DNA from: Mesotoga infera
GTDB lineage: Bacteria; Thermotogota; Thermotogae; Petrotogales; Kosmotogaceae
Assembly (NCBI RefSeq): GCF_900157305.1
Contig: NZ_LS974202.1
Span: 1,798,001-1,862,000, forward strand
Length of the DNA stretch: 64,000 bases
Reading direction: 5' to 3'
The position numbers were made by a program, and so were the translations under genes. Positions 1-64,000 of the stretch are shown piece after piece (the first letter of the stretch is position 1; every line of letters starts with the position of its first letter). Below the pieces are notes generated by a model that saw only the letters and a list, made by a program, of their open reading frames with translations, searched no databases and was not told where the DNA came from.

Positions 1-30
1 GAGCCGCTCTGCCGATTGAGCTACGTTGGC
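1..30 (-). tRNA. tRNA gene, 5' portion only (cut by window edge)
   Basis: Read on the minus strand from position 30, the sequence gives a 7-nt acceptor strand GCCAACG, then TA, a D arm GCTC/GAGC with the D-loop GG, and the beginning of the anticodon stem. The anticodon lies outside the window, so the isoacceptor cannot be read. The gene lies just downstream of rny on the same strand. Confidence 0.85.
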
Positions 31-75
31 ACCTGGAATCAATTTTATATCACCCGACAGTCTATGTCAACGAGT

Positions 76-1620
76 TCACGACGCGTAGGAAACGCTCCTG
101 CGTTCCCTGATGACAGTTACCTTGATAACTCCTGGGTATTCAAGTTCTTCTTCGATCTTTTTGGCTATGTCCATCGCCAGCTTTTCAGCCAGTATATCAT
201 CCACTTTCTCAGGCTCGACGATAACACGTATTTCTCTGCCGGCCTGTATGGCGTAGGCCTTTTCGATGTGTTTGAAACCTGTGGCTATGTTTTCCAGGCT
301 TTCCAGTCTCTTTATGTACATATCAAGCGATTCTCTCCTGGCACCGGGTCTAGACGCAGAAACGGCATCAGCCGCTGCCACGAGAACGGCCTCTGGGGTT
401 ATGGCTTCGGTCTCGCCGTGGTGGTACTGAATCATGTTCACCACCTGGTTCTTCTCTCCAAATCTCTTGGCTATCTCTCCCCCGATAATCGAGTGCGATC
501 CTTCGATTTCATGATCTACGGCCTTTCCTATATCGTGGAGTATAGCCCCGCGCTTGACCTTGTCAACGTTCAGCCCCAGCTCCGAAGCCATTAGAGCGGC
601 CAGATGCGCGACTTCTATGGAGTGTTGCAGGACGTTCTGACCGTAACTGGTTCTGAACTTCAACCGTCCGAGAAGCTTGACCAGTTCGGGATGCATGGAA
701 GGTATCCCAACCTTCATAAGCGCTTCTTGACCGGCTTCCTTTATTTCGTTGTAAATCTCCTTCTTCGATTTTTCGTACATCTCTTCTATGCGAGCCGGAT
801 GAATTCTACCGTCTTCAACCAGTTTGTCAAGAGTCATTTTCGCTATGGCCCTTCTTAAGGGGTTGAAACAGGAGACAACAACCACTTCTGGCGTGTCGTC
901 GATCACAAGGTCCGATCCGGTGAGTTTCTCGAAGGCCCTTATATTTCTTCCCTCTCTACCTATTATTCTTCCCTTCATCTCGTCGGACGGCAGACTCACC
1001 GTGCTTACGGTTACATCTCCGGTATAGTCGGCCGCATACCTCTGTATCGAATTGACGATGACCCATTTGGCGTAACGACTCCCCTCTTCGTCGTACTGGT
1101 CTTTAAGCTGTTTGAGCTTCTGCGCCAGATCGTGTTCGTATATCTCCTCGGCTCTCTTGAGGACAATATCTCTGGCTTCTTCCATGGTGAGTTCGGAAAG
1201 GTGGAATAATTTCTTTTCGGCCTCTTCTTTCATGGTCTCCACCGCTATCCTTTCATTCTCGACCTGTTGTCTCGCCTTTTCGATAGTCTCTTCCTTCTTA
1301 TCGATGTTGTCCTCTCTTCTTGAGATCCTTTCTTCCCATTGCTTGAGTTCTTCCCTGTCTCTCTTGAACTCCTTTTCTTGCTCTTCCCTCAGTTTATGTA
1401 ATTCTTCTCTGCCCTCGATCAAGGCTTTCTTTTTGAGGTGTTCGGCCTCTTCGTTTGCCCTTTTTAGTATCGATTCCGAGTCTTGTTTAGCCGCTTTAAG
1501 CTGATTTTGCAAATCATCTTTTACTTTTTTGACGGCCCGAGGAATCAATATATAATAGGCCAGGGTAAATCCGGCTGCCAGACCGACCATTATTCCAACT
1601 ATTACTAAAATCATCCACAC
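76..1620 (-). CDS. rny: Ribonuclease Y
   Basis: Membrane-anchored endoribonuclease that starts mRNA decay. The 514-residue protein has one N-terminal transmembrane helix (about residues 3-25), a long charged coiled coil to about residue 190, a KH domain with IIGREGRNIRAFE, and an HD phosphohydrolase domain with HDIGK (metal-binding His-Asp). This order and length match the family. The start is a GTG; an ATG lies two codons inside, and neither has a strong ribosome binding site. It is the last gene of the recA-recX-rny cluster, with a tRNA behind it. Confidence 0.95.
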   Translation of the reverse strand: MWMILVIVGIMVGLAAGFTLAYYILIPRAVKKVKDDLQNQLKAAKQDSESILKRANEEAEHLKKKALIEGREELHKLREEQEKEFKRDREELKQWEERISRREDNIDKKEETIEKARQQVENERIAVETMKEEAEKKLFHLSELTMEEARDIVLKRAEEIYEHDLAQKLKQLKDQYDEEGSRYAKWVIVNSIQRYAADYTGDVTVSTVSLPSDEMKGRIIGREGRNIRAFEKLTGSDLVIDDTPEVVVVSCFNPLRRAIAKMTLDKLVEDGRIHPARIEEMYEKSKKEIYNEIKEAGQEALMKVGIPSMHPELVKLLGRLKFRTSYGQNVLQHSIEVAHLAALMASELGLNVDKVKRGAILHDIGKAVDHEIEGSHSIIGGEIAKRFGEKNQVVNMIQYHHGETEAITPEAVLVAAADAVSASRPGARRESLDMYIKRLESLENIATGFKHIEKAYAIQAGREIRVIVEPEKVDDILAEKLAMDIAKKIEEELEYPGVIKVTVIRERRSVSYAS

Positions 1621-1668
1621 GTCGCTGGCCCTTTGCTGTAATTACTCTAGGATACCAGCTCCCTCCTT

Positions 1669-2097
1669 TCACAATATCTCTCTCAATACTTCATCGATAC
1701 TCCCAATCGGGAAACCCCTTCTGAAGAGTTTTCTCCTTAGTTTTTCAGCGTCCTCTGCCCTTGCGTTTCCAATGGCTCTCTTGATTATCTCTTTCAAGTC
1801 ACACTCTTTAATTTCTCTGTTCATGGCCTCTTCTATAGTTTCCTCGGCCACGCCCAGCTCCAAAAGCTCCATCTTCAATCTGAACGGCCCTTTGTAGTGA
1901 ACGTTGAGACCGTCGCTTATATAAATGGCCGCAAACCGCTCATCGTTTATCAAACCCTGCTCTACCAATTTCTTCATGGTTTCGGCGATTTCACTCTGGT
2001 CGTACTGCCTTCGAGTGAGGTATTCCTGAATTTCTCTGGCCGATCTAAGTCTGAACTTCAAGTATCTCAATGCATCGCCGACCGGATCAGACTTCAT
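1669..2097 (-). CDS. recX: Regulatory protein RecX
   Basis: Modulator of RecA filaments, 142 residues, built of three-helix repeats typical of RecX ([11 protein letters not shown], then the segments around [16 protein letters not shown] and [10 protein letters not shown]). The ATG overlaps the recA stop codon (ATGA), so translation is coupled to recA, the usual arrangement for this pair. The length is at the short end of the family, as is common in thermophiles. Confidence 0.93.
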
Positions 2098-3137
2098 TCT
2101 TCTTCCTTTTCCTCTTTTTGCCTTTCCAGGAGGGGCAGATTGTTTGCGGCCCTTAGTCTGTTCTCGATTTCGAACATCACATCCGGATTGCTTTTAAGAT
2201 ACTCCACTCCGTTGGCCTTCCCCTGCCCGATGCTGACTTCAGCGCCATCGGGGGTTATGTAGTTGTACCAGGCACCTTTTCTCTCTATTATGTTTGCCTC
2301 TGCGGCCAGGTTGAACAGTTCGTTGGCATGCTCGATACCCTGTCCATAGATGATGTCGACCTTGGCCTCTTTGAATGGAGGCGCTACTTTGTTTTTCACG
2401 ACTTTGATAATTGTTTCATTTCCAAGCACGTTGGTACCTTCTCTGATCGCGCTTCCCTTTCTCACTTCGAGCCTTACGGAGGAATAGAACTTCAGCGCCA
2501 CACCTCCGGTTGTGGTTTCGGGGTTTCCGTAAACGACACCGATCTTCATTCTTGTCTGATTGATGAAGATAACTATGCATTTGGATCTGCTAACATTACC
2601 TGAGATCTTTCTCAGAGCCTGCGACATGAGTCTAGCCTGTAAGCCGACTTGCAGCTCTCCCATGGCACCTTCTATCTCGGTGCGTGGTACGAGAGCGGCC
2701 ACGGAGTCAACCACTATAAGATCGACGGCGTTGGATCTGATTAGCCCATCTACAATATCAAGTGCCTGCTCGCCGTAATCTGGCTGCGAAACCAGCAGAT
2801 TATCGACATCAACTCCCAGATTTTGAGCATAATTGATATCGAGCGCATGCTCGGCATCTATGAAGGCCGCGATACCACCGCGCTTCTGTACTTCGGCAAT
2901 CGCATGTAGTGCTATAGTTGTCTTACCGCTGGATTCTGCACCGTAAACTTCGACGACTCTCCCCCTGGGATAACCACCGACAGTGAGGGCTATATCCAGA
3001 GCCAATGAACCGGTTGATATAACTTCGATGTTCTGGTCTTCCAGTTCTCCCATCAACATAACCGAGCCCTTCCCGAACTGCTTTTCGATGTCTTTTATTG
3101 CCCTTTCAAGTGCATTCTTCTTATCCTTGGAAATCAT
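2094..3137 (-). CDS. recA: Recombinase RecA
   Basis: DNA strand exchange and SOS/recombination ATPase, 347 residues. It shows the Walker A motif GAESSGKTT, the Walker B region [13 protein letters not shown], the L2 region around [21 protein letters not shown], and a highly acidic C-terminal tail ending in EEKEEE. The start ATG overlaps the end of thpR by 17 bp and has GGAGG upstream. The gene sits in the operon rimO-pgsA-thpR-recA-recX-rny. Confidence 0.99.
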
Positions 3138-3693
3138 GCTTAATCAGTCCTCCTTCAAAACTGCACGTGAAGACTTTCCTGTACTTCGCTCCTTCTCTAG
3201 AGAGAATAGACTCGAACACACTAACTTCGTTGACCTGAAATACTATCTTTTCTGTTTCGATGGTTTCAAGGAACTTATGCCACAGGGGCGGACTGAACTT
3301 CATCCTCCCAACCGTAAGATGCGGCCTGAAATTGTCTTCGACGGGAAAACTCATCGATTCTAGGACAGATCTGACTTCTCTGTGAAGATTTGAGAGCGTC
3401 TGGTTCCTTTCGATGCCTATCCAGACAACTTTAGGCAGTTCTTTATGCTTGAAGTAACCGAGCTTTCCAGTTTCGAGAGTAAAGGTGGGGAAGCCCCGTA
3501 GCCTTTTTGAAAGCATCGTGGCAAGGAGCTCGAGCCTTTGCAATTCCACGCTGTCCAGAAACGAGATGGTGAGGTGCGAGTTGCCACCCGGTACCCACGA
3601 GGCCCTGAAGCCCATTCTCTTGAGTTTTTCTACCACCGATTCAATCATCATCTGGACCTGCTGCCCTGTATCTATCGCGATGAATGACCGCAA
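3121..3693 (-). CDS. thpR: RNA 2',3'-cyclic phosphodiesterase (2H family, ThpR/LigT)
   Basis: Member of the 2H phosphoesterase family, which opens 2',3'-cyclic phosphates on RNA. The protein of 190 residues begins MRSFIAID, as in this family, and contains the two catalytic HxTx motifs: HLTISF in the first half and HLTVGR in the second. It lies between pgsA (1-bp gap) and recA (17-bp overlap). The physiological substrate is not clear in bacteria. Confidence 0.9.
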
Positions 3694-3694
3694 C

Positions 3695-4237
3695 TCAACT
3701 ACCCCCTTTGAAAATCTGCAAATTCTTTAGAAGGTAATTGAATCCGCTCGCAAGAGTGAGCACCGCAACCAACAACTCTATGATAAATATCATCAGCGGA
3801 TCGAAAAGATCCCATATAACGTTTAAGTACAAAATTCCGATGAAGGCCATCTGAGAAACTGTCTTGGCTTTGCCAAAAAAATCGGCCGCGATTACTCTCC
3901 CCTGACTGGAAGCCATCATCCTTATTCCCGATACCATAGTGTCCCTGAAGATCATCAAGAAGAGAAACCAGACGCTAACTTTTGACAGGGTCAAAAAGCC
4001 CAGGAAAATCGATGTCACCAGTATCTTGTCGGAAAGTTGATCCAGAAACTTTCCCAGATCAGTTACCAGGCCACGCTTTCTGGCAATTCTTCCGTCGAAG
4101 AAATCCGTCAGAGCCGCGACAATGAAGACCACGGCCGACAGAAAGTATAGAACAGTCCCGTTCCCGGTCGTTAAAAGAAGGAGAGCCGGAACGGTGAGTA
4201 CTATCCTGCTCAATGTTAATAAATTAGGCAAGTTCAT
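3695..4237 (-). CDS. pgsA: CDP-diacylglycerol--glycerol-3-phosphate 3-phosphatidyltransferase
   Basis: Integral membrane enzyme of phosphatidylglycerol synthesis. The start chosen is the ATG of MNLPNLLTLSRI, the conserved N-terminus of the family; an upstream in-frame extension lies inside rimO and is rejected. The CDP-alcohol phosphotransferase motif D-x2-D-G-x2-A-R-x8-G-x3-D-x3-D is visible as DFFDGRIARKRGLVTDLGKF followed by LDQLSD. About 180 residues with several hydrophobic helices. It overlaps the 3' end of rimO by 14 bp. The C-terminal helices fit PgsA, but a related phosphotransferase cannot be excluded. Confidence 0.9.
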   Translation of the reverse strand: MNLPNLLTLSRIVLTVPALLLLTTGNGTVLYFLSAVVFIVAALTDFFDGRIARKRGLVTDLGKFLDQLSDKILVTSIFLGFLTLSKVSVWFLFLMIFRDTMVSGIRMMASSQGRVIAADFFGKAKTVSQMAFIGILYLNVIWDLFDPLMIFIIELLVAVLTLASGFNYLLKNLQIFKGGS

Positions 4238-5525
4238 CAAGAACAACACCTTCCATATCGTGTTCAAAAGTATCAGTAATTCTGACGTTAGTGAAAAGTC
4301 CCTCTTCGACATGGCCCTTAAGCACAACCACGCCATCTATTTCTGGAGCGCTGTTGAAGGCCCTGCCAATACTGTAACTCTGTCCTGCCTCTTCAATCAG
4401 AACCTTCATCACCTTGCCCCTGTACCGGCTCAATCTCGTAGCCGATATACCATCCTGTTCCTGGAGAAGAAGCTCGAGCATCTCCTTTGCGCGAACGGTA
4501 GTTGTAGTTCTTCTTTTGTTGAAAGAATCTGTTCCCTCTTCCCTGGAATAAACGAACCCTCCGAGCCTGTCGAACTCTACGTTCTTCACGAAATCCATGG
4601 TTTCTCTGAACGTCTCTTCCGTCTCTCCGGGAAAGCCCAGCATTAAAGTTGTTCTCAGGACGCTGTGAGGAGCCTTGGCTCTTATGAAATTGAAGATCGA
4701 CCCGAGTTCCGAACTGTTCCTGGTTCTTCCCATCGCTTTCAAAATTCTGTCCGAACCGCTCTGTACAGGCATATCAAAGTAATCTACAACCTTGGGCAAT
4801 TCAAGCATCGTATCGATAAGAGAGAGGTCGACATGGTCGGGGTGGAGATACATGACTCTTATCCAGAAATCTCCGCTCAGATCGTTGAGTTCTCTCAACA
4901 AACATCCCAGATCAAGATCGCCGTCGAGATCGCGACCGTACTGGGTATTATCCTGAGATACAAGTACAATTTCTTTGACACCCTTCTTTACCAAAGAGAG
5001 CGTCTCGCTTTTAATACTCTCCACAGAACGGCTCGCAGAGGGGCCTTTGAAGAGTGGGATCGAACAAAAGGCACAGTTTCTGTTACAGCCGTCGCCTATC
5101 TTCACATAGGCGCTGTAGCCCGAAGCCCGACGGTTGAAATAACCATAGACTCCTTCAGGCGCCTGAAGATAAAAGAGTTCGCCTTTCTCTATGAGTCTGG
5201 CCAGAGTCAATGGACTCGTGACACCTATCAATCCATCGAGCTCTGGAATATCGGATTTCATCTCTTCGAAATACCTCTGTACCAGACAACCGACGGCGAC
5301 AACTTTAAGTCCGGGCTTTCCCTTTTTGGCCGAAATGGCCTTGAATATCTCGTCGATGCTCTCTTTCTTCGCCTCTTCGATGAAACCACAAGTGTCTATA
5401 ATTATCAGATCTGTCTCGTCGATTTCATCGACTATCGTGTGACCCTGGCTCTTCATGATTCCCGCAAAGTTGTCCATGTCGGCCAGGTTCTTGGGACAGC
5501 CCAGAGTGAGTACTCCGAGGTTCAT
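4224..5525 (-). CDS. rimO: Ribosomal protein uS12 methylthiotransferase RimO
   Basis: Radical-SAM enzyme that adds a methylthio group to an aspartate of ribosomal protein S12. In 433 residues it has the N-terminal UPF0004 domain (LGCPKNLADMDNFAG, with further Cys residues at DTCGF and VGCLVQRY that bind the second Fe-S cluster), the radical-SAM motif CNRNCAFC, and a C-terminal TRAM domain. The CPKN signature and the absence of a tRNA-specific insert favour RimO over MiaB. The start ATG overlaps the stop of the upstream DUF4416 gene by 4 bp. Confidence 0.96.
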   Translation of the reverse strand: MNLGVLTLGCPKNLADMDNFAGIMKSQGHTIVDEIDETDLIIIDTCGFIEEAKKESIDEIFKAISAKKGKPGLKVVAVGCLVQRYFEEMKSDIPELDGLIGVTSPLTLARLIEKGELFYLQAPEGVYGYFNRRASGYSAYVKIGDGCNRNCAFCSIPLFKGPSASRSVESIKSETLSLVKKGVKEIVLVSQDNTQYGRDLDGDLDLGCLLRELNDLSGDFWIRVMYLHPDHVDLSLIDTMLELPKVVDYFDMPVQSGSDRILKAMGRTRNSSELGSIFNFIRAKAPHSVLRTTLMLGFPGETEETFRETMDFVKNVEFDRLGGFVYSREEGTDSFNKRRTTTTVRAKEMLELLLQEQDGISATRLSRYRGKVMKVLIEEAGQSYSIGRAFNSAPEIDGVVVLKGHVEEGLFTNVRITDTFEHDMEGVVLDELA

Positions 5526-6058
5526 AACCTTTCCTTTCTCTTCTGCAAGTACTGCTCACGAATCTTCATGAGTTCTTCCACGTACTCGCGATCCCTGTAA
5601 TTTGGGTAAGTATAGGGCAGCGGGGTAAATTGACCGTTTATGAACACCAGGGTAATCTCTGCATACATTCCGTCGCCTATGTAGATGCGATTGGCCCAAT
5701 GTTTGGTAGATGCCAGGACGAACTGAGCGTGATGTACATAACCGGGGTCGACATTGACCTTTCTCTTGCCATCAACCGACAGGTCTATCTCGATGGTGTT
5801 GGTGATGTGTTTTATCAATGAAAGCTGCTGTGGATGTATCAATCTCTTGAAAGACAGTAATTTTCCCGAGAGCTTGTACCCCATCTCGTCGTTATAGAAA
5901 GAGGTGAATCGATCGAAATCGAGAGTTTTTGAGATGTAATCGACCGGTCCGAAACTTCTTTCAAGAATAGGTTGTACTTCTTGGAGTCTGTAATCTATAT
6001 AAGAGCCAAAAATAAACGTAACCAGATTCACCAGTTCAGTTCTTCTGAGATCTCCCAT
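5522..6058 (-). CDS. DUF4416 family protein
   Basis: Conserved protein of unknown function, 178 residues. The sequence matches what I know of DUF4416: an N-terminal part with FGPVDYISKTLDFDRFTSFYNDEMG, then NVDPGYVHHAQFVLASTKHWANRIYIGDGMYAEITLVF and a C-terminal LPYTYPNYRD motif. It has no signal peptide or membrane segment. The family occurs mostly in thermophilic and anaerobic bacteria. Here it is translationally coupled to rimO and follows the membrane protein upstream (stop and start adjacent). I assign no function. Confidence 0.85.
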   Translation of the reverse strand: MGDLRRTELVNLVTFIFGSYIDYRLQEVQPILERSFGPVDYISKTLDFDRFTSFYNDEMGYKLSGKLLSFKRLIHPQQLSLIKHITNTIEIDLSVDGKRKVNVDPGYVHHAQFVLASTKHWANRIYIGDGMYAEITLVFINGQFTPLPYTYPNYRDREYVEELMKIREQYLQKRKERL

Positions 6059-6394
6059 TTATCTTACACTCACTTCCACTTGTGGAATTGTCACGCTGAC
6101 CACCTTTTCACCACTTTTAATTGTATATCTTCCCAGGGTCTCTTGCCTTACAACTACTCTCTCGTTGCGACGAACCTTTATGATGAGGCTTTCTCCGGCC
6201 ACCAATCTGTAGCCTTCGTCTCCGATCAATATTCTCAACCCGGCCGATAACGATTGGAACTCTATTTCGTATTCGACGGCCATCTTGTCTTTTACGAAAC
6301 GATAGAGAAAAAGTGATTCGACAAAAAGAAAAAGCGAAATGACCAACAACAAAATGATTATCATCTGATCATTGAAATTGCCCCTCTTTGCCAT
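6059..6394 (-). CDS. Small membrane-anchored protein of unknown function
   Basis: 111 residues: a short polar N-terminus, one strong hydrophobic segment (about residues 11-30) and a soluble remainder with a high beta-strand tendency (YTIKSGEKVVSVTIPQVEVSVR). It is preceded by GGTGGGAG at a good distance and by an extended -10 promoter at 6440-6448, so it is the first gene of the rimO-recA-rny operon. I recognise no family. The stop codon directly abuts the DUF4416 start. Confidence 0.75.
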   Translation of the reverse strand: MAKRGNFNDQMIIILLLVISLFLFVESLFLYRFVKDKMAVEYEIEFQSLSAGLRILIGDEGYRLVAGESLIIKVRRNERVVVRQETLGRYTIKSGEKVVSVTIPQVEVSVR

Positions 6395-6439
6395 AAAATA
6401 GAACTCCCACCATTCTCCAGGTAAAGGACTACAGCAATA

Positions 6440-6448
6440 ATTATAGCA
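6440..6448 (-). promoter_or_regulatory. Extended -10 promoter of the rimO-recA-rny operon
   Basis: On the minus strand the bases read TGCTATAAT, a perfect extended -10 element, about 45 bp before the first start codon. No good -35 hexamer is seen at 17 bp, as expected for an extended -10 promoter. It is divergent from the rex promoter. Confidence 0.6.
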
Positions 6449-6500
6449 TGGGAAAGCGATACAATCTGAGAACCCAACGCTGGGGCTGTAGAGAATCCGC

Positions 6501-6520
6501 GCGTGATATAATTTTCACAA
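6501..6520 (+). promoter_or_regulatory. rex promoter with a Rex-operator-like palindrome
   Basis: TGATATAAT (6504-6512) is an extended -10 element. It is flanked by GTGA (6503-6506) and TCACAA (6515-6520), giving an imperfect inverted repeat over the -10. Rex operators are known to be of the type TTGTGAA-N4-TTCACAA. Here the right half matches, but the spacing is 2 bp wider and the left half is incomplete, so autoregulation is only a suggestion. The promoter lies downstream of the ATG at 6448, which argues for the TTG start of rex. Confidence 0.4.
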
Positions 6521-6555
6521 ATGGAATCTCTTTGGTTTTCAGGAGGTTGACAGGA

Positions 6556-7203
6556 TTGGATAATCAGAAAATTCCAAAACCGACCATAAAGAGACTTGCC
6601 GTATATTATAGATGCCTCGAAAATATTCTCTTTTCCGGTAAAGCGAGTGTATCATCCAAAGAAATCGCCGATGAGCTCGGCATAAAGGCCAGCCAGGTTC
6701 GCAAAGATTTGTCGTATTTCGGCGAGTTTGGAAGACGCGGGGTCGGCTACAGCACCCAGCAGTTGCTGGAAAGTGTCAGCGATATTCTTGGAATGAGGAA
6801 GATATGGAACGTGTGCATAGTAGGTATGGGGAATCTGGGAATGGCTTTGGCTGTTTATCCTGGCCTTAGCAAGTCAGGTTTTTTCATTAAGGCTCTCTTT
6901 GACAACAACCCTAACAAGATCGGGATTCCAATTCCGAACGATCTCTCGATCGAGCCTATTTCGATATTGAAGAGTGTCGTGAAAGAGAGAGCGATAAATA
7001 TGGGAGTGATCACGGTACCGGCCGAAGCGGCTCAGGAAACGGCCGATGCGCTGGTTGATGCGGGAGTGCAGGGAATAGTGAACTTCGCTCCGGTTAGGTT
7101 GAATCTGCCCGACAGTGTGAAAGTAGAAGAGATAGATATTTCCGTTTCCTTTCGATCTCTGGCCTTCAGTATAAGTCTTCACTCTGGCAGGAGGAGGGAA
7201 TAA
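6556..7203 (+). CDS. rex: Redox-sensing transcriptional repressor Rex
   Basis: NADH/NAD+-responsive repressor. From the TTG at 6556, which has AGGAGG at 6541-6546, the protein has about 215 residues, the usual Rex length. The N-terminal winged helix contains the segment [20 protein letters not shown] followed by [12 protein letters not shown]. The Rossmann domain has GMGNLGMAL, and the C-terminal swap helix follows. The open frame continues upstream to 6448, but that part precedes the promoter. The stop overlaps the next ATG (TAATG). Confidence 0.95.
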
Positions 7204-7808
7204 TGGTTCTGGTATCTATAATCGGTGGAAGCGGTGCCGGTAAGACCTCGGTCACGAACGTTATATACACCCACTTCAACGACAGGGCTGCCGTACTTTC
7301 GATGGATGATTATTACAAGAATCTGGAACCGGGTACCGATCCAAGGGAGTTCAATTTTGATTCACCCAAAGCCTTCGATTTCGAGCTCTTTGAGTCTCAT
7401 CTCAGAACTATAAAGGAAAACGGTACGGTGAAAGTGCCGGTATATAGTATGGTGACATACAGACGCGAGGACGGGATATGGAGGACATTCGAACCCAGGC
7501 CGCTCGTGCTGGTCGAGGGGTTGCTGGTCATGTTCAGGAAAGAGATGAGAGAACTGTTCGATTTTTCGATTTACATCGATGCACCGGCCGATGAGAGGCT
7601 GATCAGGAGAATAGAGAGGGATACCAGGGAGCGTGGTCGGTCACTCGAGAGTATAATCACTCAGTACAGGAAGTTCGTCTCCCCATCGTTCGAGAGTTTC
7701 ATAGAGCCTCAGAAGTATTTTTGTGATATAGTTTTACCTGACGGAGCAGCCAACACAACAGGGCTCAATGTCATTATCAATGCCATAGAGAATATGCTAA
7801 AAAAGTGA
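7203..7808 (+). CDS. Uridine kinase-like P-loop nucleoside kinase
   Basis: 201 residues with Walker A GGSGAGKTS at the N-terminus, then LSMDDYYKNL (the DDYY motif of uridine kinases), NFDSPKAFDFELF, and a lid with RRIERDTRERGRS. This fits the uridine/cytidine kinase (Udk) family, which phosphorylates uridine or cytidine with ATP or GTP; phosphoribulokinase is a less likely relative. Translation is coupled to rex. The nucleoside importer encoded downstream is consistent with a role in pyrimidine salvage. Confidence 0.85.
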   Translation: MVLVSIIGGSGAGKTSVTNVIYTHFNDRAAVLSMDDYYKNLEPGTDPREFNFDSPKAFDFELFESHLRTIKENGTVKVPVYSMVTYRREDGIWRTFEPRPLVLVEGLLVMFRKEMRELFDFSIYIDAPADERLIRRIERDTRERGRSLESIITQYRKFVSPSFESFIEPQKYFCDIVLPDGAANTTGLNVIINAIENMLKK

Positions 7809-7826
7809 TCGGGCTGGAGGTGTGAA

Positions 7827-10148
7827 GTGCCAAAGAGATTTCTCACGGTCGTTCTTTTATTAGCCGTTTCTGTACTTTCCTTTTCTTTCAGCCAGGAAGA
7901 GGTACTCGATAGATTCAAGAGCTACATGAACGATTATCAGAGAGAAGTTCCGGAGCTTCAAAAGATAAAAAAACTAGAAGAGGATCTGAATTATCTCTCC
8001 GTTTACAGGTTGTACAAACTTCAAATGGTCGGCAGCATCGAGAAGAAGGAAAGCGCTACCACCATAGCCGATCTTCTTTCGAGACATCTTGAGTCGCTAC
8101 CGGTCGAGGATTTTACGAGCAACGATGACAGAATAGCCTACAGCGCCTTTCTCGCATGGGTACTATCGGATTTCTCCGGTAAGGCATTCCAGGTCGGAAC
8201 TCTGAACGAAATGCCGGCTTATCTCTCGACCTTCAATTCCTTCACCAGCCAGGTCAGGGGTATGGCTGAAGCTGTCTATAAAGAATGGATGGCTTACGCG
8301 CTGGGCCTGGTCAAAGATGAACCCTCGGCCTTTCCGGGAGAACTGAAAAAGACCGACGCTTTCGCGCAGTACTCTTTAAAGGCAGACGCTGACGAAAAGT
8401 CCGAAAGAGAGATACTCTCGCTTTCAAACAACCAGATCTACAATCTTCTCAACTCGAGTATTGACACTATTGGAAAACGCGAGTACAACGTTTCGTCGCT
8501 GGTAGAAGAGGAAGTGAAGAGATTCGCGGTTCAGGCGGCACTGGACGTGGCTTCCCTAATGGATTCCAATCTGATGAACGCCACTAGAGACCTCTTTCAG
8601 CTCTGGTTGTACAGATCTATCGGGCTGGCCGAAGAAGTTCCGCACTATCCGACCGAAATAAGCATGAAAACACTTTCTGTCAAAGGACTCAATCTAAGCA
8701 TACCTCAGAATAATCCGGATTACGAAAGAGTGGTCGAGATCCTCAACGAAAATCCCGATTCGCGACTGAAGTCCATCGAGAAACTGCAAATGGCTTCACA
8801 GGTACTTTCAATGAGACAATTCACTCCGGTTGGACTTATAGAGAAGGATATAAGTGACGAAGTGAAAAAGATTATTCCCATTCAGGCCGGCATTCTGGGG
8901 CAGATACGGAACTCGCTATCCAGAGAGATCGTTTCCGTGAGCGAAAAGGGAATGAATCTCTGGTGGTTAAGATTTGTAGGTTATATAACTCTGGCTCTGA
9001 TAGCTTTCTTCATTCTTCCAGCACTCAAAAAATACTGGCTGGGTATCGTAATTACCTTCGAGATATTCTACATGCTTTTCCTGACCGACGTGACGAGGAA
9101 TCTCTTCGATCTATCGCTGTACTCTATAATAGGACTCCCGGTCTTCGCCTTTATTTTGATAATGGCCGTCTTCTCGATTTTCAAGAAGGGCGTAAAAAAG
9201 CCGCTGCTCCTGGCAAAACTTCTATTGTTGGCGATGATAGCAATCTTCCCCTTCTTAGAGCTTTACAACGATGTATCGGAAATCTCGATGGACAGTTTTG
9301 AAGGTTTCTACGATTCGATTTATTATCCAACTCTCAAAAGGGACCTCTTCCTCGCGCCAGAATCTCTGATAAGCCTGGAGATAAGAGATCTCAGTTCGGT
9401 CGTCTCCAGCGAATTGAACAGTTTTAAGAGAGTGTTGAGAGTTATAGTACCAAACGAGTTGAACGCATTTTCCAACAATGCCGGTCTATCATACACCATT
9501 GATAACAACGGAAGACTGAGAGTAAACGCTCCGGCTTTTTCTGAGTATATGTCTATCGAAAATCAGCGAGCATATTCTGATGAACTCCGTGGATTGTCGA
9601 AAGACCTGAGCAATTTCATAAGAGACAGCGAAAGAAACGCCAAGAACTTCGCATCGTTGCTTAAAAGTTTCGTATCTTCTTCCGAGAGGATAATTAGGTA
9701 CTCGGGAGAAACGCTGAGGGCAGATTTCAATGAATTCGTAGAAACCTCTCTGAAATCCAAACCCGAGCTGAACGTGGTCATGGACGATTATCTCGCTGAG
9801 GTATCCGACTATCTAGAAAAAGCGGCTCTTCCGGCCATTGTGAGAGTCTTCAGGGTTCCAAAATTCGTTGCACTGGCATTGGGTCTCTTTTTACTTTCGG
9901 TGATCATATTCTTGATTAAGAAGCCGTTGATCTCGTTGATTAATATCGTTGTTATTAGTGTCTATTTCATAATATCCCTGGTTGAAATGAATGAGTTGAC
10001 TCTATTTGTTCAAGGTGGTTCGCCGATTCTCAATATAACCGTTGACCCGTCTATAAACGCTTTGTTTTTGATTGTTTTTGCAGGTATAATTGTTCTATCA
10101 GTTCTATGGGTTTTACTATCTCAAAAGAAAGGGAGTGTTAGTGAATGA
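7827..10148 (+). CDS. Large multi-span membrane protein of unknown function
   Basis: 773 residues from a GTG start with GGAGG upstream. It has a signal peptide (about residues 1-22), an extracytoplasmic, mostly helical part up to about 375, a cluster of hydrophobic helices at about 379-475, a second soluble part at about 480-675 rich in charged helices, and three C-terminal membrane helices at about 677-765. I recognise no domain. It overlaps the start of the BMP-family gene (ATGA) and is probably co-transcribed with rex, the kinase gene and the importer. Confidence 0.8.
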   Translation: MPKRFLTVVLLLAVSVLSFSFSQEEVLDRFKSYMNDYQREVPELQKIKKLEEDLNYLSVYRLYKLQMVGSIEKKESATTIADLLSRHLESLPVEDFTSNDDRIAYSAFLAWVLSDFSGKAFQVGTLNEMPAYLSTFNSFTSQVRGMAEAVYKEWMAYALGLVKDEPSAFPGELKKTDAFAQYSLKADADEKSEREILSLSNNQIYNLLNSSIDTIGKREYNVSSLVEEEVKRFAVQAALDVASLMDSNLMNATRDLFQLWLYRSIGLAEEVPHYPTEISMKTLSVKGLNLSIPQNNPDYERVVEILNENPDSRLKSIEKLQMASQVLSMRQFTPVGLIEKDISDEVKKIIPIQAGILGQIRNSLSREIVSVSEKGMNLWWLRFVGYITLALIAFFILPALKKYWLGIVITFEIFYMLFLTDVTRNLFDLSLYSIIGLPVFAFILIMAVFSIFKKGVKKPLLLAKLLLLAMIAIFPFLELYNDVSEISMDSFEGFYDSIYYPTLKRDLFLAPESLISLEIRDLSSVVSSELNSFKRVLRVIVPNELNAFSNNAGLSYTIDNNGRLRVNAPAFSEYMSIENQRAYSDELRGLSKDLSNFIRDSERNAKNFASLLKSFVSSSERIIRYSGETLRADFNEFVETSLKSKPELNVVMDDYLAEVSDYLEKAALPAIVRVFRVPKFVALALGLFLLSVIIFLIKKPLISLINIVVISVYFIISLVEMNELTLFVQGGSPILNITVDPSINALFLIVFAGIIVLSVLWVLLSQKKGSVSE

Positions 10149-11167
10149 AACTCAGAGTGCTTTTGGTCATTTCTCTTATTCTCATGGTTGCCCTTCCGGT
10201 AATGGCGATGAAGGTGATCATGGTTACCGACGTCGGCGGGCTTGGCGACAAATCATTCAACGATGGAACCTGGGAAGGAATCGTTAAGGCATCTGATTTT
10301 CTCGGACTCGAGAAAGAGGTAGTCCAGTCCAAAGAGCAGTCGGACTACATACCAAACCTCTCCAACGCAGCCAAAGAAGCTGATATTGTCTTCGGAGTTG
10401 GGTTCATGATGGCCGATGCTCTTTACAAGGTAGCTCCCCAGTTCCCAGACACTTACTTTGTCGGAATCGACATCGACCCGATCGAGAATATGCCAAACAA
10501 CGTGGCAACTTATCTCTTCAAAGAACAGGAAGGAGCCTTCCTTGTGGGTTACGTCGTTGCAGCGATGACGAAGACCAATATGGTAGGTTTCGTCGGTGGA
10601 ATCCCGATACCGCCGGTTGAAAGGTTCCGCTACGGCTATGAAGCTGGAATAAGAGTCTACGAAGAGCTTCACGGAAAGACGATCTCCATGCTCCAGGGAT
10701 ACACAATGGATTTCAATGATCCCAAAAAGGGTAAGGATCTCGCTCTCGCACAGTTCGCCGAAGGCGCAGATATAGTCTTCCACGCTTCCGGAGCCTGTGG
10801 AAACGGAGTAATCGAAGCAGCGGCCGAGAAGGGAGAAGGCTTCTTTGCAGTCGGTGTAGATGTCGACCAGGATTATATGGCACCCGGAAGAGTTCTAACA
10901 AGCTCAGTCAAGAGAGTCGATATGGCCTCCTATCAGGCTGTCATGAGCATTGCCCTGGGAACTTTCGAGTCCGGCACCAAGATCCTGGGTATAAAGGATG
11001 AGGGTGTCGGAATAAGCCCGATGAAGTACACCAAGGATGTAGTTGGCCCGGCTATTCTCGGCGAAGTTGAGTTCTTGAAGGAACAGATCAAGGCCGGAAA
11101 CGTTGTTGTTCCAGATACGCAGGAAAAGCTGGACGCTTTCGTAGTTCCCGCTATAACGTTACCATAA
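10145..11167 (+). CDS. BMP family substrate-binding protein (nucleoside ABC importer)
   Basis: Basic-membrane-protein family (PnrA/BmpA-like) solute-binding protein, 340 residues. A signal peptide ends near LPVMA, and the mature protein begins MKVIMVTDVGGLGDKSFND, the typical BMP start. No lipobox cysteine is visible, so it may be free or anchored by its uncleaved helix. Known members bind purine nucleosides and feed YufO/P/Q-type transporters, which is what follows here. The ATG overlaps the stop of the preceding gene. A hairpin after the gene may let this subunit be made in excess. Confidence 0.92.
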   Translation: MKLRVLLVISLILMVALPVMAMKVIMVTDVGGLGDKSFNDGTWEGIVKASDFLGLEKEVVQSKEQSDYIPNLSNAAKEADIVFGVGFMMADALYKVAPQFPDTYFVGIDIDPIENMPNNVATYLFKEQEGAFLVGYVVAAMTKTNMVGFVGGIPIPPVERFRYGYEAGIRVYEELHGKTISMLQGYTMDFNDPKKGKDLALAQFAEGADIVFHASGACGNGVIEAAAEKGEGFFAVGVDVDQDYMAPGRVLTSSVKRVDMASYQAVMSIALGTFESGTKILGIKDEGVGISPMKYTKDVVGPAILGEVEFLKEQIKAGNVVVPDTQEKLDAFVVPAITLP

Positions 11168-11197
11168 TGGTTTATTTTCACACAATCGTGTGATATC

Positions 11198-11231
11198 AAA
11201 GATCGGGAGGGTTAACGCTCTCCCGATCTTT
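11198..11231 (+). terminator. Hairpin between binding protein and ATPase genes (partial terminator)
   Basis: A 12-bp perfect stem, AAAGATCGGGAG paired with CTCCCGATCTTT, and a 10-nt loop. Only three Ts follow, so it is more likely an mRNA-stabilising or partial terminator structure than a full stop. Such hairpins are common after binding-protein genes of ABC operons. Confidence 0.6.
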
Positions 11232-11258
11232 CGTATCATGAACGATGGGGGTGAGCAT

Positions 11259-12842
11259 ATGGACGCCACAAACGTTAAAAACCTCGATCTTTCCGGTATG
11301 GCCGTTGCCATGAAAGGTATCACCAAGAGATTCCCCTCCGTGATCGCGAACGATAACGTAGATTTCTTCGTCAAGAAAGGCGAAATACATGCGCTCGTCG
11401 GAGAGAATGGTGCCGGAAAATCCACTCTCATGAACCAACTGTACGGTCTTTATACACCGGACGAAGGCGAGATCTATATAAACGGAGAGAGATTTATTTT
11501 CAAGGGTCCGAGAGACGCTATCGACGCAGGAATAGGGATGGTTCACCAGCACTTCATGCTCGTTGACAACCAGACGGTCTCGGAAAATGTCGTTCTCGGC
11601 TCAGAGCCTAGACGGGGTCCCTTCAACCTCTTTATCGATAGCGGCAAATCGAGAAAATCTGTCTTGGAACTCTCCAAAAAGTACGGTCTATCGGTCGATG
11701 TCGATGCGATGATAGAAGATATACCGGTCGGTATGCAGCAGAGAGTCGAAATTTTGAAGATCCTTTATAGAGGAGCAAACATACTGATCTTCGATGAACC
11801 GACTGCGGTGTTGACTCCCCAGGAGACCGGGGAACTCTTCAAAATATTGAGGGTCCTCAAAGAAAACGGGAAGACCATAATCTTCATCACTCACAAGTTG
11901 AACGAAGTGATGGCTATAACCGACAGAGTAACAGTTATGAGACTGGGAAAAGTCACAGGCCAGGTCGATACCAAAGATACCAACCCCAGGCAACTGGCCA
12001 ACATGATGGTGGGTAGAGAAGTACTACTCAGAGTCGAGAAAGAAGCTCGCAAGCCCGGGAAGACGCTCCTGGAAGTTAAAAACCTCCACGTGAAAGACAA
12101 CAGAAAACTCGATACCGTCAAAAATGTATCCTTCAGCGTTAGAGAGGGTGAGATACTGGGAATAGCCGGTGTGGCCGGAAACGGCCAGACGGAACTCATA
12201 GAAGCCATTACGGGATTGAGAAAAGCCGAGAGTGGCAGTATAACTCTCATGGGAAAGGATCTTACGAACAAGTCTGCCCTCGACATTAGAGAATCTGGAT
12301 TGACACATATTCCTGAGGATAGACTTAAAAGGGGTCTGATTTCACAGTACCCGGTCTATTACAATCTGATCCTGGGAAAGCACAACGACAAACCCTTCGC
12401 TTCTGAAGGTTTCATAGATATGAAAGAGGTCAAGAAATTTGCCAGATACATCGTCGATACTTTCGACGTTAGACCCAAAGACATAGAGATCCTGGGAGGC
12501 AACCTTTCCGGAGGGAATCAGCAGAAAGTCGTGGTGGGAAGGGAGTTGAGTACCATTCCAATAGAGCCAAAAGTCGTGGCGATATCCCAGCCAACTAGGG
12601 GACTTGATATCGGAGCTATTGAGTTCATACACAAAACGATACTCAATATGAGAGCGAAGGGTATCGGTATCCTCCTGGTTTCAATGGAACTGGACGAGAT
12701 ATTCTCTCTCTCAGACCGGATATTGGTTTTCTATGAAGGTAAAATAATGGGTGAAGTGCTTCCCGATGAAGTGAACCGCGAAGAGATAGGACTAATGATG
12801 GCCGGTCACAGCAAGGCAGAAGTAGTGAAAGAGCGGGGGTGA
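11259..12842 (+). CDS. Nucleoside ABC importer, duplicated ATPase subunit
   Basis: Energises uptake through the two permeases that follow. From the ATG at 11259 (preceded by GGGGGTGAG) it has 527 residues with two ATPase halves. The first has Walker A GENGAGKST, a degenerate signature (PVGMQQR) and DEPTAVLTP. The second has GVAGNGQTEL in place of a canonical P-loop and the signature LSGGNQQK. This asymmetric pattern is typical of the YufO/NupA and ribose/BMP-type importers. An in-frame upstream extension lies over the hairpin and is rejected. Confidence 0.94.
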   Translation: MDATNVKNLDLSGMAVAMKGITKRFPSVIANDNVDFFVKKGEIHALVGENGAGKSTLMNQLYGLYTPDEGEIYINGERFIFKGPRDAIDAGIGMVHQHFMLVDNQTVSENVVLGSEPRRGPFNLFIDSGKSRKSVLELSKKYGLSVDVDAMIEDIPVGMQQRVEILKILYRGANILIFDEPTAVLTPQETGELFKILRVLKENGKTIIFITHKLNEVMAITDRVTVMRLGKVTGQVDTKDTNPRQLANMMVGREVLLRVEKEARKPGKTLLEVKNLHVKDNRKLDTVKNVSFSVREGEILGIAGVAGNGQTELIEAITGLRKAESGSITLMGKDLTNKSALDIRESGLTHIPEDRLKRGLISQYPVYYNLILGKHNDKPFASEGFIDMKEVKKFARYIVDTFDVRPKDIEILGGNLSGGNQQKVVVGRELSTIPIEPKVVAISQPTRGLDIGAIEFIHKTILNMRAKGIGILLVSMELDEIFSLSDRILVFYEGKIMGEVLPDEVNREEIGLMMAGHSKAEVVKERG

Positions 12843-12848
12843 TTGAGA

Positions 12849-13904
12849 ATGGACCGAAGCAAAATCTACGCTTTGCTGGTACCTATAGTTTCGGTAATTA
12901 TCGCACTGTTGATAGCTTCGATCGTTATAATAATCATCGGCAAAAATCCTCTGACTGCCTATAGAATAATGCTGGAAGGAGCTTTCGGCGGTGCCGAACA
13001 GCTCGCCAACACTATAATCAAGATGACTCCTTTGATACTCACCGGCCTGGCCGTTGGTTTCGGTTTCCGCGCCGGTGTCTTCAACATAGGTGCCGAAGGC
13101 CAGATGACTATCGGCGCACTGATGGGAGCAATAGTCGCAATGAGCATAGGCGGCATTCCTTCGGTGATAGCTATACCACTATCCATAATCGTAGGGATGC
13201 TGGCAGGCGCCTTCTGGGCATCGATAGCCGGTTTTTTAAAGGCTTTCACCGGCGCTCACGAAGTCATTTCGACCATAATGCTCAACTGGATAGCGGCCAA
13301 CTTTGCCTCCTTCATGGTCACCGGACCTCTGGCCGTGGGCTCGGGTACGCCAAAGAGCCCTGAGATAGGCGAAGCCGCGAAGCTTCCGGTCGTCCTGAAG
13401 GTCCAGGCGACGGAACTGAGTATAGGCATCTTCATAGCCGTTATTGTGGCGGTGGTAATGTACGTCTTCATTGAGAAGACAACGACCGGTTACGAATTGA
13501 AGGGTGTGGGCTTCAATCCCTACGCGGCCGAGTACGGCGGCATCAGCATAAGAAAGAGCATCATAATGACGATGGCCATCAGCGGAGCGTTGGCCGGAAT
13601 GGCCGGTATTGTGGACCTTCTCGGGGTTCCGCCTCACAGATTCGTGGGTGAACTGACCGGCGGACGTGGCTTTGACGGAATAACCATAGCGCTCATCGGA
13701 CGAAACAATCCAATAGGAATAATCTTCGCCGCTCTTCTGATAGCGGCTCTGAGAACCGGATCCAACGCTATGCAGATAAGAGCACAGATACCCAACGATA
13801 TAGTTTCCATAATCCAGGGAATTGTGATCTTTCTGGTGGCGGCGGAAAGAATCGTCACCACCCTTATATACTTGAAAGGCAGGAAAGGGGTGACCACGGC
13901 ATGA
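12849..13904 (+). CDS. Nucleoside ABC importer permease 1
   Basis: Integral membrane subunit of about 351 residues with about 8-10 hydrophobic helices, and the BPD_transp_2 signature region FNIGAEGQMTIGALMGA, which is characteristic of YufP/NupB-type permeases. The ATG at 12849 is nine bases after GGGGG and is preferred; a TTG at 12843 directly after the upstream stop is the alternative. It overlaps the second permease by 4 bp (ATGA). Confidence 0.92.
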   Translation: MDRSKIYALLVPIVSVIIALLIASIVIIIIGKNPLTAYRIMLEGAFGGAEQLANTIIKMTPLILTGLAVGFGFRAGVFNIGAEGQMTIGALMGAIVAMSIGGIPSVIAIPLSIIVGMLAGAFWASIAGFLKAFTGAHEVISTIMLNWIAANFASFMVTGPLAVGSGTPKSPEIGEAAKLPVVLKVQATELSIGIFIAVIVAVVMYVFIEKTTTGYELKGVGFNPYAAEYGGISIRKSIIMTMAISGALAGMAGIVDLLGVPPHRFVGELTGGRGFDGITIALIGRNNPIGIIFAALLIAALRTGSNAMQIRAQIPNDIVSIIQGIVIFLVAAERIVTTLIYLKGRKGVTTA

Positions 13905-14860
13905 GCTGGATTGAGGCTATTTTTGCTATTCTCGTTAATCCGCTTTTCTATAAGTTGACTCTGCTTTCTGCGACGCCTCTGATATTTTCCGCTCTGGGCG
14001 GTACTTACAGTGAGATAACTGGCGTTACCAACATCGCCCTCGAAGGAATAATGTTGATGGGTGCCTTCAACTCCATAGTTTTCACTTTAATCACGGGGAA
14101 CGCCTGGATCGGTGTTTTGATGGCTGTCATAATAGGAGTTGGGTTCACCTGGTTCCACGCATGGGCGAGCATTCGCTGGTCGGCCAACCAGATAGTCAGC
14201 GCAACGGCACTGGTTATCGTCGCCCAGGGAACCACCTCTTTTCTCATGATTCCCATATTCGGGAACGAAGGTCAGACGGATTTCATAGGAAGGGTTCCGT
14301 ACATAGAGATTGGCTGGCTGAAGGGAGTGCCCTTCGTTGGCGACATCTTCGGATCGATGAGCCCCTTCACCTACTTGGCAATCGCCGCCGTTATAGCTAG
14401 CTGGATCCTGATGTACAGGACACCTCTGGGTTTGAGGATGAGGGCGGTCGGTGAAAACCCTGAAGCGGCCGATACTTTGGGCATAAACGTTTTCAAGACC
14501 AGATATTTCGGTGTCCTCATGAGCGGTGCCCTGAGCAGTCTAGGAGGCGCCTTCCTCTCGGTGGGAGAACTGGGAAGGTTCGTCGAGAACATGATCCACG
14601 GAAGAGGTTTCATAGCTCTGGCTGCGATGATTCTGGGGAACTGGAACCCCGCAGGCGCGATGTGGGCGGCTCTGCTCTTTGGTGCTGCCGAAGCCATGAA
14701 CCTCCAGTTGCAGAGCAGTTCGATCGTATCTGTTTCAGCCAACGTGAAACCGCTTTTCAATATGTTGCCTTTCATCGTAACACTGATCGTTGTAGGCGGT
14801 TTCATAGGAAAGACTAGATCTCCTGCGGCAGATGGTGAACCTTACGAGAAGGAATCATAA
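13901..14860 (+). CDS. Nucleoside ABC importer permease 2
   Basis: Second permease (YufQ/NupC-like), 319 residues with about 8 membrane helices. It contains TNIALEGIMLMGAFNS, the counterpart of the NIGAEG motif in permease 1, and GVLMSGALSSLGGAFLSVG near the C-terminal half. It is the last gene of the rex operon; its stop lies at the base of a strong terminator shared with the convergent gltX gene. Confidence 0.92.
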   Translation: MSWIEAIFAILVNPLFYKLTLLSATPLIFSALGGTYSEITGVTNIALEGIMLMGAFNSIVFTLITGNAWIGVLMAVIIGVGFTWFHAWASIRWSANQIVSATALVIVAQGTTSFLMIPIFGNEGQTDFIGRVPYIEIGWLKGVPFVGDIFGSMSPFTYLAIAAVIASWILMYRTPLGLRMRAVGENPEAADTLGINVFKTRYFGVLMSGALSSLGGAFLSVGELGRFVENMIHGRGFIALAAMILGNWNPAGAMWAALLFGAAEAMNLQLQSSSIVSVSANVKPLFNMLPFIVTLIVVGGFIGKTRSPAADGEPYEKES

Positions 14861-14886
14861 AAAAAGGCCCCACAGGGGCCTTTTTT
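14861..14886. terminator. Bidirectional intrinsic terminator
   Basis: GGCCCC-ACA-GGGGCC flanked by A5 on the left and T6 on the right, so both strands give a GC stem followed by a T-run. It lies between the convergent ends of the importer operon and gltX; gltX ends within it. Confidence 0.92.
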
Positions 14887-16333
14887 ATGGAAGTCTGAGG
14901 GCTTGCTGTAGACGGTGCAGGGTCTTGTTTCTACCGAGCAGAAAGACGACGTCCACGAGTTCCGGTCCTTCTTCGCTGGCCGTCAATACGTGTCTAAGAC
15001 TCATGTAGAAGGCCTTCCTGTCTGGCTTTATCTCTTTGAGTATCTCTTTGATCGTCGATACTATCTCTTCATTGCTCCAGCTGTTCAAATACTCTATCCT
15101 ATCTTTGAAAGCTTCGAGCGATCTGAATACCTTCCGCTGTTCCTCGTTCTCGGGTCTTAGAGGTTTCACCTGAATTTCTTCGAAGTAGAGCTTCATCTTT
15201 TCCGGTATTTCCTGCAGCAATTCTACACCCTTTCTCACCGAATCGATTGCCCGTTTTAGCCATTTACGATTCGCATTGGCCTCTTCAAGCGTGATCAGCC
15301 CTGCCCGCACAAGAAAAGGTATGGTGAGATCGGTTATTCTATCCAGGTCGGTTTCGCGTATATAAACCCCGTTCATCCAGCGGGCTTTGGCTTCATCGAA
15401 TATCGCTGCACTGGTGTTGACCCTGTCTATGGTGAAACTCTCTATTATTTCACCATAGGAAAGAATCTCCTTTCCCTCCGGGTGTGACCATCCAAGAAGA
15501 GTGAGAAAGTTGAAAAAGGCCTCCGGGAGAAAGCCTTTATCTCTGAACTGTTCGACAGATGTGTCTCCATGCCTCTTGCTGAGTTTTTTCCCATCGGGAC
15601 CAAGGATCATCGATACGTGGGCAAAAAAAGGAATTGGTGCTTCAAAGGCTTCGTAAAGCGCGAGCTGCCGAAGGGTATTTGAAAGATGATCGTCACCCCT
15701 TATTACATGTGTGATCTCCATCAGTATATCGTCGACAACCACCGCAAAGTTGTAGATGGGCTGGTTGTTGGAGCGGAGTATCACAAAATCACCGATCGAA
15801 CCTTCTTTGAAAATTACTTCACCTTTTATCAAATCAACGAGACGGTATTCTTTTCTCGGCATCTTGAAAAACACTACAGGGTTCAGGCCTTTATCTTCGA
15901 ACTCTTTTTTTCTTTCAGAGGTATTGAACTTCTCGAGCATCTGTTGATCGTAGTGGGGCGGCTTACCTTGGGAAAGGAGATCGTCGTGAAGCGTCTCTAT
16001 CTCTTCCGGATAGGCATAAACTCTGTAGGCTTTACCTGAATTTATCAACTCCTCAACCATTTTCACGTATATATCGGTTCTCTCGGTCTGCCTGTACGGG
16101 CCTGTCTCTCCGCCGACATCCGGTCCTTCGTCCCAGGTTATTCCCATCCAGAGTAGAGATTCCATCAGTTGTTCTTCGTACTCTTTCGTGGACCTGGAAA
16201 CGTCTGTATCTTCGATTCTGAGCACGAATTTGCCGTCGTAATGCTTGGCAAAAAGATAGTTGAAAAGCGCGGTACGGGCGCCACCTACATGCAGATAACC
16301 GGTGGGACTTGGAGCGAATCTCACCCTAATCAT
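14885..16333 (-). CDS. gltX: Glutamate--tRNA ligase
   Basis: Class I aminoacyl-tRNA synthetase, about 482 residues. The N-terminus RFAPSPTGYLHVGGARTALF carries the HIGH-equivalent motif, and KKLSKRHGD is the KMSKS-equivalent. Helical anticodon-binding domains follow. The open frame reaches 16363; the ATG of MIRVRFAPSPTG at 16333 is chosen by family convention, with ATG 16342 also possible. No ribosome binding site is seen, and the IscB element ends immediately upstream, so the native leader has probably been displaced. Thermotogales often carry two GltX forms; whether this one charges tRNA-Gln cannot be said. Confidence 0.95.
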   Translation of the reverse strand: MIRVRFAPSPTGYLHVGGARTALFNYLFAKHYDGKFVLRIEDTDVSRSTKEYEEQLMESLLWMGITWDEGPDVGGETGPYRQTERTDIYVKMVEELINSGKAYRVYAYPEEIETLHDDLLSQGKPPHYDQQMLEKFNTSERKKEFEDKGLNPVVFFKMPRKEYRLVDLIKGEVIFKEGSIGDFVILRSNNQPIYNFAVVVDDILMEITHVIRGDDHLSNTLRQLALYEAFEAPIPFFAHVSMILGPDGKKLSKRHGDTSVEQFRDKGFLPEAFFNFLTLLGWSHPEGKEILSYGEIIESFTIDRVNTSAAIFDEAKARWMNGVYIRETDLDRITDLTIPFLVRAGLITLEEANANRKWLKRAIDSVRKGVELLQEIPEKMKLYFEEIQVKPLRPENEEQRKVFRSLEAFKDRIEYLNSWSNEEIVSTIKEILKEIKPDRKAFYMSLRHVLTASEEGPELVDVVFLLGRNKTLHRLQQALRLP

Positions 16334-16352
16334 GTTCATCATATAAACAGCG

Positions 16353-17156
16353 TCAGGAGACACCGTGCTTTAGCGCGGTGAGAAATGACGCTTCCCTCCT
16401 TTCACACAATAATGATGAAGCTCTTTCTACAAGTTTTAGTTTACCTACACTGGCAGAACGACTGACGACTTCTCCGTCAAGAGTACGCAAATCAAAATAT
16501 CCGGACGATCTGCGTCCAAACACAAAACATTCCCTACCAAGATATTCAACCTTATCGAACAGCTGATAACCGTGTACGTATCCAGGAGCTTTGTTCTCTC
16601 TGCGGATACCCTTTTTCGGATTTGTTTTGTGCAATTGCCTGTTTTGTTTGCGTACTTGTTTGAAGAAGTACCAACAATCACTTTCTTTTGTAGATGCGTT
16701 TCCTGAGATGCACCTGGCATCTATACGGTGCGACTTTTCGAGATTGTGTTTAATTCGAACATTCTTGGTTATATAGCCAAAAGTCAGAGACACATTTGAA
16801 TACAGTTCTTTTAGTTTGTTGTAGAAAGCCCATAGCATTATGCCCATAAAGGCTGCATCCCTGAATGAAGAGTTGCGCTTGACTTTAAGTTCGACCTCAG
16901 TATCTGTTCTCAATTCGACTTCTGCTGAAAATACTTCCTTGTTCTCAGTTGTAGCCAATAGCCCTATTGTCTTACTTCCGGCATCTACACCGAGAATTAC
17001 ATCTTGTTTGTATCCAGAGGAACCGTACAACAATTGAATGGTGAATGGCGTTCTTTTAACCACTTTAGCCTTCTGCTCTTTCAATAGCTTCCTTGCTTTC
17101 TGTGGTTTACAGGGCATTAGTGGTTTCCCGTGCCTGTTAATAACGTAGACTAACAT
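16353..17156 (-). CDS. Internally deleted IscB-family protein (no bridge helix, RuvC-II or HNH)
   Basis: 267 residues from the ATG at 17156 with AAGGAGG upstream. Present: the PLMP/RRXRR N-terminal domain (KPLMPCKPQKARKLL, residues 11-25), RuvC-I with GVDAGSKTIG (Asp58), RuvC-III with KSHRIDARC (His143, Asp146), and the complete C-terminal domain, including FGRRSSGYFDLRTLDG (213-228). Absent: everything an IscB normally has between the end of RuvC-I (ELRTD, to residue 85) and the stretch before FMGIM (103-107), namely the Arg-rich bridge helix, RuvC-II Glu and the HNH domain, probably 130-170 residues. The reading frame is kept. Without RuvC-II and HNH it should not cut DNA, but omega-RNA- and TAM-contacting parts remain. 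It could be a decaying relic or a functional binder. Confidence 0.88.
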   Translation of the reverse strand: MLVYVINRHGKPLMPCKPQKARKLLKEQKAKVVKRTPFTIQLLYGSSGYKQDVILGVDAGSKTIGLLATTENKEVFSAEVELRTDTEVELKVKRNSSFRDAAFMGIMLWAFYNKLKELYSNVSLTFGYITKNVRIKHNLEKSHRIDARCISGNASTKESDCWYFFKQVRKQNRQLHKTNPKKGIRRENKAPGYVHGYQLFDKVEYLGRECFVFGRRSSGYFDLRTLDGEVVSRSASVGKLKLVERASSLLCERREASFLTALKHGVS

Positions 17157-17385
17157 ATAGTCTGCCTCCTTACGGAGTAATTCTCCCATCGCCAATGTTA
17201 TCCGACAGTTTCTCGTTAGCAGCACTGTCCCTACCCATCAGAACTGTTTAACCACTAACCGCAGAGCGTAAGACTTGGGAACGCATCCTACGGTGCCTAT
17301 ACATTTGCCGGTAACGTAGTGCTCGAAACACTTAGGCTAGTCAACAAGAGCTACTAGCTCACGGCTTTTGCCGGGGGTCGTTGAC
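17157..17385 (-). ncRNA. Omega RNA (HEARO) of the IscB element
   Basis: The region just upstream of the IscB start, on the same strand, has the structure expected of HEARO/omega RNA. An outer stem GTCAAC (17385-17380) / GTTGAC (17345-17340) encloses two hairpins, CGGC-AAAA-GCCG (17362-17373) and GAGCTA/TAGCTC (17348-17360). Then come GACTAGCC and a further structured stretch ending near GGGTAGGGACAGTG. Known omega RNAs end close to the iscB start, as here. The guide would be the 16-20 nt before 17385, that is, the 3' end of the Nudix gene. Transcription would come from the upstream operon. Confidence 0.82.
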
Positions 17386-17905
17386 TCTCCTTTCTGCGTA
17401 GAGCAAGTAAAACACCGGAAATTGTCTTACTATCGCTTATGCTGCCATCTGTTATCCTCTTTACCACTTCTTCGATTTTCATGAATACCGGTTCGACGAA
17501 CTCGCCTTCGTCGGGATCGGACTCCCCAATTTTCTCGACTTCGCAGGTGAAAATATGGATCGCCTCATCGGAAAAGCCCGGTGAAGTCTCTATCACCGTC
17601 AGTTTTTCAAGTTCAACCGGTCCGTAACCGGTTTCTTCGAGAAGTTCCCTCCTTGCGCAGTCCTCTGGGCTCTCTCCACTATCTAACTTACCGGCCGGTA
17701 TTTCCAGCATGAACTTCTGAACGGGAAACCTGTACTGCCTTACCAGCAGGAGTTCTTCTCCCTTGAAGGCTACAACGGCGACGGCCCCGGGATGCCGTAC
17801 CACCTCTCTGTAAGCTTCGCTATCGTCTGTCAACCTCACCAGATGTCTCTCCAGTTTCAATATTCTTCCGGAGAAGATCTCCTCTTTGTGCAACGAAATC
17901 TCCAT
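17354..17905 (-). CDS. Nudix hydrolase, ADP-ribose pyrophosphatase type
   Basis: 183 residues. The Nudix box is complete: residues 72-94 read G-KLDSG-E-SPEDCAR-RELLEETGY. The N-terminal strands VRLTDDSEAYREVVRHPGAV and VRQYRFPV are typical of ADP-ribose pyrophosphatases, which split ADP-ribose to AMP and ribose 5-phosphate. The last ten residues (SQRPPAKAVS) are encoded by the left end of the IscB element; the native protein probably ended near LRRKE. That end is outside the catalytic core, so activity should be retained. It is separated from cdd by only 1 bp. Confidence 0.9.
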   Translation of the reverse strand: MEISLHKEEIFSGRILKLERHLVRLTDDSEAYREVVRHPGAVAVVAFKGEELLLVRQYRFPVQKFMLEIPAGKLDSGESPEDCARRELLEETGYGPVELEKLTVIETSPGFSDEAIHIFTCEVEKIGESDPDEGEFVEPVFMKIEEVVKRITDGSISDSKTISGVLLALRRKESQRPPAKAVS

Positions 17906-17906
17906 T

Positions 17907-18299
17907 TCACTCCTCCAGTTCGAAGTGCATTGGGAGAAGCTCGAAAACCGTGGTTCTTACAACACTTTCCTTCCCTACCAGTATCACTTCGAAGTCTCCG
18001 AATTCGGCCATGAATTGTCTGCACATTCCACATGGAGAGGTCGGCTTGTCTCTCTTGCTGGTTATGGCTATGGTCCTAAAATTTCTCCGCCCTCTGGATA
18101 CGGCCGAGACTATCGCGGATCTCTCAGCGCAAACCGTCAAGCCAAACGAGGCGTTCTCAACGTTCGCACCGGTGAAAATCTCTCCCTCCTCCGTTAGAAG
18201 AGCCGCTCCAACTGGAAAATTAGAATAAGGGGAATAGGAGTTCTCCATGGCTTCAATAGCTTTCTGTATCAGTATGTTCTCCTTTGAACTGTCTTTCAT
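17907..18299 (-). CDS. cdd: Cytidine deaminase
   Basis: Zinc enzyme of pyrimidine salvage converting cytidine to uridine. Zinc-site motifs are TVCAERSAI (Cys-Ala-Glu) and SPCGMCRQ (Cys-x2-Cys), with the substrate loop SPYSNFPVGAAL near the N-terminus. The ATG at 18299 has AGGAGGAG just upstream; this start lies 47 bp inside the 3' end of the corC-like gene. About 130 residues, which is normal for the tetrameric class. Confidence 0.94.
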   Translation of the reverse strand: MKDSSKENILIQKAIEAMENSYSPYSNFPVGAALLTEEGEIFTGANVENASFGLTVCAERSAIVSAVSRGRRNFRTIAITSKRDKPTSPCGMCRQFMAEFGDFEVILVGKESVVRTTVFELLPMHFELEE

Positions 18300-19620
18300 C
18301 GACGCTCCTCCTGTCAACGCTGAGCCTTATCTTTTCTACTTTGTTCTTTCCGGCGGCCAAGATCTCGAAGGTGAAGCCGTTGACTATTATCTTCTCTCCC
18401 ACTTCGGGAAACCTTTCAAGAACCTCCAGCAGGTAACCGCCGATGGTTTCGAACTCAGTGTCGGGAAAGACCTGCTCGAGCTCCCTCTCGATATCGTTTA
18501 TTGGTGTCATCCCATCGACTATGTACTCACTGTCGCTGAGCTTTTCTATCATCATCTCTTCGGATTCTTCGTCATATTCGTCGAGTATCTCTCCAGTCAG
18601 CTCCTCTATAGCATCTTCCATGGTTATCAGTCCGGCCGTCCCTCCGTATTCGTCGATAACTATCGCCATATGGTTCTTCTTCTCTTTGAACTCTCTGAGC
18701 AGGTCATCGACCTTTTTCGTTTCGGGAACGAAGTAAGGTGCCCTCATTATCTCTTTGACATGGGTAATCTGGAGAAAATCATTGTCCTTTCTGTCTAGAA
18801 TGAAATTGAGCAGGTCCTTGGCATAACAAACCCCGACTATCCTGTCAACATTCTCCCTGTAGATAGGATAACGCGAATAGCCTTCAGATTCCACGAGCTT
18901 CATCAATTCTATGAGTGGTGCGTCCTCTTCCAGTGAAACTATCTCGACCCTAGGAGTCATTATCTCCTTGACAGAGATATCCTTGAGTTCTAGAGTCCTC
19001 TTCATGATCATTCTCTCTTCGGACTGCAGCACACCTTCTTCGTGCCCGGCGTCCACGGCAGATCTTATCTCGTCCTCCGTTATGAAGGGAGCGTACGAAA
19101 CCTTTTTTCCACCCAAAATAACTATGAAGAGATTTGAGATGCGTAGAAGTAACCATAGCAGGGGCCTGAGAATAGACGTCAAGATGGTAATAAAGACTAT
19201 AACTCTCTTGAAAAAACGCTCGGGGTTCTCCCTGGCAAAGATTTTGGGTGTTATTTCTCCGAAGACAAGTATCAGAAAAGTCATCACACCGGTTACGATC
19301 GCAGCGGCGACGCCTGCAAAGTTCTGCGGCAAAAGCTGGATTGCAAGAAGCGTAGCGAGAGAAGAGGCGAGAATATTCACTATGTTGTTCATTACCAGAA
19401 TAGCTGTCAGAATACTGTTGGGATTGTCGACGAAATACTTGACCGATTTGGCGAACCTTTTTTCACCGCTCTCCGAGAGCTCACGCAATTTCAGTTTGCT
19501 GACGGACATAAGAGCCGCCTCAGATCCAGAAAAAAGTCCCGATAAATACAACAATATAATCAGAAAGGCCAGGTTCAATAAAAGCGACACAGGATCCCCG
19601 CTACTAGTAGGGTCGTCCAC
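18253..19620 (-). CDS. CNNM/CorC-HlyC family transporter-associated protein (DUF21 + CBS)
   Basis: 455 residues. An N-terminal DUF21 membrane domain has about four helices up to about residue 180, followed by a pair of CBS domains (from VKEIMTPRVEIVSL, through YSRYPIYRENVDRIVGVCYAKDLL, to VDDLLREFKEKKNHMAIVID) and a C-terminal CorC_HlyC domain. Family members take part in Mg2+ or Co2+ efflux; the old name is hemolysin-like. It follows rlmH with a 20-bp gap and overlaps cdd by 47 bp. Confidence 0.92.
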   Translation of the reverse strand: MDDPTSSGDPVSLLLNLAFLIILLYLSGLFSGSEAALMSVSKLKLRELSESGEKRFAKSVKYFVDNPNSILTAILVMNNIVNILASSLATLLAIQLLPQNFAGVAAAIVTGVMTFLILVFGEITPKIFARENPERFFKRVIVFITILTSILRPLLWLLLRISNLFIVILGGKKVSYAPFITEDEIRSAVDAGHEEGVLQSEERMIMKRTLELKDISVKEIMTPRVEIVSLEEDAPLIELMKLVESEGYSRYPIYRENVDRIVGVCYAKDLLNFILDRKDNDFLQITHVKEIMRAPYFVPETKKVDDLLREFKEKKNHMAIVIDEYGGTAGLITMEDAIEELTGEILDEYDEESEEMMIEKLSDSEYIVDGMTPINDIERELEQVFPDTEFETIGGYLLEVLERFPEVGEKIIVNGFTFEILAAGKNKVEKIRLSVDRRSVDERQFKGEHTDTESY

Positions 19621-19640
19621 TTCTTTTTTTCACCTCCAGA

Positions 19641-20108
19641 TCAGTAATGGTATGTCCTGTTATCCAGAATACAATAGGCCCTGTAGAGCTGCTCGAGCAG
19701 TATCAAAAGAGCCATCTCGTGTGTGAAAGTCATTCTGGACAGCGATACTTTCTGCCACTCCCTCGAGAGGAGCTCGTCACTGAAACCGAGTGGTCCACCC
19801 AAGAAGAAAGACAGATTCTTCACTCCTATATTCTGCCATTTTTGTAGCTTATGTGCAAACTCCAGCGATGAGTATTGCTCACCCTGTTCGTGTAAGAGAA
19901 CGACGGTTTCATCGGGTCTCAAAAGTTTCAGGTAGTTTCTGCCTTCTCTTTCCTTGATCTTCTCCCTTTCTCTGCCCGTCCCCCCGCCCAGCGGAAGGTA
20001 TCGGACTTCGATTCTCACGTATGGCTTTAGCCATTTGCCGTACTGCTCTATGCCTTGGACAATAAAACTCGATTTCGGTTTCCCCGTTAGCACTGCTCGT
20101 ATGTTCAT
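19641..20108 (-). CDS. rlmH: 23S rRNA (pseudouridine1915-N3)-methyltransferase RlmH
   Basis: SPOUT-class methyltransferase acting on the 70S ribosome, 155 residues, the standard length. It contains the SAM-knot segment FFLGGPLGFSDELL and a C-terminal MTFTHEMALLILLEQLYRAY followed by YH near the end, as in the family. The start ATG overlaps the hutI stop (ATGA). Confidence 0.95.
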   Translation of the reverse strand: MNIRAVLTGKPKSSFIVQGIEQYGKWLKPYVRIEVRYLPLGGGTGREREKIKEREGRNYLKLLRPDETVVLLHEQGEQYSSLEFAHKLQKWQNIGVKNLSFFLGGPLGFSDELLSREWQKVSLSRMTFTHEMALLILLEQLYRAYCILDNRTYHY

Positions 20109-21316
20109 GCAACTATATTTCCATTTTTTATGACATTCGAGACTATATCCCTCGAGAAGTTGTACACAACCTCCGGGTAATCCCCGGCTCTCAATAATAC
20201 TAAATCGGCGTCGTAACCTTCTCTGATCAATCCCTTTCTATCCTCGACCCCGAGAACGGCCGCTGCATTGGCGGTGTAGGCCGTTATTGCCTCTTCAACC
20301 TTGAGACCACACCTGGTGACCGCAAGAAACATTACTATGAAGGGGTTGTATATGTTGCAAGAGCCCGGGTTGAAGTCCGAAGCTATGGCTACAATCGCCC
20401 CGCGGTCGATCAATTCTCTACCCCTTGCGAAACTCTCGTTCAAAAAGAAGGAGGTTCCGGGTAGGAGTGTGGCGATGGTGTCGCTTTTCGCCAATGCCTG
20501 GATTGTAATATCGTCGGCCGATATAAGGTGGTCGGCCGAAACCGCACCGAGTTCCACGGCCAGTAAGCCTCCTCCAGATGAGGAAAGCTCGTCGGCATGA
20601 ATTCTGATCCTGAAGCCACTCTCTATGGCGGCTAGCATATAACGTCTCGATTGATCTACATTGAATACCCCGTCCTCACAGAAAATGTCGATAGTATCCG
20701 TTAGTTTTCGGACTTCGTCGAATATCTCGATCATTGAGGAAAGGTATTCGTCTCTAGATGAATACTCTTCTGGCAGGGCATGGGCACCGAGAAAAGTCGA
20801 GAAGACATCGATCGGGTGTATTTCGCCAAGCGCTTCTAGAACCCGAAGCTGCTTGAGTTCGCCCTCTCTTTCGAGCCCGTATCCGCTTTTTCCCTCGACA
20901 GTCGTGACTCCCAGAGAGAGCATAGAATCGAGAAATCGAAAAGACTCTGCCATTAAAGCAGTGGCCGGAGTCCTTCTCACCGCTTCCGAAGTCGATCTTA
21001 TTCCCCCGCCGGCCTTCATTATATCCATATAACTCCTGCCTTCCAGACGCATGAGAAACTCCCTGCTCCTGTCGCCGGTAAAGGGTATGTGTGTGTGACA
21101 GTCGATAAACCCTGGAATGGCGATCAGTCCGCGGCCGTCAATGTATTTTTCAGCGGTTGGTATTTCCGGTCCGATGTATACGATCTTCCCGTTCATAATT
21201 CCGATGTTGCTTTCCTTTATACATTCGATGCGGGTCATACCTCTTCCCCTGACCGGTCCGCTGGAGACAGGAGTTACGATTGAGTTAAGATTCAGTATGG
21301 CCAGATCGAGTTCCAC
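20105..21316 (-). CDS. hutI: Imidazolonepropionase
   Basis: Amidohydrolase that opens imidazolone propionate to formimino-glutamate in histidine breakdown. About 403 residues from the GTG at 21316, which has GGAGAG a few bases before it. Metal ligands: the HTH of GFIDCHTHIPFTGDR, RIHADELS, and a conserved region SDFNPGSC near the C-terminal third, which is typical of HutI. It follows the formimidoyltransferase gene without a gap; hutH and hutU are not in the window. Confidence 0.94.
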   Translation of the reverse strand: MELDLAILNLNSIVTPVSSGPVRGRGMTRIECIKESNIGIMNGKIVYIGPEIPTAEKYIDGRGLIAIPGFIDCHTHIPFTGDRSREFLMRLEGRSYMDIMKAGGGIRSTSEAVRRTPATALMAESFRFLDSMLSLGVTTVEGKSGYGLEREGELKQLRVLEALGEIHPIDVFSTFLGAHALPEEYSSRDEYLSSMIEIFDEVRKLTDTIDIFCEDGVFNVDQSRRYMLAAIESGFRIRIHADELSSSGGGLLAVELGAVSADHLISADDITIQALAKSDTIATLLPGTSFFLNESFARGRELIDRGAIVAIASDFNPGSCNIYNPFIVMFLAVTRCGLKVEEAITAYTANAAAVLGVEDRKGLIREGYDADLVLLRAGDYPEVVYNFSRDIVSNVIKNGNIVA

Positions 21317-21317
21317 T

Positions 21318-22232
21318 CTACTCTCCTTCTCTCGAGATGAAGTCGAGAACTCTCTTTTCGAGAATCGACGACGAATCAAATTTCTCCAGTTTCAGGTAGT
21401 GTTCGGCAACATCCACGAGAGCCTGCAAAGGCGTGAGGCCGACTATCTCCGATCCAACAATGGGGACTCCGTACCGTTCAGCCTCGAACTTTATAACTTC
21501 GTAAACCCTGAAGAGCGGTGTCTTTCTGTAATTGGTCATATTCATGGAAACTTGCACTATTCTTCTGTCTTCCAGTCTGAATCCGAGAGCCTTTACATAT
21601 CGGAATCCGCCGCTTATATGTCTTACAGCTTTAGCAATCTTGTTGGCTATCTCTATGTTGTCGGTTCCAAGATTGACGTTGAAGGCGATAAGGTACTCCC
21701 TGCAACCGACAGCAACTACGCCGGCCGAAGGATGGACGGAGGAAGGTCCAAAATCTGGCTTCCAGGCCTCCTGGATGATCTTGGAGGGAAAGTTCTCAAA
21801 CTCGCCCTTTCTTATGTTCGAAAGACTGACACGTTCCGGACTGGTGGCGGAATCTTCGTATAAGTAAACCGGTATTGAGAGCTCGTCTCCAATTCTTCTA
21901 CCCAGTCTCTTGGAAAGTTCTATACACTCGTCTTTCGTTGTGTTCATAACGGGAACCAGTGGAATAACGTCGGTGGCACCCATTCTGGGGTGTTCACCGG
22001 AATGATTCTTCAGATCTATCAGATCCCTAGCCTTCTTCGTCATATTGAAGAGGGCTTCCTCAATCGCCTCGGGAATCCCTGTGAGCGTTACCACCGAACG
22101 ATTGTGGTTAGGGTCGCTCGAGTAATCCAGTATCCATACCCCGTCGATCTTTCTAGCCTCGTTCACTATCTCTTCGATAACTTCGCTTCTTTTACCTTCG
22201 CTGAAATTCGGTACCGATTCAATAAGTCTCAT
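21318..22232 (-). CDS. Glutamate formimidoyltransferase (FTCD N-terminal type)
   Basis: Transfers the formimino group of formimino-glutamate to tetrahydrofolate. About 304 residues from the ATG at 22232 (MRLIESVPNFSEGK) with GGGGAGG upstream. The protein shows SEGKRSEVIEEIV, HNRSVVTLTG, HPRMGATDVIPLVP and the C-terminal GVPIVGSEIVGLTP, all typical of the FTCD transferase domain. The cyclodeaminase domain is not fused. The adjacent hutI would supply the substrate. Confidence 0.93.
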   Translation of the reverse strand: MRLIESVPNFSEGKRSEVIEEIVNEARKIDGVWILDYSSDPNHNRSVVTLTGIPEAIEEALFNMTKKARDLIDLKNHSGEHPRMGATDVIPLVPVMNTTKDECIELSKRLGRRIGDELSIPVYLYEDSATSPERVSLSNIRKGEFENFPSKIIQEAWKPDFGPSSVHPSAGVVAVGCREYLIAFNVNLGTDNIEIANKIAKAVRHISGGFRYVKALGFRLEDRRIVQVSMNMTNYRKTPLFRVYEVIKFEAERYGVPIVGSEIVGLTPLQALVDVAEHYLKLEKFDSSSILEKRVLDFISREGE

Positions 22233-22270
22233 ATAATACCTCCCCGGAAATATCACAGTTTTTCCATTTC

Positions 22271-23341
22271 TTATCGTAAATCCACGCTTCTACCGGCATA
22301 ACTTTGCACTATTCCAAGTTGCAGAGCGAATATCATGGACGAAGACCCTCCATAACTTATCAAAGGAAGGGGTATACCAGTTACAGGGAGAAGACCGAGA
22401 TTCATACCGATATTCTCCACCACATGAAAAGCGAACACGGCGAAAAAACCGCTCATTACGAGTCTACCAAAAAAATCGCCTGTTCTTCTGGTGATAATCC
22501 AGATCCTCCATAGCAAGAGTGAATAGAGCAGTATTACGGTAACTGCGCCGACAAAGCCCCATTCTTCGCCTATTACGGAGAATATGAAATCGGTATGATC
22601 GGCCGGCACATACCCTAGCCTGTTCATAGTACCCTGTACGAATCCCCTTCCGGTCCATCCTCCAGAACCGATTGCCCTTATGGCCTGAATAGTGTTATAG
22701 GCGGCCCCGGAGGCATATTTTTCGGGATCGAGGAAGCTCAAAATCCTGTCTCTCTGGTATGACTCGAGCCCGAACATTAGAACGACCGGCACGGCGACGA
22801 CTATCAAAGCCGTCATGACGATCATCAATCTATCGAATTTTTTGCTTATCAGTGTCATAAAGTACCAGATCACAACGATGATTATCGTCGTTCCAAGATC
22901 GGGTTCCAGGTAGATCAGCCCCATGATCATAAGCGTTACCAACGTGCCAAACAGGAAAGAAAGATACCGCTTGGTCTCGAGCGAATAAAGATAACCGAGA
23001 AAGAGTATCAAGGAAAACTTCGCGATTTCCGACGGTTGTAAACTTGCGATACCAAGATCGATCCATCTTTTCGATCCTTCGATAGGACTCAAGAAAAGTA
23101 CCAGAACAAGGCCCGCTGTGGACAGCAATATGAGCACAACGGCGAAGTCTCTCCATACTTTTCTTTTCAGTACATACGCCGTGAAAATGAAGACGGCCCA
23201 CGAAAGAAGAGCCCACACCAACTGGCGCCCGAATAAATATTCCTCTCTCTCGCCAAAGGTCGCACTGTAAAGCACCACCAGACCAAAGGTCATGAGAATT
23301 GCCATAACAAAAGGAAGTTGCCACTCGAACCTAGCTTTCAT
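22271..23341 (-). CDS. rodA: SEDS peptidoglycan polymerase RodA
   Basis: Polytopic membrane glycosyltransferase of the elongasome, about 356 residues with about ten helices. SEDS landmarks: GSKRWIDLGIASLQPSE, EPDLGT, the ADHTDFIFSVIGEEWGF loop with the catalytic-type Asp, and SYGGSS. The short form and the lack of an FtsW-type tail favour RodA over FtsW. The ATG at 23341 has GGGAGGAG upstream. It is the first gene of the minus-strand run that ends with gltX. Confidence 0.92.
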   Translation of the reverse strand: MKARFEWQLPFVMAILMTFGLVVLYSATFGEREEYLFGRQLVWALLSWAVFIFTAYVLKRKVWRDFAVVLILLSTAGLVLVLFLSPIEGSKRWIDLGIASLQPSEIAKFSLILFLGYLYSLETKRYLSFLFGTLVTLMIMGLIYLEPDLGTTIIIVVIWYFMTLISKKFDRLMIVMTALIVVAVPVVLMFGLESYQRDRILSFLDPEKYASGAAYNTIQAIRAIGSGGWTGRGFVQGTMNRLGYVPADHTDFIFSVIGEEWGFVGAVTVILLYSLLLWRIWIITRRTGDFFGRLVMSGFFAVFAFHVVENIGMNLGLLPVTGIPLPLISYGGSSSMIFALQLGIVQSYAGRSVDLR

Positions 23342-23428
23342 CAAACTCTCTCCTCCCATCAATTATATAACCTGATAAGAGAAACTGAGATTGCACAAGC
23401 AAAACAGCTCGCAATCGTCCGGAAGGTG

Positions 23429-23446
23429 GACAGTGAGAATACTGTC
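23429..23446. promoter_or_regulatory. Inverted repeat between rodA and panB
   Basis: A perfect 6-6-6 inverted repeat, GACAGT-gagaat-ACTGTC, lies in the roughly 215-bp divergent region and upstream of a TATAAT at 23471-23476 on the plus strand. It looks like an operator for a dimeric regulator, but the regulator is unknown. The rest of the intergenic region shows nothing else clear. Confidence 0.35.
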
Positions 23447-23556
23447 ACTATACCTGCGGAGAGAAAAATGTATAATCGTAAATGAAGGAAGATAAAAGTT
23501 CAATGCGTCTTATTCACGACAAATGTGAGACTTTTTTTAGGGAAGGTGCTGTTCGA

Positions 23557-24357
23557 ATGAACGTACGTGAGATAATCGCGGTGAAAAATTCGAGAAAATT
23601 GTCGATGGTAACTGCCTTCAGTTATTTCGATGCAAAGTTCGCTTTCGAGGCCGGAATTGACATGATTTTAGTTGGCGATTCGCTCGGCACATACGTGATG
23701 GGGAAGAAAGATACTCTATCTGTAACTATGGATGAGATGATCTGGTCTCTGAAAGCCGTCCGGCGCGGGGCAAAAGATGGTTTCATCATCGCAGATATGC
23801 CCTTCGGTTCGTACCAGCAATCCAGAGAGAAGGCCGTAGAAAACGCCATTGCTTTTTTACGACACGGTGCAAATGCGTTGAAGATAGAGGGAGGTTACGA
23901 AACGGCCGAGCTGATCAAATATCTTGTCGATAGAGGATTTCCTGTCATGGGCCATGTTGGGATCACCCCGCATCATGCAAGCCTCGAAGGGATGTATCAG
24001 ATACAGGGAAAAGACGAGAAGAGCATCAAGCGCCTCATCGAATCGGTGAAAAACCTTGAAGAGGCCGGGGTCTTTGCTATACTTCTTGAACTGGTGGTGG
24101 AAGAGGTCGCCGGGAAGCTCACTCAAGAAACTTCTGTTCCGGTGCTTGGACTTGGATCGGGCAGGTTCTGCGACGGACAGTTTCTGAAGTGGCATGATCT
24201 TCTGGGTATAAACGATGAAACGGAACCGAGGTACGTTAAAAAGTACGCCAATTTGAAGGAGAACATCGTGAGCGCTCTAAAGAATTTCGACCGGGATGTT
24301 AAGGAGGGAAAGTTCCCTGTCGAGTATCATGCCTTTGGTGGAGGGGAAGAGGTCTAA
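23557..24357 (+). CDS. panB: 3-methyl-2-oxobutanoate hydroxymethyltransferase
   Basis: First enzyme of pantothenate synthesis, adding a hydroxymethyl group from methylene-tetrahydrofolate to alpha-ketoisovalerate. About 266 residues from the ATG at 23557 (MNVREIIAVKN), preceded by GGGAAGG. Active-site stretches are MVTAFSYFDAKFA, LVGDSLGTYVMG, DMPFGSYQ, IEGGYE, MGHVGITPH and GLGSGRFCDGQ. The frame is open upstream to 23482, but the extension has no family counterpart. birA follows after about 60 bp. Confidence 0.95.
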   Translation: MNVREIIAVKNSRKLSMVTAFSYFDAKFAFEAGIDMILVGDSLGTYVMGKKDTLSVTMDEMIWSLKAVRRGAKDGFIIADMPFGSYQQSREKAVENAIAFLRHGANALKIEGGYETAELIKYLVDRGFPVMGHVGITPHHASLEGMYQIQGKDEKSIKRLIESVKNLEEAGVFAILLELVVEEVAGKLTQETSVPVLGLGSGRFCDGQFLKWHDLLGINDETEPRYVKKYANLKENIVSALKNFDRDVKEGKFPVEYHAFGGGEEV

Positions 24358-24424
24358 GCGCAGGCGGTGATCCTTCTTGAGCAAGTAGTTAAAACTAAAC
24401 TCTGGGGAGGAATGAAGCGACTTG

Positions 24425-25150
24425 ATGATCGGGGAAAAGATAATCTCTTTCTCTGAAATAGATTCGACAAATAAATTCGCCATAGAGAATCTTGACAGGC
24501 TGCCTTACGGTACGGTTGTCTGGTCTCTTTCGCAGACTTCGGCCTACGGAAGATACGGTCGCTCATGGTCTTCCGGCGACGGTGGACTCTGGTTTTCGAT
24601 AATCTTCAAACCACTTCAAATAACAGAACCTAACGCCTATACGAAACTTCTTTCCGTTGCGGTTGTTGAAAGCGTCCGGGATCTTAAGTACAGAAACGCT
24701 CAGATAAAATGGCCCAACGATATTCTCATCAATGGAAAGAAAGTCGCGGGAATACTTACCGAATCCGTCTTTACAGGAGAAAGGTTGAAAGGAATCGTCG
24801 TGGGAGTAGGTTTAAACGTGAATAACGAGCTGCCTCATGAACTTAAAAGCTCGGCAACATCGCTTTCTTCAATAAAAAACGAGTATATACCCCTCAATCT
24901 GCTCATAGAGAAGATACTCCGTAGGGTGGAAGTTTTGAGAAAGAAGTATTTGATAAGGGGCAAGACAAAGTATCTGACCAGAAAATGGAAGAAGCTCCAG
25001 GCTTTCGTCGAGGGAGATGAAATAACCGTTTCTCTCAACGAAAACGAAAAATTCACAGGTATAATAAAAAGGATCTCCCCGGCTTTGCTTCAGCTGCAGT
25101 CGGACGACGGGAAGATCCACAACATAGTTTCGGGTGAAATTATTCTTTGA
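24425..25150 (+). CDS. birA: Biotin--[acetyl-CoA-carboxylase] ligase
   Basis: Attaches biotin to carrier proteins. About 241 residues, without the N-terminal helix-turn-helix of the bifunctional BirA, so not a repressor. Motifs: DSTNKFA, SAYGRYGRSW (the GRGRxG-like biotinoyl-AMP loop), IKWPNDI, KVAGILTE, and GVGLNVNNE. The C-terminal SH3-like domain is present (FTGIIKRISPALLQLQSDDG). Start ATG 24425, or TTG 24422; GGGGAGG lies upstream. It converges on the rqcP-like gene with an 11-bp overlap. Confidence 0.93.
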   Translation: MIGEKIISFSEIDSTNKFAIENLDRLPYGTVVWSLSQTSAYGRYGRSWSSGDGGLWFSIIFKPLQITEPNAYTKLLSVAVVESVRDLKYRNAQIKWPNDILINGKKVAGILTESVFTGERLKGIVVGVGLNVNNELPHELKSSATSLSSIKNEYIPLNLLIEKILRRVEVLRKKYLIRGKTKYLTRKWKKLQAFVEGDEITVSLNENEKFTGIIKRISPALLQLQSDDGKIHNIVSGEIIL

Positions 25151-25364
25151 TTTCTTTCAAAATCTCTATTTCAAAACCTTCCAGAACCTTTACCACCAAC
25201 GTGCGATTGGAAAATCTTATAGAGATTGTGTCTCCCGGCTTAACTTCCGAAGATGGTTTGGCCTGAATCCCGTTCCTCGATATAAAGCCCTTTTCAATCG
25301 CCTCTTTAGCGAGTATTCTTCTCTTTATGATTTTGTTCTGTTTCAGGAACTTATCCAGCCTCAA
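25140..25364 (-). CDS. S4-domain RNA-binding protein, RqcP/YabO-like
   Basis: About 74 residues forming a single S4 domain: RLDKFLKQNKIIKRR, AKEAIEKGFISRNG and SEVKPGDTISIRF. Proteins of this size and pattern (RqcP, Hsp15-like) bind 23S rRNA or stalled 50S subunits in ribosome rescue. The TTG at 25364 has AGGGGTGG just upstream and gives the usual MRLDKFLK start; the frame is open to 25388. Confidence 0.85.
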   Translation of the reverse strand: MRLDKFLKQNKIIKRRILAKEAIEKGFISRNGIQAKPSSEVKPGDTISIRFSNRTLVVKVLEGFEIEILKEIKE

Positions 25365-25388
25365 CTTCGACCACCCCTGAGTATACAC

Positions 25389-25418
25389 TTGACTAACACC
25401 TTGTCGAAAGGGTATAAT
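25389..25418 (+). promoter_or_regulatory. Sigma-A-type promoter of a short RNA
   Basis: TTGACT (25389-25394), 18-bp spacer, TATAAT (25413-25418). It points into a gap that holds no plus-strand gene, only a terminator about 20 bases after the expected start. Confidence 0.7.
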
Positions 25419-25424
25419 TATGTA

Positions 25425-25477
25425 AACGAGATGTTCTGCCCCGCGCTACTCCGCTTAGCGAAGGGGCTCTTTTTTTA
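25425..25477 (+). ncRNA. Putative small RNA of about 50 nt with intrinsic terminator
   Basis: Starting near 25425, a transcript would run directly into a hairpin: GCCCC/GGGGC (25438-25442 with 25463-25467), a small internal loop, then CGCTA/TAGCG (25444-25448 with 25456-25460). TCTTTTTTTATTT follows. The T-tract carries, on the other strand, the stop codon of the convergent gene. No ORF fits. The same design recurs at 62038-62127. Confidence 0.5.
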
Positions 25478-26809
25478 TTTGATCAAAAGTATACCTTTTA
25501 CCACTCCGGTCTCTGCGAGGTAATTCGCGCTGAAAAGCAGGCCACTGCTGATATCCATTCCCATCAGGCCGGTAAGAACATATCCACTATCAACAAATAA
25601 CCTGGCGAAACCGGGTTCATGAATCATCGAAGAGAGTTCGGCATAGGCTGCTGAATTCAACAATGGGGCACTGTTATCGAGAGTCTGGACGGTCATCTCT
25701 TTGTTTTTTGAGGAGATGAATAGCCATCCGTTGTCTATCCACATGTACTGACCTTCCACGAACAGAGTATCTCCTTTTACTTCGACTTTTGTTTCGGGGC
25801 TCGATTTTTCGATGGAGTTTTTGAGGACATCCAGTGAACCGCTAAATCCTACTCTCGCTATATAGGTGATATTCATCTGGGATGTCTGGGATGATGAAGT
25901 TCCCTGAGAACCCATCAAACTGGCGAAGATATCGTCAACGGAGAGATCTATGTCGACCAGGAAGTTGCCGGTAAGGTAGTCGTCTAGTTCGTCTATGTCG
26001 AGGTTTCCTAGGGCCAGGCCTTCGATATCCAGAGGAACTGAGGTTAGCTGATCTCCAGCGTAGTCTGCCAGCATACCTATATCGCCTAGCCTGGTGAATA
26101 TGGACACCAACGGAAGATGACTCATATCTTCAAGATCGGTTATCCCTTCGACGGCAAAAGCTTTCATGAAGGCCTCTTTGCTTTCTTCGGTCGTCGGAAT
26201 CGTCAGGGTCTCTATCATTAGAAGTTCGCCCTGATTCATGAATGAAGCTTTTGTGAGGCTCTCGTCCATATCCGAATAGAAATAACCAAATCCTGCCGAA
26301 AGGCCTTCTATGAGCTTATTTGAATCAAACCCCCTGAAAGTCTGCGAGTACTGATCGATATCTCCAAGGTACAGGTAGTCATTGTCGGTAGCCATCTTTA
26401 TCTTGAAATCGACCGGAAGAAGCTGTGGCAGTATCTTTTCGGCCGCACTCTTCAGAGTTTTCGGATCCTTCATGGGTCCAAGGATTGCTATCAATCGATC
26501 TTCGCCCGAGGAATCCTTCCACATCGCCAGCCCAAGATCACCGTCGAAGGCTTTATAGATGTCCTTAGGGTCAAGTCCGTTGTTGTAGGCCAGCATCTCG
26601 ACATACTGGGCCACCAGCTGTTCAATGGCCAACTGGTTAAGTATCATATCCATCAGAACGACTTCCTTGGATTTGGAGTAGTTTTCTCTCAAACCCTCCA
26701 TAACGAGTACTGTGTGGGAATCAGCTGGGAGCCTTTCAACCATTGAGACTACACTGGACAGAGAAACTGCCGCTATCGTTAAAACCACTAAAAAACATAC
26801 CTTTTTCAA
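25475..26809 (-). CDS. Secreted protein of unknown function (DUF3352-like)
   Basis: About 444 residues from the TTG at 26809, eight bases after GGAGG. An N-terminal signal peptide (KKVCFLVVLTIAAVSLSSVV) is followed by a long acidic extracytoplasmic domain with no cysteines or further membrane segments. The repeated pattern of predicted strands and helices with LPADSHTVLVME, GDLGLAMW and FGYFYSDMD resembles DUF3352-type proteins, which have no known role; this resemblance is tentative. It is divergent from the ABC-2 permease gene. Confidence 0.7.
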   Translation of the reverse strand: MKKVCFLVVLTIAAVSLSSVVSMVERLPADSHTVLVMEGLRENYSKSKEVVLMDMILNQLAIEQLVAQYVEMLAYNNGLDPKDIYKAFDGDLGLAMWKDSSGEDRLIAILGPMKDPKTLKSAAEKILPQLLPVDFKIKMATDNDYLYLGDIDQYSQTFRGFDSNKLIEGLSAGFGYFYSDMDESLTKASFMNQGELLMIETLTIPTTEESKEAFMKAFAVEGITDLEDMSHLPLVSIFTRLGDIGMLADYAGDQLTSVPLDIEGLALGNLDIDELDDYLTGNFLVDIDLSVDDIFASLMGSQGTSSSQTSQMNITYIARVGFSGSLDVLKNSIEKSSPETKVEVKGDTLFVEGQYMWIDNGWLFISSKNKEMTVQTLDNSAPLLNSAAYAELSSMIHEPGFARLFVDSGYVLTGLMGMDISSGLLFSANYLAETGVVKGILLIK

Positions 26810-26871
26810 ACCAACCACCTCCTTAATGCTATTGTCTTCTATGACGCGTTAACTCCCGATCTTGTTCTCGA

Positions 26872-26880
26872 TGATATAAT
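26872..26880 (+). promoter_or_regulatory. Extended -10 promoter of the ABC-2 permease gene
   Basis: TGATATAAT, identical to the rex extended -10. No good -35 is seen at 17 bp. The expected start near 26887 is compatible with the TTG start at 26946. Confidence 0.5.
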
Positions 26881-26945
26881 TCTATCATCGTACGGTAATG
26901 ATCAGTATCGCGAGAATTAATTCGGTTTTTATGGAGGCTAACCAA

Positions 26946-28082
26946 TTGAGATTTCCAGGACTTTTGCTGAACGATCTACTTCTGATGAGAAAGTCTCGAG
27001 CTTTCGTTCTTCTGTTGTTTTTGCTGCCTCTGGTACTGGCCCTAATTTCTACCATCACGTCTGAAAGCGGTGGCTATACCGACTTGAAAATCGCGATCGT
27101 CAACGAAGACAAAACCTTTATCGGCCTCTTCTTCCTGCAATACGCAACATCGATGCTCAAAGGTGAGAACATAGTACAGCTCTCAAGCAGAGACCAGATT
27201 GACGGAATGCTGGAATACCTCGACGGAGTTTTCGTTATTCCAAGGGGATTCGCGAACAAGCTCCTTTTTCAGGAACCGTCTGAACTGATCTTCATACCCA
27301 ACCCCGGATCGATGCAAACGGCCGTCGCGATTTACCAGGTGCTCAACAACGTGCTGAAAGAGTTCAAAGCCCTTCCTGTGGTAGCCGATCCGGAGTTCAT
27401 GAAGGGCGTAGAGATAGACCCGGAGTACGTTGCGCCGGTGATCACCGTCGAGGGAATTCGCGAGAGAAAATTGAACTTTTCTTCTTTGTTGTTCCCTATG
27501 GTTCTTTCGATAACCATAATGTTCGTAACCTCAGTTGGAGCGGCAAGCGGAACCTTCGAAGACAGACGGAACGGAATGATCGATCTGTTGAAACTTTCGA
27601 ATCTCTCCGGCGTGAGTTATATGGCAGCCAAGACGCTCAGTTTCTCCATCTTTTCCACCATGCAGGTTCTGGTATTTCTTCTTATGGGAAAGATGTTGGG
27701 CCTTGATGTTGCTTCAAACATCTTCCTTTATCTGCTGGTCATCGAAGTTTATATAGTTCTCTTCACTTCTATCGGTCTTTCTATCGGAATGGTATTCAGC
27801 TCTTCGAGGAGCGCCCAGTTGACATCGATCACCCTGGTTACGGCATTGTTGATACTGAGCGGTACCATAATTCCCCACTCGATGTTTCCCGACTGGTTGG
27901 GAATTTTCAGCAAAAACCTTCCTACAACCCGTCTGATGGTTACTCTCCAGGGAGTCTCGATGCTGGATTTCACCATAGGTGAAGTCTTTTTACCGGTTCT
28001 GGTATCGCTACTTATCTCGATGTTTTTGATCTTTCTGTCGAGTCTCATGTACTCCAGAGAGTCGATCACTATGGCCGAGTAG
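26946..28082 (+). CDS. ABC-2 type transporter permease
   Basis: About 378 residues. One N-terminal membrane helix (RAFVLLLFLLPLVLALIS), an extracytoplasmic domain of about 150 residues, then five or six helices in the C-terminal half, the layout of ABC-2 exporters of the NatB/YhaP group. The TTG at 26946 with GGAGG eight bases before it is preferred; ATG 26931 is inside the ribosome binding site region. No ATPase gene is adjacent, so the partner must be elsewhere. Substrate unknown. Confidence 0.85.
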   Translation: MRFPGLLLNDLLLMRKSRAFVLLLFLLPLVLALISTITSESGGYTDLKIAIVNEDKTFIGLFFLQYATSMLKGENIVQLSSRDQIDGMLEYLDGVFVIPRGFANKLLFQEPSELIFIPNPGSMQTAVAIYQVLNNVLKEFKALPVVADPEFMKGVEIDPEYVAPVITVEGIRERKLNFSSLLFPMVLSITIMFVTSVGAASGTFEDRRNGMIDLLKLSNLSGVSYMAAKTLSFSIFSTMQVLVFLLMGKMLGLDVASNIFLYLLVIEVYIVLFTSIGLSIGMVFSSSRSAQLTSITLVTALLILSGTIIPHSMFPDWLGIFSKNLPTTRLMVTLQGVSMLDFTIGEVFLPVLVSLLISMFLIFLSSLMYSRESITMAE

Positions 28083-28091
28083 CTACGAAGA

Positions 28092-28120
28092 TTGACTGAA
28101 CCGAAGAAAAAAGGTATAAT
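28092..28120 (+). promoter_or_regulatory. Promoter of the rimP-nusA operon
   Basis: TTGACT, 17-bp spacer, TATAAT: nearly the sigma-70 consensus. The expected start near 28127 gives a leader of about 75 nt before rimP that contains a terminator hairpin. Confidence 0.8.
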
Positions 28121-28144
28121 TCCATAGTAAGTCGTATTGTAATA

Positions 28145-28184
28145 CTCCCAAAGGGAGAGGGCTTTTCTTGCCCTCTATTTTTTA
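28145..28184 (+). terminator. Attenuator-like terminator in the rimP leader
   Basis: AGAGGGC (28156-28162), 7-nt loop, GCCCTCT (28170-28176), then ATTTTTTATT: a complete intrinsic terminator between the promoter and rimP. A second small hairpin, CTCCC-AAA-GGGAG (28145-28157), shares its last two bases with the terminator stem, so the two compete slightly. No leader ORF is evident. Confidence 0.7.
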
Positions 28185-28201
28185 TTATGGTGGTGTTGAT
28201 C

Positions 28202-28660
28202 ATGGAAGATCTGAAGGAAGAACTTAGAGAACTTGCCGAGGAGGTAGCGAAGAGTCTTGGATTCTCTGTGTACGACTTCAGTTTTTCCAGAAGAGGAAGG
28301 AAGAGACTCCTCAAAGTCACAATAGACAAACTGGAGGGATACGTGTCGATAAAGGACTGTGAAGCCTTTTCCAGCAGTTTTGGGAAGACTCTGGATACGG
28401 CCGATATAGTGCCTTTTCCCTACGATCTCGTCGTTGAGTCGCCCGGTGTCGAGAGGGCGCTCAGAAACATGGGTGAATTCATAAGATTCACCGGCGAGAA
28501 AGTTAAAATCGTTTTCAATGAACCAGTAAACGGAAATTCCACGCTTTCGGGAAAGATCTTATCTTGCGAAGGAAATAAAATCGTCGTCGAAAGTGCCGAC
28601 AATCAAATGGAAGTAGTTATATCTTTCGAGAATGTCAAAAGAGCAAACTTAAAACTATGA
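28202..28660 (+). CDS. rimP: Ribosome maturation factor RimP
   Basis: Assists 30S subunit maturation. About 152 residues from the ATG at 28202 (MEDLKEELRELAEEVAKSLG), with GGTGGTG upstream. The N-terminal domain contains YDFSFSRRGRKRLLKVTIDK and the motif VVESPGVERAL, which is the conserved E-S-P-G signature. The C-terminal SH3-like domain includes VKIVFNEPVNG and VVISFENVKRANL. It precedes nusA, the classic order. Confidence 0.93.
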   Translation: MEDLKEELRELAEEVAKSLGFSVYDFSFSRRGRKRLLKVTIDKLEGYVSIKDCEAFSSSFGKTLDTADIVPFPYDLVVESPGVERALRNMGEFIRFTGEKVKIVFNEPVNGNSTLSGKILSCEGNKIVVESADNQMEVVISFENVKRANLKL

Positions 28661-28681
28661 TACATACAGAGAGGTGTTACC

Positions 28682-29710
28682 GTGAATCTCAATCTCTTAG
28701 AAGCTTTGGATCAACTTGAGCAGGATAAGGGAATCGAAAAAGACGAAGTAATAGTTATACTTGAAAAGGCCCTGCAGAGCGCCTACAAGAAGAATTTCGC
28801 TTCCGAGAGTGACGTCGAAGTGCACATTGACCGGTTAACCGGGGACATCGAAGTCTACGAAGAGTTGACAGTTGTGGAAGAGATCGAGAACCCGGCTACC
28901 GAGATAACACTCGAGGAGGCTTCGAAGATAAACTCCGGCGTAGAGATCGGAGCGACCATCGAAAGAAAATTGAACATCAAGAAGTTCAAGAGAATAGCCG
29001 CTCAGACGGCCAGGCAGGTCTTGATTCAAAAGATTAGAGAAAAGGAAAAGGAAAATCTCTTTGACAAATATGTTGACATAAAGGGCACCGTCAGCACTTC
29101 GGAGGTTCTCAGAATAACCCCGGAATGGGTGGATTTGAGAATTGGAAAGATAGAGACCCGTATCCCGACAAAAGAGTTGATACCTGGCGAACAACCCAGA
29201 CTGAACAGCCTGATGAAAGTTTACGTCGTCGATGTATCAAAATCCTCTAAAGGACCGAGGATCATGGTTACGAGAAAGACACCCGAATTCGTCGTAGAGC
29301 TTCTCAAACTTCAGGTTCCAGAGATAGCCAGCGGCGATGTGATCGTAAAGTCGATAGCCAGAGAAGAAGGGATAAGGTCAAAGGTAGCCGTCTTCAGCCA
29401 GAATGCAAAGGTCGATCCCGTTGGAGCCTGTATTGGTGAGAGTGGAACGAGAATCGCCGAAGTTTTGCGCGAGATAAAACCGGAAAAAGTCGATATACTT
29501 CGTTGGAGCAGCGATCCGGTTGAACTGGTGGGAAACTCTATCGCTCCCGCGACGGCTCTGGAAGTGAGAGTAACAAGCGCTGAGAACCGCGAAGCGGTAG
29601 TCTATGTCTCTCCCACACAGCTTTCATTGGCCATAGGAAAGGGCGGGCAAAATGCCAGGTTGGCCGCGAAGCTCACAGGCTGGAAGATAGATATAAAACC
29701 AATCATGTAG
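28682..29710 (+). CDS. nusA: Transcription termination/antitermination factor NusA
   Basis: 342 residues from a GTG with GAGAGG upstream. N-terminal RNA-polymerase-binding domain, S1 domain (VDIKGTVSTSEVLRITPEWVD region), and two KH domains (KVDPVGACIGESGTRIAEVL and LAIGKGGQNARLAAKL). It lacks C-terminal acidic repeats, as in most non-enteric bacteria. infB, usually downstream, is not present here; fur follows instead. Confidence 0.96.
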   Translation: MNLNLLEALDQLEQDKGIEKDEVIVILEKALQSAYKKNFASESDVEVHIDRLTGDIEVYEELTVVEEIENPATEITLEEASKINSGVEIGATIERKLNIKKFKRIAAQTARQVLIQKIREKEKENLFDKYVDIKGTVSTSEVLRITPEWVDLRIGKIETRIPTKELIPGEQPRLNSLMKVYVVDVSKSSKGPRIMVTRKTPEFVVELLKLQVPEIASGDVIVKSIAREEGIRSKVAVFSQNAKVDPVGACIGESGTRIAEVLREIKPEKVDILRWSSDPVELVGNSIAPATALEVRVTSAENREAVVYVSPTQLSLAIGKGGQNARLAAKLTGWKIDIKPIM

Positions 29711-29736
29711 CATTATTTCATGAATGGAGGTTTATC

Positions 29737-30204
29737 ATGAAATACGATCAGCTCAGAATAGAGCTGAAAAAGAGAAACCAGAGAATGACGGCCCAGAGAG
29801 ATATTGTACTGAAGTCGTTCATCGAAGCTGAAACCGATCATCTGAGTGCCGATGAAGCCTACCGAAAAGTGATGGAGAAAAATTGCAGAATAAGTAAAGC
29901 GACCGTTTACAGAACCGTCGAACTTCTGGCTAGACTTGGATTGCTTCGGAGGATCGTATTCAGGGATGGTATAGTCAGGTATGAACTGGTGAAAAAGGGC
30001 GAACATCACCACCATCACGTTGTCTGCAACAGATGCGGTTGTGTCGTTGGATTTCCGTTGGATAACCTGGATGATCTGGAAGAATTGGTAAGAGAGAAGA
30101 CGGGATACACCATCGAAGATCATCAATTGAAATTCTATGGTTTGTGCCCGAAATGCCAGAGCGAGAAGAAAACACAGAACAATAGAGACAGCGAAACCAA
30201 ATAG
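29737..30204 (+). CDS. Fur family metalloregulator
   Basis: 155 residues. An N-terminal winged helix with LKKRNQRMTAQRDIVL and ISKATVYRTVELLARLGLL, then a metal-binding domain with the His cluster GEHHHHHVVC and the two Cys pairs CNRCG and CPKC that form the structural zinc site. Whether it senses iron (Fur), peroxide (PerR) or zinc (Zur) cannot be settled from sequence. It has GGAGG at a good distance. The last 70 bp overlap the 3' end of the convergent comEC-like gene. Confidence 0.92.
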   Translation: MKYDQLRIELKKRNQRMTAQRDIVLKSFIEAETDHLSADEAYRKVMEKNCRISKATVYRTVELLARLGLLRRIVFRDGIVRYELVKKGEHHHHHVVCNRCGCVVGFPLDNLDDLEELVREKTGYTIEDHQLKFYGLCPKCQSEKKTQNNRDSETK

Positions 30205-31481
30205 GCAGCCACACCTTCCAATCTCATCACGGGTATCAGTCCAGAGATCGTTTCGGTAGAGATTACAAAGATTTTGGAAAGCTGCTTGAGTGCTCCAGCC
30301 AGAAAGTCGCAGATAGGGCTGAGATTCAGCGCATCGAATATCATGAGTGATATTACGCCTATATAGGAAGGTATTATGAATAGCGGTACCATGAGTATGG
30401 TGAGTGGGATACTGGCTACCGAGAGAGTGCCGAAAACGTTGAGTGATAGAGGTACGATGGCGATCTGTGCGATCACGCCGGTCATGAAGGCCTGAAACAT
30501 GAGGTTGTACCCTGTGAATACAGGCAGAAAGATGAGAAGCATCGCAGTCGCGAAGAAACTTAGCTGGAAAGAGATCGATGCCACTATGGACGGCTGAGAT
30601 AAAGTCATTATAATTCCGGTAAGCCCAAGAACGTTGAGCGGGTGTTGGCGATAGTCGATGAATCTGAAGAAAGAATAGATTGCTAGCATGAGAAAGCTTC
30701 TCATGGCCGAGATCGAGGGACCGGTCGCCATTGTGTAAAGAAAGATAAGTGATGCCGAAAGTATTAATTTAGTTCTTCTTCCGAGGAGAAATCTGGATAA
30801 AGCATAGTTTGCGAACAGGTACATCATGCCGATATGGAGGCCCGAAACGGCGAACAGGTGTGCAACCCCCAGATCGGAAATTTCGTTCTTCGTGTTGCTT
30901 TCCATAGATCTTTTATCACCTAAAAAGACGGAACAGGCCATTGTATCGAGCAATCCGTACTTCTTCAGTTTATCTCTAGAATATCTGCCCGGCAACGAAA
31001 GCAGTCTGAACCTGTCGAAATGACCGTCGGCAGATGAATCTATAATATAAAGCGGAAAGATACTTCTGACCTCCATCTTTCCGGCAGCCCAGATTATCTG
31101 CCCAGTATAGAGCTCCTCGCTGCTTTTTGAAAGCCTTATCTGAACAGTATCTCTCAGAGAGAACCAGTTCCCGTTGATCAGTATCTTTCCTTCCGATGCC
31201 TCTACGAGTCCAGTTCCTCCGCGTGTAACGTATCCGGTGTACTCGACATTACCCGGTTCGAAATTTCGGGGCACGATAACCTGTAACGAGGAGCCGGCAA
31301 CAAAAAAGGCCAACCAAAGAAACCGGTTGACCGATCTTTGCGAGATCAGAAAGGCAGCAGTCGAAAGCGCTAGTAGCGCGATTGTAGCGGCAGGGGATGA
31401 GAAGGCGGTAAAAACCAATAGTCCGCCCAAAATCATAGCGAAGAGATAATAGATAAGTGGGAACTCTGTGTTGCCTTTCAA
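30135..31481 (-). CDS. ComEC/Rec2 family competence membrane protein (core domain only)
   Basis: About 448 residues. The competence domain is clear: FAVSGLHIGMM, MATGPSISAMRSF and the multi-helix block up to the C-terminus. It forms the DNA-uptake channel in competent bacteria. The C-terminal metallo-beta-lactamase-like domain of full-length ComEC (about 750 residues) is missing; such short forms occur in Thermotogae. The TTG at 31481 has CAGGGGG upstream. An IS is inserted about 57 bp before the start. Confidence 0.88.
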   Translation of the reverse strand: MKGNTEFPLIYYLFAMILGGLLVFTAFSSPAATIALLALSTAAFLISQRSVNRFLWLAFFVAGSSLQVIVPRNFEPGNVEYTGYVTRGGTGLVEASEGKILINGNWFSLRDTVQIRLSKSSEELYTGQIIWAAGKMEVRSIFPLYIIDSSADGHFDRFRLLSLPGRYSRDKLKKYGLLDTMACSVFLGDKRSMESNTKNEISDLGVAHLFAVSGLHIGMMYLFANYALSRFLLGRRTKLILSASLIFLYTMATGPSISAMRSFLMLAIYSFFRFIDYRQHPLNVLGLTGIIMTLSQPSIVASISFQLSFFATAMLLIFLPVFTGYNLMFQAFMTGVIAQIAIVPLSLNVFGTLSVASIPLTILMVPLFIIPSYIGVISLMIFDALNLSPICDFLAGALKQLSKIFVISTETISGLIPVMRLEGVAAYLVSLSLLFCVFFSLWHFGHKP

Positions 31482-31537
31482 AAGTCTAACCCCCTGATTA
31501 ATTGTACAACCAGTTTGAAATCTTTTGTATAGGGGTA

Positions 31538-32931
31538 CGTAATGCATCAAAATTAAATCTACTCAAGAGAGAGTTAATGCATCAAAATAGAATCTATTCA
31601 AAATCGAATAGAAGGAGATTGAGAACACCTCTCTTTGAGTTAGATTTAGACTTCATTATCTGTATATCAACCAGTGATTCTTGAAAATGTGCTATATTAC
31701 TCTTGAGTATATATAAATCTAGGGCTTCGTGAACCTTGCGAAGCTCATCTTTTTTTGTGGAGTCAATCCAGGGAGAGTTAAGAACTCTTTCGTAGGGAGT
31801 AGCGAACTTGTCGTATTTTTTCACTATTCTTGTACCATCTCTGGTCTTTTGGATCATCTTATGAGTAGGCTGGAAATGGTTGTTGTAGAGATTCAAGCTT
31901 GCATATAGCTCCTTCAAGATAGTCAGTTCCTCCAAAGTGTCGTATCTGTAATAGCCAACGGCCCTTCTGACCAAAGACCAATTCTTCTGTTCCACATGGG
32001 GATTATCGTTCTTGTTGTAACTCCGGGTTCTGGTAAAGACCAATCTTTCATCCAAGCAATACTTATACAAATGAGCATTAATAAACTCCGAACCATTGTC
32101 GGAATGAATTCCCAAAAGAGGGAAAGGAAGTAAAGCTCTCAATGCGATTATAGCTTCGAGGGTCCATCTTTGAGCTTTGTTCCTTATTGGTGCAACGACA
32201 CTCCAACCACTGGCAACATCCACCATATTCAGGCTATAACAGAATTCTCCCGAACTATCACCTCCTTCGTGACCGACAAGATCCACCTCAACAAAACCTG
32301 GTTTTGTGTCATCCCATTCGTGATGAGTCTTTATCCTTATGTGTTTCTTCAAGAGAGTACCGGGTTTTGTATGTGACCTACCCTTCAGTTCCATCTTCTT
32401 CCTTTCACTTCGAAGAAGTCTATCCATTGTGGAGGAACTTATTTCCAAAAGCTTCTGCTTAACTTCTTCCCTCAAAGACAAATGACCATTCTTGTTCAGA
32501 TTGTCTATCGCCTCTTCAATAATCGCTTTGAATCTCTTGCCGCAAGGAAAGTCCAGGATCTCCCATATCTCAACAAGTTTTCTCAATACTTCCAAATCAT
32601 ATTTCTTCTTTCTCCCGCGCCTCTTTGTGAATTTGCTTCTCTTGTTCTTCTTAGAATAACCCCTCCTAAGTATTAATGATGCATAGCTCCGGTTGTACTC
32701 AGTTACCTCAGTAAACTCGTTAAGAATTCTACTCTTCTCCTTCTTTCCAGACTTTCTGTACTTCTTTGAGTATTTCTCGATCAGTCCAGTCATGTCTATT
32801 CTCTTCATCTTCGCGTCAACCTCTTTCAACTTGTCATTCGCGAAGATTATCCCCTTTACCCTTACCTTTCGAGTAGTTTCATTTTTGATGCATCGTTACC
32901 CTTTTCAAGTAGATTTTTTGTGATGCATATC
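31538..32931 (-). mobile_element. Insertion sequence with a DDE transposase and doubled end repeats
   Basis: About 1394 bp. The outer ends are inverted repeats, ATGCATCA-n-AA-n2-AAATCTACT at the left (from 31542) and its imperfect reverse at the right (to 32928). Each end carries a second, inner copy of the ATGCATCAAAA motif exactly 35 bp inward (31577 and 32893). GGGGTA flanks both sides (31532-31537 and 32932-32937), a likely 6-bp target duplication. It lies between comEC and csaB. Family not assigned with certainty. Confidence 0.85.
31594..32829 (-). CDS. IS transposase, rve-type integrase core
   Basis: 411 residues. An N-terminal helix-turn-helix part with a basic stretch (KRSKFTKRRGRKKKYD), then an integrase core with the DDE residues Asp183 (EVDLVGH), Asp244 (HSDNGSEF) and Glu280 (NPHVEQKN). 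It appears intact. The C-terminal part (YNNHFQPTHKM) resembles IS481/IS3-like integrases, but the long N-terminus suggests an ISNCY-type group; I cannot name it. Confidence 0.9.
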   Translation of the reverse strand: MKEVDAKMKRIDMTGLIEKYSKKYRKSGKKEKSRILNEFTEVTEYNRSYASLILRRGYSKKNKRSKFTKRRGRKKKYDLEVLRKLVEIWEILDFPCGKRFKAIIEEAIDNLNKNGHLSLREEVKQKLLEISSSTMDRLLRSERKKMELKGRSHTKPGTLLKKHIRIKTHHEWDDTKPGFVEVDLVGHEGGDSSGEFCYSLNMVDVASGWSVVAPIRNKAQRWTLEAIIALRALLPFPLLGIHSDNGSEFINAHLYKYCLDERLVFTRTRSYNKNDNPHVEQKNWSLVRRAVGYYRYDTLEELTILKELYASLNLYNNHFQPTHKMIQKTRDGTRIVKKYDKFATPYERVLNSPWIDSTKKDELRKVHEALDLYILKSNIAHFQESLVDIQIMKSKSNSKRGVLNLLLFDFE

Positions 32932-32952
32932 GGGGTATCTGAATTTCACTTG

Positions 32953-32961
32953 TGATAAAAT
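32953..32961 (+). promoter_or_regulatory. Extended -10 promoter of csaB
   Basis: TGATAAAAT, 31 bp before the GTG and about 20 bp outside the IS end, so the IS left the promoter's core intact. Confidence 0.4.
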
Positions 32962-32991
32962 ACTATTGTCTAATATCCCGGAGGTTATGTT

Positions 32992-34059
32992 GTGAGGCAA
33001 TTTCCGTTTGGCGGGTTAACTCTGGTGGGTTACTACGGTTATGACAACCTTGGTGACGATCTTTTGTTACTCTCTTCTCTTGCTCTGCTGGAAGAGATAG
33101 AATTCAAAGGTCCCGTTTTTTTGCCAGCCGCCCCTCCAGTAGAAAAGATCTATGGAAGGTTTCCAGAGAAATTGGACGTGCGGATAATAAAAAGATTCAA
33201 TCCGCGTGATCTCGCCTTGGCCATCAGTAGCTCGGTGATGACCGTCTTCGGTGGGGGAAATCTTTTGCAGGATTGCACGAGCTGGAGAAGCTTCATCTAC
33301 TACTACGGATTGGCCAGGTACACTTTGAGAAAGGGAAAACCGCTCATTTTTCTTTCCCAGGGCTTCGGACCTATTGAGCACGGTTCCAACAAAAAGGCTC
33401 TGGACAGACTCCTCTCAAATCCCCTCACCTCGGGAGTAACAAGGGACGATTGCAGTTTCCAGCACTTCTCTTCGTTGTCGAAGAACGTTCACCCCGGTAC
33501 CGATTATGGACCGTACTACCTTTTCAAGAAGGGAATACTCCCCAAAAGAAGGCAAAGTGAAACGGGCTTAGCGGTGATCGTTCTGAAAAACGGGACAAAG
33601 GTCGATGATGTTCTGAAAGCCTTGAAACTGAACAACATAACGGCCGTCTGCGCGATCGGTTTTCACAACCATCACGACGAAGAAAAGAGAAGAGAGCTTG
33701 AAGAGAAAGCGAGTGCGAATGGCTTCAAGATCTACAAGACTTCAACAGATATGGAAGGCGTCATAGAGGTTTTCAACAGCGCGCAGCTGATAATTACCGA
33801 GAGACTTCACGGAGCGATACTGGCCATCTCCATGGGAATACCTTTCGTGTGGCGTAAAAATAGCAAACTCGACAGTTTCGTTAAATCGCTGGACGGTCGA
33901 TGCGATCTCAACTTTGAAGATGGTTGCGAGGATTTGACGATAGCTATCAACAACTCTTTGAAGTATTCGGTAGACCTTAAGGGAGAATATCTCTCCCGCC
34001 TGAACGAAACTGTTGAGACAAGCAAAGGAATTATGAGGAAAATTTTAGATAGAGGGTGA
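32992..34059 (+). CDS. csaB: Polysaccharide pyruvyl transferase CsaB
   Basis: 355 residues from a GTG with GGAGG upstream. The N-terminal GYYGYDNLGDDLLL, the FGGGNLLQD motif, GVTRDD, and C-terminal TERLHGAILAISMGIPFV are typical of CsaB-type transferases that add pyruvate ketals to cell-wall-linked polysaccharide. In other bacteria this modification is what SLH domains bind; the SLH-containing Omp-alpha-like protein encoded at 56675-58438 makes this connection plausible here. The next gene begins 5 bp after the stop. Confidence 0.93.
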   Translation: MRQFPFGGLTLVGYYGYDNLGDDLLLLSSLALLEEIEFKGPVFLPAAPPVEKIYGRFPEKLDVRIIKRFNPRDLALAISSSVMTVFGGGNLLQDCTSWRSFIYYYGLARYTLRKGKPLIFLSQGFGPIEHGSNKKALDRLLSNPLTSGVTRDDCSFQHFSSLSKNVHPGTDYGPYYLFKKGILPKRRQSETGLAVIVLKNGTKVDDVLKALKLNNITAVCAIGFHNHHDEEKRRELEEKASANGFKIYKTSTDMEGVIEVFNSAQLIITERLHGAILAISMGIPFVWRKNSKLDSFVKSLDGRCDLNFEDGCEDLTIAINNSLKYSVDLKGEYLSRLNETVETSKGIMRKILDRG

Positions 34060-34063
34060 TGAG

Positions 34064-35164
34064 ATGTGGAGATACTTTCTACCGACGAGAGTCTTCTCGG
34101 GAAGCGGTGTCCTAAAAATCAACCAGACGGTCTTCAAAGAGAATGGAACGAAAGCCCTCGTAGTTACCGGTAGATCGTCGGCCCGAGTAAGTGGTGCTCT
34201 TGACGATACAATCGAGATTCTCATGAACCTCGACGTGCCTTATGTGCTCTTCGACGGTGTTGAAGAGAATCCATCCTTTGCGACGGTGGAAAAGGGTGGA
34301 AAAATCATGGGTGAAAATGACTGCGATTTCGTTGTAGCTATCGGTGGAGGTAGTCCGCTCGATGCGGCCAAGGCCATCTCGACTCTCAATAAAAACAAGG
34401 GCATAACCTGCGATGACCTTTATCGGGGCGATTCGCTGGCAGCTTTTCCGATAATAGCGATTCCAACAACCTCGGGAACCGGGAGCGAAGTAACACCTTA
34501 CTCGATTCTAACAGACAGCAACGGCACAAAAAGAGGTTTCGGCATGTCATCAACTTTTCCGATCGTTTCCTTTCTGGATGCTAGATATACTCTCACCATG
34601 TCACACGAGGTAACTCTTGCCACCGCTCTGGACGCACTGTCTCATTCGCTTGAGGGGGAAGTTGTCAATAACGGGGACAATCCTCTTGTAAAAATGCTCT
34701 CCGCAGAATCCACCGCAATAATCCATCGTGTTTTGCCTCGTCTGATGAATAGAGAAAACGATCTCACATTGAGAGAGAAAATACAGTACGCAGCCATGCT
34801 TGCAGGCATGGTGATAGCTCATACAGGGACAACAGCCGCTCATGCGGCCGGCTATCCCCTCTCTTCGTTCAAAGGCATCAAACACGGGATTGCCAACGCC
34901 GTGACGATAATAAAGGTATTCGAGAGAATAGCCCAGGCCGATCCCGAAAGAATTGCCAGAGCCATCGAACCTTTTGAAAGTATAGGAGAGCTCGAAGAAT
35001 TCCTTGATAGTTTCGAAGTCCAGAAAATGGTTCCTGCCCTGACCGAAGATGAAGTACAAAGATGGTCGGAACAATCGTCGAAAGCCTCGCACAACAAGAA
35101 AACTCCTGGAAATCTCGACAGAGATTTCTACATAGATCTTTATAGAGGACTGGGTAAGCATTGA
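34064..35164 (+). CDS. Iron-containing alcohol dehydrogenase
   Basis: 366 residues, NAD(P)-dependent group III alcohol dehydrogenase. Nucleotide-binding GGGSPLDAAKAI, the IPTTSGTGSEVTPYS segment, and iron ligands in ALDALSHSLEG, then HAAGYPLSSFKGIKHGIANA. The substrate is not predictable; the family includes butanol, 1,3-propanediol and lactaldehyde dehydrogenases. It overlaps the methyltransferase gene by 4 bp. Confidence 0.93.
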   Translation: MWRYFLPTRVFSGSGVLKINQTVFKENGTKALVVTGRSSARVSGALDDTIEILMNLDVPYVLFDGVEENPSFATVEKGGKIMGENDCDFVVAIGGGSPLDAAKAISTLNKNKGITCDDLYRGDSLAAFPIIAIPTTSGTGSEVTPYSILTDSNGTKRGFGMSSTFPIVSFLDARYTLTMSHEVTLATALDALSHSLEGEVVNNGDNPLVKMLSAESTAIIHRVLPRLMNRENDLTLREKIQYAAMLAGMVIAHTGTTAAHAAGYPLSSFKGIKHGIANAVTIIKVFERIAQADPERIARAIEPFESIGELEEFLDSFEVQKMVPALTEDEVQRWSEQSSKASHNKKTPGNLDRDFYIDLYRGLGKH

Positions 35165-36336
35165 ATTCCGCCGTACTTAAGAGGAACATCAAAAAACGGA
35201 TCTCAATGGGACATCCCTGGATCTACGATAATGAAATCGAAAGATGCGAAACGCCTATCGATGGAAGTCTGGTAGATGTTTTCACTTTCTCTGGCCAGTT
35301 CGTAGGACGCGGTTACTACAACTCGAACTCGATCATACGTATAAGGCTCTTGACGCGTAAGAACGTGTCAATAGACAGAGAATTCTTCAAAGAAAAGTTT
35401 TCCAAGGCTTATCGTTCCAGAGAGTCTCTCCTGCGTAATAGCAACGCGGTACGTATCGTATTCGGAGAGGCTGACGGTTTGCCTGGTCTGATCGTGGACA
35501 AGTTTTCCGATTATCTGGTCGTTCAGTTCAATACCCTTGGAATAAACACTTTCAGGGACGAGATAGTCGAATCGCTCGTTAAACTTTTCAATCCCACGGG
35601 CATCTTTGAGAAGAGTGAGGGTCTGGCATTGAGCAAAGAGGGTCTGGAGCGAAAAGAGGAATGGATACACGGCAAGGGACCGGAATTGATACCCTTCGTA
35701 CTGAACGGCATCAAATTTCTGGCAGACACGAAAGGTCAGAAGACCGGTTTTTTCCTCGATCAGCGTGAAAATGCCCTGAGGCTCTCGTCTATGAGCGGTG
35801 GAGGAAGGGTGATAGACCTATTTTCGTACACGGGGAATTTCGCGCTTCACTGCCTCGCGGGAGGCGCCAGAGCGGCAACGTTAGTCGATGTGTCCCAGAG
35901 AGCGCTGGACGTAGCCAGCGAGAACGCTTCACTTAACGGATGGAAAGACAGATGCACTTTCATCACCGCCAACGCTTTCGATTTTCTACGTGAAAGCGAT
36001 CAATCGTCTTTCGATATAATTGTTATCGATCCTCCCGCAATGGCTAAATCTTCCTCATCTAAGGCAAATGCACTGAGGGGGTACAAGGAACTCAATTTAA
36101 GGGCCATCAAGAGTCTCAGGAGCGGTCGTCTTCTGGCCACTTCGTCATGCACACAGATACTTTCTGAGGAGGAGTGGCAGAGATCGATAAACGATGCCTT
36201 TCAAGACAGCAAGAAACTAGGAATCGTCTCCTTCAGAGGCGGTCAACCTTCCGACCACCCTGAGGTAAGTTCCATATACGAGACGAAGTACCTGAAATTC
36301 CTTATATACAGGGTGTTTGGTATAAACGAATTTTGA
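35161..36336 (+). CDS. Class I SAM-dependent rRNA methyltransferase, RlmI/RlmK-like
   Basis: 391 residues from a TTG overlapping the preceding stop. A PUA-like N-terminal domain (HPWIYDNEIER), a central RNA-binding part, then a Rossmann methyltransferase with DLFSYTGNFALHCLAGGA (SAM motif I) and VIDPPAMAKSS, the motif IV seen in RlmI m5C methyltransferases. It also has the SCTQ motif. Likely modifies a cytosine of 23S rRNA; the exact site is inference. Confidence 0.88.
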   Translation: MNSAVLKRNIKKRISMGHPWIYDNEIERCETPIDGSLVDVFTFSGQFVGRGYYNSNSIIRIRLLTRKNVSIDREFFKEKFSKAYRSRESLLRNSNAVRIVFGEADGLPGLIVDKFSDYLVVQFNTLGINTFRDEIVESLVKLFNPTGIFEKSEGLALSKEGLERKEEWIHGKGPELIPFVLNGIKFLADTKGQKTGFFLDQRENALRLSSMSGGGRVIDLFSYTGNFALHCLAGGARAATLVDVSQRALDVASENASLNGWKDRCTFITANAFDFLRESDQSSFDIIVIDPPAMAKSSSSKANALRGYKELNLRAIKSLRSGRLLATSSCTQILSEEEWQRSINDAFQDSKKLGIVSFRGGQPSDHPEVSSIYETKYLKFLIYRVFGINEF

Positions 36337-36372
36337 ATTTCCTTTTCTTTATGAGCTCTTGTTAACGTACAA

Positions 36373-36381
36373 TGTTATAAT
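36373..36381 (+). promoter_or_regulatory. Extended -10 promoter of minD
   Basis: TGTTATAAT, 33 bp before the minD ATG; no good -35 at 17 bp. It begins the minD-minE-yjbQ operon after a gap of about 80 bp. Confidence 0.5.
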
Positions 36382-36414
36382 TCATAAAAGTCTAACGGCT
36401 GGAGGTTGATAGAA

Positions 36415-37227
36415 ATGGCCAAGGTATTCGTTGTGACTTCCGGAAAAGGGGGAGTCGGTAAAACGACAGTAACGGCCAATATTGGTTGTGCTCTCGCCAA
36501 CAAGGGCGCCAAGGTCTGTCTCATAGACGCCGATATAGGTCTGAAGAACCTTGATATTGCCCTGGGTTTGGAGAACAGGGTTGTTCATACGATACTGGAC
36601 GTTGCGAATGGAAAAGTAACGGCTTCTGAGGCTTTGGTTAGGCATAAACAGATAAAGGGACTGTACCTTCTTGCGGCGTCGCAGATAGCGACCAAGGAAA
36701 TGCTTTCTCCCGAAGATATGAAGAAAATCGTGGCCGAGGTTTATCCGAAGTTCGACTATATCATCGTCGATTCCCCTGCTGGAATCGAAAGAGGCTTCAG
36801 AAATGCTATAGCCGCCGCAGAAAAGGCTTTGGTGGTGACCACCCCGGAGCTTCCAGCCATTACCGATGCGGATAGAGTAATAGGGCTCCTGGAAAACTCA
36901 GGTATGCTAGAGAGCAATATACGCCTTCTGATAAACCGTTTCAAGTTACAGATGGTTAAGCGCGGAGATATGCTCACCAGGGAAGATATACAGGGAAACC
37001 TGGCAATAGACCTCATCGGTATCATACCCGACAGCGACGAGGTAATCGTGGCAACAAACAAGGGCGTTCCGGTCGTACTCAATGGAAATGGTGAGGGGAT
37101 CGGAAGGGTTTTCAACAACATCGCCCAGAGAATAAAAGGGGAAGCGATTCCGGTCGAAAACGACATCCTAGAACAGGGATCCTGGGGATTCTTGGAATTC
37201 CTCAAGCGACTTTTCAGAAGAAACTGA
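36415..37227 (+). CDS. minD: Septum site-determining protein MinD
   Basis: Membrane-cycling ATPase that positions the division site. About 270 residues, with the deviant Walker A motif SGKGGVGKTT, DADIGLKNLD, DSPAGIERGF and a C-terminal amphipathic helix (WGFLEFLKRLFRRN) that binds the membrane. ATG 36415 has GGAGG at the right distance. minE follows at once; minC is not in the window. Confidence 0.96.
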   Translation: MAKVFVVTSGKGGVGKTTVTANIGCALANKGAKVCLIDADIGLKNLDIALGLENRVVHTILDVANGKVTASEALVRHKQIKGLYLLAASQIATKEMLSPEDMKKIVAEVYPKFDYIIVDSPAGIERGFRNAIAAAEKALVVTTPELPAITDADRVIGLLENSGMLESNIRLLINRFKLQMVKRGDMLTREDIQGNLAIDLIGIIPDSDEVIVATNKGVPVVLNGNGEGIGRVFNNIAQRIKGEAIPVENDILEQGSWGFLEFLKRLFRRN

Positions 37228-37243
37228 GAGGGAGTTGAAGCGT

Positions 37244-37519
37244 ATGTTCTTTGGACTTTTCAGAAAAAAGAAGAAGACGGAAGGAAGCAGAAAAGAAGCA
37301 AAGGATAGACTGGAATCGATCACCGGAGGCAGAAGGTACTCTGTACCGGTTCGAGAAGTGATTCCTCAAGAGCTTCTCCAATCAAGCGGCAAGGATATGA
37401 TCTACCAGATAAAGGCCTATGTCGCCGACAAATACAAGGTAAAAGAAGAGAACGTCAAGGTACAGCTCGAAGAGCACAACGGTTATGTTGTGATAATCAC
37501 CAATGTCGTCTTCCACTGA
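37244..37519 (+). CDS. minE: Cell division topological specificity factor MinE
   Basis: About 91 residues. An N-terminal membrane-targeting stretch MFFGLFRKKKK, then EAKDRLESI (contact region for MinD) and a C-terminal topological domain with LLQSSGKDMIYQIKAYVADK and VKVQLEEHNGYVVIITNVV. The sequence is divergent, but the position just after minD and the architecture support MinE. The frame opens at TTG 37235; the ATG at 37244 fits the GAGGGAG better. Confidence 0.82.
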   Translation: MFFGLFRKKKKTEGSRKEAKDRLESITGGRRYSVPVREVIPQELLQSSGKDMIYQIKAYVADKYKVKEENVKVQLEEHNGYVVIITNVVFH

Positions 37520-37522
37520 AAC

Positions 37523-37912
37523 ATGATATATACGATAAAAAGCAGCAAGCGCATAGAATTCATAGACATTACCGATCTGGTTTTCCAGTCTCTCAGAGAA
37601 TCACGCGTCTCTCACGGTGTGGTCAACGTATTCGTTCCCCACACGACAGCTGGCGTAACGATAAACGAAAACTCCGACCCAAGCGTTGTAGAGGATATAA
37701 TTAGCTGGCTGGCCCGCTTAGTGCCGACAAGTGAAGAGTTCAAGCATCTTGAAGGGAACTCAGACGCCCATATCAAAGCTACTCTTGTAGGTTCTTCGGT
37801 AAATATACCGTTCAGCGATAGTGAACTGAATCTCGGAGTCTGGCAGGCCGTATATTTTTGCGAGTTCGACGGCCCGAGGAAGAGGAACGTTGTGGTCTCG
37901 GTGATCGGATAG
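37523..37912 (+). CDS. YjbQ/UPF0047 family protein
   Basis: 129 residues, all in one YjbQ domain: FVPHTTAGVTINENSDPSVVEDI, GNSDAHIKATLVGSSVNIPF and GVWQAVYFCEFDGPR. The conserved His, Asp and Glu residues match the family. In E. coli YjbQ has a weak thiamine phosphate synthase activity; the main role is unknown. It is spaced 3 bp from minE. Confidence 0.93.
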   Translation: MIYTIKSSKRIEFIDITDLVFQSLRESRVSHGVVNVFVPHTTAGVTINENSDPSVVEDIISWLARLVPTSEEFKHLEGNSDAHIKATLVGSSVNIPFSDSELNLGVWQAVYFCEFDGPRKRNVVVSVIG

Positions 37913-37960
37913 GAGTGGCGCGAAAAGACTGGCGCGAAGATTGCATCGAAAGGAGCCTTT

Positions 37961-40717
37961 ATGCAGAAAAGGTCGCTACTTTTCTATGTAGTTTTCATCT
38001 TCGGTTCTTCCCTTTTTGCCATAAAGGGTTTCACCTGGGACATGGGTCTTCCCAAGTTCTATTTCGCTTCGGTCATGATCTCCGTTTTGATTATTCTTCT
38101 GAGTATGAAGGCCGTCCGTTCGCCATGGGAGCTCCCTCTGGCTTTTCCCCAAATTGTTGCGCTGGTACTGGCCGTTTACTCCTGTCTGACTACTTTGTTG
38201 CTCCTTGAAAGCCTTCCGGACGTCTTCCCCGTTTCACTTGGCTACGCCATGAACCTCCTGCTCTTTGTGGTTTTCTCGGTCCTGATCTCCAAGGATTCCG
38301 GAGACAGGCTGCTGATCTTGTTGCAGATTTTCATCTTCGCAGGGCTCGTGATTGCCCTGGATGCTTTATTCGCTTTCTACTCGGGAAAGAGCCTGCTTTG
38401 GGGTACGCAAAGCGCTCCCCTGTCGCGTGGTAATCTGGCCTCGGTGATAGGAAACGTAAACTTCACGACGGATCTGATGGGGATGTTGCTCCTTCCAGTG
38501 GCATTCCTGGTTGTTACGAATAGGCCTGTTTGGAAGCATGAAACCCTTCGCAGAGTGTTTTATCTGGTTATCTTCTCGGTCCTCCTTGTAGTCATTCTAA
38601 TAGGTCAGACGAGATCGGTATATTATTCGGTTATTGGTTCTTTGATTTTCGTTGTTCTATTCTCAACGGTACTCATGATAAGGTTCCGGCCCAGGGGGGT
38701 TTTCACCGCGTTCAGCCCCCTTTTCCTTCTTTTTCTATTGCTGGTTACGGTCGCTATCATATGGGCTTATTCGGGAGATAATTTCCTCACACAGGGAAGC
38801 TTCAGCTTCTCGGAAAGATTAACATACACTTTCGAGGACAGCATTTCCGTAGATTCGCGTCTTCTCCAGTGGGAAGCGGCGCTTGAGCAATGGAAGGGAT
38901 CGAAGATCCTCGGGACCGGCTTTGGTTCCTACAAGTACTTCTCGACAGAGAAGATGGGCGTGGTTCTCGCCAAAAAACCCCAGTATATGTACGCAGCCGG
39001 CCTGAACAGCATAAGGGCGCACAACGAGTACACACAGATACTTGGTGAAACTGGGGTTATTGGTCTGTCGCTAGTCTTTCTTTTTATCCTTTCCATGGCG
39101 ATACACTCCTGGAAGGTTGTATCCATGACAAACTCACCCGAAAACGCTCTCGAGTATCTCTTTCTGGTTTCAGGACTGCTCATACTTTTCATAGATTCGA
39201 TCCTTTCATTTCCAGCCCATCTGATGCCCAATGCTCTTTTCGGGGTTTTTCTCTTCGGTTTCGCCATGAGAAGGGAGTACTACTGTGGCAGAAGACTCAC
39301 CGTAAAATTCGGCGGGGTAGTATCGTTGATCGTGGTTGTTTTCTCGCTTGGTTCTTCTGTGCTGATGAGCAGGAATTTCATCTCGGAAGGACTTTTCACC
39401 AGGGGTTACATAGCCTACAAAAACCTCGAGAACATCAATCCGCAAATACCCGGGCTTGTGGAATCAATTAACAATATAAAGGCAGAGAAGGAACTGTTGC
39501 TGAATTTCACGGGTACCTACACGGCTCTCGCAACAGACACATACGTTAACTCAAGAGAAAACCGTCTGCGCGAAAGGTATCCCGCCGCTCCCGAAAAGCT
39601 CCTTCACGATATGGCCGTTCAGGAACAAGAGCAGGCTTACAAATCTGCTATGTATCGGCTAAATTCAAGGTTGAAGGCTGCTTCCGATACACTTATGAAT
39701 GCCAGGCAAGACGGGAACGAAAACTTCTACAGGGCTCTCAGAAACCTGGCTTTATCTAGAGAACTCTCTCCAGGTCAATACATGGCCGATACGTATTTCG
39801 GTTATCTCTACCTTACCACACAGAGGAAAGAAGATTTCAGGCTCAAGTTTTCCATGAGTCATGGGAATCTCGAAGTAGCATATAGAGAGATCTTCTCAAG
39901 AGAAGACGCTTTCTCGGAATGGCTGAACGACTCCGGTCAGGCCGGCGGTCTTCTGAAAGAGATTTCGCTAGATCATGCGTTCTTGAGGAGCCTTCCGGAC
40001 GCGATATTCCATACAGAAAGCTCGACCGATCTTCAGTCGTTTCTCGAAGGTCTCGATTCAGATCTTTTAATCGATTTTCAACTTTCTCTCGACGCGATCG
40101 ACGCGCTCTTAAGATCGCTTCGCATCGCTCCAGACCTTCAGGTGGTGAGAAACACCGCGAGCCTCCTCTTCAGGGTAATGATCGACTCATCTGGAGTGTC
40201 GGCCGAATTGAAGAAGATCGTTCCGATACTGAAAGACCCCGCCATTTTGAACGGAATAATCGCGGATCTTGTTGATTTGCCGTCTTCCTACAGGGGTGAG
40301 ATGGTCGCGCTTTACGAAACGGCCATCACTAACAGCCCGGGAAGCTGGCTCAAAGACGATCCGAACATCTACGAAGAGTACGCGAGAAACCTTCTCATGG
40401 TTTACGGCGAAGGCGAGCTGACAAAAGTCTTGGAGATCGCGAAGAGCGAGCTATTCGCCTGGAGCTACATGAAGAGTCAGAACGTTGTGCCCGACGGAGT
40501 GCTGAAGGTTCTCCGGTCGTTTAAAGAAGATCTGAAAAGTGAATGGGTAGAGGCTCTGTACGGTGAGGTGGCGTCCTGGTGCAAGGAGAGAGTCGCCTCT
40601 TTGAAAGTGGAGCTGGAGAGCCTCGATATCTCGGACGCTGAAAAGGAAAAGCTGAACAACTTCCTTAAAAGGGCCGATGACTTCATAAAACTGTACGAAT
40701 ATTTTCTGGACGAGTGA
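37961..40717 (+). CDS. O-antigen ligase/polymerase-like protein with a large C-terminal domain
   Basis: 918 residues. About 12 hydrophobic helices cover residues 1-470 and carry the Wzy_C/O-antigen ligase core with SRLLQWEAALEQWKGSKILG and RAHNEYTQILGETGVIGLS. From about 480 on there is no membrane segment, only a helical domain of about 440 residues with TPR-like segments (for example FYRALRNLALSRELSPGQYM) and many Leu/Glu/Lys-rich helices. The first part should polymerise or ligate a surface polysaccharide. The C-terminal part is unassigned; whether it is cytoplasmic or exported is unclear. Confidence 0.83.
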   Translation: MQKRSLLFYVVFIFGSSLFAIKGFTWDMGLPKFYFASVMISVLIILLSMKAVRSPWELPLAFPQIVALVLAVYSCLTTLLLLESLPDVFPVSLGYAMNLLLFVVFSVLISKDSGDRLLILLQIFIFAGLVIALDALFAFYSGKSLLWGTQSAPLSRGNLASVIGNVNFTTDLMGMLLLPVAFLVVTNRPVWKHETLRRVFYLVIFSVLLVVILIGQTRSVYYSVIGSLIFVVLFSTVLMIRFRPRGVFTAFSPLFLLFLLLVTVAIIWAYSGDNFLTQGSFSFSERLTYTFEDSISVDSRLLQWEAALEQWKGSKILGTGFGSYKYFSTEKMGVVLAKKPQYMYAAGLNSIRAHNEYTQILGETGVIGLSLVFLFILSMAIHSWKVVSMTNSPENALEYLFLVSGLLILFIDSILSFPAHLMPNALFGVFLFGFAMRREYYCGRRLTVKFGGVVSLIVVVFSLGSSVLMSRNFISEGLFTRGYIAYKNLENINPQIPGLVESINNIKAEKELLLNFTGTYTALATDTYVNSRENRLRERYPAAPEKLLHDMAVQEQEQAYKSAMYRLNSRLKAASDTLMNARQDGNENFYRALRNLALSRELSPGQYMADTYFGYLYLTTQRKEDFRLKFSMSHGNLEVAYREIFSREDAFSEWLNDSGQAGGLLKEISLDHAFLRSLPDAIFHTESSTDLQSFLEGLDSDLLIDFQLSLDAIDALLRSLRIAPDLQVVRNTASLLFRVMIDSSGVSAELKKIVPILKDPAILNGIIADLVDLPSSYRGEMVALYETAITNSPGSWLKDDPNIYEEYARNLLMVYGEGELTKVLEIAKSELFAWSYMKSQNVVPDGVLKVLRSFKEDLKSEWVEALYGEVASWCKERVASLKVELESLDISDAEKEKLNNFLKRADDFIKLYEYFLDE

Positions 40718-40740
40718 AAAGTCACCAGGACGTAACATAA

Positions 40741-40758
40741 GCAATGTATCTGGCATTG
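40741..40758 (+). other. Small hairpin before sufC
   Basis: GCAATG and CATTGC flank a short loop. No T-run follows, so it is not an intrinsic terminator. An ATG within it opens a 26-codon hydrophobic frame (40745-40825) that runs into sufC; see the findings. Confidence 0.3.
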
Positions 40759-40811
40759 CTGACGTTATTGATCGGACTTATGATAGTAATAGCGATGCCT
40801 GGAGGTATGAG

Positions 40812-41543
40812 ATGCTTGAAGTAAAGGATATAAAGCTGGTTCGCGATGGAAGGGCGATTCTCAATTGTCTGTCCGCGCAGTTCGAAAAGGGAAAGGTTTA
40901 CGCCGTTCTGGGTAACAACGGCGTGGGTAAATCGACGCTTTCGTACGTTTTGATGGGACTGGAATCCCACCGCGATTACGACGGCAGTATAGTGCTGGAT
41001 GGAGTTCGGATAAACGATCTGTCGGTACCCGAAAGGGCAAAAAAAGGCATAACGCTGGGCTGGCAGGAGCCGGCCAGGTTCACCGGGTTGACCGTTAAGG
41101 AATACCTGACCCTCGGTGGAAAGATAAGACTCTCTTCCGAAGAGTTGCTTGAAGTGCTGGCAGTGGTGGGATTGAACGGCGATTACCTCGATCGTTTCGT
41201 TGACGATACCCTTAGCGGAGGCGAGAGAAAACGTATCGAGCTGGCCTCTATAATGATCGTCGACCCTCATGTGGTTATACTGGACGAGCCGGATTCCGGT
41301 ATAGATATAATGTCAATGGAGATGATCGAAAACGTCCTCGAGAAACTGAAAGACAAAGGGACGACCGTCATAATAATCACCCACCGCGAAGAGATAGCGC
41401 GGATGGCCGATGAAGCATACCTTCTCTGTGGCGGGAGAATGCTCGCATCGGGAGAGCCCGAAGAGATAGTCCAGTTTTACAGAAAGCTCTGCGATAAATG
41501 CCAACACATAAACGAGCCCGTCAGAGGAGACATTTCGACATGA
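40812..41543 (+). CDS. sufC: Fe-S assembly ATPase SufC-like
   Basis: ABC-type ATPase of SUF iron-sulfur cluster assembly, 243 residues. Walker A GNNGVGKST, signature LSGGERKRIELASI, Walker B VVILDEPDSGIDI, and switch His in IITHREE. The GERKR form of the signature is typical of SufC. The ATG has GGAGG upstream. It is coupled by an ATGA overlap to a single SufB/D-like partner. Confidence 0.92.
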   Translation: MLEVKDIKLVRDGRAILNCLSAQFEKGKVYAVLGNNGVGKSTLSYVLMGLESHRDYDGSIVLDGVRINDLSVPERAKKGITLGWQEPARFTGLTVKEYLTLGGKIRLSSEELLEVLAVVGLNGDYLDRFVDDTLSGGERKRIELASIMIVDPHVVILDEPDSGIDIMSMEMIENVLEKLKDKGTTVIIITHREEIARMADEAYLLCGGRMLASGEPEEIVQFYRKLCDKCQHINEPVRGDIST

Positions 41544-42496
41544 TCGAGTCCAGTTACGAACGTGAGTTTAAAGCGATAGCGCAAGAATACGAAAGGTCTG
41601 GGGGGAATGTATCGGACTTTCTCAGAAAAGACATAGTGTCGATAATCGTTAGCGGAAACAAGATTATCGGAAGAAACACCGTCGAAGGAGTCCATCTCAG
41701 TGCAAAGGAACTGGATAACGGCGTCGAAGTCTGGCTTGATATAGACGACGGGATCTTAGTTAACAACCCCATCCACCTTTGCACGGGATACTTGAAACCC
41801 GAAGGCGTTCAGACCGTTCTCATTCACAACAGAATCGGCGACGGTTCGAAGGCGAAGTTTATCTCTCACTGTGTTTTCCCGAGTGGAAAGAACTTCACGC
41901 ATTCGATGATCGCGGATACGAATGTCTGTAAAGGGGCGGAGATGCTGTACGAAGATACGCATATGCACAGCAAAGACGGTGGTGTAACTGTCATGGCCAC
42001 TTACAGAACCAGGGTCCAAGAGGGCGGGCGGTTTCAGAACCTCTTCTACCTCACAAAGACTCGCGTGGGCAAACTTTATGTCAAAATGCACGTGGATCTC
42101 GAGAAAAACGCTTCCGCACACGTTGAATCCAAGGTCTATGAAAGGGAAGACGACTATCTGGAGATCGACGAGGAGATCAACCTCAACGGCGAGGGTTCTT
42201 CGGGAATAGCCAAAACCACGGTCTTTGCTACAGATCAGAGCAAGGCCAAGATCATCAACAAGGCTTACGGGAACGCGCCCTTCTCGAGGGGACATATAGA
42301 ATGCAACGAGATAATAAAGGGAGATGCCGTCGAGGTCGGTACTGTGCCGGAACTGTATGTGAAAAACGAAAAAGCTGAGCTGACGCACGAGGCTTCCATC
42401 GGTAGGATCAACGTGAAGCAGATGGAGACGCTCATGTCGAAAGGCCTCAGCGAAGAAGAGGCGACCGATTTGATAATCAAAGGAATGCTCAGATAA
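41540..42496 (+). CDS. SufB/SufD-like scaffold of a two-gene SUF system
   Basis: About 318 residues from the ATG that overlaps the sufC stop, with AGAGGAG upstream; the frame opens earlier, inside sufC. The core beta-helix is recognisable: GRGHIECNEIIKGDAVEV-like (SRGHIECNEIIKGDAVEV), YVKNEKAELTHEASIGRINVKQMETLMSKGLSEEEATDLIIKGML at the C-terminus. It is shorter than SufB (about 470) and SufD (about 400). A one-SufC, one-SufB/D pair corresponds to minimal SUF-like systems described in anaerobes and archaea. A second SUF locus lies at the window's end. Confidence 0.88.
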   Translation: MIESSYEREFKAIAQEYERSGGNVSDFLRKDIVSIIVSGNKIIGRNTVEGVHLSAKELDNGVEVWLDIDDGILVNNPIHLCTGYLKPEGVQTVLIHNRIGDGSKAKFISHCVFPSGKNFTHSMIADTNVCKGAEMLYEDTHMHSKDGGVTVMATYRTRVQEGGRFQNLFYLTKTRVGKLYVKMHVDLEKNASAHVESKVYEREDDYLEIDEEINLNGEGSSGIAKTTVFATDQSKAKIINKAYGNAPFSRGHIECNEIIKGDAVEVGTVPELYVKNEKAELTHEASIGRINVKQMETLMSKGLSEEEATDLIIKGMLR

Positions 42497-42517
42497 AAAG
42501 GACAGGGGGTAGGCGGC

Positions 42518-43546
42518 TTGAAGTATCTTGAAGATTACACGATCAGGAAAATCCTTGAACTGGTGAATATTCCCAGCCCTTCTGGATTCACGGAAAAAAT
42601 AATCGAGTTTGTGGCAAACCAGTTGCGGGAGATGGGTTTTGAGCCACGTAAAACCAGAAAGGGAGCGCTGGTGGTTGAGCTCGGCGGTTCGGGAAATCCG
42701 CTCGTTCTAGCGGTTCATGTCGATACGTTGGGTGCGATGGTGAAGTCTCTGAAATCTAACGGCAGGCTGGAAATAACCAACGTAGGAGGCTTCACCATGA
42801 ACAGCATAGAGAATGAAAACTGCACGATTCACACAAAATCAGGAAAGAATTACACCGGAACCATACAAAGCCTTGCACCGTCTGTACATGTCTTCGATAA
42901 CGCCAGAACGCTGGAGCGAAAGATGTCAAACATGGAGATAAGGGTCGATGAAGAGGTCTCCTGCCGGTCCGATCTCGAGAAGCTTGGAATAGAGGCCGGG
43001 GATTTCATTTCTTTCGATCCCAGAGCCGTAGTTACCGACAGTGGTTTCATAAAGACCAGACATCTCGACGACAAGGCAAGCGCAGCCATTCTGATGAGCC
43101 TGGCCAGAAAGGTCTCCACCGGAGAGCTGGAATGCGGTCGGAAGGTCTACCTCTTTTTCTCTAACTACGAGGAGGTCGGACACGGTGCTTCGGCTGCGAT
43201 GCCTGAAGACTCTGAGGAGATAATATCTGTCGATATGGGCGCAGTGGGCGACACGCTAAATACAGACGAATATGTGGTTTCCATCTGTGCCAAAGATTCC
43301 GGCGGTCCCTACGATGGCGAGACAGTGAAAAAACTCATCGATGCCGCCAAAAGGGCCGGTGCCGATTATAGGGTAGATATCTATCCCTTCTATGGATCGG
43401 ACGTCGAAGCGTCGTTACGTGCCGGATACGATGTCAGGTTCGGACTACTGGGACCGGGCGTCGAAGCGTCGCACGGCTACGAGAGAACTCACTACAAAGC
43501 CATCGATAACACACTGAAGTTACTTCAAGAGTACATAAAAAAATGA
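42518..43546 (+). CDS. M42 family metallopeptidase (glutamyl/leucyl aminopeptidase type)
   Basis: 342 residues from a TTG with GGGGG upstream. Co-catalytic zinc sites: AVHVDTLGAMV (first His and Asp), RHLDDKASAAIL (bridging Asp), NYEEVGHGAS (catalytic Glu pair), VDMGAVGD, and the C-terminal ASHGYERTHYKAID. M42 peptidases form dodecameric TET particles that trim peptides. This may act with the peptide importer further on, but the genes are not linked. A strong terminator follows directly. Confidence 0.93.
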   Translation: MKYLEDYTIRKILELVNIPSPSGFTEKIIEFVANQLREMGFEPRKTRKGALVVELGGSGNPLVLAVHVDTLGAMVKSLKSNGRLEITNVGGFTMNSIENENCTIHTKSGKNYTGTIQSLAPSVHVFDNARTLERKMSNMEIRVDEEVSCRSDLEKLGIEAGDFISFDPRAVVTDSGFIKTRHLDDKASAAILMSLARKVSTGELECGRKVYLFFSNYEEVGHGASAAMPEDSEEIISVDMGAVGDTLNTDEYVVSICAKDSGGPYDGETVKKLIDAAKRAGADYRVDIYPFYGSDVEASLRAGYDVRFGLLGPGVEASHGYERTHYKAIDNTLKLLQEYIKK

Positions 43547-43566
43547 GGCGCTTTAAGCGCCTCGTT
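43545..43566. terminator. Intrinsic terminator after the M42 peptidase gene
   Basis: GAGGCGC-TTTAA-GCGCCTC followed by GTTTCTTT on the plus strand. On the minus strand the stem is followed by ATTTTTTT, so it can also stop the convergent gene. Confidence 0.88.
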
Positions 43567-43572
43567 TCTTTA

Positions 43573-43998
43573 TCAGAAGAGTATTTTCCCTTTTTTTGGG
43601 CCTCTTTCCTGGCCGAGCTGATTGACGAAGCTGGCCGGAGCCACGTCGATAACCTTGCTTTTCTCGGCTTCCATTGCTTCCTGCAGTTTCTTGCGGTATT
43701 CGTCCATCCTTTCCTTGAGTTCTGATACGTCACCCTGAAGCCAGTCGTAGATGTTATCGGTCAATCTATCCGTGATCTCTTCACCGCGCTCGTTCTCCTC
43801 CATGAGCCCGGCGTTCATTGTGACTTCGAGTTCCTCTTCGACTGCTTTTTTCACATCGTCCCTGGTGAAATCCGGTGCCATAAACTTCACCAGTCGCATC
43901 GCGATGTTTGTTCTCATTCTCAGATCGTCTATCGTAGCTTCGAGGTTGTCCACCCTAGCCATTATCGCACTGAGAAATTGATCAAGAGATATCTGCAT
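43573..43998 (-). CDS. Coiled-coil protein of unknown function
   Basis: 141 residues, highly charged and helical. Heptad-like patterns occur at both ends (LSAIMARVDNLEATIDDLRMRTNIAM and VSELKERMDEYRKKLQEAM) and the middle is DFTRDDVKKAVEEELEVTMN. No signal peptide, membrane helix or known domain. The ATG has GGGAG upstream and no close partner gene. I do not recognise a family; it could be specific to this lineage. Confidence 0.75.
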   Translation of the reverse strand: MQISLDQFLSAIMARVDNLEATIDDLRMRTNIAMRLVKFMAPDFTRDDVKKAVEEELEVTMNAGLMEENERGEEITDRLTDNIYDWLQGDVSELKERMDEYRKKLQEAMEAEKSKVIDVAPASFVNQLGQERGPKKGKILF

Positions 43999-44081
43999 AT
44001 TTTCAACTCCCTTCTGAATTTTCCTCTTATATGATACTACCCGAAAGTGGTAAGAGAGTTAACACTATGTTTTACGTCCAA

Positions 44082-44654
44082 TTATCGAGAGATTTGAGAT
44101 CTATATCTCATCCTGACCAACCATACCGATAGAACCATGACCAGAATCGCCGCCATGAGATCGCCGGCGGCCACCGAATATATCCAGCCTGAGGGAAGAT
44201 ATTTTCCAGGGAAGAATCCACCAAAAAAATCTCTGTCGATAATACCCAGAACAACGAGACCGGTTCCAAGGAGAGCAACGATCGATGATTCCAGAACGAC
44301 GAGATTTCTTTTTAAAAAAATGAAAGATACGAATGCAAGTGAAAAAACCAGTGATAACATGCACAGGACCGCCAGTATCCCAAAATACCAGGTCTCACCG
44401 GTAGAGACGGACGTAAGTGCAATCAGGAGCAGTGTACCGGGTCTTTTGATTATATCTGGAAGCGTCCTCCTTAGGTTGCCCGGATTGTCAACCGGTACGA
44501 TCGATCTGAGTTGCAGGAGACCAATGATCAACGAAAAGAAAAGGACCGTTCCTGTATAGGATGAGCTCGCCAGAAAGAAAGACATAACCGCCAGAATCGA
44601 GACGACCGTTTCGGCTGTGGCAACGACCAGAGTCGAATATTTCAAGGCCATCAC
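44082..44654 (-). CDS. Membrane protein, probably partner of the upstream ABC ATPase
   Basis: 190 residues with six hydrophobic helices and a basic C-terminus (RMRYRSQISR). No family is recognised. It overlaps the stop of the ABC ATPase gene by 4 bp, so the two are translationally coupled. It may be the membrane subunit of a small exporter, but it is shorter than usual ABC-2 permeases (about 230-260 residues). Confidence 0.72.
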   Translation of the reverse strand: MMALKYSTLVVATAETVVSILAVMSFFLASSSYTGTVLFFSLIIGLLQLRSIVPVDNPGNLRRTLPDIIKRPGTLLLIALTSVSTGETWYFGILAVLCMLSLVFSLAFVSFIFLKRNLVVLESSIVALLGTGLVVLGIIDRDFFGGFFPGKYLPSGWIYSVAAGDLMAAILVMVLSVWLVRMRYRSQISR

Positions 44655-45403
44655 TCTCCCGATTCATTACTGTAAAGGTTCTCGCCTTTTTCGGTCATGT
44701 CAAGGAAAAGCTCTTCGAGAGAGTACTCCATCTTCCCCGATTGGCTTCTAAGCTCGTTCAACGTACCCTCTGCTATCAGCTTTCCGTTGTCGATGATTCC
44801 GATGCGGTCACACATTTTCTCGGCAACCTCTAGCACATGAGTCGTGAAAAAGATGGAGGCCCCCCCGTTGGCCATCTCCCTCAGCATGAGTTTGAGCTTG
44901 CGGGCACTCGCAGCGTCCAGTCCCACTGTTGGCTCGTCGAGAAATATAACCGATGGGTTCCTCATGAGCGCGATAGAAACCATCAGTTTTTGTTTCATTC
45001 CATGAGAATAGTCGCTTATGTACTTGCCCAGGTAATCGATATCGAAGATTTCTGCGATCTCGTAAAGACGCCTCAGGGTTTCTCTCTTGGGCAGCCTGTA
45101 TATATCGATTATGAACATCGCGAATTCTATTCCCTTCAGATTGTCGTACATCTTCGGCTCATCGGGAACCACGGCGATCAATCTTTTTATTTCCATTCCC
45201 GATTCTCTCATCTTCAAACCGGCGATCTCTATCTCGCCGGAGTTCGGTTCCATGACTCCGGTTAGCATCTTGATCGTGGTAGTTTTGCCGGCTCCGTTCG
45301 GTCCGAGAAAGCCGTAAATCTCACCACTCTTGACGCAGAGGTTTAGGTTGTTTACGGCGATAAGAGTGCCGAACCTCCTGGTCAATCCCCTGGCTACAAT
45401 CAT
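44651..45403 (-). CDS. ABC transporter ATP-binding protein
   Basis: 250 residues. Walker A GPNGAGKTTT, Q-loop VVPDEPKMYDNL, signature YSHGMKQKL in place of LSGGQ, Walker B VIFLDEPTVGLDAASAR, and switch TTHVLEVAEKM. The SHGMKQ signature is usual for NatA/ABC-2 type exporters. It overlaps dnaB by 4 bp and the membrane protein gene by 4 bp. Substrate unknown. Confidence 0.92.
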   Translation of the reverse strand: MIVARGLTRRFGTLIAVNNLNLCVKSGEIYGFLGPNGAGKTTTIKMLTGVMEPNSGEIEIAGLKMRESGMEIKRLIAVVPDEPKMYDNLKGIEFAMFIIDIYRLPKRETLRRLYEIAEIFDIDYLGKYISDYSHGMKQKLMVSIALMRNPSVIFLDEPTVGLDAASARKLKLMLREMANGGASIFFTTHVLEVAEKMCDRIGIIDNGKLIAEGTLNELRSQSGKMEYSLEELFLDMTEKGENLYSNESGE

Positions 45404-46749
45404 CGTTCAACCTCGAAAGCCTTTTCGTAGAAGGTCACCGTCTTAGGATTGAAAACCATTTCTAGCGTCCCCACCGGTCCATTTCGCTGTTTGCCGATAA
45501 TTATCTTCGTAACCTGCGGCATGTCGCTGACTTCGCTTTTATCTTTGTAATACTCTTCTCTGTATAAAAACATCACCGTATCCGCATCCTGCTCGATAGC
45601 ACCCGATTCCCTCAGGTCGCTGAGACGAGGTGTTTTGTCCTCTCTCTGTTCAACGGCCCTCGAAAGCTGTGAGAGGGCAACCACAGTTATTTTCAACTCT
45701 CTAGCCAGGAGTTTCATCGAACGCGAGATCTCCGATATTTCCTGTTGCCTGTTGTCGGTTTTGCCCTTGGTGTGCATCAATTGCAAATAATCAACGAAAA
45801 GTACCTGTATGTTGTGTTCCATCTTTATGCGCCTGGCCTTGGCCCTTAGCGTCCGCGGATCAAGGGAAGGTTCGTCGTCTATGATTATCGGCGCCGTCTG
45901 TAGAACACTGGCTCCCGTTGTGAGTCTCTTCCATTCTTCGTTGTTGATATCGCCGGCGCGCAGTTTTGAGAGCTCGAAATTGCTGACGTTGCACAGAAGC
46001 CTTTGAGCGAGCTGTTCTTTCGACATCTCGAGACAGAAGATGCCCACCGGGATCCTGAACTCCAGCGCCATTTTGCAGGCGATGCTCAAGGCAAAGGCGG
46101 TCTTTCCCATAGAAGGACGCGCCGCAACTATCACAAGATCGGAAGGTCTGAAACCGGTAGTCGTCTCGTCGAGTTTTCTGTAACCGGTGGCTACTCCGGT
46201 TATTCTTCCGCTGAGGGCGTTCTCTTTGAGTTTTTCGAGGTTCTGAAAGACTTCGTGCATTATCTTGCCTATGGGTTGGTAAGTCTTGGAAACCTGCGAC
46301 TCCGTGATCTGGAATATGGCCTTCTCCGCGTTGTCGAGAATCTCGTCGGTATCACCGTTTTCGTAAGCGCTTTCCACAATAGAGCTGGCCGCAGTTATCA
46401 GCGATCTTAGAAGAGATTTTTCCTTGACCGTCTTCGCGTAATAGGAGAAGTTGGCCGAGGTCGGTACGAGATCGGCCAGTTTGGCAAGTTCAACTTCTCC
46501 TCCTATCTCTTCGAGCGATCCGGATGTTCTCAACCTCTCGGTGACAGAGACGATATCGACGGGATTCCCCTCGTCGAAGAGCCTTTCCATCGTAGCGAAA
46601 ATCAGCTGGTGCTTTCTCAGGTAAAAGTCCTGACTTGTGAGAAGCTCCATGATATCTGGAACGACATCGGGATCGATCAGTATGCTCCCGAGAACGGCCT
46701 CTTCAGATTCAACGCTACTGGGTGGAATCTTTGTTTTCACGTTTTTCAC
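45400..46749 (-). CDS. dnaB: Replicative DNA helicase DnaB
   Basis: Hexameric helicase at the replication fork, 449 residues. N-terminal domain with PPSSVESEEAVLGSIL, then the RecA-like domain with Walker A ARPSMGKTAFAL, CLEMSKEQLAQRLL, and VLFVDYLQLM, plus the arginine-finger region DLRESGAIEQDADTVMFLYR. No intein is present. It starts at GTG, 35 bp inside the alaX 3' end. Confidence 0.96.
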   Translation of the reverse strand: MKNVKTKIPPSSVESEEAVLGSILIDPDVVPDIMELLTSQDFYLRKHQLIFATMERLFDEGNPVDIVSVTERLRTSGSLEEIGGEVELAKLADLVPTSANFSYYAKTVKEKSLLRSLITAASSIVESAYENGDTDEILDNAEKAIFQITESQVSKTYQPIGKIMHEVFQNLEKLKENALSGRITGVATGYRKLDETTTGFRPSDLVIVAARPSMGKTAFALSIACKMALEFRIPVGIFCLEMSKEQLAQRLLCNVSNFELSKLRAGDINNEEWKRLTTGASVLQTAPIIIDDEPSLDPRTLRAKARRIKMEHNIQVLFVDYLQLMHTKGKTDNRQQEISEISRSMKLLARELKITVVALSQLSRAVEQREDKTPRLSDLRESGAIEQDADTVMFLYREEYYKDKSEVSDMPQVTKIIIGKQRNGPVGTLEMVFNPKTVTFYEKAFEVER

Positions 46750-47884
46750 CAGCCTTTTGCAGATTAGCAGTGACTTCCAATATACTTTCTTTTAAAAGTG
46801 AGTTTTCACCAGAGAAGATAAACTGTCCCCTTTCCTTTCCTGCCCCACCCTTAACTTCCAGTTTGTTTTTTAGGTAAGTCACGATCGCTCCGCAGTCTAC
46901 CCCTTTGCTAGAAAGCAAGACCCTGTCTCCAAACCTTCCAACGAACAGGTACTTCTCCTTTTCTATATATTTTGGAATCAATGAGATTATCTCTTCGCTA
47001 TCTTCGATGAAAAGAGTTTCTCCATTTGTCAGGCTCAATTCCCGCGCAACGTTCTGCGCGACTCTCTCAGTGAGTTTTCTAACTGTCGCCTTTGCTTTTT
47101 TGACTTCCTCCACCAGCGAGTCGACACGGTCGGGAAGATCGAGATAGCCGCAGCTCAAAATAGAAGAAGCTCTGACGATCAAATCGTGCTTTCTGTAGTA
47201 ATCCAGCAGGGCTCTCTGACCGGCAACGAAAAAGATTCTGGTCAGATCTCCCTTGACCTTTTCTCGTTTAATTATTTTAAGTACCCTCAACTCACCAGTT
47301 GATTGCACGTGGAAGCCTCCACAAGCACTCTTGTCGATACCTTCTATGGTGACGATCCTTATATCTTTGCCACTTTCCACTACTTTTTCGCTGATGGCCT
47401 TTCTCAGATCTAGCTTTCCGGCGATTTCACCTGGCATTATCTCGATTCTTACGCTTCTATTCTCTCCAATCAAAGAGTTCGATGTTTTCTCAACCAGTTC
47501 CTGCATTTCGTTGGTGAGAATAGATATGGTGAGATCGATCGTAGAATACTCCTCACCCATTTGGAATCCTACAGTTCTTGCTCCGAGCTCTCTTTCGAAA
47601 ACGGCCGAAAGAAGATGCTGGGCGGTGTGCTGAACGGAGATATCTCTTCTCCTACCGAGGTCAATTTCGATATCAACGGTCTCTCCGGCTTTTCTTTGAA
47701 TGAAACCTTCTATCTCTATCGAGCAAAGTTCTCCATCCCTTTTTATCGAAAGTATTTTATGACCGTCAACACTCCCCCTGTCACCTAGCTGTCCACCTTC
47801 GCCATCAACATAAACATTACCGTAACAAATTCCGATCAAGGTAGTACTGTCTCCGAACCTTATTTCCCTTATTGCTTCTAACAT
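46715..47884 (-). CDS. Alanyl-tRNA editing protein AlaX (long form)
   Basis: Free-standing homologue of the AlaRS editing domain that hydrolyses mischarged Ser-tRNA-Ala or Gly-tRNA-Ala. About 389 residues from the ATG at 47884 with GGAGG upstream; a longer frame to 48040 lacks support and lies across the divergent promoter. Zinc site: HTAQH (His86, His90) and SACGGFHV (Cys, His). The C-terminal half resembles the AlaRS C-Ala/oligomerisation domain (coiled region EEVKKAKATVRKLTERV, then the GGAGKERGQFIFSG stretch), as in AlaX-L. Confidence 0.9.
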   Translation of the reverse strand: MLEAIREIRFGDSTTLIGICYGNVYVDGEGGQLGDRGSVDGHKILSIKRDGELCSIEIEGFIQRKAGETVDIEIDLGRRRDISVQHTAQHLLSAVFERELGARTVGFQMGEEYSTIDLTISILTNEMQELVEKTSNSLIGENRSVRIEIMPGEIAGKLDLRKAISEKVVESGKDIRIVTIEGIDKSACGGFHVQSTGELRVLKIIKREKVKGDLTRIFFVAGQRALLDYYRKHDLIVRASSILSCGYLDLPDRVDSLVEEVKKAKATVRKLTERVAQNVARELSLTNGETLFIEDSEEIISLIPKYIEKEKYLFVGRFGDRVLLSSKGVDCGAIVTYLKNKLEVKGGAGKERGQFIFSGENSLLKESILEVTANLQKAGEKRENKDSTQ

Positions 47885-47901
47885 ACATCGCCTCCAGCCA
47901 C

Positions 47902-47931
47902 TTGATATTATATGCAAATATATGTAATAAT
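47902..47931 (+). promoter_or_regulatory. Promoter of the oligopeptide transporter operon
   Basis: TTGATA, 18-bp spacer, AATAAT with TG before it, in a strongly AT-rich 40-bp stretch between the divergent alaX and oppD genes. An alternative minus-strand TATAAT at 47912-47907 could serve alaX. Confidence 0.45.
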
Positions 47932-47995
47932 TATACAGTAAGGTATGTTCCGCTCCGTGGGTGATATCTCGAAAGACGAATATGAGGTGATTTGG

Positions 47996-49033
47996 TTGCA
48001 AGAAAGACCGATCCTTTCGGTTAAAAATCTTTCCACACATTTTAAAATGGTGGAAGGTGTTGTTAAAGCCGTTCAGGATGCCACTTTTGATTTATATCGC
48101 GATGAAGTATTGGGTATTGTGGGAGAGACCGGCTCTGGTAAGAGCGTTACGGTAAAGGCTATCGCTGGAATGATAGACAATCCGGGGTTCATAGCGGGTG
48201 GAGAGGTACTCTTTCTAACCGACGAGTTTTCGAAGAGCGGTGAAAAGGAATACATAGATCTCGCCAAGCTTCCCAAAGAGAGTTTTTCACGAATACGAGG
48301 CAAGCACATCGGAATGATTTTTCAGGATCCTATGACTTCTCTGGATCCTATGTACACCATAGGCAATCAAATGATAGAGACCATTGTACACCACAAGGGT
48401 ATTACGGCGGAGGAAGCCCGGGAAAGGGCCGTCAAGTTGCTCGAACAGGTGGGTATTCCTAAACCGTCTGAGAGGATCAACGATTACCCCTTCCAACTTT
48501 CCGGAGGTCAGAGACAGAGGGTGGTGATTGCGATAGCGCTCTCGTGCGACCCCGATATACTGATAGCCGACGAGCCTTCCACCGCCCTTGACGTCACCGT
48601 TCAGGCTCAGATACTGGAGCTGATGAAGGATCTTCAGGAACAGTTCAACAGCAGCATGATGTTCATCACTCACGATATGGCGGTAATAGCCGAAATCGCC
48701 ACGAAAATAACCGTGATGTACGGGAGTTATCAGATGGAGATGGGACAATCCAAAGATATCTTCGAGCACCCTATGAATCCATATACAAATGCGTTGCTTG
48801 AATGCATCCCGAGACTCGATGTTAAACTGGATAGGCTTCTTCCAATTCCAGGCCAGCCGCCAGTGATGCTCAATCCACCGGATCTCTGTCCCTTTCTTCC
48901 GCGTTGTTCCAGAGCTGGAGAAAAGTGTTACAGGGATCTTCCACAAATGGAGCAGATGGGCGACAATCATTTTGTCAGATGCTGGAATCCAATCGCAGGA
49001 AAAGTCAGGCTGGTCAAGGAGGCTCAAGGATGA
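47996..49033 (+). CDS. oppD: Oligopeptide ABC transporter ATP-binding protein OppD
   Basis: About 345 residues from a TTG with GAGGTGA upstream. Walker [16 protein letters not shown]-loop [13 protein letters not shown], signature [14 protein letters not shown], Walker [15 protein letters not shown]. The C-terminal oligopeptide domain has the cluster [17 protein letters not shown] with four Cys, which in this family can bind an Fe-S cluster. The frame opens at 47945. It overlaps oppF by ATGA. Confidence 0.93.
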
Positions 49034-50196
49034 AGCTTCTCGAAGTCAAAAATTTGAAAAAGTATTTTCCGATAAAGCAAGGCTTCCTCGTGGAGAGAGT
49101 AGTAGGCTTTGTCAAAGCCGTAGATGACGTCTCTTTTTCCGTTGACCGCGGGAAGACGATTGGAATAGTTGGAGAATCCGGTTGTGGAAAGACTACGATA
49201 GGCAAATCGATTATCAGATTGCACGAAGTTACCGACGGAGAGATGCTAATAGATGAGGAAGATACGACCTTCTACTTCATGAAGCGCAAAAGGGCTCTCC
49301 AATATCTGAAGTCCAAGTACTTCAAAAATCCAGATTTCGATGGCGATGGAAGCGGGCTCGAAACGTACAAGAAAAAGATACACGACGTTTTTGTGAAGTC
49401 CGATAGAAATCCTTCAAAAACGCTGAACACTCTTTTCGAGAACCTGGAAGAGAAGAAGAGATTGTTGAGAAGAAAGGCGCAGATAGTCTTTCAGGATCCG
49501 ATGTCGTCGCTCAACCCGAGGATGACCGTCGGACAGATGCTCGCCGAACCGCTTCTCTTCCACAAAATTGCTGAAAAAATGGATGATGCGATAGTCATGG
49601 TCAAAGACCTTCTCGTAAAAGTTGGTCTTAAGGCTTATCACGTGGATAGGTACCCCCACCAGTTCAGTGGAGGCCAGCGACAGAGAATAGCCGTGGCTAG
49701 GGCTATAAGCGTAAATCCCGAGTTGATAGTTCTCGATGAACCTACCTCGGCTCTGGACGTTTCAGTTCAGGCACAGATAGTGAACCTTTTCGAAGAGCTT
49801 CAAGAGCAGCTGAATGCGGGTTATGTTTTCATCTCTCACAATCTTGCGCTCGTGAGATTCATCTGTCAGGAAGTTTCTGTTATGTACCTCGGAAGAATAG
49901 TTGAACAGGGCGATAGTGAGTCGATATTCGACGCTCCGCTCCACCCATACACTAAAGCCTTGCTAGCGGCGGCCCCGATCCCCGATCCGAACAAAAAACG
50001 CAATCGGAAAGATCTAATTGGTGGGCAGGTTCCAAGTCCAATCAACAGGCCATCCGGTTGCTTCTTCAATCCGAGGTGCAAGTACAGGATGGATATATGT
50101 ACCAGGGAATATCCACAAATGTTCAAGGTGGATCAAAAGCATTTTGTAGCGTGCCATCTTTATTCCACATCTCAAGAACAAGGAGGGGAAAAGTAA
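49030..50196 (+). CDS. oppF: Oligopeptide ABC transporter ATP-binding protein OppF with an insertion
   Basis: About 388 residues from the ATG that overlaps the oppD stop. Walker [10 protein letters not shown] (residues 48-56), signature [24 protein letters not shown]. Between Walker A and the Q-loop ([10 protein letters not shown], from 154) there is an insert at about residues 80-143, mostly charged helix, with [12 protein letters not shown] (102-113), an EF-hand-like Asp pattern. The C-terminal four-Cys oligopeptide motif has [15 protein letters not shown]. The coupling to the next gene is by TAATG. Confidence 0.92.
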
Positions 50197-51917
50197 TGAA
50201 GAAATTTCTAGTGCTTCTTTCTGTACTTCTGGTAGCCGTATTTTTAATGGCGGCACCGGAGTACAAAGTAGAAAATTTCAACGGAAAGCCCGGAGGAACC
50301 TTCTATTATTGGGGACTGGGTGATCCCAAATCTTTTAACATCGATTGGGCGCAGGAAACAAGCTCGACCGTTCCACTGGGCTTTATCCATGCTACGTTGT
50401 TAGAAGCCGACGAAGGCGGTATGCCAACCCAGGAAGGCCTTGCAAAGGAATGGTGGTTCTCCGACGACGGACTGACCTTCTTCGTCAAGATCAGGGAAGG
50501 AATTAAATGGTCCGATGGAACTCCATTCACCATTGACGACGTTTACTGGAACTTCGTGGATGTAGCGCTGAATCCGGAACAGACGGCCAACGGAAATGGT
50601 TCTTACATGGACTCGAACGATCAGCTCCCCATTGTGAAGATAGTTGACGATACAACTATCTCCTTCACCTGGACCGTTCCGATGGTGACCGCGTTGAGAC
50701 AGGTCGGTTTCAGGACGATAGTTCCGAAACACATTCTAGGCGAGGCTGTCGCGAACGGAACCTATGCCGAGCAGTGGACGATAGCCGACGTTGACAAGCT
50801 CGTCGGAATGGGTCCCTACATAATGACCGAGTATGTCGAAGGCGTCAGAATCGTTTTCGAGAGAAACCCCAATTACTGGAAAGTAGATGCAAACGGTGTT
50901 CAGCTTCCTTATCTAGACAAAGTCAACTACGAGATCATCAGCGACCAGAACACCGCCCTTCTGAGATTCGAAGCTGGTGAGCTGGATATTTACGGCCCGA
51001 GCGCCGAGCAATTCCCGAGACTTGCCGAGATGGCTGCTGAAAAGGGTTGGGTTACAGGTGTCGGTGGACCGGCTCTCGGCTCGGAGTTTATAACTTTCAA
51101 CTTCAACACCAAGGATCCTATCAAGAACGAGTGGTTCAGAAACGAATACTTCAGAAAGGCCTTCGTTTACGCTCTCGACAGACAGTCGATCATCGATTCT
51201 CTTTACAACGGACTCGGTTCTCCTCTCTATGGACCGGTCTCTCCCTCGAGTGGTTTCTACAACCCCGAGATCGAGAAGTACAACTACAAGTACTCCATAA
51301 CCAGAGCTAGACTCGAGCTTAAGAAGGGTGGCTTCGACTGGTTGCCTGACGGTACGCTCGTTGACTCGAAGGGTAACAAGGTGGAGTTTGAGCTCCTGAC
51401 AAACGCAGGAAACAGAACACGTGAAGCCATCGGTAATATCGTAGTTGACGGAGCTTCGAAACTCGGAATAAAGGTCAATTTCACGCCTATTCAGTTCAAT
51501 ACCGTGGTTAGTAGACTTCTTGACGCCACTTACGAAGCCGTTGTTATAGGTCTCACAGGCTCGGTCGATCCCGGAACCGGTTGGAACGTTTACAGACTCG
51601 ACGGTGGTCTCCACTTCTGGAACTATCCGCCGTCCTACAATGAAGAAGACCACATAACTGAAGACATGTACATTCTTCCCGACTGGGAGAAGAGGGTCGA
51701 CGAGATCTACAGACTACAGACTTCCGCGGTTGTCGATCAGGACAGGTACAATCTCTTCGCCGAGTTCCAGATGATCTTCGCCGAGTACCAGCCAGTTGTC
51801 TTCACGATGGCTCAGAACTTCCTCTATGTACACAAGGGCAATTTCCATCTGTCGGTTCCACAGCTGAGCCCTGCGACCGGCATTCTGTACCAGGTAGAGG
51901 GTTTCTGGAAAGACTGA
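50196..51917 (+). CDS. oppA: Oligopeptide ABC transporter substrate-binding protein
   Basis: 573 residues from the ATG at 50196 with AAGGAGGGG upstream. A signal peptide (KKFLVLLSVLLVAVFLMAA) is followed by a cluster-C binding protein (SBP_bac_5): TFYYWGLGDPKSFN, LAKEWWFSDDGLTFFVKIREG, and VDKLVGMGPYIMTEYV. No lipobox Cys, which is common in Thermotogae. In some Thermotogae homologues bind sugars rather than peptides, so the substrate is open. A terminator-like hairpin follows. Confidence 0.92.
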   Translation: MKKFLVLLSVLLVAVFLMAAPEYKVENFNGKPGGTFYYWGLGDPKSFNIDWAQETSSTVPLGFIHATLLEADEGGMPTQEGLAKEWWFSDDGLTFFVKIREGIKWSDGTPFTIDDVYWNFVDVALNPEQTANGNGSYMDSNDQLPIVKIVDDTTISFTWTVPMVTALRQVGFRTIVPKHILGEAVANGTYAEQWTIADVDKLVGMGPYIMTEYVEGVRIVFERNPNYWKVDANGVQLPYLDKVNYEIISDQNTALLRFEAGELDIYGPSAEQFPRLAEMAAEKGWVTGVGGPALGSEFITFNFNTKDPIKNEWFRNEYFRKAFVYALDRQSIIDSLYNGLGSPLYGPVSPSSGFYNPEIEKYNYKYSITRARLELKKGGFDWLPDGTLVDSKGNKVEFELLTNAGNRTREAIGNIVVDGASKLGIKVNFTPIQFNTVVSRLLDATYEAVVIGLTGSVDPGTGWNVYRLDGGLHFWNYPPSYNEEDHITEDMYILPDWEKRVDEIYRLQTSAVVDQDRYNLFAEFQMIFAEYQPVVFTMAQNFLYVHKGNFHLSVPQLSPATGILYQVEGFWKD

Positions 51918-51935
51918 TAGTCTCTTTGATTTGAT

Positions 51936-51960
51936 GCGGGAGGGTTTTCCCTCCCGCTTT
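51936..51960 (+). terminator. Hairpin between oppA and oppB
   Basis: GCGGGAGGG-TTTT-CCCTCCCGC followed by TTT. A 9-bp GC-rich stem with a short T-run; probably a partial terminator that keeps permease expression below that of the binding protein. Confidence 0.72.
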
Positions 51961-52003
51961 CGGTAATGATGGAACGTCTTCGCAGTGTTGAGGAGGGAAA
52001 AAG

Positions 52004-53079
52004 GTGCTTAAGTATATAGTGAGAAGGCTCATACTGGCCATTCCTGTTTTATTAGGGGTTTCGGTCCTAGCCTTCTTGATCATCTCGGCCGCTCCGGGTG
52101 ATTTTCTGGATGCCTATAGAATGAACCCTTCTATCACCAGAGATCAGCTGAAGCTTCTGGAGAGACAGTTCGGGCTCGATCAGAACGTCTTTGTTCAGTA
52201 TTTCAAATGGCTTGGAAACGTCTTAACGGGAAATTTTGGATACTCGTTCACCTATAGAGTGCCCGTTTTCAATCTGGTGTGGAGGAGATTGGGTGCTACA
52301 TTGCTTCTCAGCATAACCACAATGATTTTCACCTGGGGAATCGCCATACCTCTGGGTATATATTCGGCGCTTCATCAGTACTCGTTGAGCGACCAGACCT
52401 TCTCCTTTCTCGCATTCATAGGTATCTCCATTCCAAACTTCTTTTTCGCCTTACTATGGCTGTTTATGTCGGCTAAAACTGGCTGGTTTCCAATAGGCGG
52501 CTTGATATCACAGAACTTCAACGAACTCAGCTTTTTCGGGAAGATAGGCGATTACCTGTGGCACGTTGTCGGACCGATGGTAACGCTCGGCACTTCGGGG
52601 CTGGCAGGGCTCATGAGACAGATGCGTGGACAACTCCTCGACCAGCTAAGGCAGGATTACGTCCTTTTCGCCAGGGCAAAGGGCATGCCTGAGAAGAATG
52701 TTATATACAAGCACGCCGTAAGAAACGCGATAAACCCGATAGTGACTATATTTGGCTATGCACTTTCCGGACTCCTCGGCGGAGCCGTCCTCACAGAGAC
52801 GGTCTTCGGCTGGCCCGGTATGGGTAGGCTTGTCATAGAGGCTTTGAACGCTCAGGATCTATTTCTGGTCATGGCTACGCTGGCGGAGCCGTCCTCACAG
52901 AGACGGTCTTCGGCTGGCCCGGTATGGGTAGGCTTGTCATAGAGGCTTTGAACGCTCAGGATCTATTTCTGGTCATGGCTACGCTTCTTCTGTCGGCCGT
53001 TCTACTGGTTATAGGTAATCTTCTGGCCGATCTTATGCTTGCCTGGGTCGATCCGAGAATAAGGTTCAGGTTAGGCTGA
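52004..53079 (+). pseudogene. oppB: Peptide ABC permease gene oppB, frameshifted by a tandem duplication
   Basis: An intact copy would have 323 residues: an N-terminal membrane helix, LLERQFGLDQNVFVQYFKWL, membrane helices, the EAA loop (DYVLFARAKGMPEKNVIYKH) and a C-terminus ending near VDPRIRFRLG. A perfect 104-bp direct repeat (52778-52985) shifts the frame, so translation from GTG 52004 stops at 52942 with a foreign tail (AEPSSQRRSSAGPVWVGLS). The last membrane helix is lost. The original C-terminus is still encoded up to 53079. Confidence 0.9.
52778..52985. repeat. 104-bp perfect tandem duplication
   Basis: Copy 1 is 52778-52881 and copy 2 is 52882-52985; both begin GGCGGAGCCGTCC and end ATGGCTACGCT, with no difference between them. 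104 is not a multiple of three. No microhomology is visible at the junction. Loss of one copy would restore oppB. Confidence 0.97.
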
Positions 53080-53092
53080 GGGGTGAGTTGGA

Positions 53093-54751
53093 GTGAAAAA
53101 AGAGAAGAAGAACGATCTGATAGTGACTCCTCAGGAAGTGAAAAAAGACGAACTCTTCGAAGTCAAATACATGGGCCGCTGGCAACTCGCATGGCGCGCC
53201 CTCAAAAAGCACAAGCTGGGACTCTTTTCACTTTGGGTACTAATAATACTCTATCTCGTTGCGATTTTCGCGGATTTTCTGGCTCCCAACAACCCTTATG
53301 ATCAGAGGCAGGATCTTTCATACGCTCCTCCTTCGAAGGTCCACTGGACCGACGAAGAGGGAAAACTGACGGCTCCGTACATTTATGCCTGGGTGCTTGA
53401 GAGAGATCCCGAGACTTACAGAACCTTTTTTACGGAGGGAATCTCTCTGGGATCGGTTGTCGCCATCGACAGGGCGACCGGCGAGGAGAAGACCTTTGAA
53501 CAGGGTAAAGATGGCGTAATGAATATATACGTGACCACGAAAACCGTTCGATATGCGCTCGATGCGGACGGAAATAGGGCCAACCTAGGAGGCCCCGAGT
53601 ACAGTACGGTTCAGACCGTAAAATTGACCGAACTGGATATGCTGAAAGAGACTGTTGTCACCGAGACATCCAACAGGACAACCCTCGGCTCGCTCGCTCC
53701 CAGCAGGTTCAGAGAGTTACTGAGGATAGGTCCACCTGTAAAGGTGGTAACGGAGAGATCGTTGCATCGAATATTCGCCCAGAAGGAAGATGAAATAAAA
53801 GACGTCGTAGTGGAAGCCATGAATATAGTAAACGAGGTGATAGACGTCGATGGGGGCGACCTCGACCTGGCAAGGGAGTTTCTAGCGGAACTCGAAATCT
53901 CGCCAACTATAGTCGATGTGATTCAAGATCCCCAGGTCACAGATTACGTGACCAAGAAGTATCCGATAAAGTTCTTCACACAGTCCTGGGAGTACAAGTT
54001 ACTGGGATTCATTCCCATGAAGCTTCACCTGGTTGGCACGGACCTGCCTTCTAAGTTTCTTCTTTTCGGCTCTGATATGTACGGTAGAGACGTTTTCTCC
54101 AGAATACTGTTCGGTTCGAGAGTATCTATGAGTATCGGGCTTCTAGCGATCCTGATAACCTTCTCTCTAGGACTTTCCATTGGTGGAGCGGCCGGATACT
54201 TCGGTGGTATCACCGATGAAATCCTTATGAGAGTGACGGAAATTCTTATGTCGATACCTAGCTTTTACCTGCTGATCTCTCTGAGGGCTGTTCTTCCAAC
54301 CAGCATACCCCCACACATCACGTATATTCTCATAGTCCTCATATTGAGTTTCATAGGCTGGCCGGGAATGTCGAGGGTGATCAGGGGCATGGTTTTGAGT
54401 TACAAAGAAACGGAGTTTGTACAGGCCGCCATAGCTATGGGATATCCATCGGGGCGGGTTATACTTCGCCACATCATACCCAACACTGCGACTTATATAA
54501 TAGTATCGGCCACTCTGTCGATTCCAGGATACATACTGGGAGAGGCGGGTCTGAGCTTCCTGGGTCTGGGAATAACCGAACCGTCGGCCAGCTGGGGACT
54601 GATGCTCTCTCAGGCTCAGAACATAAAGGCGATGACCGAGGCACCGTGGCTTCTGATACCGGGTATCTTCATATTCATCGTGGTCATGGCCTTCAACTTG
54701 CTGGGCGACGCCCTGAGAGATGCGCTAGATCCAAGATCGCTGGGTTTCTAA
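53093..54751 (+). CDS. oppC: Peptide ABC permease OppC with a large periplasmic insert
   Basis: 552 residues from a GTG with GAGGGGTGAG upstream; usual OppC are about 300. TM1 is at about 45-65 (LGLFSLWVLIILYLVAIF). An insert of about 250 residues reaches to about 325, where the conserved LFGSDMYGRDVFSRILFGSRVS begins, followed by the normal five-helix permease core with the EAA loop (ETEFVQAAIAMGYPSGRVILRH). The insert is hydrophilic and predicted outside the membrane. Some Thermotogae OppC carry a shorter extension at the same place. Confidence 0.9.
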   Translation: MKKEKKNDLIVTPQEVKKDELFEVKYMGRWQLAWRALKKHKLGLFSLWVLIILYLVAIFADFLAPNNPYDQRQDLSYAPPSKVHWTDEEGKLTAPYIYAWVLERDPETYRTFFTEGISLGSVVAIDRATGEEKTFEQGKDGVMNIYVTTKTVRYALDADGNRANLGGPEYSTVQTVKLTELDMLKETVVTETSNRTTLGSLAPSRFRELLRIGPPVKVVTERSLHRIFAQKEDEIKDVVVEAMNIVNEVIDVDGGDLDLAREFLAELEISPTIVDVIQDPQVTDYVTKKYPIKFFTQSWEYKLLGFIPMKLHLVGTDLPSKFLLFGSDMYGRDVFSRILFGSRVSMSIGLLAILITFSLGLSIGGAAGYFGGITDEILMRVTEILMSIPSFYLLISLRAVLPTSIPPHITYILIVLILSFIGWPGMSRVIRGMVLSYKETEFVQAAIAMGYPSGRVILRHIIPNTATYIIVSATLSIPGYILGEAGLSFLGLGITEPSASWGLMLSQAQNIKAMTEAPWLLIPGIFIFIVVMAFNLLGDALRDALDPRSLGF

Positions 54752-54761
54752 TATTACTCAA

Positions 54762-55244
54762 CTACAGACTTCGACGGGACCTAAGGGTCCCGTTTTTGTT
54801 CGACGCATCTTCTTTTCGCGTTTCATCGTTTCCAGTCTTCTGGACAGACATGTTGAGCATCTTCAATATAAGGGAAGCCATCAGGACCACGAGTATAACC
54901 GGCAGCAGAGAACCTGTAGCGGTGTACAAAAACGTTGAGTTTATATATTCCGTGAGAGGAGCCATCCACCAGGTTAACCCGCTTTCGAGGCTTTCCCTCA
55001 CGTAAAGAAAGAGAGACCCCGCAAGGAAGAGTTCCTCGATCACAGGGATGAAGTAATGCTTCGCTATCGAGCAGAATTGCAGAATAAAGCCCGTAAGTAA
55101 TAGTACAGCAGGAAATAGAAAATCCATCCAGTCCAGTTCGGGACTCTCGCCGTTCAGCAACGCAGTAACGAATTGACCTCCTCCAAAGACCAGGGCTATA
55201 ACTATCGCGACTCCCATGAGCAGGTTGCCGAGGAAAATATACAT
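54762..55244 (-). CDS. Small multi-span membrane protein of unknown function
   Basis: 160 residues with four hydrophobic helices and a basic, polar C-terminal tail (SNKNGTLRSRRSL). No family recognised. Its 3' part overlaps the transporter terminator. It lies about 60 bp after the Omp-beta-like gene, behind that gene's terminator, so expression would be by read-through or a separate promoter. Confidence 0.65.
   Translation of the reverse strand: MYIFLGNLLMGVAIVIALVFGGGQFVTALLNGESPELDWMDFLFPAVLLLTGFILQFCSIAKHYFIPVIEELFLAGSLFLYVRESLESGLTWWMAPLTEYINSTFLYTATGSLLPVILVVLMASLILKMLNMSVQKTGNDETRKEDASNKNGTLRSRRSL
54775..54797 (+). terminator. Intrinsic terminator of the oligopeptide transporter operon
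   Basis: CGGGACC-TAAG-GGTCCCG followed by TTTTTGTT. It lies inside the 3' end of the convergent 54762-55244 gene. Confidence 0.88.
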
Positions 55245-55260
55245 CTAATTCACCTCAAAG

Positions 55261-55286
55261 AAAAACCGGCCCGTCGGGGGCCGGTT
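55261..55286 (-). terminator. Terminator of the Omp-beta-like gene
   Basis: On the minus strand: ACCGGCCC, a 5-nt loop, GGGCCGGT and a run of T's. It follows the Omp-beta stop closely. Confidence 0.88.
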
Positions 55287-55303
55287 AATCGTTAGCCTTA
55301 AAA

Positions 55304-56560
55304 TCAGAACGAGTAGTTGTAGAACAGCTTCACGTACCAGTCGATCGCCGGGAAGAAGGCAACACTGGCTTCGAAGTTGATCAGATCGAAGACCGGGAAG
55401 CCGAGCACAACATTGAGTGCCTTCGTGCCGTTGAGCAGGTAGTAACCGCCGTCGATGCTGAGTGTCGGCTTGAATCCACCCATCGCGAGGGAGAGAGAAG
55501 CCTCTGCGTAAGCGGAGAGATCCTTCACATCTGCGAGAAGGTTACCGACTATATCGTAACCGAAGCCGGCTTTGTTGACGTCGTCCTTGGTCGTGAAATC
55601 GCCGGAACCGACAAAGACAGCCAGAGAAACCGGATCCAGTTCCCAACCGTCGGACTTGACCAGGAATCCGAGCTTCATTTCGTTCGTACCACCGACGAGG
55701 AAGGAGTGGTCGTACCAGAACTTCACACCTGCCCAGCCTATGCCCTTCTTGGAGAGCGCGGCCTGGATCCAGCTGAATAGTTTGCTGGCTGCGATATCGT
55801 ACTTAACGTCGGCGTTGGTTTTCAGAACTACGCTTTCACCGATACTGTAACCTACCTTGAGACCTACCCACTGGCCCTTGGTGCTGGCGTATCTCGCATA
55901 CGGGTTGAGGGTGAGAAGTCCGAGAGTCATCTTGTAATCGAAATCTATAACGTAGTCGAATGCGGGTGTACCGGTGAGATCCTTGGCTTCGAGACCACCC
56001 TTGAGAGTGAGACCGGTGAACGGCTTAACGGTGGCTTCGGCTATCAGGTCGCCGCTCCAGCCCAGACCGGCCATACCGGTCTGAAGGGCCACGGAGAAGA
56101 TATCCCAAGAGCCGTACAGGGCGATTCTGTCCGTACCGCCAATGAGGGCTTCCTGCGTTGCGACCTGAAGACCGAGCGCCTTCATATTGAGAACGAAGGT
56201 CTTGGACTTGGTCGTACCGTAGTAGGCGAACCAGCTGAGACCTTTACCGCTGTCGCTACCGAAAGACTTACTGGCGTACCAGCTGGCAGCAGCCTTGTCG
56301 TTCTCCACAGTGAAGGAATTGAGAGTTACAGTACCGCCCACTAGATCGATATTAAGGCTGAATGTCAGGTCGCTGACATTTGCAGAGGCTCCAAAGCCGA
56401 GAGACTTCAAAGCAAAACCGAGATCGGTGGTCAGGCCGTTCTTGTCAAGCTGAGTCTTACCCCATAACGTCCCTTTTATAGACGGGCTGAGAGTTATGGT
56501 TGCCGAGAAGGCGACCGAGATGGCCAAGAGTACCACTAAGATTCCAACAAGCTTCTTCAT
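55304..56560 (-). CDS. Outer-membrane (toga) beta-barrel protein, Omp-beta-like
   Basis: About 418 residues from the ATG at 56560 with GGGGG upstream. A signal peptide ends near SVAFSA. The rest is made of alternating hydrophobic and polar residues with many aromatic girdle residues and glycine, and ends in YNYSF, a C-terminal Phe as in outer-membrane barrels. No Pfam-like motif is recognised. Its position behind the Omp-alpha-like gene agrees with the toga porin/anchor pair known in Thermotoga. Its own promoter and terminator suggest strong expression. Confidence 0.82.
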   Translation of the reverse strand: MKKLVGILVVLLAISVAFSATITLSPSIKGTLWGKTQLDKNGLTTDLGFALKSLGFGASANVSDLTFSLNIDLVGGTVTLNSFTVENDKAAASWYASKSFGSDSGKGLSWFAYYGTTKSKTFVLNMKALGLQVATQEALIGGTDRIALYGSWDIFSVALQTGMAGLGWSGDLIAEATVKPFTGLTLKGGLEAKDLTGTPAFDYVIDFDYKMTLGLLTLNPYARYASTKGQWVGLKVGYSIGESVVLKTNADVKYDIAASKLFSWIQAALSKKGIGWAGVKFWYDHSFLVGGTNEMKLGFLVKSDGWELDPVSLAVFVGSGDFTTKDDVNKAGFGYDIVGNLLADVKDLSAYAEASLSLAMGGFKPTLSIDGGYYLLNGTKALNVVLGFPVFDLINFEASVAFFPAIDWYVKLFYNYSF

Positions 56561-56614
56561 GCACACTTACCCCCTTTATAAGAGTGTTTTGGTTTTGGTG
56601 ATGCGCATAACGTA

Positions 56615-56644
56615 AATATACCACATTTCATGTAACAAAAGCAA
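56615..56644 (-). promoter_or_regulatory. Promoter of the Omp-beta-like gene
   Basis: On the minus strand: TTGCTT, 18-bp spacer, TATATT with TG-G before it (extended -10). It lies in the gap between the two toga genes and gives a leader of about 50 nt with a strong GGGGG. Confidence 0.6.
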
Positions 56645-56674
56645 ACACACACGTGCCTAAGTTGCACAGAAAGA

Positions 56675-58438
56675 TCATTTCAGGATTAACCCTACCGCGC
56701 CAAATGCAAGAGCTACAAAAGAAAGTATTATCGCTGCATTTGTATTGGTGATGTTCTGTTTCTGGGTAGCTTCGAGAGCCAGAAGTTTTTCTTCGATGAC
56801 GGTGTCGTTGGCTTCGAGACTAGAAATTCTCTTCTCGGCGGCCGCGAGGTCTGCCTTGTCGGCTTTGGTCTTGTCGAGCTTGTACATCTGCTTTGCCATC
56901 GTGTTCGTGATGCTCGTCAGACTGTCGACCTGGTCCTCGAGGGTGGAGGCGAGAATCTCTAAGTCACCCGTTCTCTTGCTCAAAGAGGCGATTTCCTTGC
57001 CGTACTTGTCAAGCCTGGCTATGTTCGCATCGATCTGATCGAAGGCGACTTCAAGCATCTCTCTGTTTGCGGATACTTCCATCTGAACATGGTCCAGTTC
57101 TCCGTAGAGAAGGTCAATCTCTTTCTCAAAAGCTTCTTCGGTCAACCCAAGCTTCTTGTAGAGGAAATTGAGCTTGGCAGTGAGTTGATCGGGTGTTACA
57201 TAATCGAGGTTGGAAATCCTCTTGTTGGCAGCGATTATCGCGTTACTCAACATCTTCGAAGTTACTTCCAGGTCCGTCACTTTTCCCTTGAGCGTATCGA
57301 GATCGGCGGAGGAAGCTTTCGTGCCGAGTTCAAGCTCTATTTCAGATACGAGCTTTTCGTGCTTGTCGAGTCTGGCGATGTTGGCATCGACCTGATCAAA
57401 CACAACGGCAAAGCTTTCATCGACATCGTTGACTATGTCGGCTATCGCCGCCTCGATATTTCCGATTTCGGTGTCGTAGTACTTCACTTCGGGCATTTTT
57501 GCAAGGGTGTCCTGAATCCTGAGGATTTTCGTGTACATGAGTGAAAGCTTATCGTTCAATTCTTCACCGGTCACGAAAGGTTCTAGATCGGGTGTAGCCG
57601 ATTTGATAGCATCGCCCAACCTGCTCTCAAGAGCGGCCAGATCGTCTTTCGTAACCATAGCTTTCCTCAAAGCGAAGAGATCAGAAGTCAGCGAGTTCGC
57701 AACATTTTCGACTACGCCGATTCTGGAATCGAGATCCGCAATCTCACCCTTCTGCTCGTTTTCCTCCATCTTCTGGTTTGCAAGTGCCTGTCCAAGCAGT
57801 TTCACTGTTACTTCAAGGTCAGTGGCCCTGTTCTTGAGAGCTTCGATTTCCGAGGCGTAACTGCCGACCGCTTTCAATTTTGCATCGAGACCGGCAATAT
57901 CGTCCCTGACTCCCAGAAGAGCCTCCAGATCTGCCTTGAGACCTGCTACTCCCTCGTTGGCGCTTGCAGCTTCGCCGGAAAGCCTGTCGATCTCTCTGTA
58001 GAGATACGCGATGGTATCGTCGAAAGTCTTGGAAGTGACGAAATTGCCAACGATACCGCTATCCTTTAGAGAAGCGACAGTAGCTTCAAGAGCCCTCAGT
58101 TCCGCCATGAAATCAACTAGGTTTTTCTTGTTGTCAGAGATCTCCAGAGAAAGTCCTGCAACTTTCTTTGTGAGGGCAAAGACGACTTCCTGGAGTTTGG
58201 CATCCCCGGCATCTGAATAATCCATAAACCTGGCAAGGGTCATAGCCAGTTGGTAACGTGTTACATTTTCATTACCTCTGAAAGTGCCATCGGGGAAACC
58301 AATGAACAATCCACCGGCTGTCGTCTTTATTACACTGTCGTAGGCCCAGTGATTCTCTGACAAATCGCTGTACTCGACACCCAGAGCGAGGGTTGCGAAA
58401 GTAACAACGAGTAGAGCCAGTATAGAAAGCTTCTTCAT
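56675..58438 (-). CDS. SLH-domain coiled-coil outer-membrane tether, Omp-alpha-like
   Basis: 587 residues. A signal peptide (to about residue 20), an SLH domain (YSDLSENHWAYDSVIKTTA, then GGLFIGFPDGTFRGNENVTR), a coiled-coil rod from about 90 to 560 made of imperfect repeats (for example LDTLKGKVTDLEVTSKMLS and IEALKNRATDLEVTVKLLG), and a C-terminal membrane anchor (IILSFVALAFGAVGLIL). This is the layout of Thermotoga Omp-alpha, a spacer that links toga to the cell wall. The product should bind cell-wall polymers via SLH; csaB in the window fits this. Confidence 0.93.
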   Translation of the reverse strand: MKKLSILALLVVTFATLALGVEYSDLSENHWAYDSVIKTTAGGLFIGFPDGTFRGNENVTRYQLAMTLARFMDYSDAGDAKLQEVVFALTKKVAGLSLEISDNKKNLVDFMAELRALEATVASLKDSGIVGNFVTSKTFDDTIAYLYREIDRLSGEAASANEGVAGLKADLEALLGVRDDIAGLDAKLKAVGSYASEIEALKNRATDLEVTVKLLGQALANQKMEENEQKGEIADLDSRIGVVENVANSLTSDLFALRKAMVTKDDLAALESRLGDAIKSATPDLEPFVTGEELNDKLSLMYTKILRIQDTLAKMPEVKYYDTEIGNIEAAIADIVNDVDESFAVVFDQVDANIARLDKHEKLVSEIELELGTKASSADLDTLKGKVTDLEVTSKMLSNAIIAANKRISNLDYVTPDQLTAKLNFLYKKLGLTEEAFEKEIDLLYGELDHVQMEVSANREMLEVAFDQIDANIARLDKYGKEIASLSKRTGDLEILASTLEDQVDSLTSITNTMAKQMYKLDKTKADKADLAAAEKRISSLEANDTVIEEKLLALEATQKQNITNTNAAIILSFVALAFGAVGLILK

Positions 58439-58490
58439 GGATCCTACCCCCTTTCAAAATGTTGTCATTTTTGCAGCAGACTACGGGTTT

Positions 58491-58520
58491 ATTATACAGT
58501 AAAAGCGTGCCCAGATTCAA
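58491..58520 (-). promoter_or_regulatory. Promoter of the Omp-alpha-like gene
   Basis: On the minus strand: TTGAAT, 18-bp spacer, TATAAT. A leader of about 45 nt with AAAGGGGG before the ATG follows. The -35 is next to the tyrS stop. Confidence 0.78.
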
Positions 58521-58526
58521 GAGTCT

Positions 58527-59723
58527 TCAGCACTTAACAAGGCGATAGAAACGCTTTTTTCCTATTCTCAAAACATCTCCGTCCAAAGGGTCCAGAATAG
58601 CGTAAACGTCTTCGATAACTTTTTCGTTCAGCTTTATACCACCCTGTTCCAGTAGCCTTCTTGCTTCGCTTCTCGAAGAAATATTAGCATGATTTACCAG
58701 AAGATCGACGATCGAGATACTGTCGGTATCGAGTCTTATTTCCGGCATTTCTTCCGGCACCTCTTTGTGGCGGAAGATCTTTATAAATTCCTCGAGAGCA
58801 ATTCTAGAGGTTTCCTCGTCATAAAACTGGGCCGTTATGTCCCTAGCCAGTTCCATTTTAATGTCTCTGGGATTGACAGTTCTAGACCTCAGACACTCTT
58901 CGACATCCCTGAGCTCCTCATCACTTTTGTCTGTGAGAAGCCTCATGTACTTCATGATCAGAGTATCCGGTATGGACATCAGCTTCCCGAACATGTCCCT
59001 GGGAGTATCTTCGAAGGCTATGTAGTTATCGTAACTTTTGGACATCTTCAGGTTTCCATCGGTGCCTTCTATGAGGGGCATCGTAAGTACCGCCTGCGGT
59101 TCCAGTCCGTACTCCTCCTGGATCTTTCTGCCAACGACTAGATTGAAAAACTGATCGTCTCCACCTATTTCGATGTCGGCCTTCACAAAGACTGAGTCGT
59201 AAGCCTGGGCGAGAGGATAAAGGAACTCGGCAATGGCTATCGGTTCATTATCTGAGTATCTCTTCGAAAAATCGTGTCGTTCGAGCATTCTTGCCACTGT
59301 GTACTTCGCCGACAATCTTATGACGTCTTCGAAATTGAGAGCGTCCAGCCACTCGGAATTGAAACGTATCTCCGTCAAATCTTTATCGAGAATTTTGAAG
59401 GCCTGCTGGCTGTATGATATGGCGTTGATCTTCGATTCATCCTTCGAAATCATCGGACGGGTCTTCGATCGACCAGAGGGGTCACCGATCCTTGCGGTGA
59501 AATCCCCTATTATCAGGACGACGTGATGACCGAACCTCTGGAATTGCCGTAATTTTCTGAGCACCACGGCATGACCCAGATGCAAATCCGGCCTCGACGG
59601 ATCCACACCCAGCTTCACCCTTAGAGGTCGATTTTTGGAGAGTTTCTCCAGCAGTTCTTTCTCCGAAATCAGAGAAACATGGTTTTTTGTAAGTTCCTTG
59701 AACTGATTTTCAGGAGTCTGCAA
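58527..59723 (-). CDS. tyrS: Tyrosine--tRNA ligase
   Basis: Class I synthetase, 398 residues. Signature HIGH-like PDLHLGHAVVLRKL, LIIGDFTARIGDPSGRS, and KMSKSYDNYIAFED, plus a C-terminal S4 domain (VDLLVNHANISSRSEARRLL). The spacing and length match the TyrZ-type. It follows secG by 10 bp. Confidence 0.95.
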   Translation of the reverse strand: MQTPENQFKELTKNHVSLISEKELLEKLSKNRPLRVKLGVDPSRPDLHLGHAVVLRKLRQFQRFGHHVVLIIGDFTARIGDPSGRSKTRPMISKDESKINAISYSQQAFKILDKDLTEIRFNSEWLDALNFEDVIRLSAKYTVARMLERHDFSKRYSDNEPIAIAEFLYPLAQAYDSVFVKADIEIGGDDQFFNLVVGRKIQEEYGLEPQAVLTMPLIEGTDGNLKMSKSYDNYIAFEDTPRDMFGKLMSIPDTLIMKYMRLLTDKSDEELRDVEECLRSRTVNPRDIKMELARDITAQFYDEETSRIALEEFIKIFRHKEVPEEMPEIRLDTDSISIVDLLVNHANISSRSEARRLLEQGGIKLNEKVIEDVYAILDPLDGDVLRIGKKRFYRLVKC

Positions 59724-59733
59724 TCAAACCACC

Positions 59734-59985
59734 TTAACCGGAAAAGGCTCTGGACACAACAAAAGCGATCAGTACACTGTTAACCATGAAGCCGACCGCA
59801 AGTGCAAGGGTAATCTTACCCATCGTGTCGAGACCTTTCTTTCTTCCAAACATCGTGTGGGAAGCACCACCACCAAAGGCTCCACCGAGTTCGGCGGACT
59901 TCGACATCTGCATCATAACTGCAACGCCAAGCGCTACACTTATGGCTACGTGCAGAGATATCAAAACATAAGCAAGAACCACCAT
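59734..59985 (-). CDS. secG: Preprotein translocase subunit SecG
   Basis: 83 residues with two membrane helices joined by the conserved segment MMQMSKSAELGGAFGGGASHTMFGRKKGLD. Non-essential stimulator of the SecYEG channel. The ATG has AGGAGG at a good distance and a near-consensus promoter is just upstream. Co-transcribed with tyrS. Confidence 0.94.
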   Translation of the reverse strand: MVVLAYVLISLHVAISVALGVAVMMQMSKSAELGGAFGGGASHTMFGRKKGLDTMGKITLALAVGFMVNSVLIAFVVSRAFSG

Positions 59986-60022
59986 CTAAATACCTCCTGT
60001 ATCTTTCCAATGCTCTTCTGGT

Positions 60023-60051
60023 ATTATACAATATGTGCGACTTTGTAGCAA
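60023..60051 (-). promoter_or_regulatory. Promoter of secG-tyrS
   Basis: On the minus strand: TTGCTA, 17-bp spacer, TATAAT. It points to secG, whose ATG is about 40 bp downstream. Confidence 0.8.
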
Positions 60052-60093
60052 ACGATAATGGAGATCGCGGGTGAGATGTTGAAAGGAAAAACC

Positions 60094-61773
60094 ATGATAG
60101 TTTATCTTCCGTTGAAGCCAGAGATGGCAAAGCTTAACAATCTTCCAGTCAAGCTTCCTATACTGGCCGAAGACCTGCCTCTGGCGATCGACAGGGACAA
60201 GATCGATCTCGAAGTCATTCTGCGAGGTCTGAAAGCCCAGTACCTCAATGAACCGGACGACTATTACGGCTCGTATCTACAGTTCTATTGCTATGAAGCC
60301 TTCAAGAAAGCTCTGGGCGATAATGAACTGGAGAGAGCGCTAGGTTTTCTAGAAGACGCGGCGAAGATCTCCAGAGATTACAGATACCACTTTTATCTGG
60401 GCCTTTACTACAAACAGACAGGAAACTACCAGCTTTGTGAAATAGAGCTTAAAAGGTCGGTGGAGATGAATCCCGATTTCTACGTCGGTCTTTACGAGAT
60501 AGGAAGGTTGCTCCAGTCGAATGGCGATTACGAAGAAGCGGCCAATTATTTTCTGCAATCGATAGAAAAATCCGGAGGCAATTTCTCTCTCCCGTTTTTG
60601 GGAATCGTGGATGTTTTTATCTCTTCTGGAGAGTACGGCCAGGCCATGGAAATAATGAACCGTATTCCACGTTCTTTTCCACTGTATCCAGAGATTCTTC
60701 TTAGAAAGGGAGTGTCTCTCAACGAACTCCAAAGATTCGGAGAGGCCGAAAAAGTTTTCGACGAATGCATTGCCATAGAGAATCGCTGGCAATGCTTCTA
60801 CAATAGATCCTTCTCGAGATCACGGCAGGGAAAACTGTGGGACAGTCTAGAAGATTTACGAAGGGCTTATAAAATCTCCGGGGAGATCGACGTTCTGTAT
60901 GAAGAAGCGATAGCCGAAAAAAATCTGGGTTTGCTCGACGAGGCGCTGGAACATTGCGAGGAGTACTACTTCCATACTGGCGATGATAAGGCCCTCTTTT
61001 TGCTCGTGAAAATTTTAGATATGCTGGGCAGGTATGAAGAGGCTCTGAAATATCTGGAGAAGGGAGATTACTCTGAACTGAAAAACACTATTCTTTTTCA
61101 CAGAGACCTTGAAAAAGGAAAGGCCATCTCCGGACTTGTGTTCGACAATCCAATCTCGCAAGCCGCCTACCTTTCTACTCTGGCAAGCATCAGCAAAGGT
61201 ACGATCTCTAGAGAAGCGGGTGGTTTAGTTAAACGTGGAAGACTGGACATAGAAGCGCTGATAAATCATCTGTTGAAGTTCGATATCTCCGGAATGCGGC
61301 AGAGAGTTACTTCTTTTCAGAGGGGAACAATTCCAAAATCTGCAAGGATTGTATCGCTAAAAGAGGTAGGCATTTATGTTTCAGTCCTTAAAACCCTTCT
61401 TGATTTTCCCTCCCCGAGCGATCTGCTCTCATATTCGATGGCTTTCCTGATCTCTGGACTTGGTACTACGACGGCTGCTTTCAGAATATTGCTACATATT
61501 TTAAGATGGAGACGGTCGGGAATGGCTTTCAATCTCGAATTCTTCCTGGACGAGTATCTCGAAGAGATACGTGATTTAGACTTCCAGTTGGGATTGCGTA
61601 TTGCGAGACTCCTGGAAGAGGGCCCCATAGATATCGATACGATAGGCGAATCGGGTATCGAAGATCTCGAAGGATTCGTTCTATCACTGCTTTCAGCGCT
61701 TGAAAAGGGTACAATAGATCAACTTGATACGAATGACGAAAACCTGAAAGAATACTTGAAGTTGCTAATTTAG
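60094..61773 (+). CDS. TPR-repeat protein of unknown function
   Basis: About 559 residues from the ATG at 60094, which has AAAGGA upstream; the frame opens at 60058. Tetratricopeptide repeats are visible from about 80 to 330 (RYHFYLGLYYKQTGNYQLCE, GLYEIGRLLQSNGDYEEAA, then LLRKGVSLNELQRFGEAEKV). The C-terminal 220 residues are helical without clear repeats. No signal peptide. Probably an adaptor; function not assigned. A small acidic protein is encoded 10 bp after it. Confidence 0.85.
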   Translation: MIVYLPLKPEMAKLNNLPVKLPILAEDLPLAIDRDKIDLEVILRGLKAQYLNEPDDYYGSYLQFYCYEAFKKALGDNELERALGFLEDAAKISRDYRYHFYLGLYYKQTGNYQLCEIELKRSVEMNPDFYVGLYEIGRLLQSNGDYEEAANYFLQSIEKSGGNFSLPFLGIVDVFISSGEYGQAMEIMNRIPRSFPLYPEILLRKGVSLNELQRFGEAEKVFDECIAIENRWQCFYNRSFSRSRQGKLWDSLEDLRRAYKISGEIDVLYEEAIAEKNLGLLDEALEHCEEYYFHTGDDKALFLLVKILDMLGRYEEALKYLEKGDYSELKNTILFHRDLEKGKAISGLVFDNPISQAAYLSTLASISKGTISREAGGLVKRGRLDIEALINHLLKFDISGMRQRVTSFQRGTIPKSARIVSLKEVGIYVSVLKTLLDFPSPSDLLSYSMAFLISGLGTTTAAFRILLHILRWRRSGMAFNLEFFLDEYLEEIRDLDFQLGLRIARLLEEGPIDIDTIGESGIEDLEGFVLSLLSALEKGTIDQLDTNDENLKEYLKLLI

Positions 61774-61783
61774 GGAGGTTCGA

Positions 61784-62041
61784 ATGGACAGGATAGAGGA
61801 ATTGCTTGAAAGATTCATGGAAACTATACAGAGCAGAAACATCGATCAGATCGATGAGGCGACTCTCAATACTATACTTCACGAAGAATTCGACGCATCG
61901 GAGAGATCGGAGCTTGAAGAAGTTCTTGGATCGCTTCTTGGAGAAGTTTCGAAGATGGCTGACGATCCTAAAGAGTACTTCTTCAGAAACGATGAAGAAA
62001 GACTGATGGAGTATCTCAAAGAAAAAGAAAAAAAAGATTGA
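61784..62041 (+). CDS. Small acidic helical protein
   Basis: 85 residues with GGGAGG before the ATG. Highly acidic and helical (LLERFMETIQSRNIDQIDEATLN and ELEEVLGSLLGEV), ending EYLKEKEKKD. No family recognised. Co-transcription with the TPR gene suggests a functional link. Its stop codon overlaps the -35 of the small-RNA promoter. Confidence 0.75.
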   Translation: MDRIEELLERFMETIQSRNIDQIDEATLNTILHEEFDASERSELEEVLGSLLGEVSKMADDPKEYFFRNDEERLMEYLKEKEKKD

Positions 62042-62067
62042 TTTACTTGATCGATTAAGTGTATAAT
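62038..62067 (+). promoter_or_regulatory. Promoter of a second short RNA
   Basis: TTGATT (62038-62043), 18-bp spacer, TATAAT (62062-62067). It points to a gap without a plus-strand gene and only a terminator. Confidence 0.6.
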
Positions 62068-62073
62068 CACTGT

Positions 62074-62127
62074 GAAGGGTTACTTCAGCGCAGAGTATAG
62101 CCGGTGTGAAGCACCGGTCTTTTTTTA
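62074..62127 (+). ncRNA. Putative small RNA of about 50 nt with intrinsic terminator
   Basis: The expected transcript has a small hairpin, GAAG-GGTTA-CTTC (62074-62086), and a terminator CCGGTG-TGAAG-CACCGG (62101-62117), followed by TCTTTTTTTATTT. This tail is identical to that of the RNA at 25425-25477 and, as there, holds the stop codon of the convergent gene (sufU) on the other strand. No ORF fits. Confidence 0.5.
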
Positions 62128-62541
62128 TTTCTTTAACGCTCTTTCTGCCGTTTTCCAGGCCAGAGAAACGCATTTTACTCTCATCGGATACTCTCTGAGT
62201 CTTTCGAAAAGGGCGGCATCTCCAAGAAGATTTTCGTCGAAGGTTTCACCTCGCAGCATTTTGCTGAAATTAGCCAGTGTCTTCCCGGCTTCTTTCAGGG
62301 TCTTTCCTTCGAGAAGATCGGCCATCACCGAAGCCGATGCTTGACTTATAGCACAGCCATGACCGTCATAGGACAGAGAAGTTATCTTCTCATCTTTCAT
62401 TCGTATGAAGAGAGTTATCTCGTCTCCGCACGAGAGATTCGACCCCTTTTCCACGAGGTTGCTCTCTTTATCTATGCCCCTATGAACGGAGTTTCTGTAA
62501 TGGTGCATTATGAAATCGGAATAGATATCATCGAAACTCAT
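62125..62541 (-). CDS. sufU: Iron-sulfur scaffold / sulfur-transfer protein SufU
   Basis: About 138 residues from the ATG at 62541 (MSFDDIYSDFIMHHYRN), with GGGAGGTGG upstream; it overlaps the sufS end by 14 bp. Zinc/Fe-S ligand Cys in NLSCGDEI, YDGHGCAISQASASV, and RVKCVSLAWKT, with the SufU-type insertion (SKMLRGETFDENLLGDAALF) between the second and third. This insertion separates SufU from IscU. In Gram-positive bacteria SufU takes sulfur from SufS. Confidence 0.93.
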   Translation of the reverse strand: MSFDDIYSDFIMHHYRNSVHRGIDKESNLVEKGSNLSCGDEITLFIRMKDEKITSLSYDGHGCAISQASASVMADLLEGKTLKEAGKTLANFSKMLRGETFDENLLGDAALFERLREYPMRVKCVSLAWKTAERALKK

Positions 62542-63760
62542 CGAACCACCTCCCGGCCTCTTCAAGGGAATTTGCGAGTCTATCTACGTCTTCGAATGTA
62601 TTGTAAAGGTAAAAGGAAGCCCTGCAAGCCGATATGATTCCAAGCTCTTTCATCTGTAACTGGGAACAGTGATGACCGCTCCTCAGAGCGATGTTCATCT
62701 TTCTTCCTAGAAACTCGGCGATATCGTGAGAATGTACCCTGCTGTGAGTAAAAGTGATAACCGCCCTGCTGGATTCGGGGCTGTGGATTATGTACCCGCC
62801 GATGGCCCGGATTTTCTCTCTGGCCCTGGAAGTCAAATTGGAAACATGGGTACTGATTCTTTCCATTCCGGCGTTTTCCAGATACTCGACAGCGGCCAGC
62901 ATCGAGACGGCGCCGGAGATATTCTGGGTACCGCCTTCTAATTTTGCGACACCTTCGGAGAAAATCGTTTCCTCCTTTCCAACCAAGTCTATCATCTGAC
63001 CGCCGAAAACGAAGGGATTCAGCTCTCCCAGAAGTTTCTCTCTTCCGACGAGACAGCCTATCCCTGTTTCTGAGAGCATCTTGTGACCGGAGAAGACGAG
63101 AAAATCGACGTTGCTTTCGCTGAAAGAAAACTTCTCGTGCGGAATCAGCTGGGCACCGTCGAGCACCATGATACCGCCGGCCAAATGAACGAGCGATCCT
63201 ATCTCTTCGAAAGGAGGTCTGTAACCTGTTGAATTCACCAGACCTGCCAGAGAGAAAACGAATCTGCCATTCATCCGCTGGAGAGTCTCTTTCACCAGTG
63301 ACATATCGAGAGAGTTTTGGCTTATCGGAAGCGGAATAAATCGCAATCCATTTTTCCTGGCGTGATACTGCCAAGGGACGAAATTACTGTGGTGTTCGAA
63401 GACCGGTACGATGAAGGTGTCGTAGTCTCCACAGATGGAGAGGGAAGAGGCGAGAACGTTTAGGCCTTCGGTCGAACCTTTGGTGAAAACCAACTCGCAA
63501 GGTCTGCAGCCCACGAAGCCGCTCAACCTTCTTCTGGAGGATTCGTAAAGTTCGGTAGCCGCTTCGGCCAGTGGATAGACACCCCTGTGAACGTTCGAGT
63601 TGTTCCTTTCGTAGAAATCTCTGATCGCTGCGAGAACGGACGAGGGTTTCTGGGTCGTGGCGGCGCTGTCAAGATAAACGAGCGAAGGATCGTGAGAAAA
63701 TATGGGAAAGTCTCTCTTCAGACCCTCGAAATAACCGTTCAATTCTTCAGGCGAAAACAT
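62528..63760 (-). CDS. sufS: Cysteine desulfurase SufS
   Basis: PLP enzyme that provides sulfur for Fe-S clusters, 410 residues. YLDSAATTQKP at the N-terminus, VFEHHSNFVPWQ (His), FSGHKMLSETGIG (PLP Lys), and the catalytic-Cys loop ALRSGHHCSQ. This is a type II (SufS/CsdA) enzyme. It overlaps the upstream sufD-like gene by 14 bp and sufU by 14 bp. Confidence 0.95.
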   Translation of the reverse strand: MFSPEELNGYFEGLKRDFPIFSHDPSLVYLDSAATTQKPSSVLAAIRDFYERNNSNVHRGVYPLAEAATELYESSRRRLSGFVGCRPCELVFTKGSTEGLNVLASSLSICGDYDTFIVPVFEHHSNFVPWQYHARKNGLRFIPLPISQNSLDMSLVKETLQRMNGRFVFSLAGLVNSTGYRPPFEEIGSLVHLAGGIMVLDGAQLIPHEKFSFSESNVDFLVFSGHKMLSETGIGCLVGREKLLGELNPFVFGGQMIDLVGKEETIFSEGVAKLEGGTQNISGAVSMLAAVEYLENAGMERISTHVSNLTSRAREKIRAIGGYIIHSPESSRAVITFTHSRVHSHDIAEFLGRKMNIALRSGHHCSQLQMKELGIISACRASFYLYNTFEDVDRLANSLEEAGRWFDEFR

Positions 63761-64000
63761 GGTTCAAACCTCTTGAATGGTCGGGAAAGAGTTTTGCAAT
63801 CTTTTCAAGAACGGGATCGAAAGTCCCTTTGATTATGAGCTTCAGGGCTTCTTCCCTTGTCAATCCTCGCGACATGAGATAAAAGACTCTTTCCTCGTCC
63901 AGTGACCCTACCGTTGCTGCATGAGATGCGTTCACTTCGTTTTCATCGACCAGAAGAGAGGGTATGGCGTCCGTCCTTGCCTCGCTGGATAGTACCATCA
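63747..64000 (-). CDS. SufD-like Fe-S assembly protein, C-terminal part (cut by window edge)
   Basis: The last 84 residues are in the window: LSSEARTDAIPSLLVDENEVNASHAATVGSLDEERVFYLMSRG with the conserved His-Ala-Ala-Thr-Val-Gly segment that SufB and SufD share. Position directly before sufS favours SufD; SufB is possible. With sufS and sufU this is the 3' part of a classical sufCBDSU operon. Confidence 0.85.
   Translation of the reverse strand, partial: MVLSSEARTDAIPSLLVDENEVNASHAATVGSLDEERVFYLMSRGLTREEALKLIIKGTFDPVLEKIAKLFPDHSRGLNHVFA

Follow-up and report, generated by a model that had tools for sequence, protein, structure and literature searches.

The window, by which we mean the whole analysed stretch of 64,000 nucleotides, carries a transporter gene cluster on the + strand in the order oppD-oppF-binding protein-oppB-oppC. 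Within the oppB-type gene, a unit of 104 bp occurs twice, head to tail. The features of the cluster are:

47945-49033, + strand: oppD-type ATPase (open reading frame, profile matches; no indel in comparison to the relative)
48904-50196, + strand: oppF-type ATPase (open reading frame, profile matches; the listed start is probably too far upstream)
50202-51917, + strand: family-5 solute-binding protein (PF00496; closest solved relative AppA, 1xoc; start approximate)
52004-52942, + strand: truncated oppB/dppB-type permease open reading frame (PF00528, PF19300; best NCBIfam match Opp4B, below cut-off)
52778-52881, + strand: copy 1 of the 104-bp unit (repeat and alignment comparison)
52882-52985, + strand: copy 2 of the 104-bp unit, same letters as copy 1, out of frame for ribosomes coming from copy 1
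52940-52942, + strand: premature stop codon TAG in copy 2 (sequence, frame translation)
52986-53080, + strand: remaining 3' part of native oppB, encoding the last membrane helix and the C-terminus; it lies out of frame and is presumably not translated
53093-54751, + strand: oppC-type permease, intact, directly 3' of the broken oppB (PF00528, PF12911)

An interrupted permease gene in an intact cluster

Comparison of the two copies revealed identity at 104 of 104 positions, and the match ends at both outer edges of 52778-52985, resulting in exactly two units. The sequence-only reading had described a perfect head-to-tail duplication in an oppB-type gene, and its coordinates proved to be exact. 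The computed odds of an exact 104-bp tandem repeat arising by chance are about 1e-55, which excludes chance as its source.

As the length of the unit is no multiple of three, copy 2 is read out of frame: the open reading frame 52004-52942 encodes 312 aa, consisting of 293 native residues followed by 19 foreign ones and the stop. The product lacks the 30 native C-terminal residues and with them the final predicted membrane helix, which spans residues 296-314 in the intact relative, so that the complete C-terminal membrane helix of OppB/DppB-type permeases is absent. Both the frameshift and the helix loss had been recognized from the sequence alone, and the same is true for the displaced C-terminus. 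The native end is open in frame starting at 52882 and closes with DPRIRFRLG and a stop, as usual for the family, whose normal oppB stop lies near 53080; the segment 52986-53080 is identical to the closest relative in 94 of 95 bases.

Both permease domains of ABC importers, PF00528 and PF19300, scored above cut-off in the oppB reading frame, and the neighbouring genes carry PF00528/PF12911, PF00005/PF08352 and PF00496. The permease of the intact relative aligns with DppB (8z1v) and OppB (8z21) through to the end; together with Rv1283c (8j5q), these permeases are homologous over residues 1-320 or 1-321 of the relative's 323. In contrast to them, the window copy stops 30 native residues early. 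As it misses a helix that the solved homologues possess, the truncated permease is probably non-functional.

Peptide uptake, the function assumed in the sequence-only reading, is plausible, since among solved structures the binding protein is nearest to the oligopeptide protein AppA and the permease to DppB/OppB, but none of the cluster proteins reached an NCBIfam equivalog cut-off (the truncated protein scored 251.5 bits for Opp4B, with a curated cut-off of 450), and a peptide is therefore a putative substrate. Elsewhere in the genome, we identified 14 further OppB-like loci and 14 further family-5 binding proteins; loss of this oppB may thus be tolerated through the many paralogous transporters.

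The OppC-type permease at 53093-54751 differs from its relative by a single in-frame difference of 3 bp. It contains an extra stretch of roughly 200 residues between the first helix and the remainder of the protein (PF12911 at 29-80, PF00528 at 360-548). Two genes lie on the - strand at 55304-58438: the first encodes a coiled-coil protein with an SLH domain, the second, downstream, a protein without Pfam match that resembles an outer-membrane barrel; by appearance, the pair is reminiscent of OmpA/OmpB of the Thermotogales toga. Searches for a promoter or terminator in the region yielded nothing above shuffled sequence.

Rarity and age of the duplication

To place the duplication in its genomic context, tandem repeats were surveyed in 860 kb (29%) of the 2.97-Mb single-contig genome, sampled in stretches. 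In this sample, the 104-bp pair is the sole exact head-to-tail repeat with a unit of at least 30 bp. Lowering the unit size to at least 15 bp added one further exact case, a 22-bp duplication (L124 position 9070, about G000:C1:684070). These two exact cases (104 bp and 22 bp) in the 860 kb led us to reject the idea that such duplications are in excess across the genome. In 400 kb of another complete genome from the genus we detected no exact tandem duplication and one imperfect case (166 bp, copies 96% alike; L140 position 1531).

Repeats of other kinds were also recorded. Nearly exact long direct repeats with spacings of 957 bp (784 bp exact) and 477 bp are located at about 2300-4900 of L107 (G000:C1:1950001-1970000) and apparently represent a repeated domain within a large gene. 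Clustered short, partly palindromic repeats with motifs such as GTCATTCTGAGCTTGACTCAGAATC were found in the same genome at about 5567-6200 of L104, about 14777 and 19485 of L105 and about 7936 of L103; they perhaps form a REP-like or MITE-like family.

For the comparison with relatives, we used ten genomes of the genus plus three more distant MAGs. The stretch is single-copy in all genus relatives that carry the gene (8/8): both units of the window align to one stretch, and the alignments along oppB are free of gaps. The three MAGs likewise have one copy across the repeat. In the nearest relative (L003/L083), oppB is about 94% identical, intact and encodes 323 aa. The two genes differ by synonymous changes in 47 codons and non-synonymous changes in 2 (dN 0.0075, dS 0.27), which points to strong purifying selection on a gene that was functional until recently.

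Assuming neutrality and the absence of gene conversion, zero differences in 104 sites imply that, at most, roughly 11% of the divergence time from the nearest relative has passed since the event. No gene other than oppB carries a net frameshift over the ~61 kb aligned to this relative. The locus thus looks like a recent pseudogene, with a disrupted frame, intact relatives and little further decay. The lesion is young and lineage-private, in agreement with the earlier proposal of a very recent event, or else it is an assembly error.

Origin of the duplication

We consider it probable, though far from certain, that a recent, spontaneous and lineage-private duplication of 104 bp by illegitimate joining broke oppB, leaving the importer most likely off, serving no tuning and open to reversion. 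In one lineage, a single illegitimate (non-homologous) strand joining or a template switch would have duplicated this part of oppB. The shift of frame would end translation 19 codons into copy 2 and yield a permease devoid of its last membrane helix. The transporter would then most likely be off with its other genes still intact, and paralogous transporters would let the cell tolerate the loss. Finally, one copy could be lost by slippage or recombination, as holds for exact tandem repeats of such length in general, and the gene would be restored.

The junction shows 0 bp of microhomology. Ku was not found in the genome, so Ku-dependent end joining was rejected, whereas RecA is present. A hairpin-driven duplication was also rejected, as the hairpins near the breakpoints are no stronger than those of shuffled sequences (z -1.1, -0.2 and -0.4). 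Reversion to a single copy is plausible by analogy to E. coli, where one of two 101-bp tandem copies is frequently lost in a RecA-independent manner (PMC8378479). The engineered repeats in tetA used in that study are of nearly equal length and would predict the same behaviour here; however, they are plasmid-borne and reside in E. coli.

The presence of the two-copy state in cells is deduced from one assembly. In a Salmonella study, none of the verified spontaneous duplications had less than 11 bp of microhomology (PMC3411829). Together with the 0-bp junction and the missing Ku, this makes an origin from a chimera or from the assembly conceivable, and the sequence-only reading was right to keep an artefact as a live alternative. 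In that case the cells would have one copy and an intact oppB, and the doubling of the 104 bp would stem from a chimeric read or from local mis-joining in the assembly or polishing step. The perfect identity of the copies fits this explanation, as do the lone occurrence of an event of this size in 860 kb and the single-copy state of every relative in an otherwise conserved operon. Moreover, a random chimera gives a blunt junction more often than not (56% of random joins, computed), although this figure also weakens the argument from the missing microhomology. On the other hand, the surrounding 61 kb contain no other net frameshift, which speaks for a locally clean assembly, and assemblers collapse tandem copies more often than they create them. 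A generally poor assembly was rejected, as the other gene indels over the ~61 kb are compensated close by, preserve the frame or are located at the ends of genes. We therefore rate an artefact as rather unlikely, but as an explanation to be taken seriously.

If the two copies are real, the duplication could also be merely the route to a loss of function that was selected during laboratory or bioreactor growth. The recency of the event, the otherwise intact operon and the redundancy of the related transporters are compatible with this, and a one-base deletion disrupting oppB distinguishes the mouse-passaged Helicobacter pylori SS1 from its parent (PMC5358919). However, one event cannot show selection, and the literature on adaptive opp loss is thin; we regard this route as improbable. 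An even smaller chance is given to a gene that still works, its C-terminus being supplied by -1 frameshifting or by re-initiation in copy 2. If ribosomes shifted by -1 in the overlap (about 52828-52940), the product would regain its native end and contain ~35 repeated residues; for re-initiation, an ATG in frame is available at 52924, shortly before the premature stop. Both ways of rescue were rejected: the open overlap contains no X-XXY-YYZ slippery heptamer for programmed frameshifting, and no Shine-Dalgarno sequence, the ribosome-binding site needed for re-initiation, precedes the ATG.

The reversible ON/OFF switch suggested by the sequence-only reading

A true reversible switch would be a contingency locus, kept at appreciable frequency in the species, for one of ~15 related importers. 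The frequent deletion between exact 101-bp tandem repeats in E. coli argues for it, and so does the capsule of Streptococcus pneumoniae, where, according to work cited in PMC4243769 (Waite et al. 2001, 2003), reversible sequence duplications in cap3A, cap8E and tts give phase variation. As in oppB, a spontaneous tandem duplication within the reading frame inactivates these genes, and precise loss is possible. As presented there, however, phase variation of the capsule genes was observed in cultures, whereas oppB is a transporter gene with one assembly and no variants.

Our comparison did not support such a switch. Length variants among close relatives, expected at a contingency locus, were absent: none of the genus relatives varies in length at the site, all being single-copy. 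A feature that would make both directions of switching frequent was also lacking, as the breakpoints of the single-copy sequence carry no short direct repeat able to re-create the duplication and drive the ON-to-OFF step. Only the OFF-to-ON step would thus be easy. In addition, hairpins near the breakpoints do not exceed shuffled sequence, and the gene encodes a conserved permease instead of a surface antigen. A switch at this locus is accordingly very improbable, nearly as much so as a rescued gene product.

Our literature search yielded no report of an oppB gene with a tandem duplication. The lesion is a young frameshift duplication or an artefact, in either case of a well-known kind, and general views are unchanged by it. 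It carries a warning that the published genome may label an active transporter a pseudogene. If the spontaneous duplication is real, it would provide a clean natural case in the Thermotogota of a just-arisen and in principle revertible gene inactivation by a short tandem duplication.
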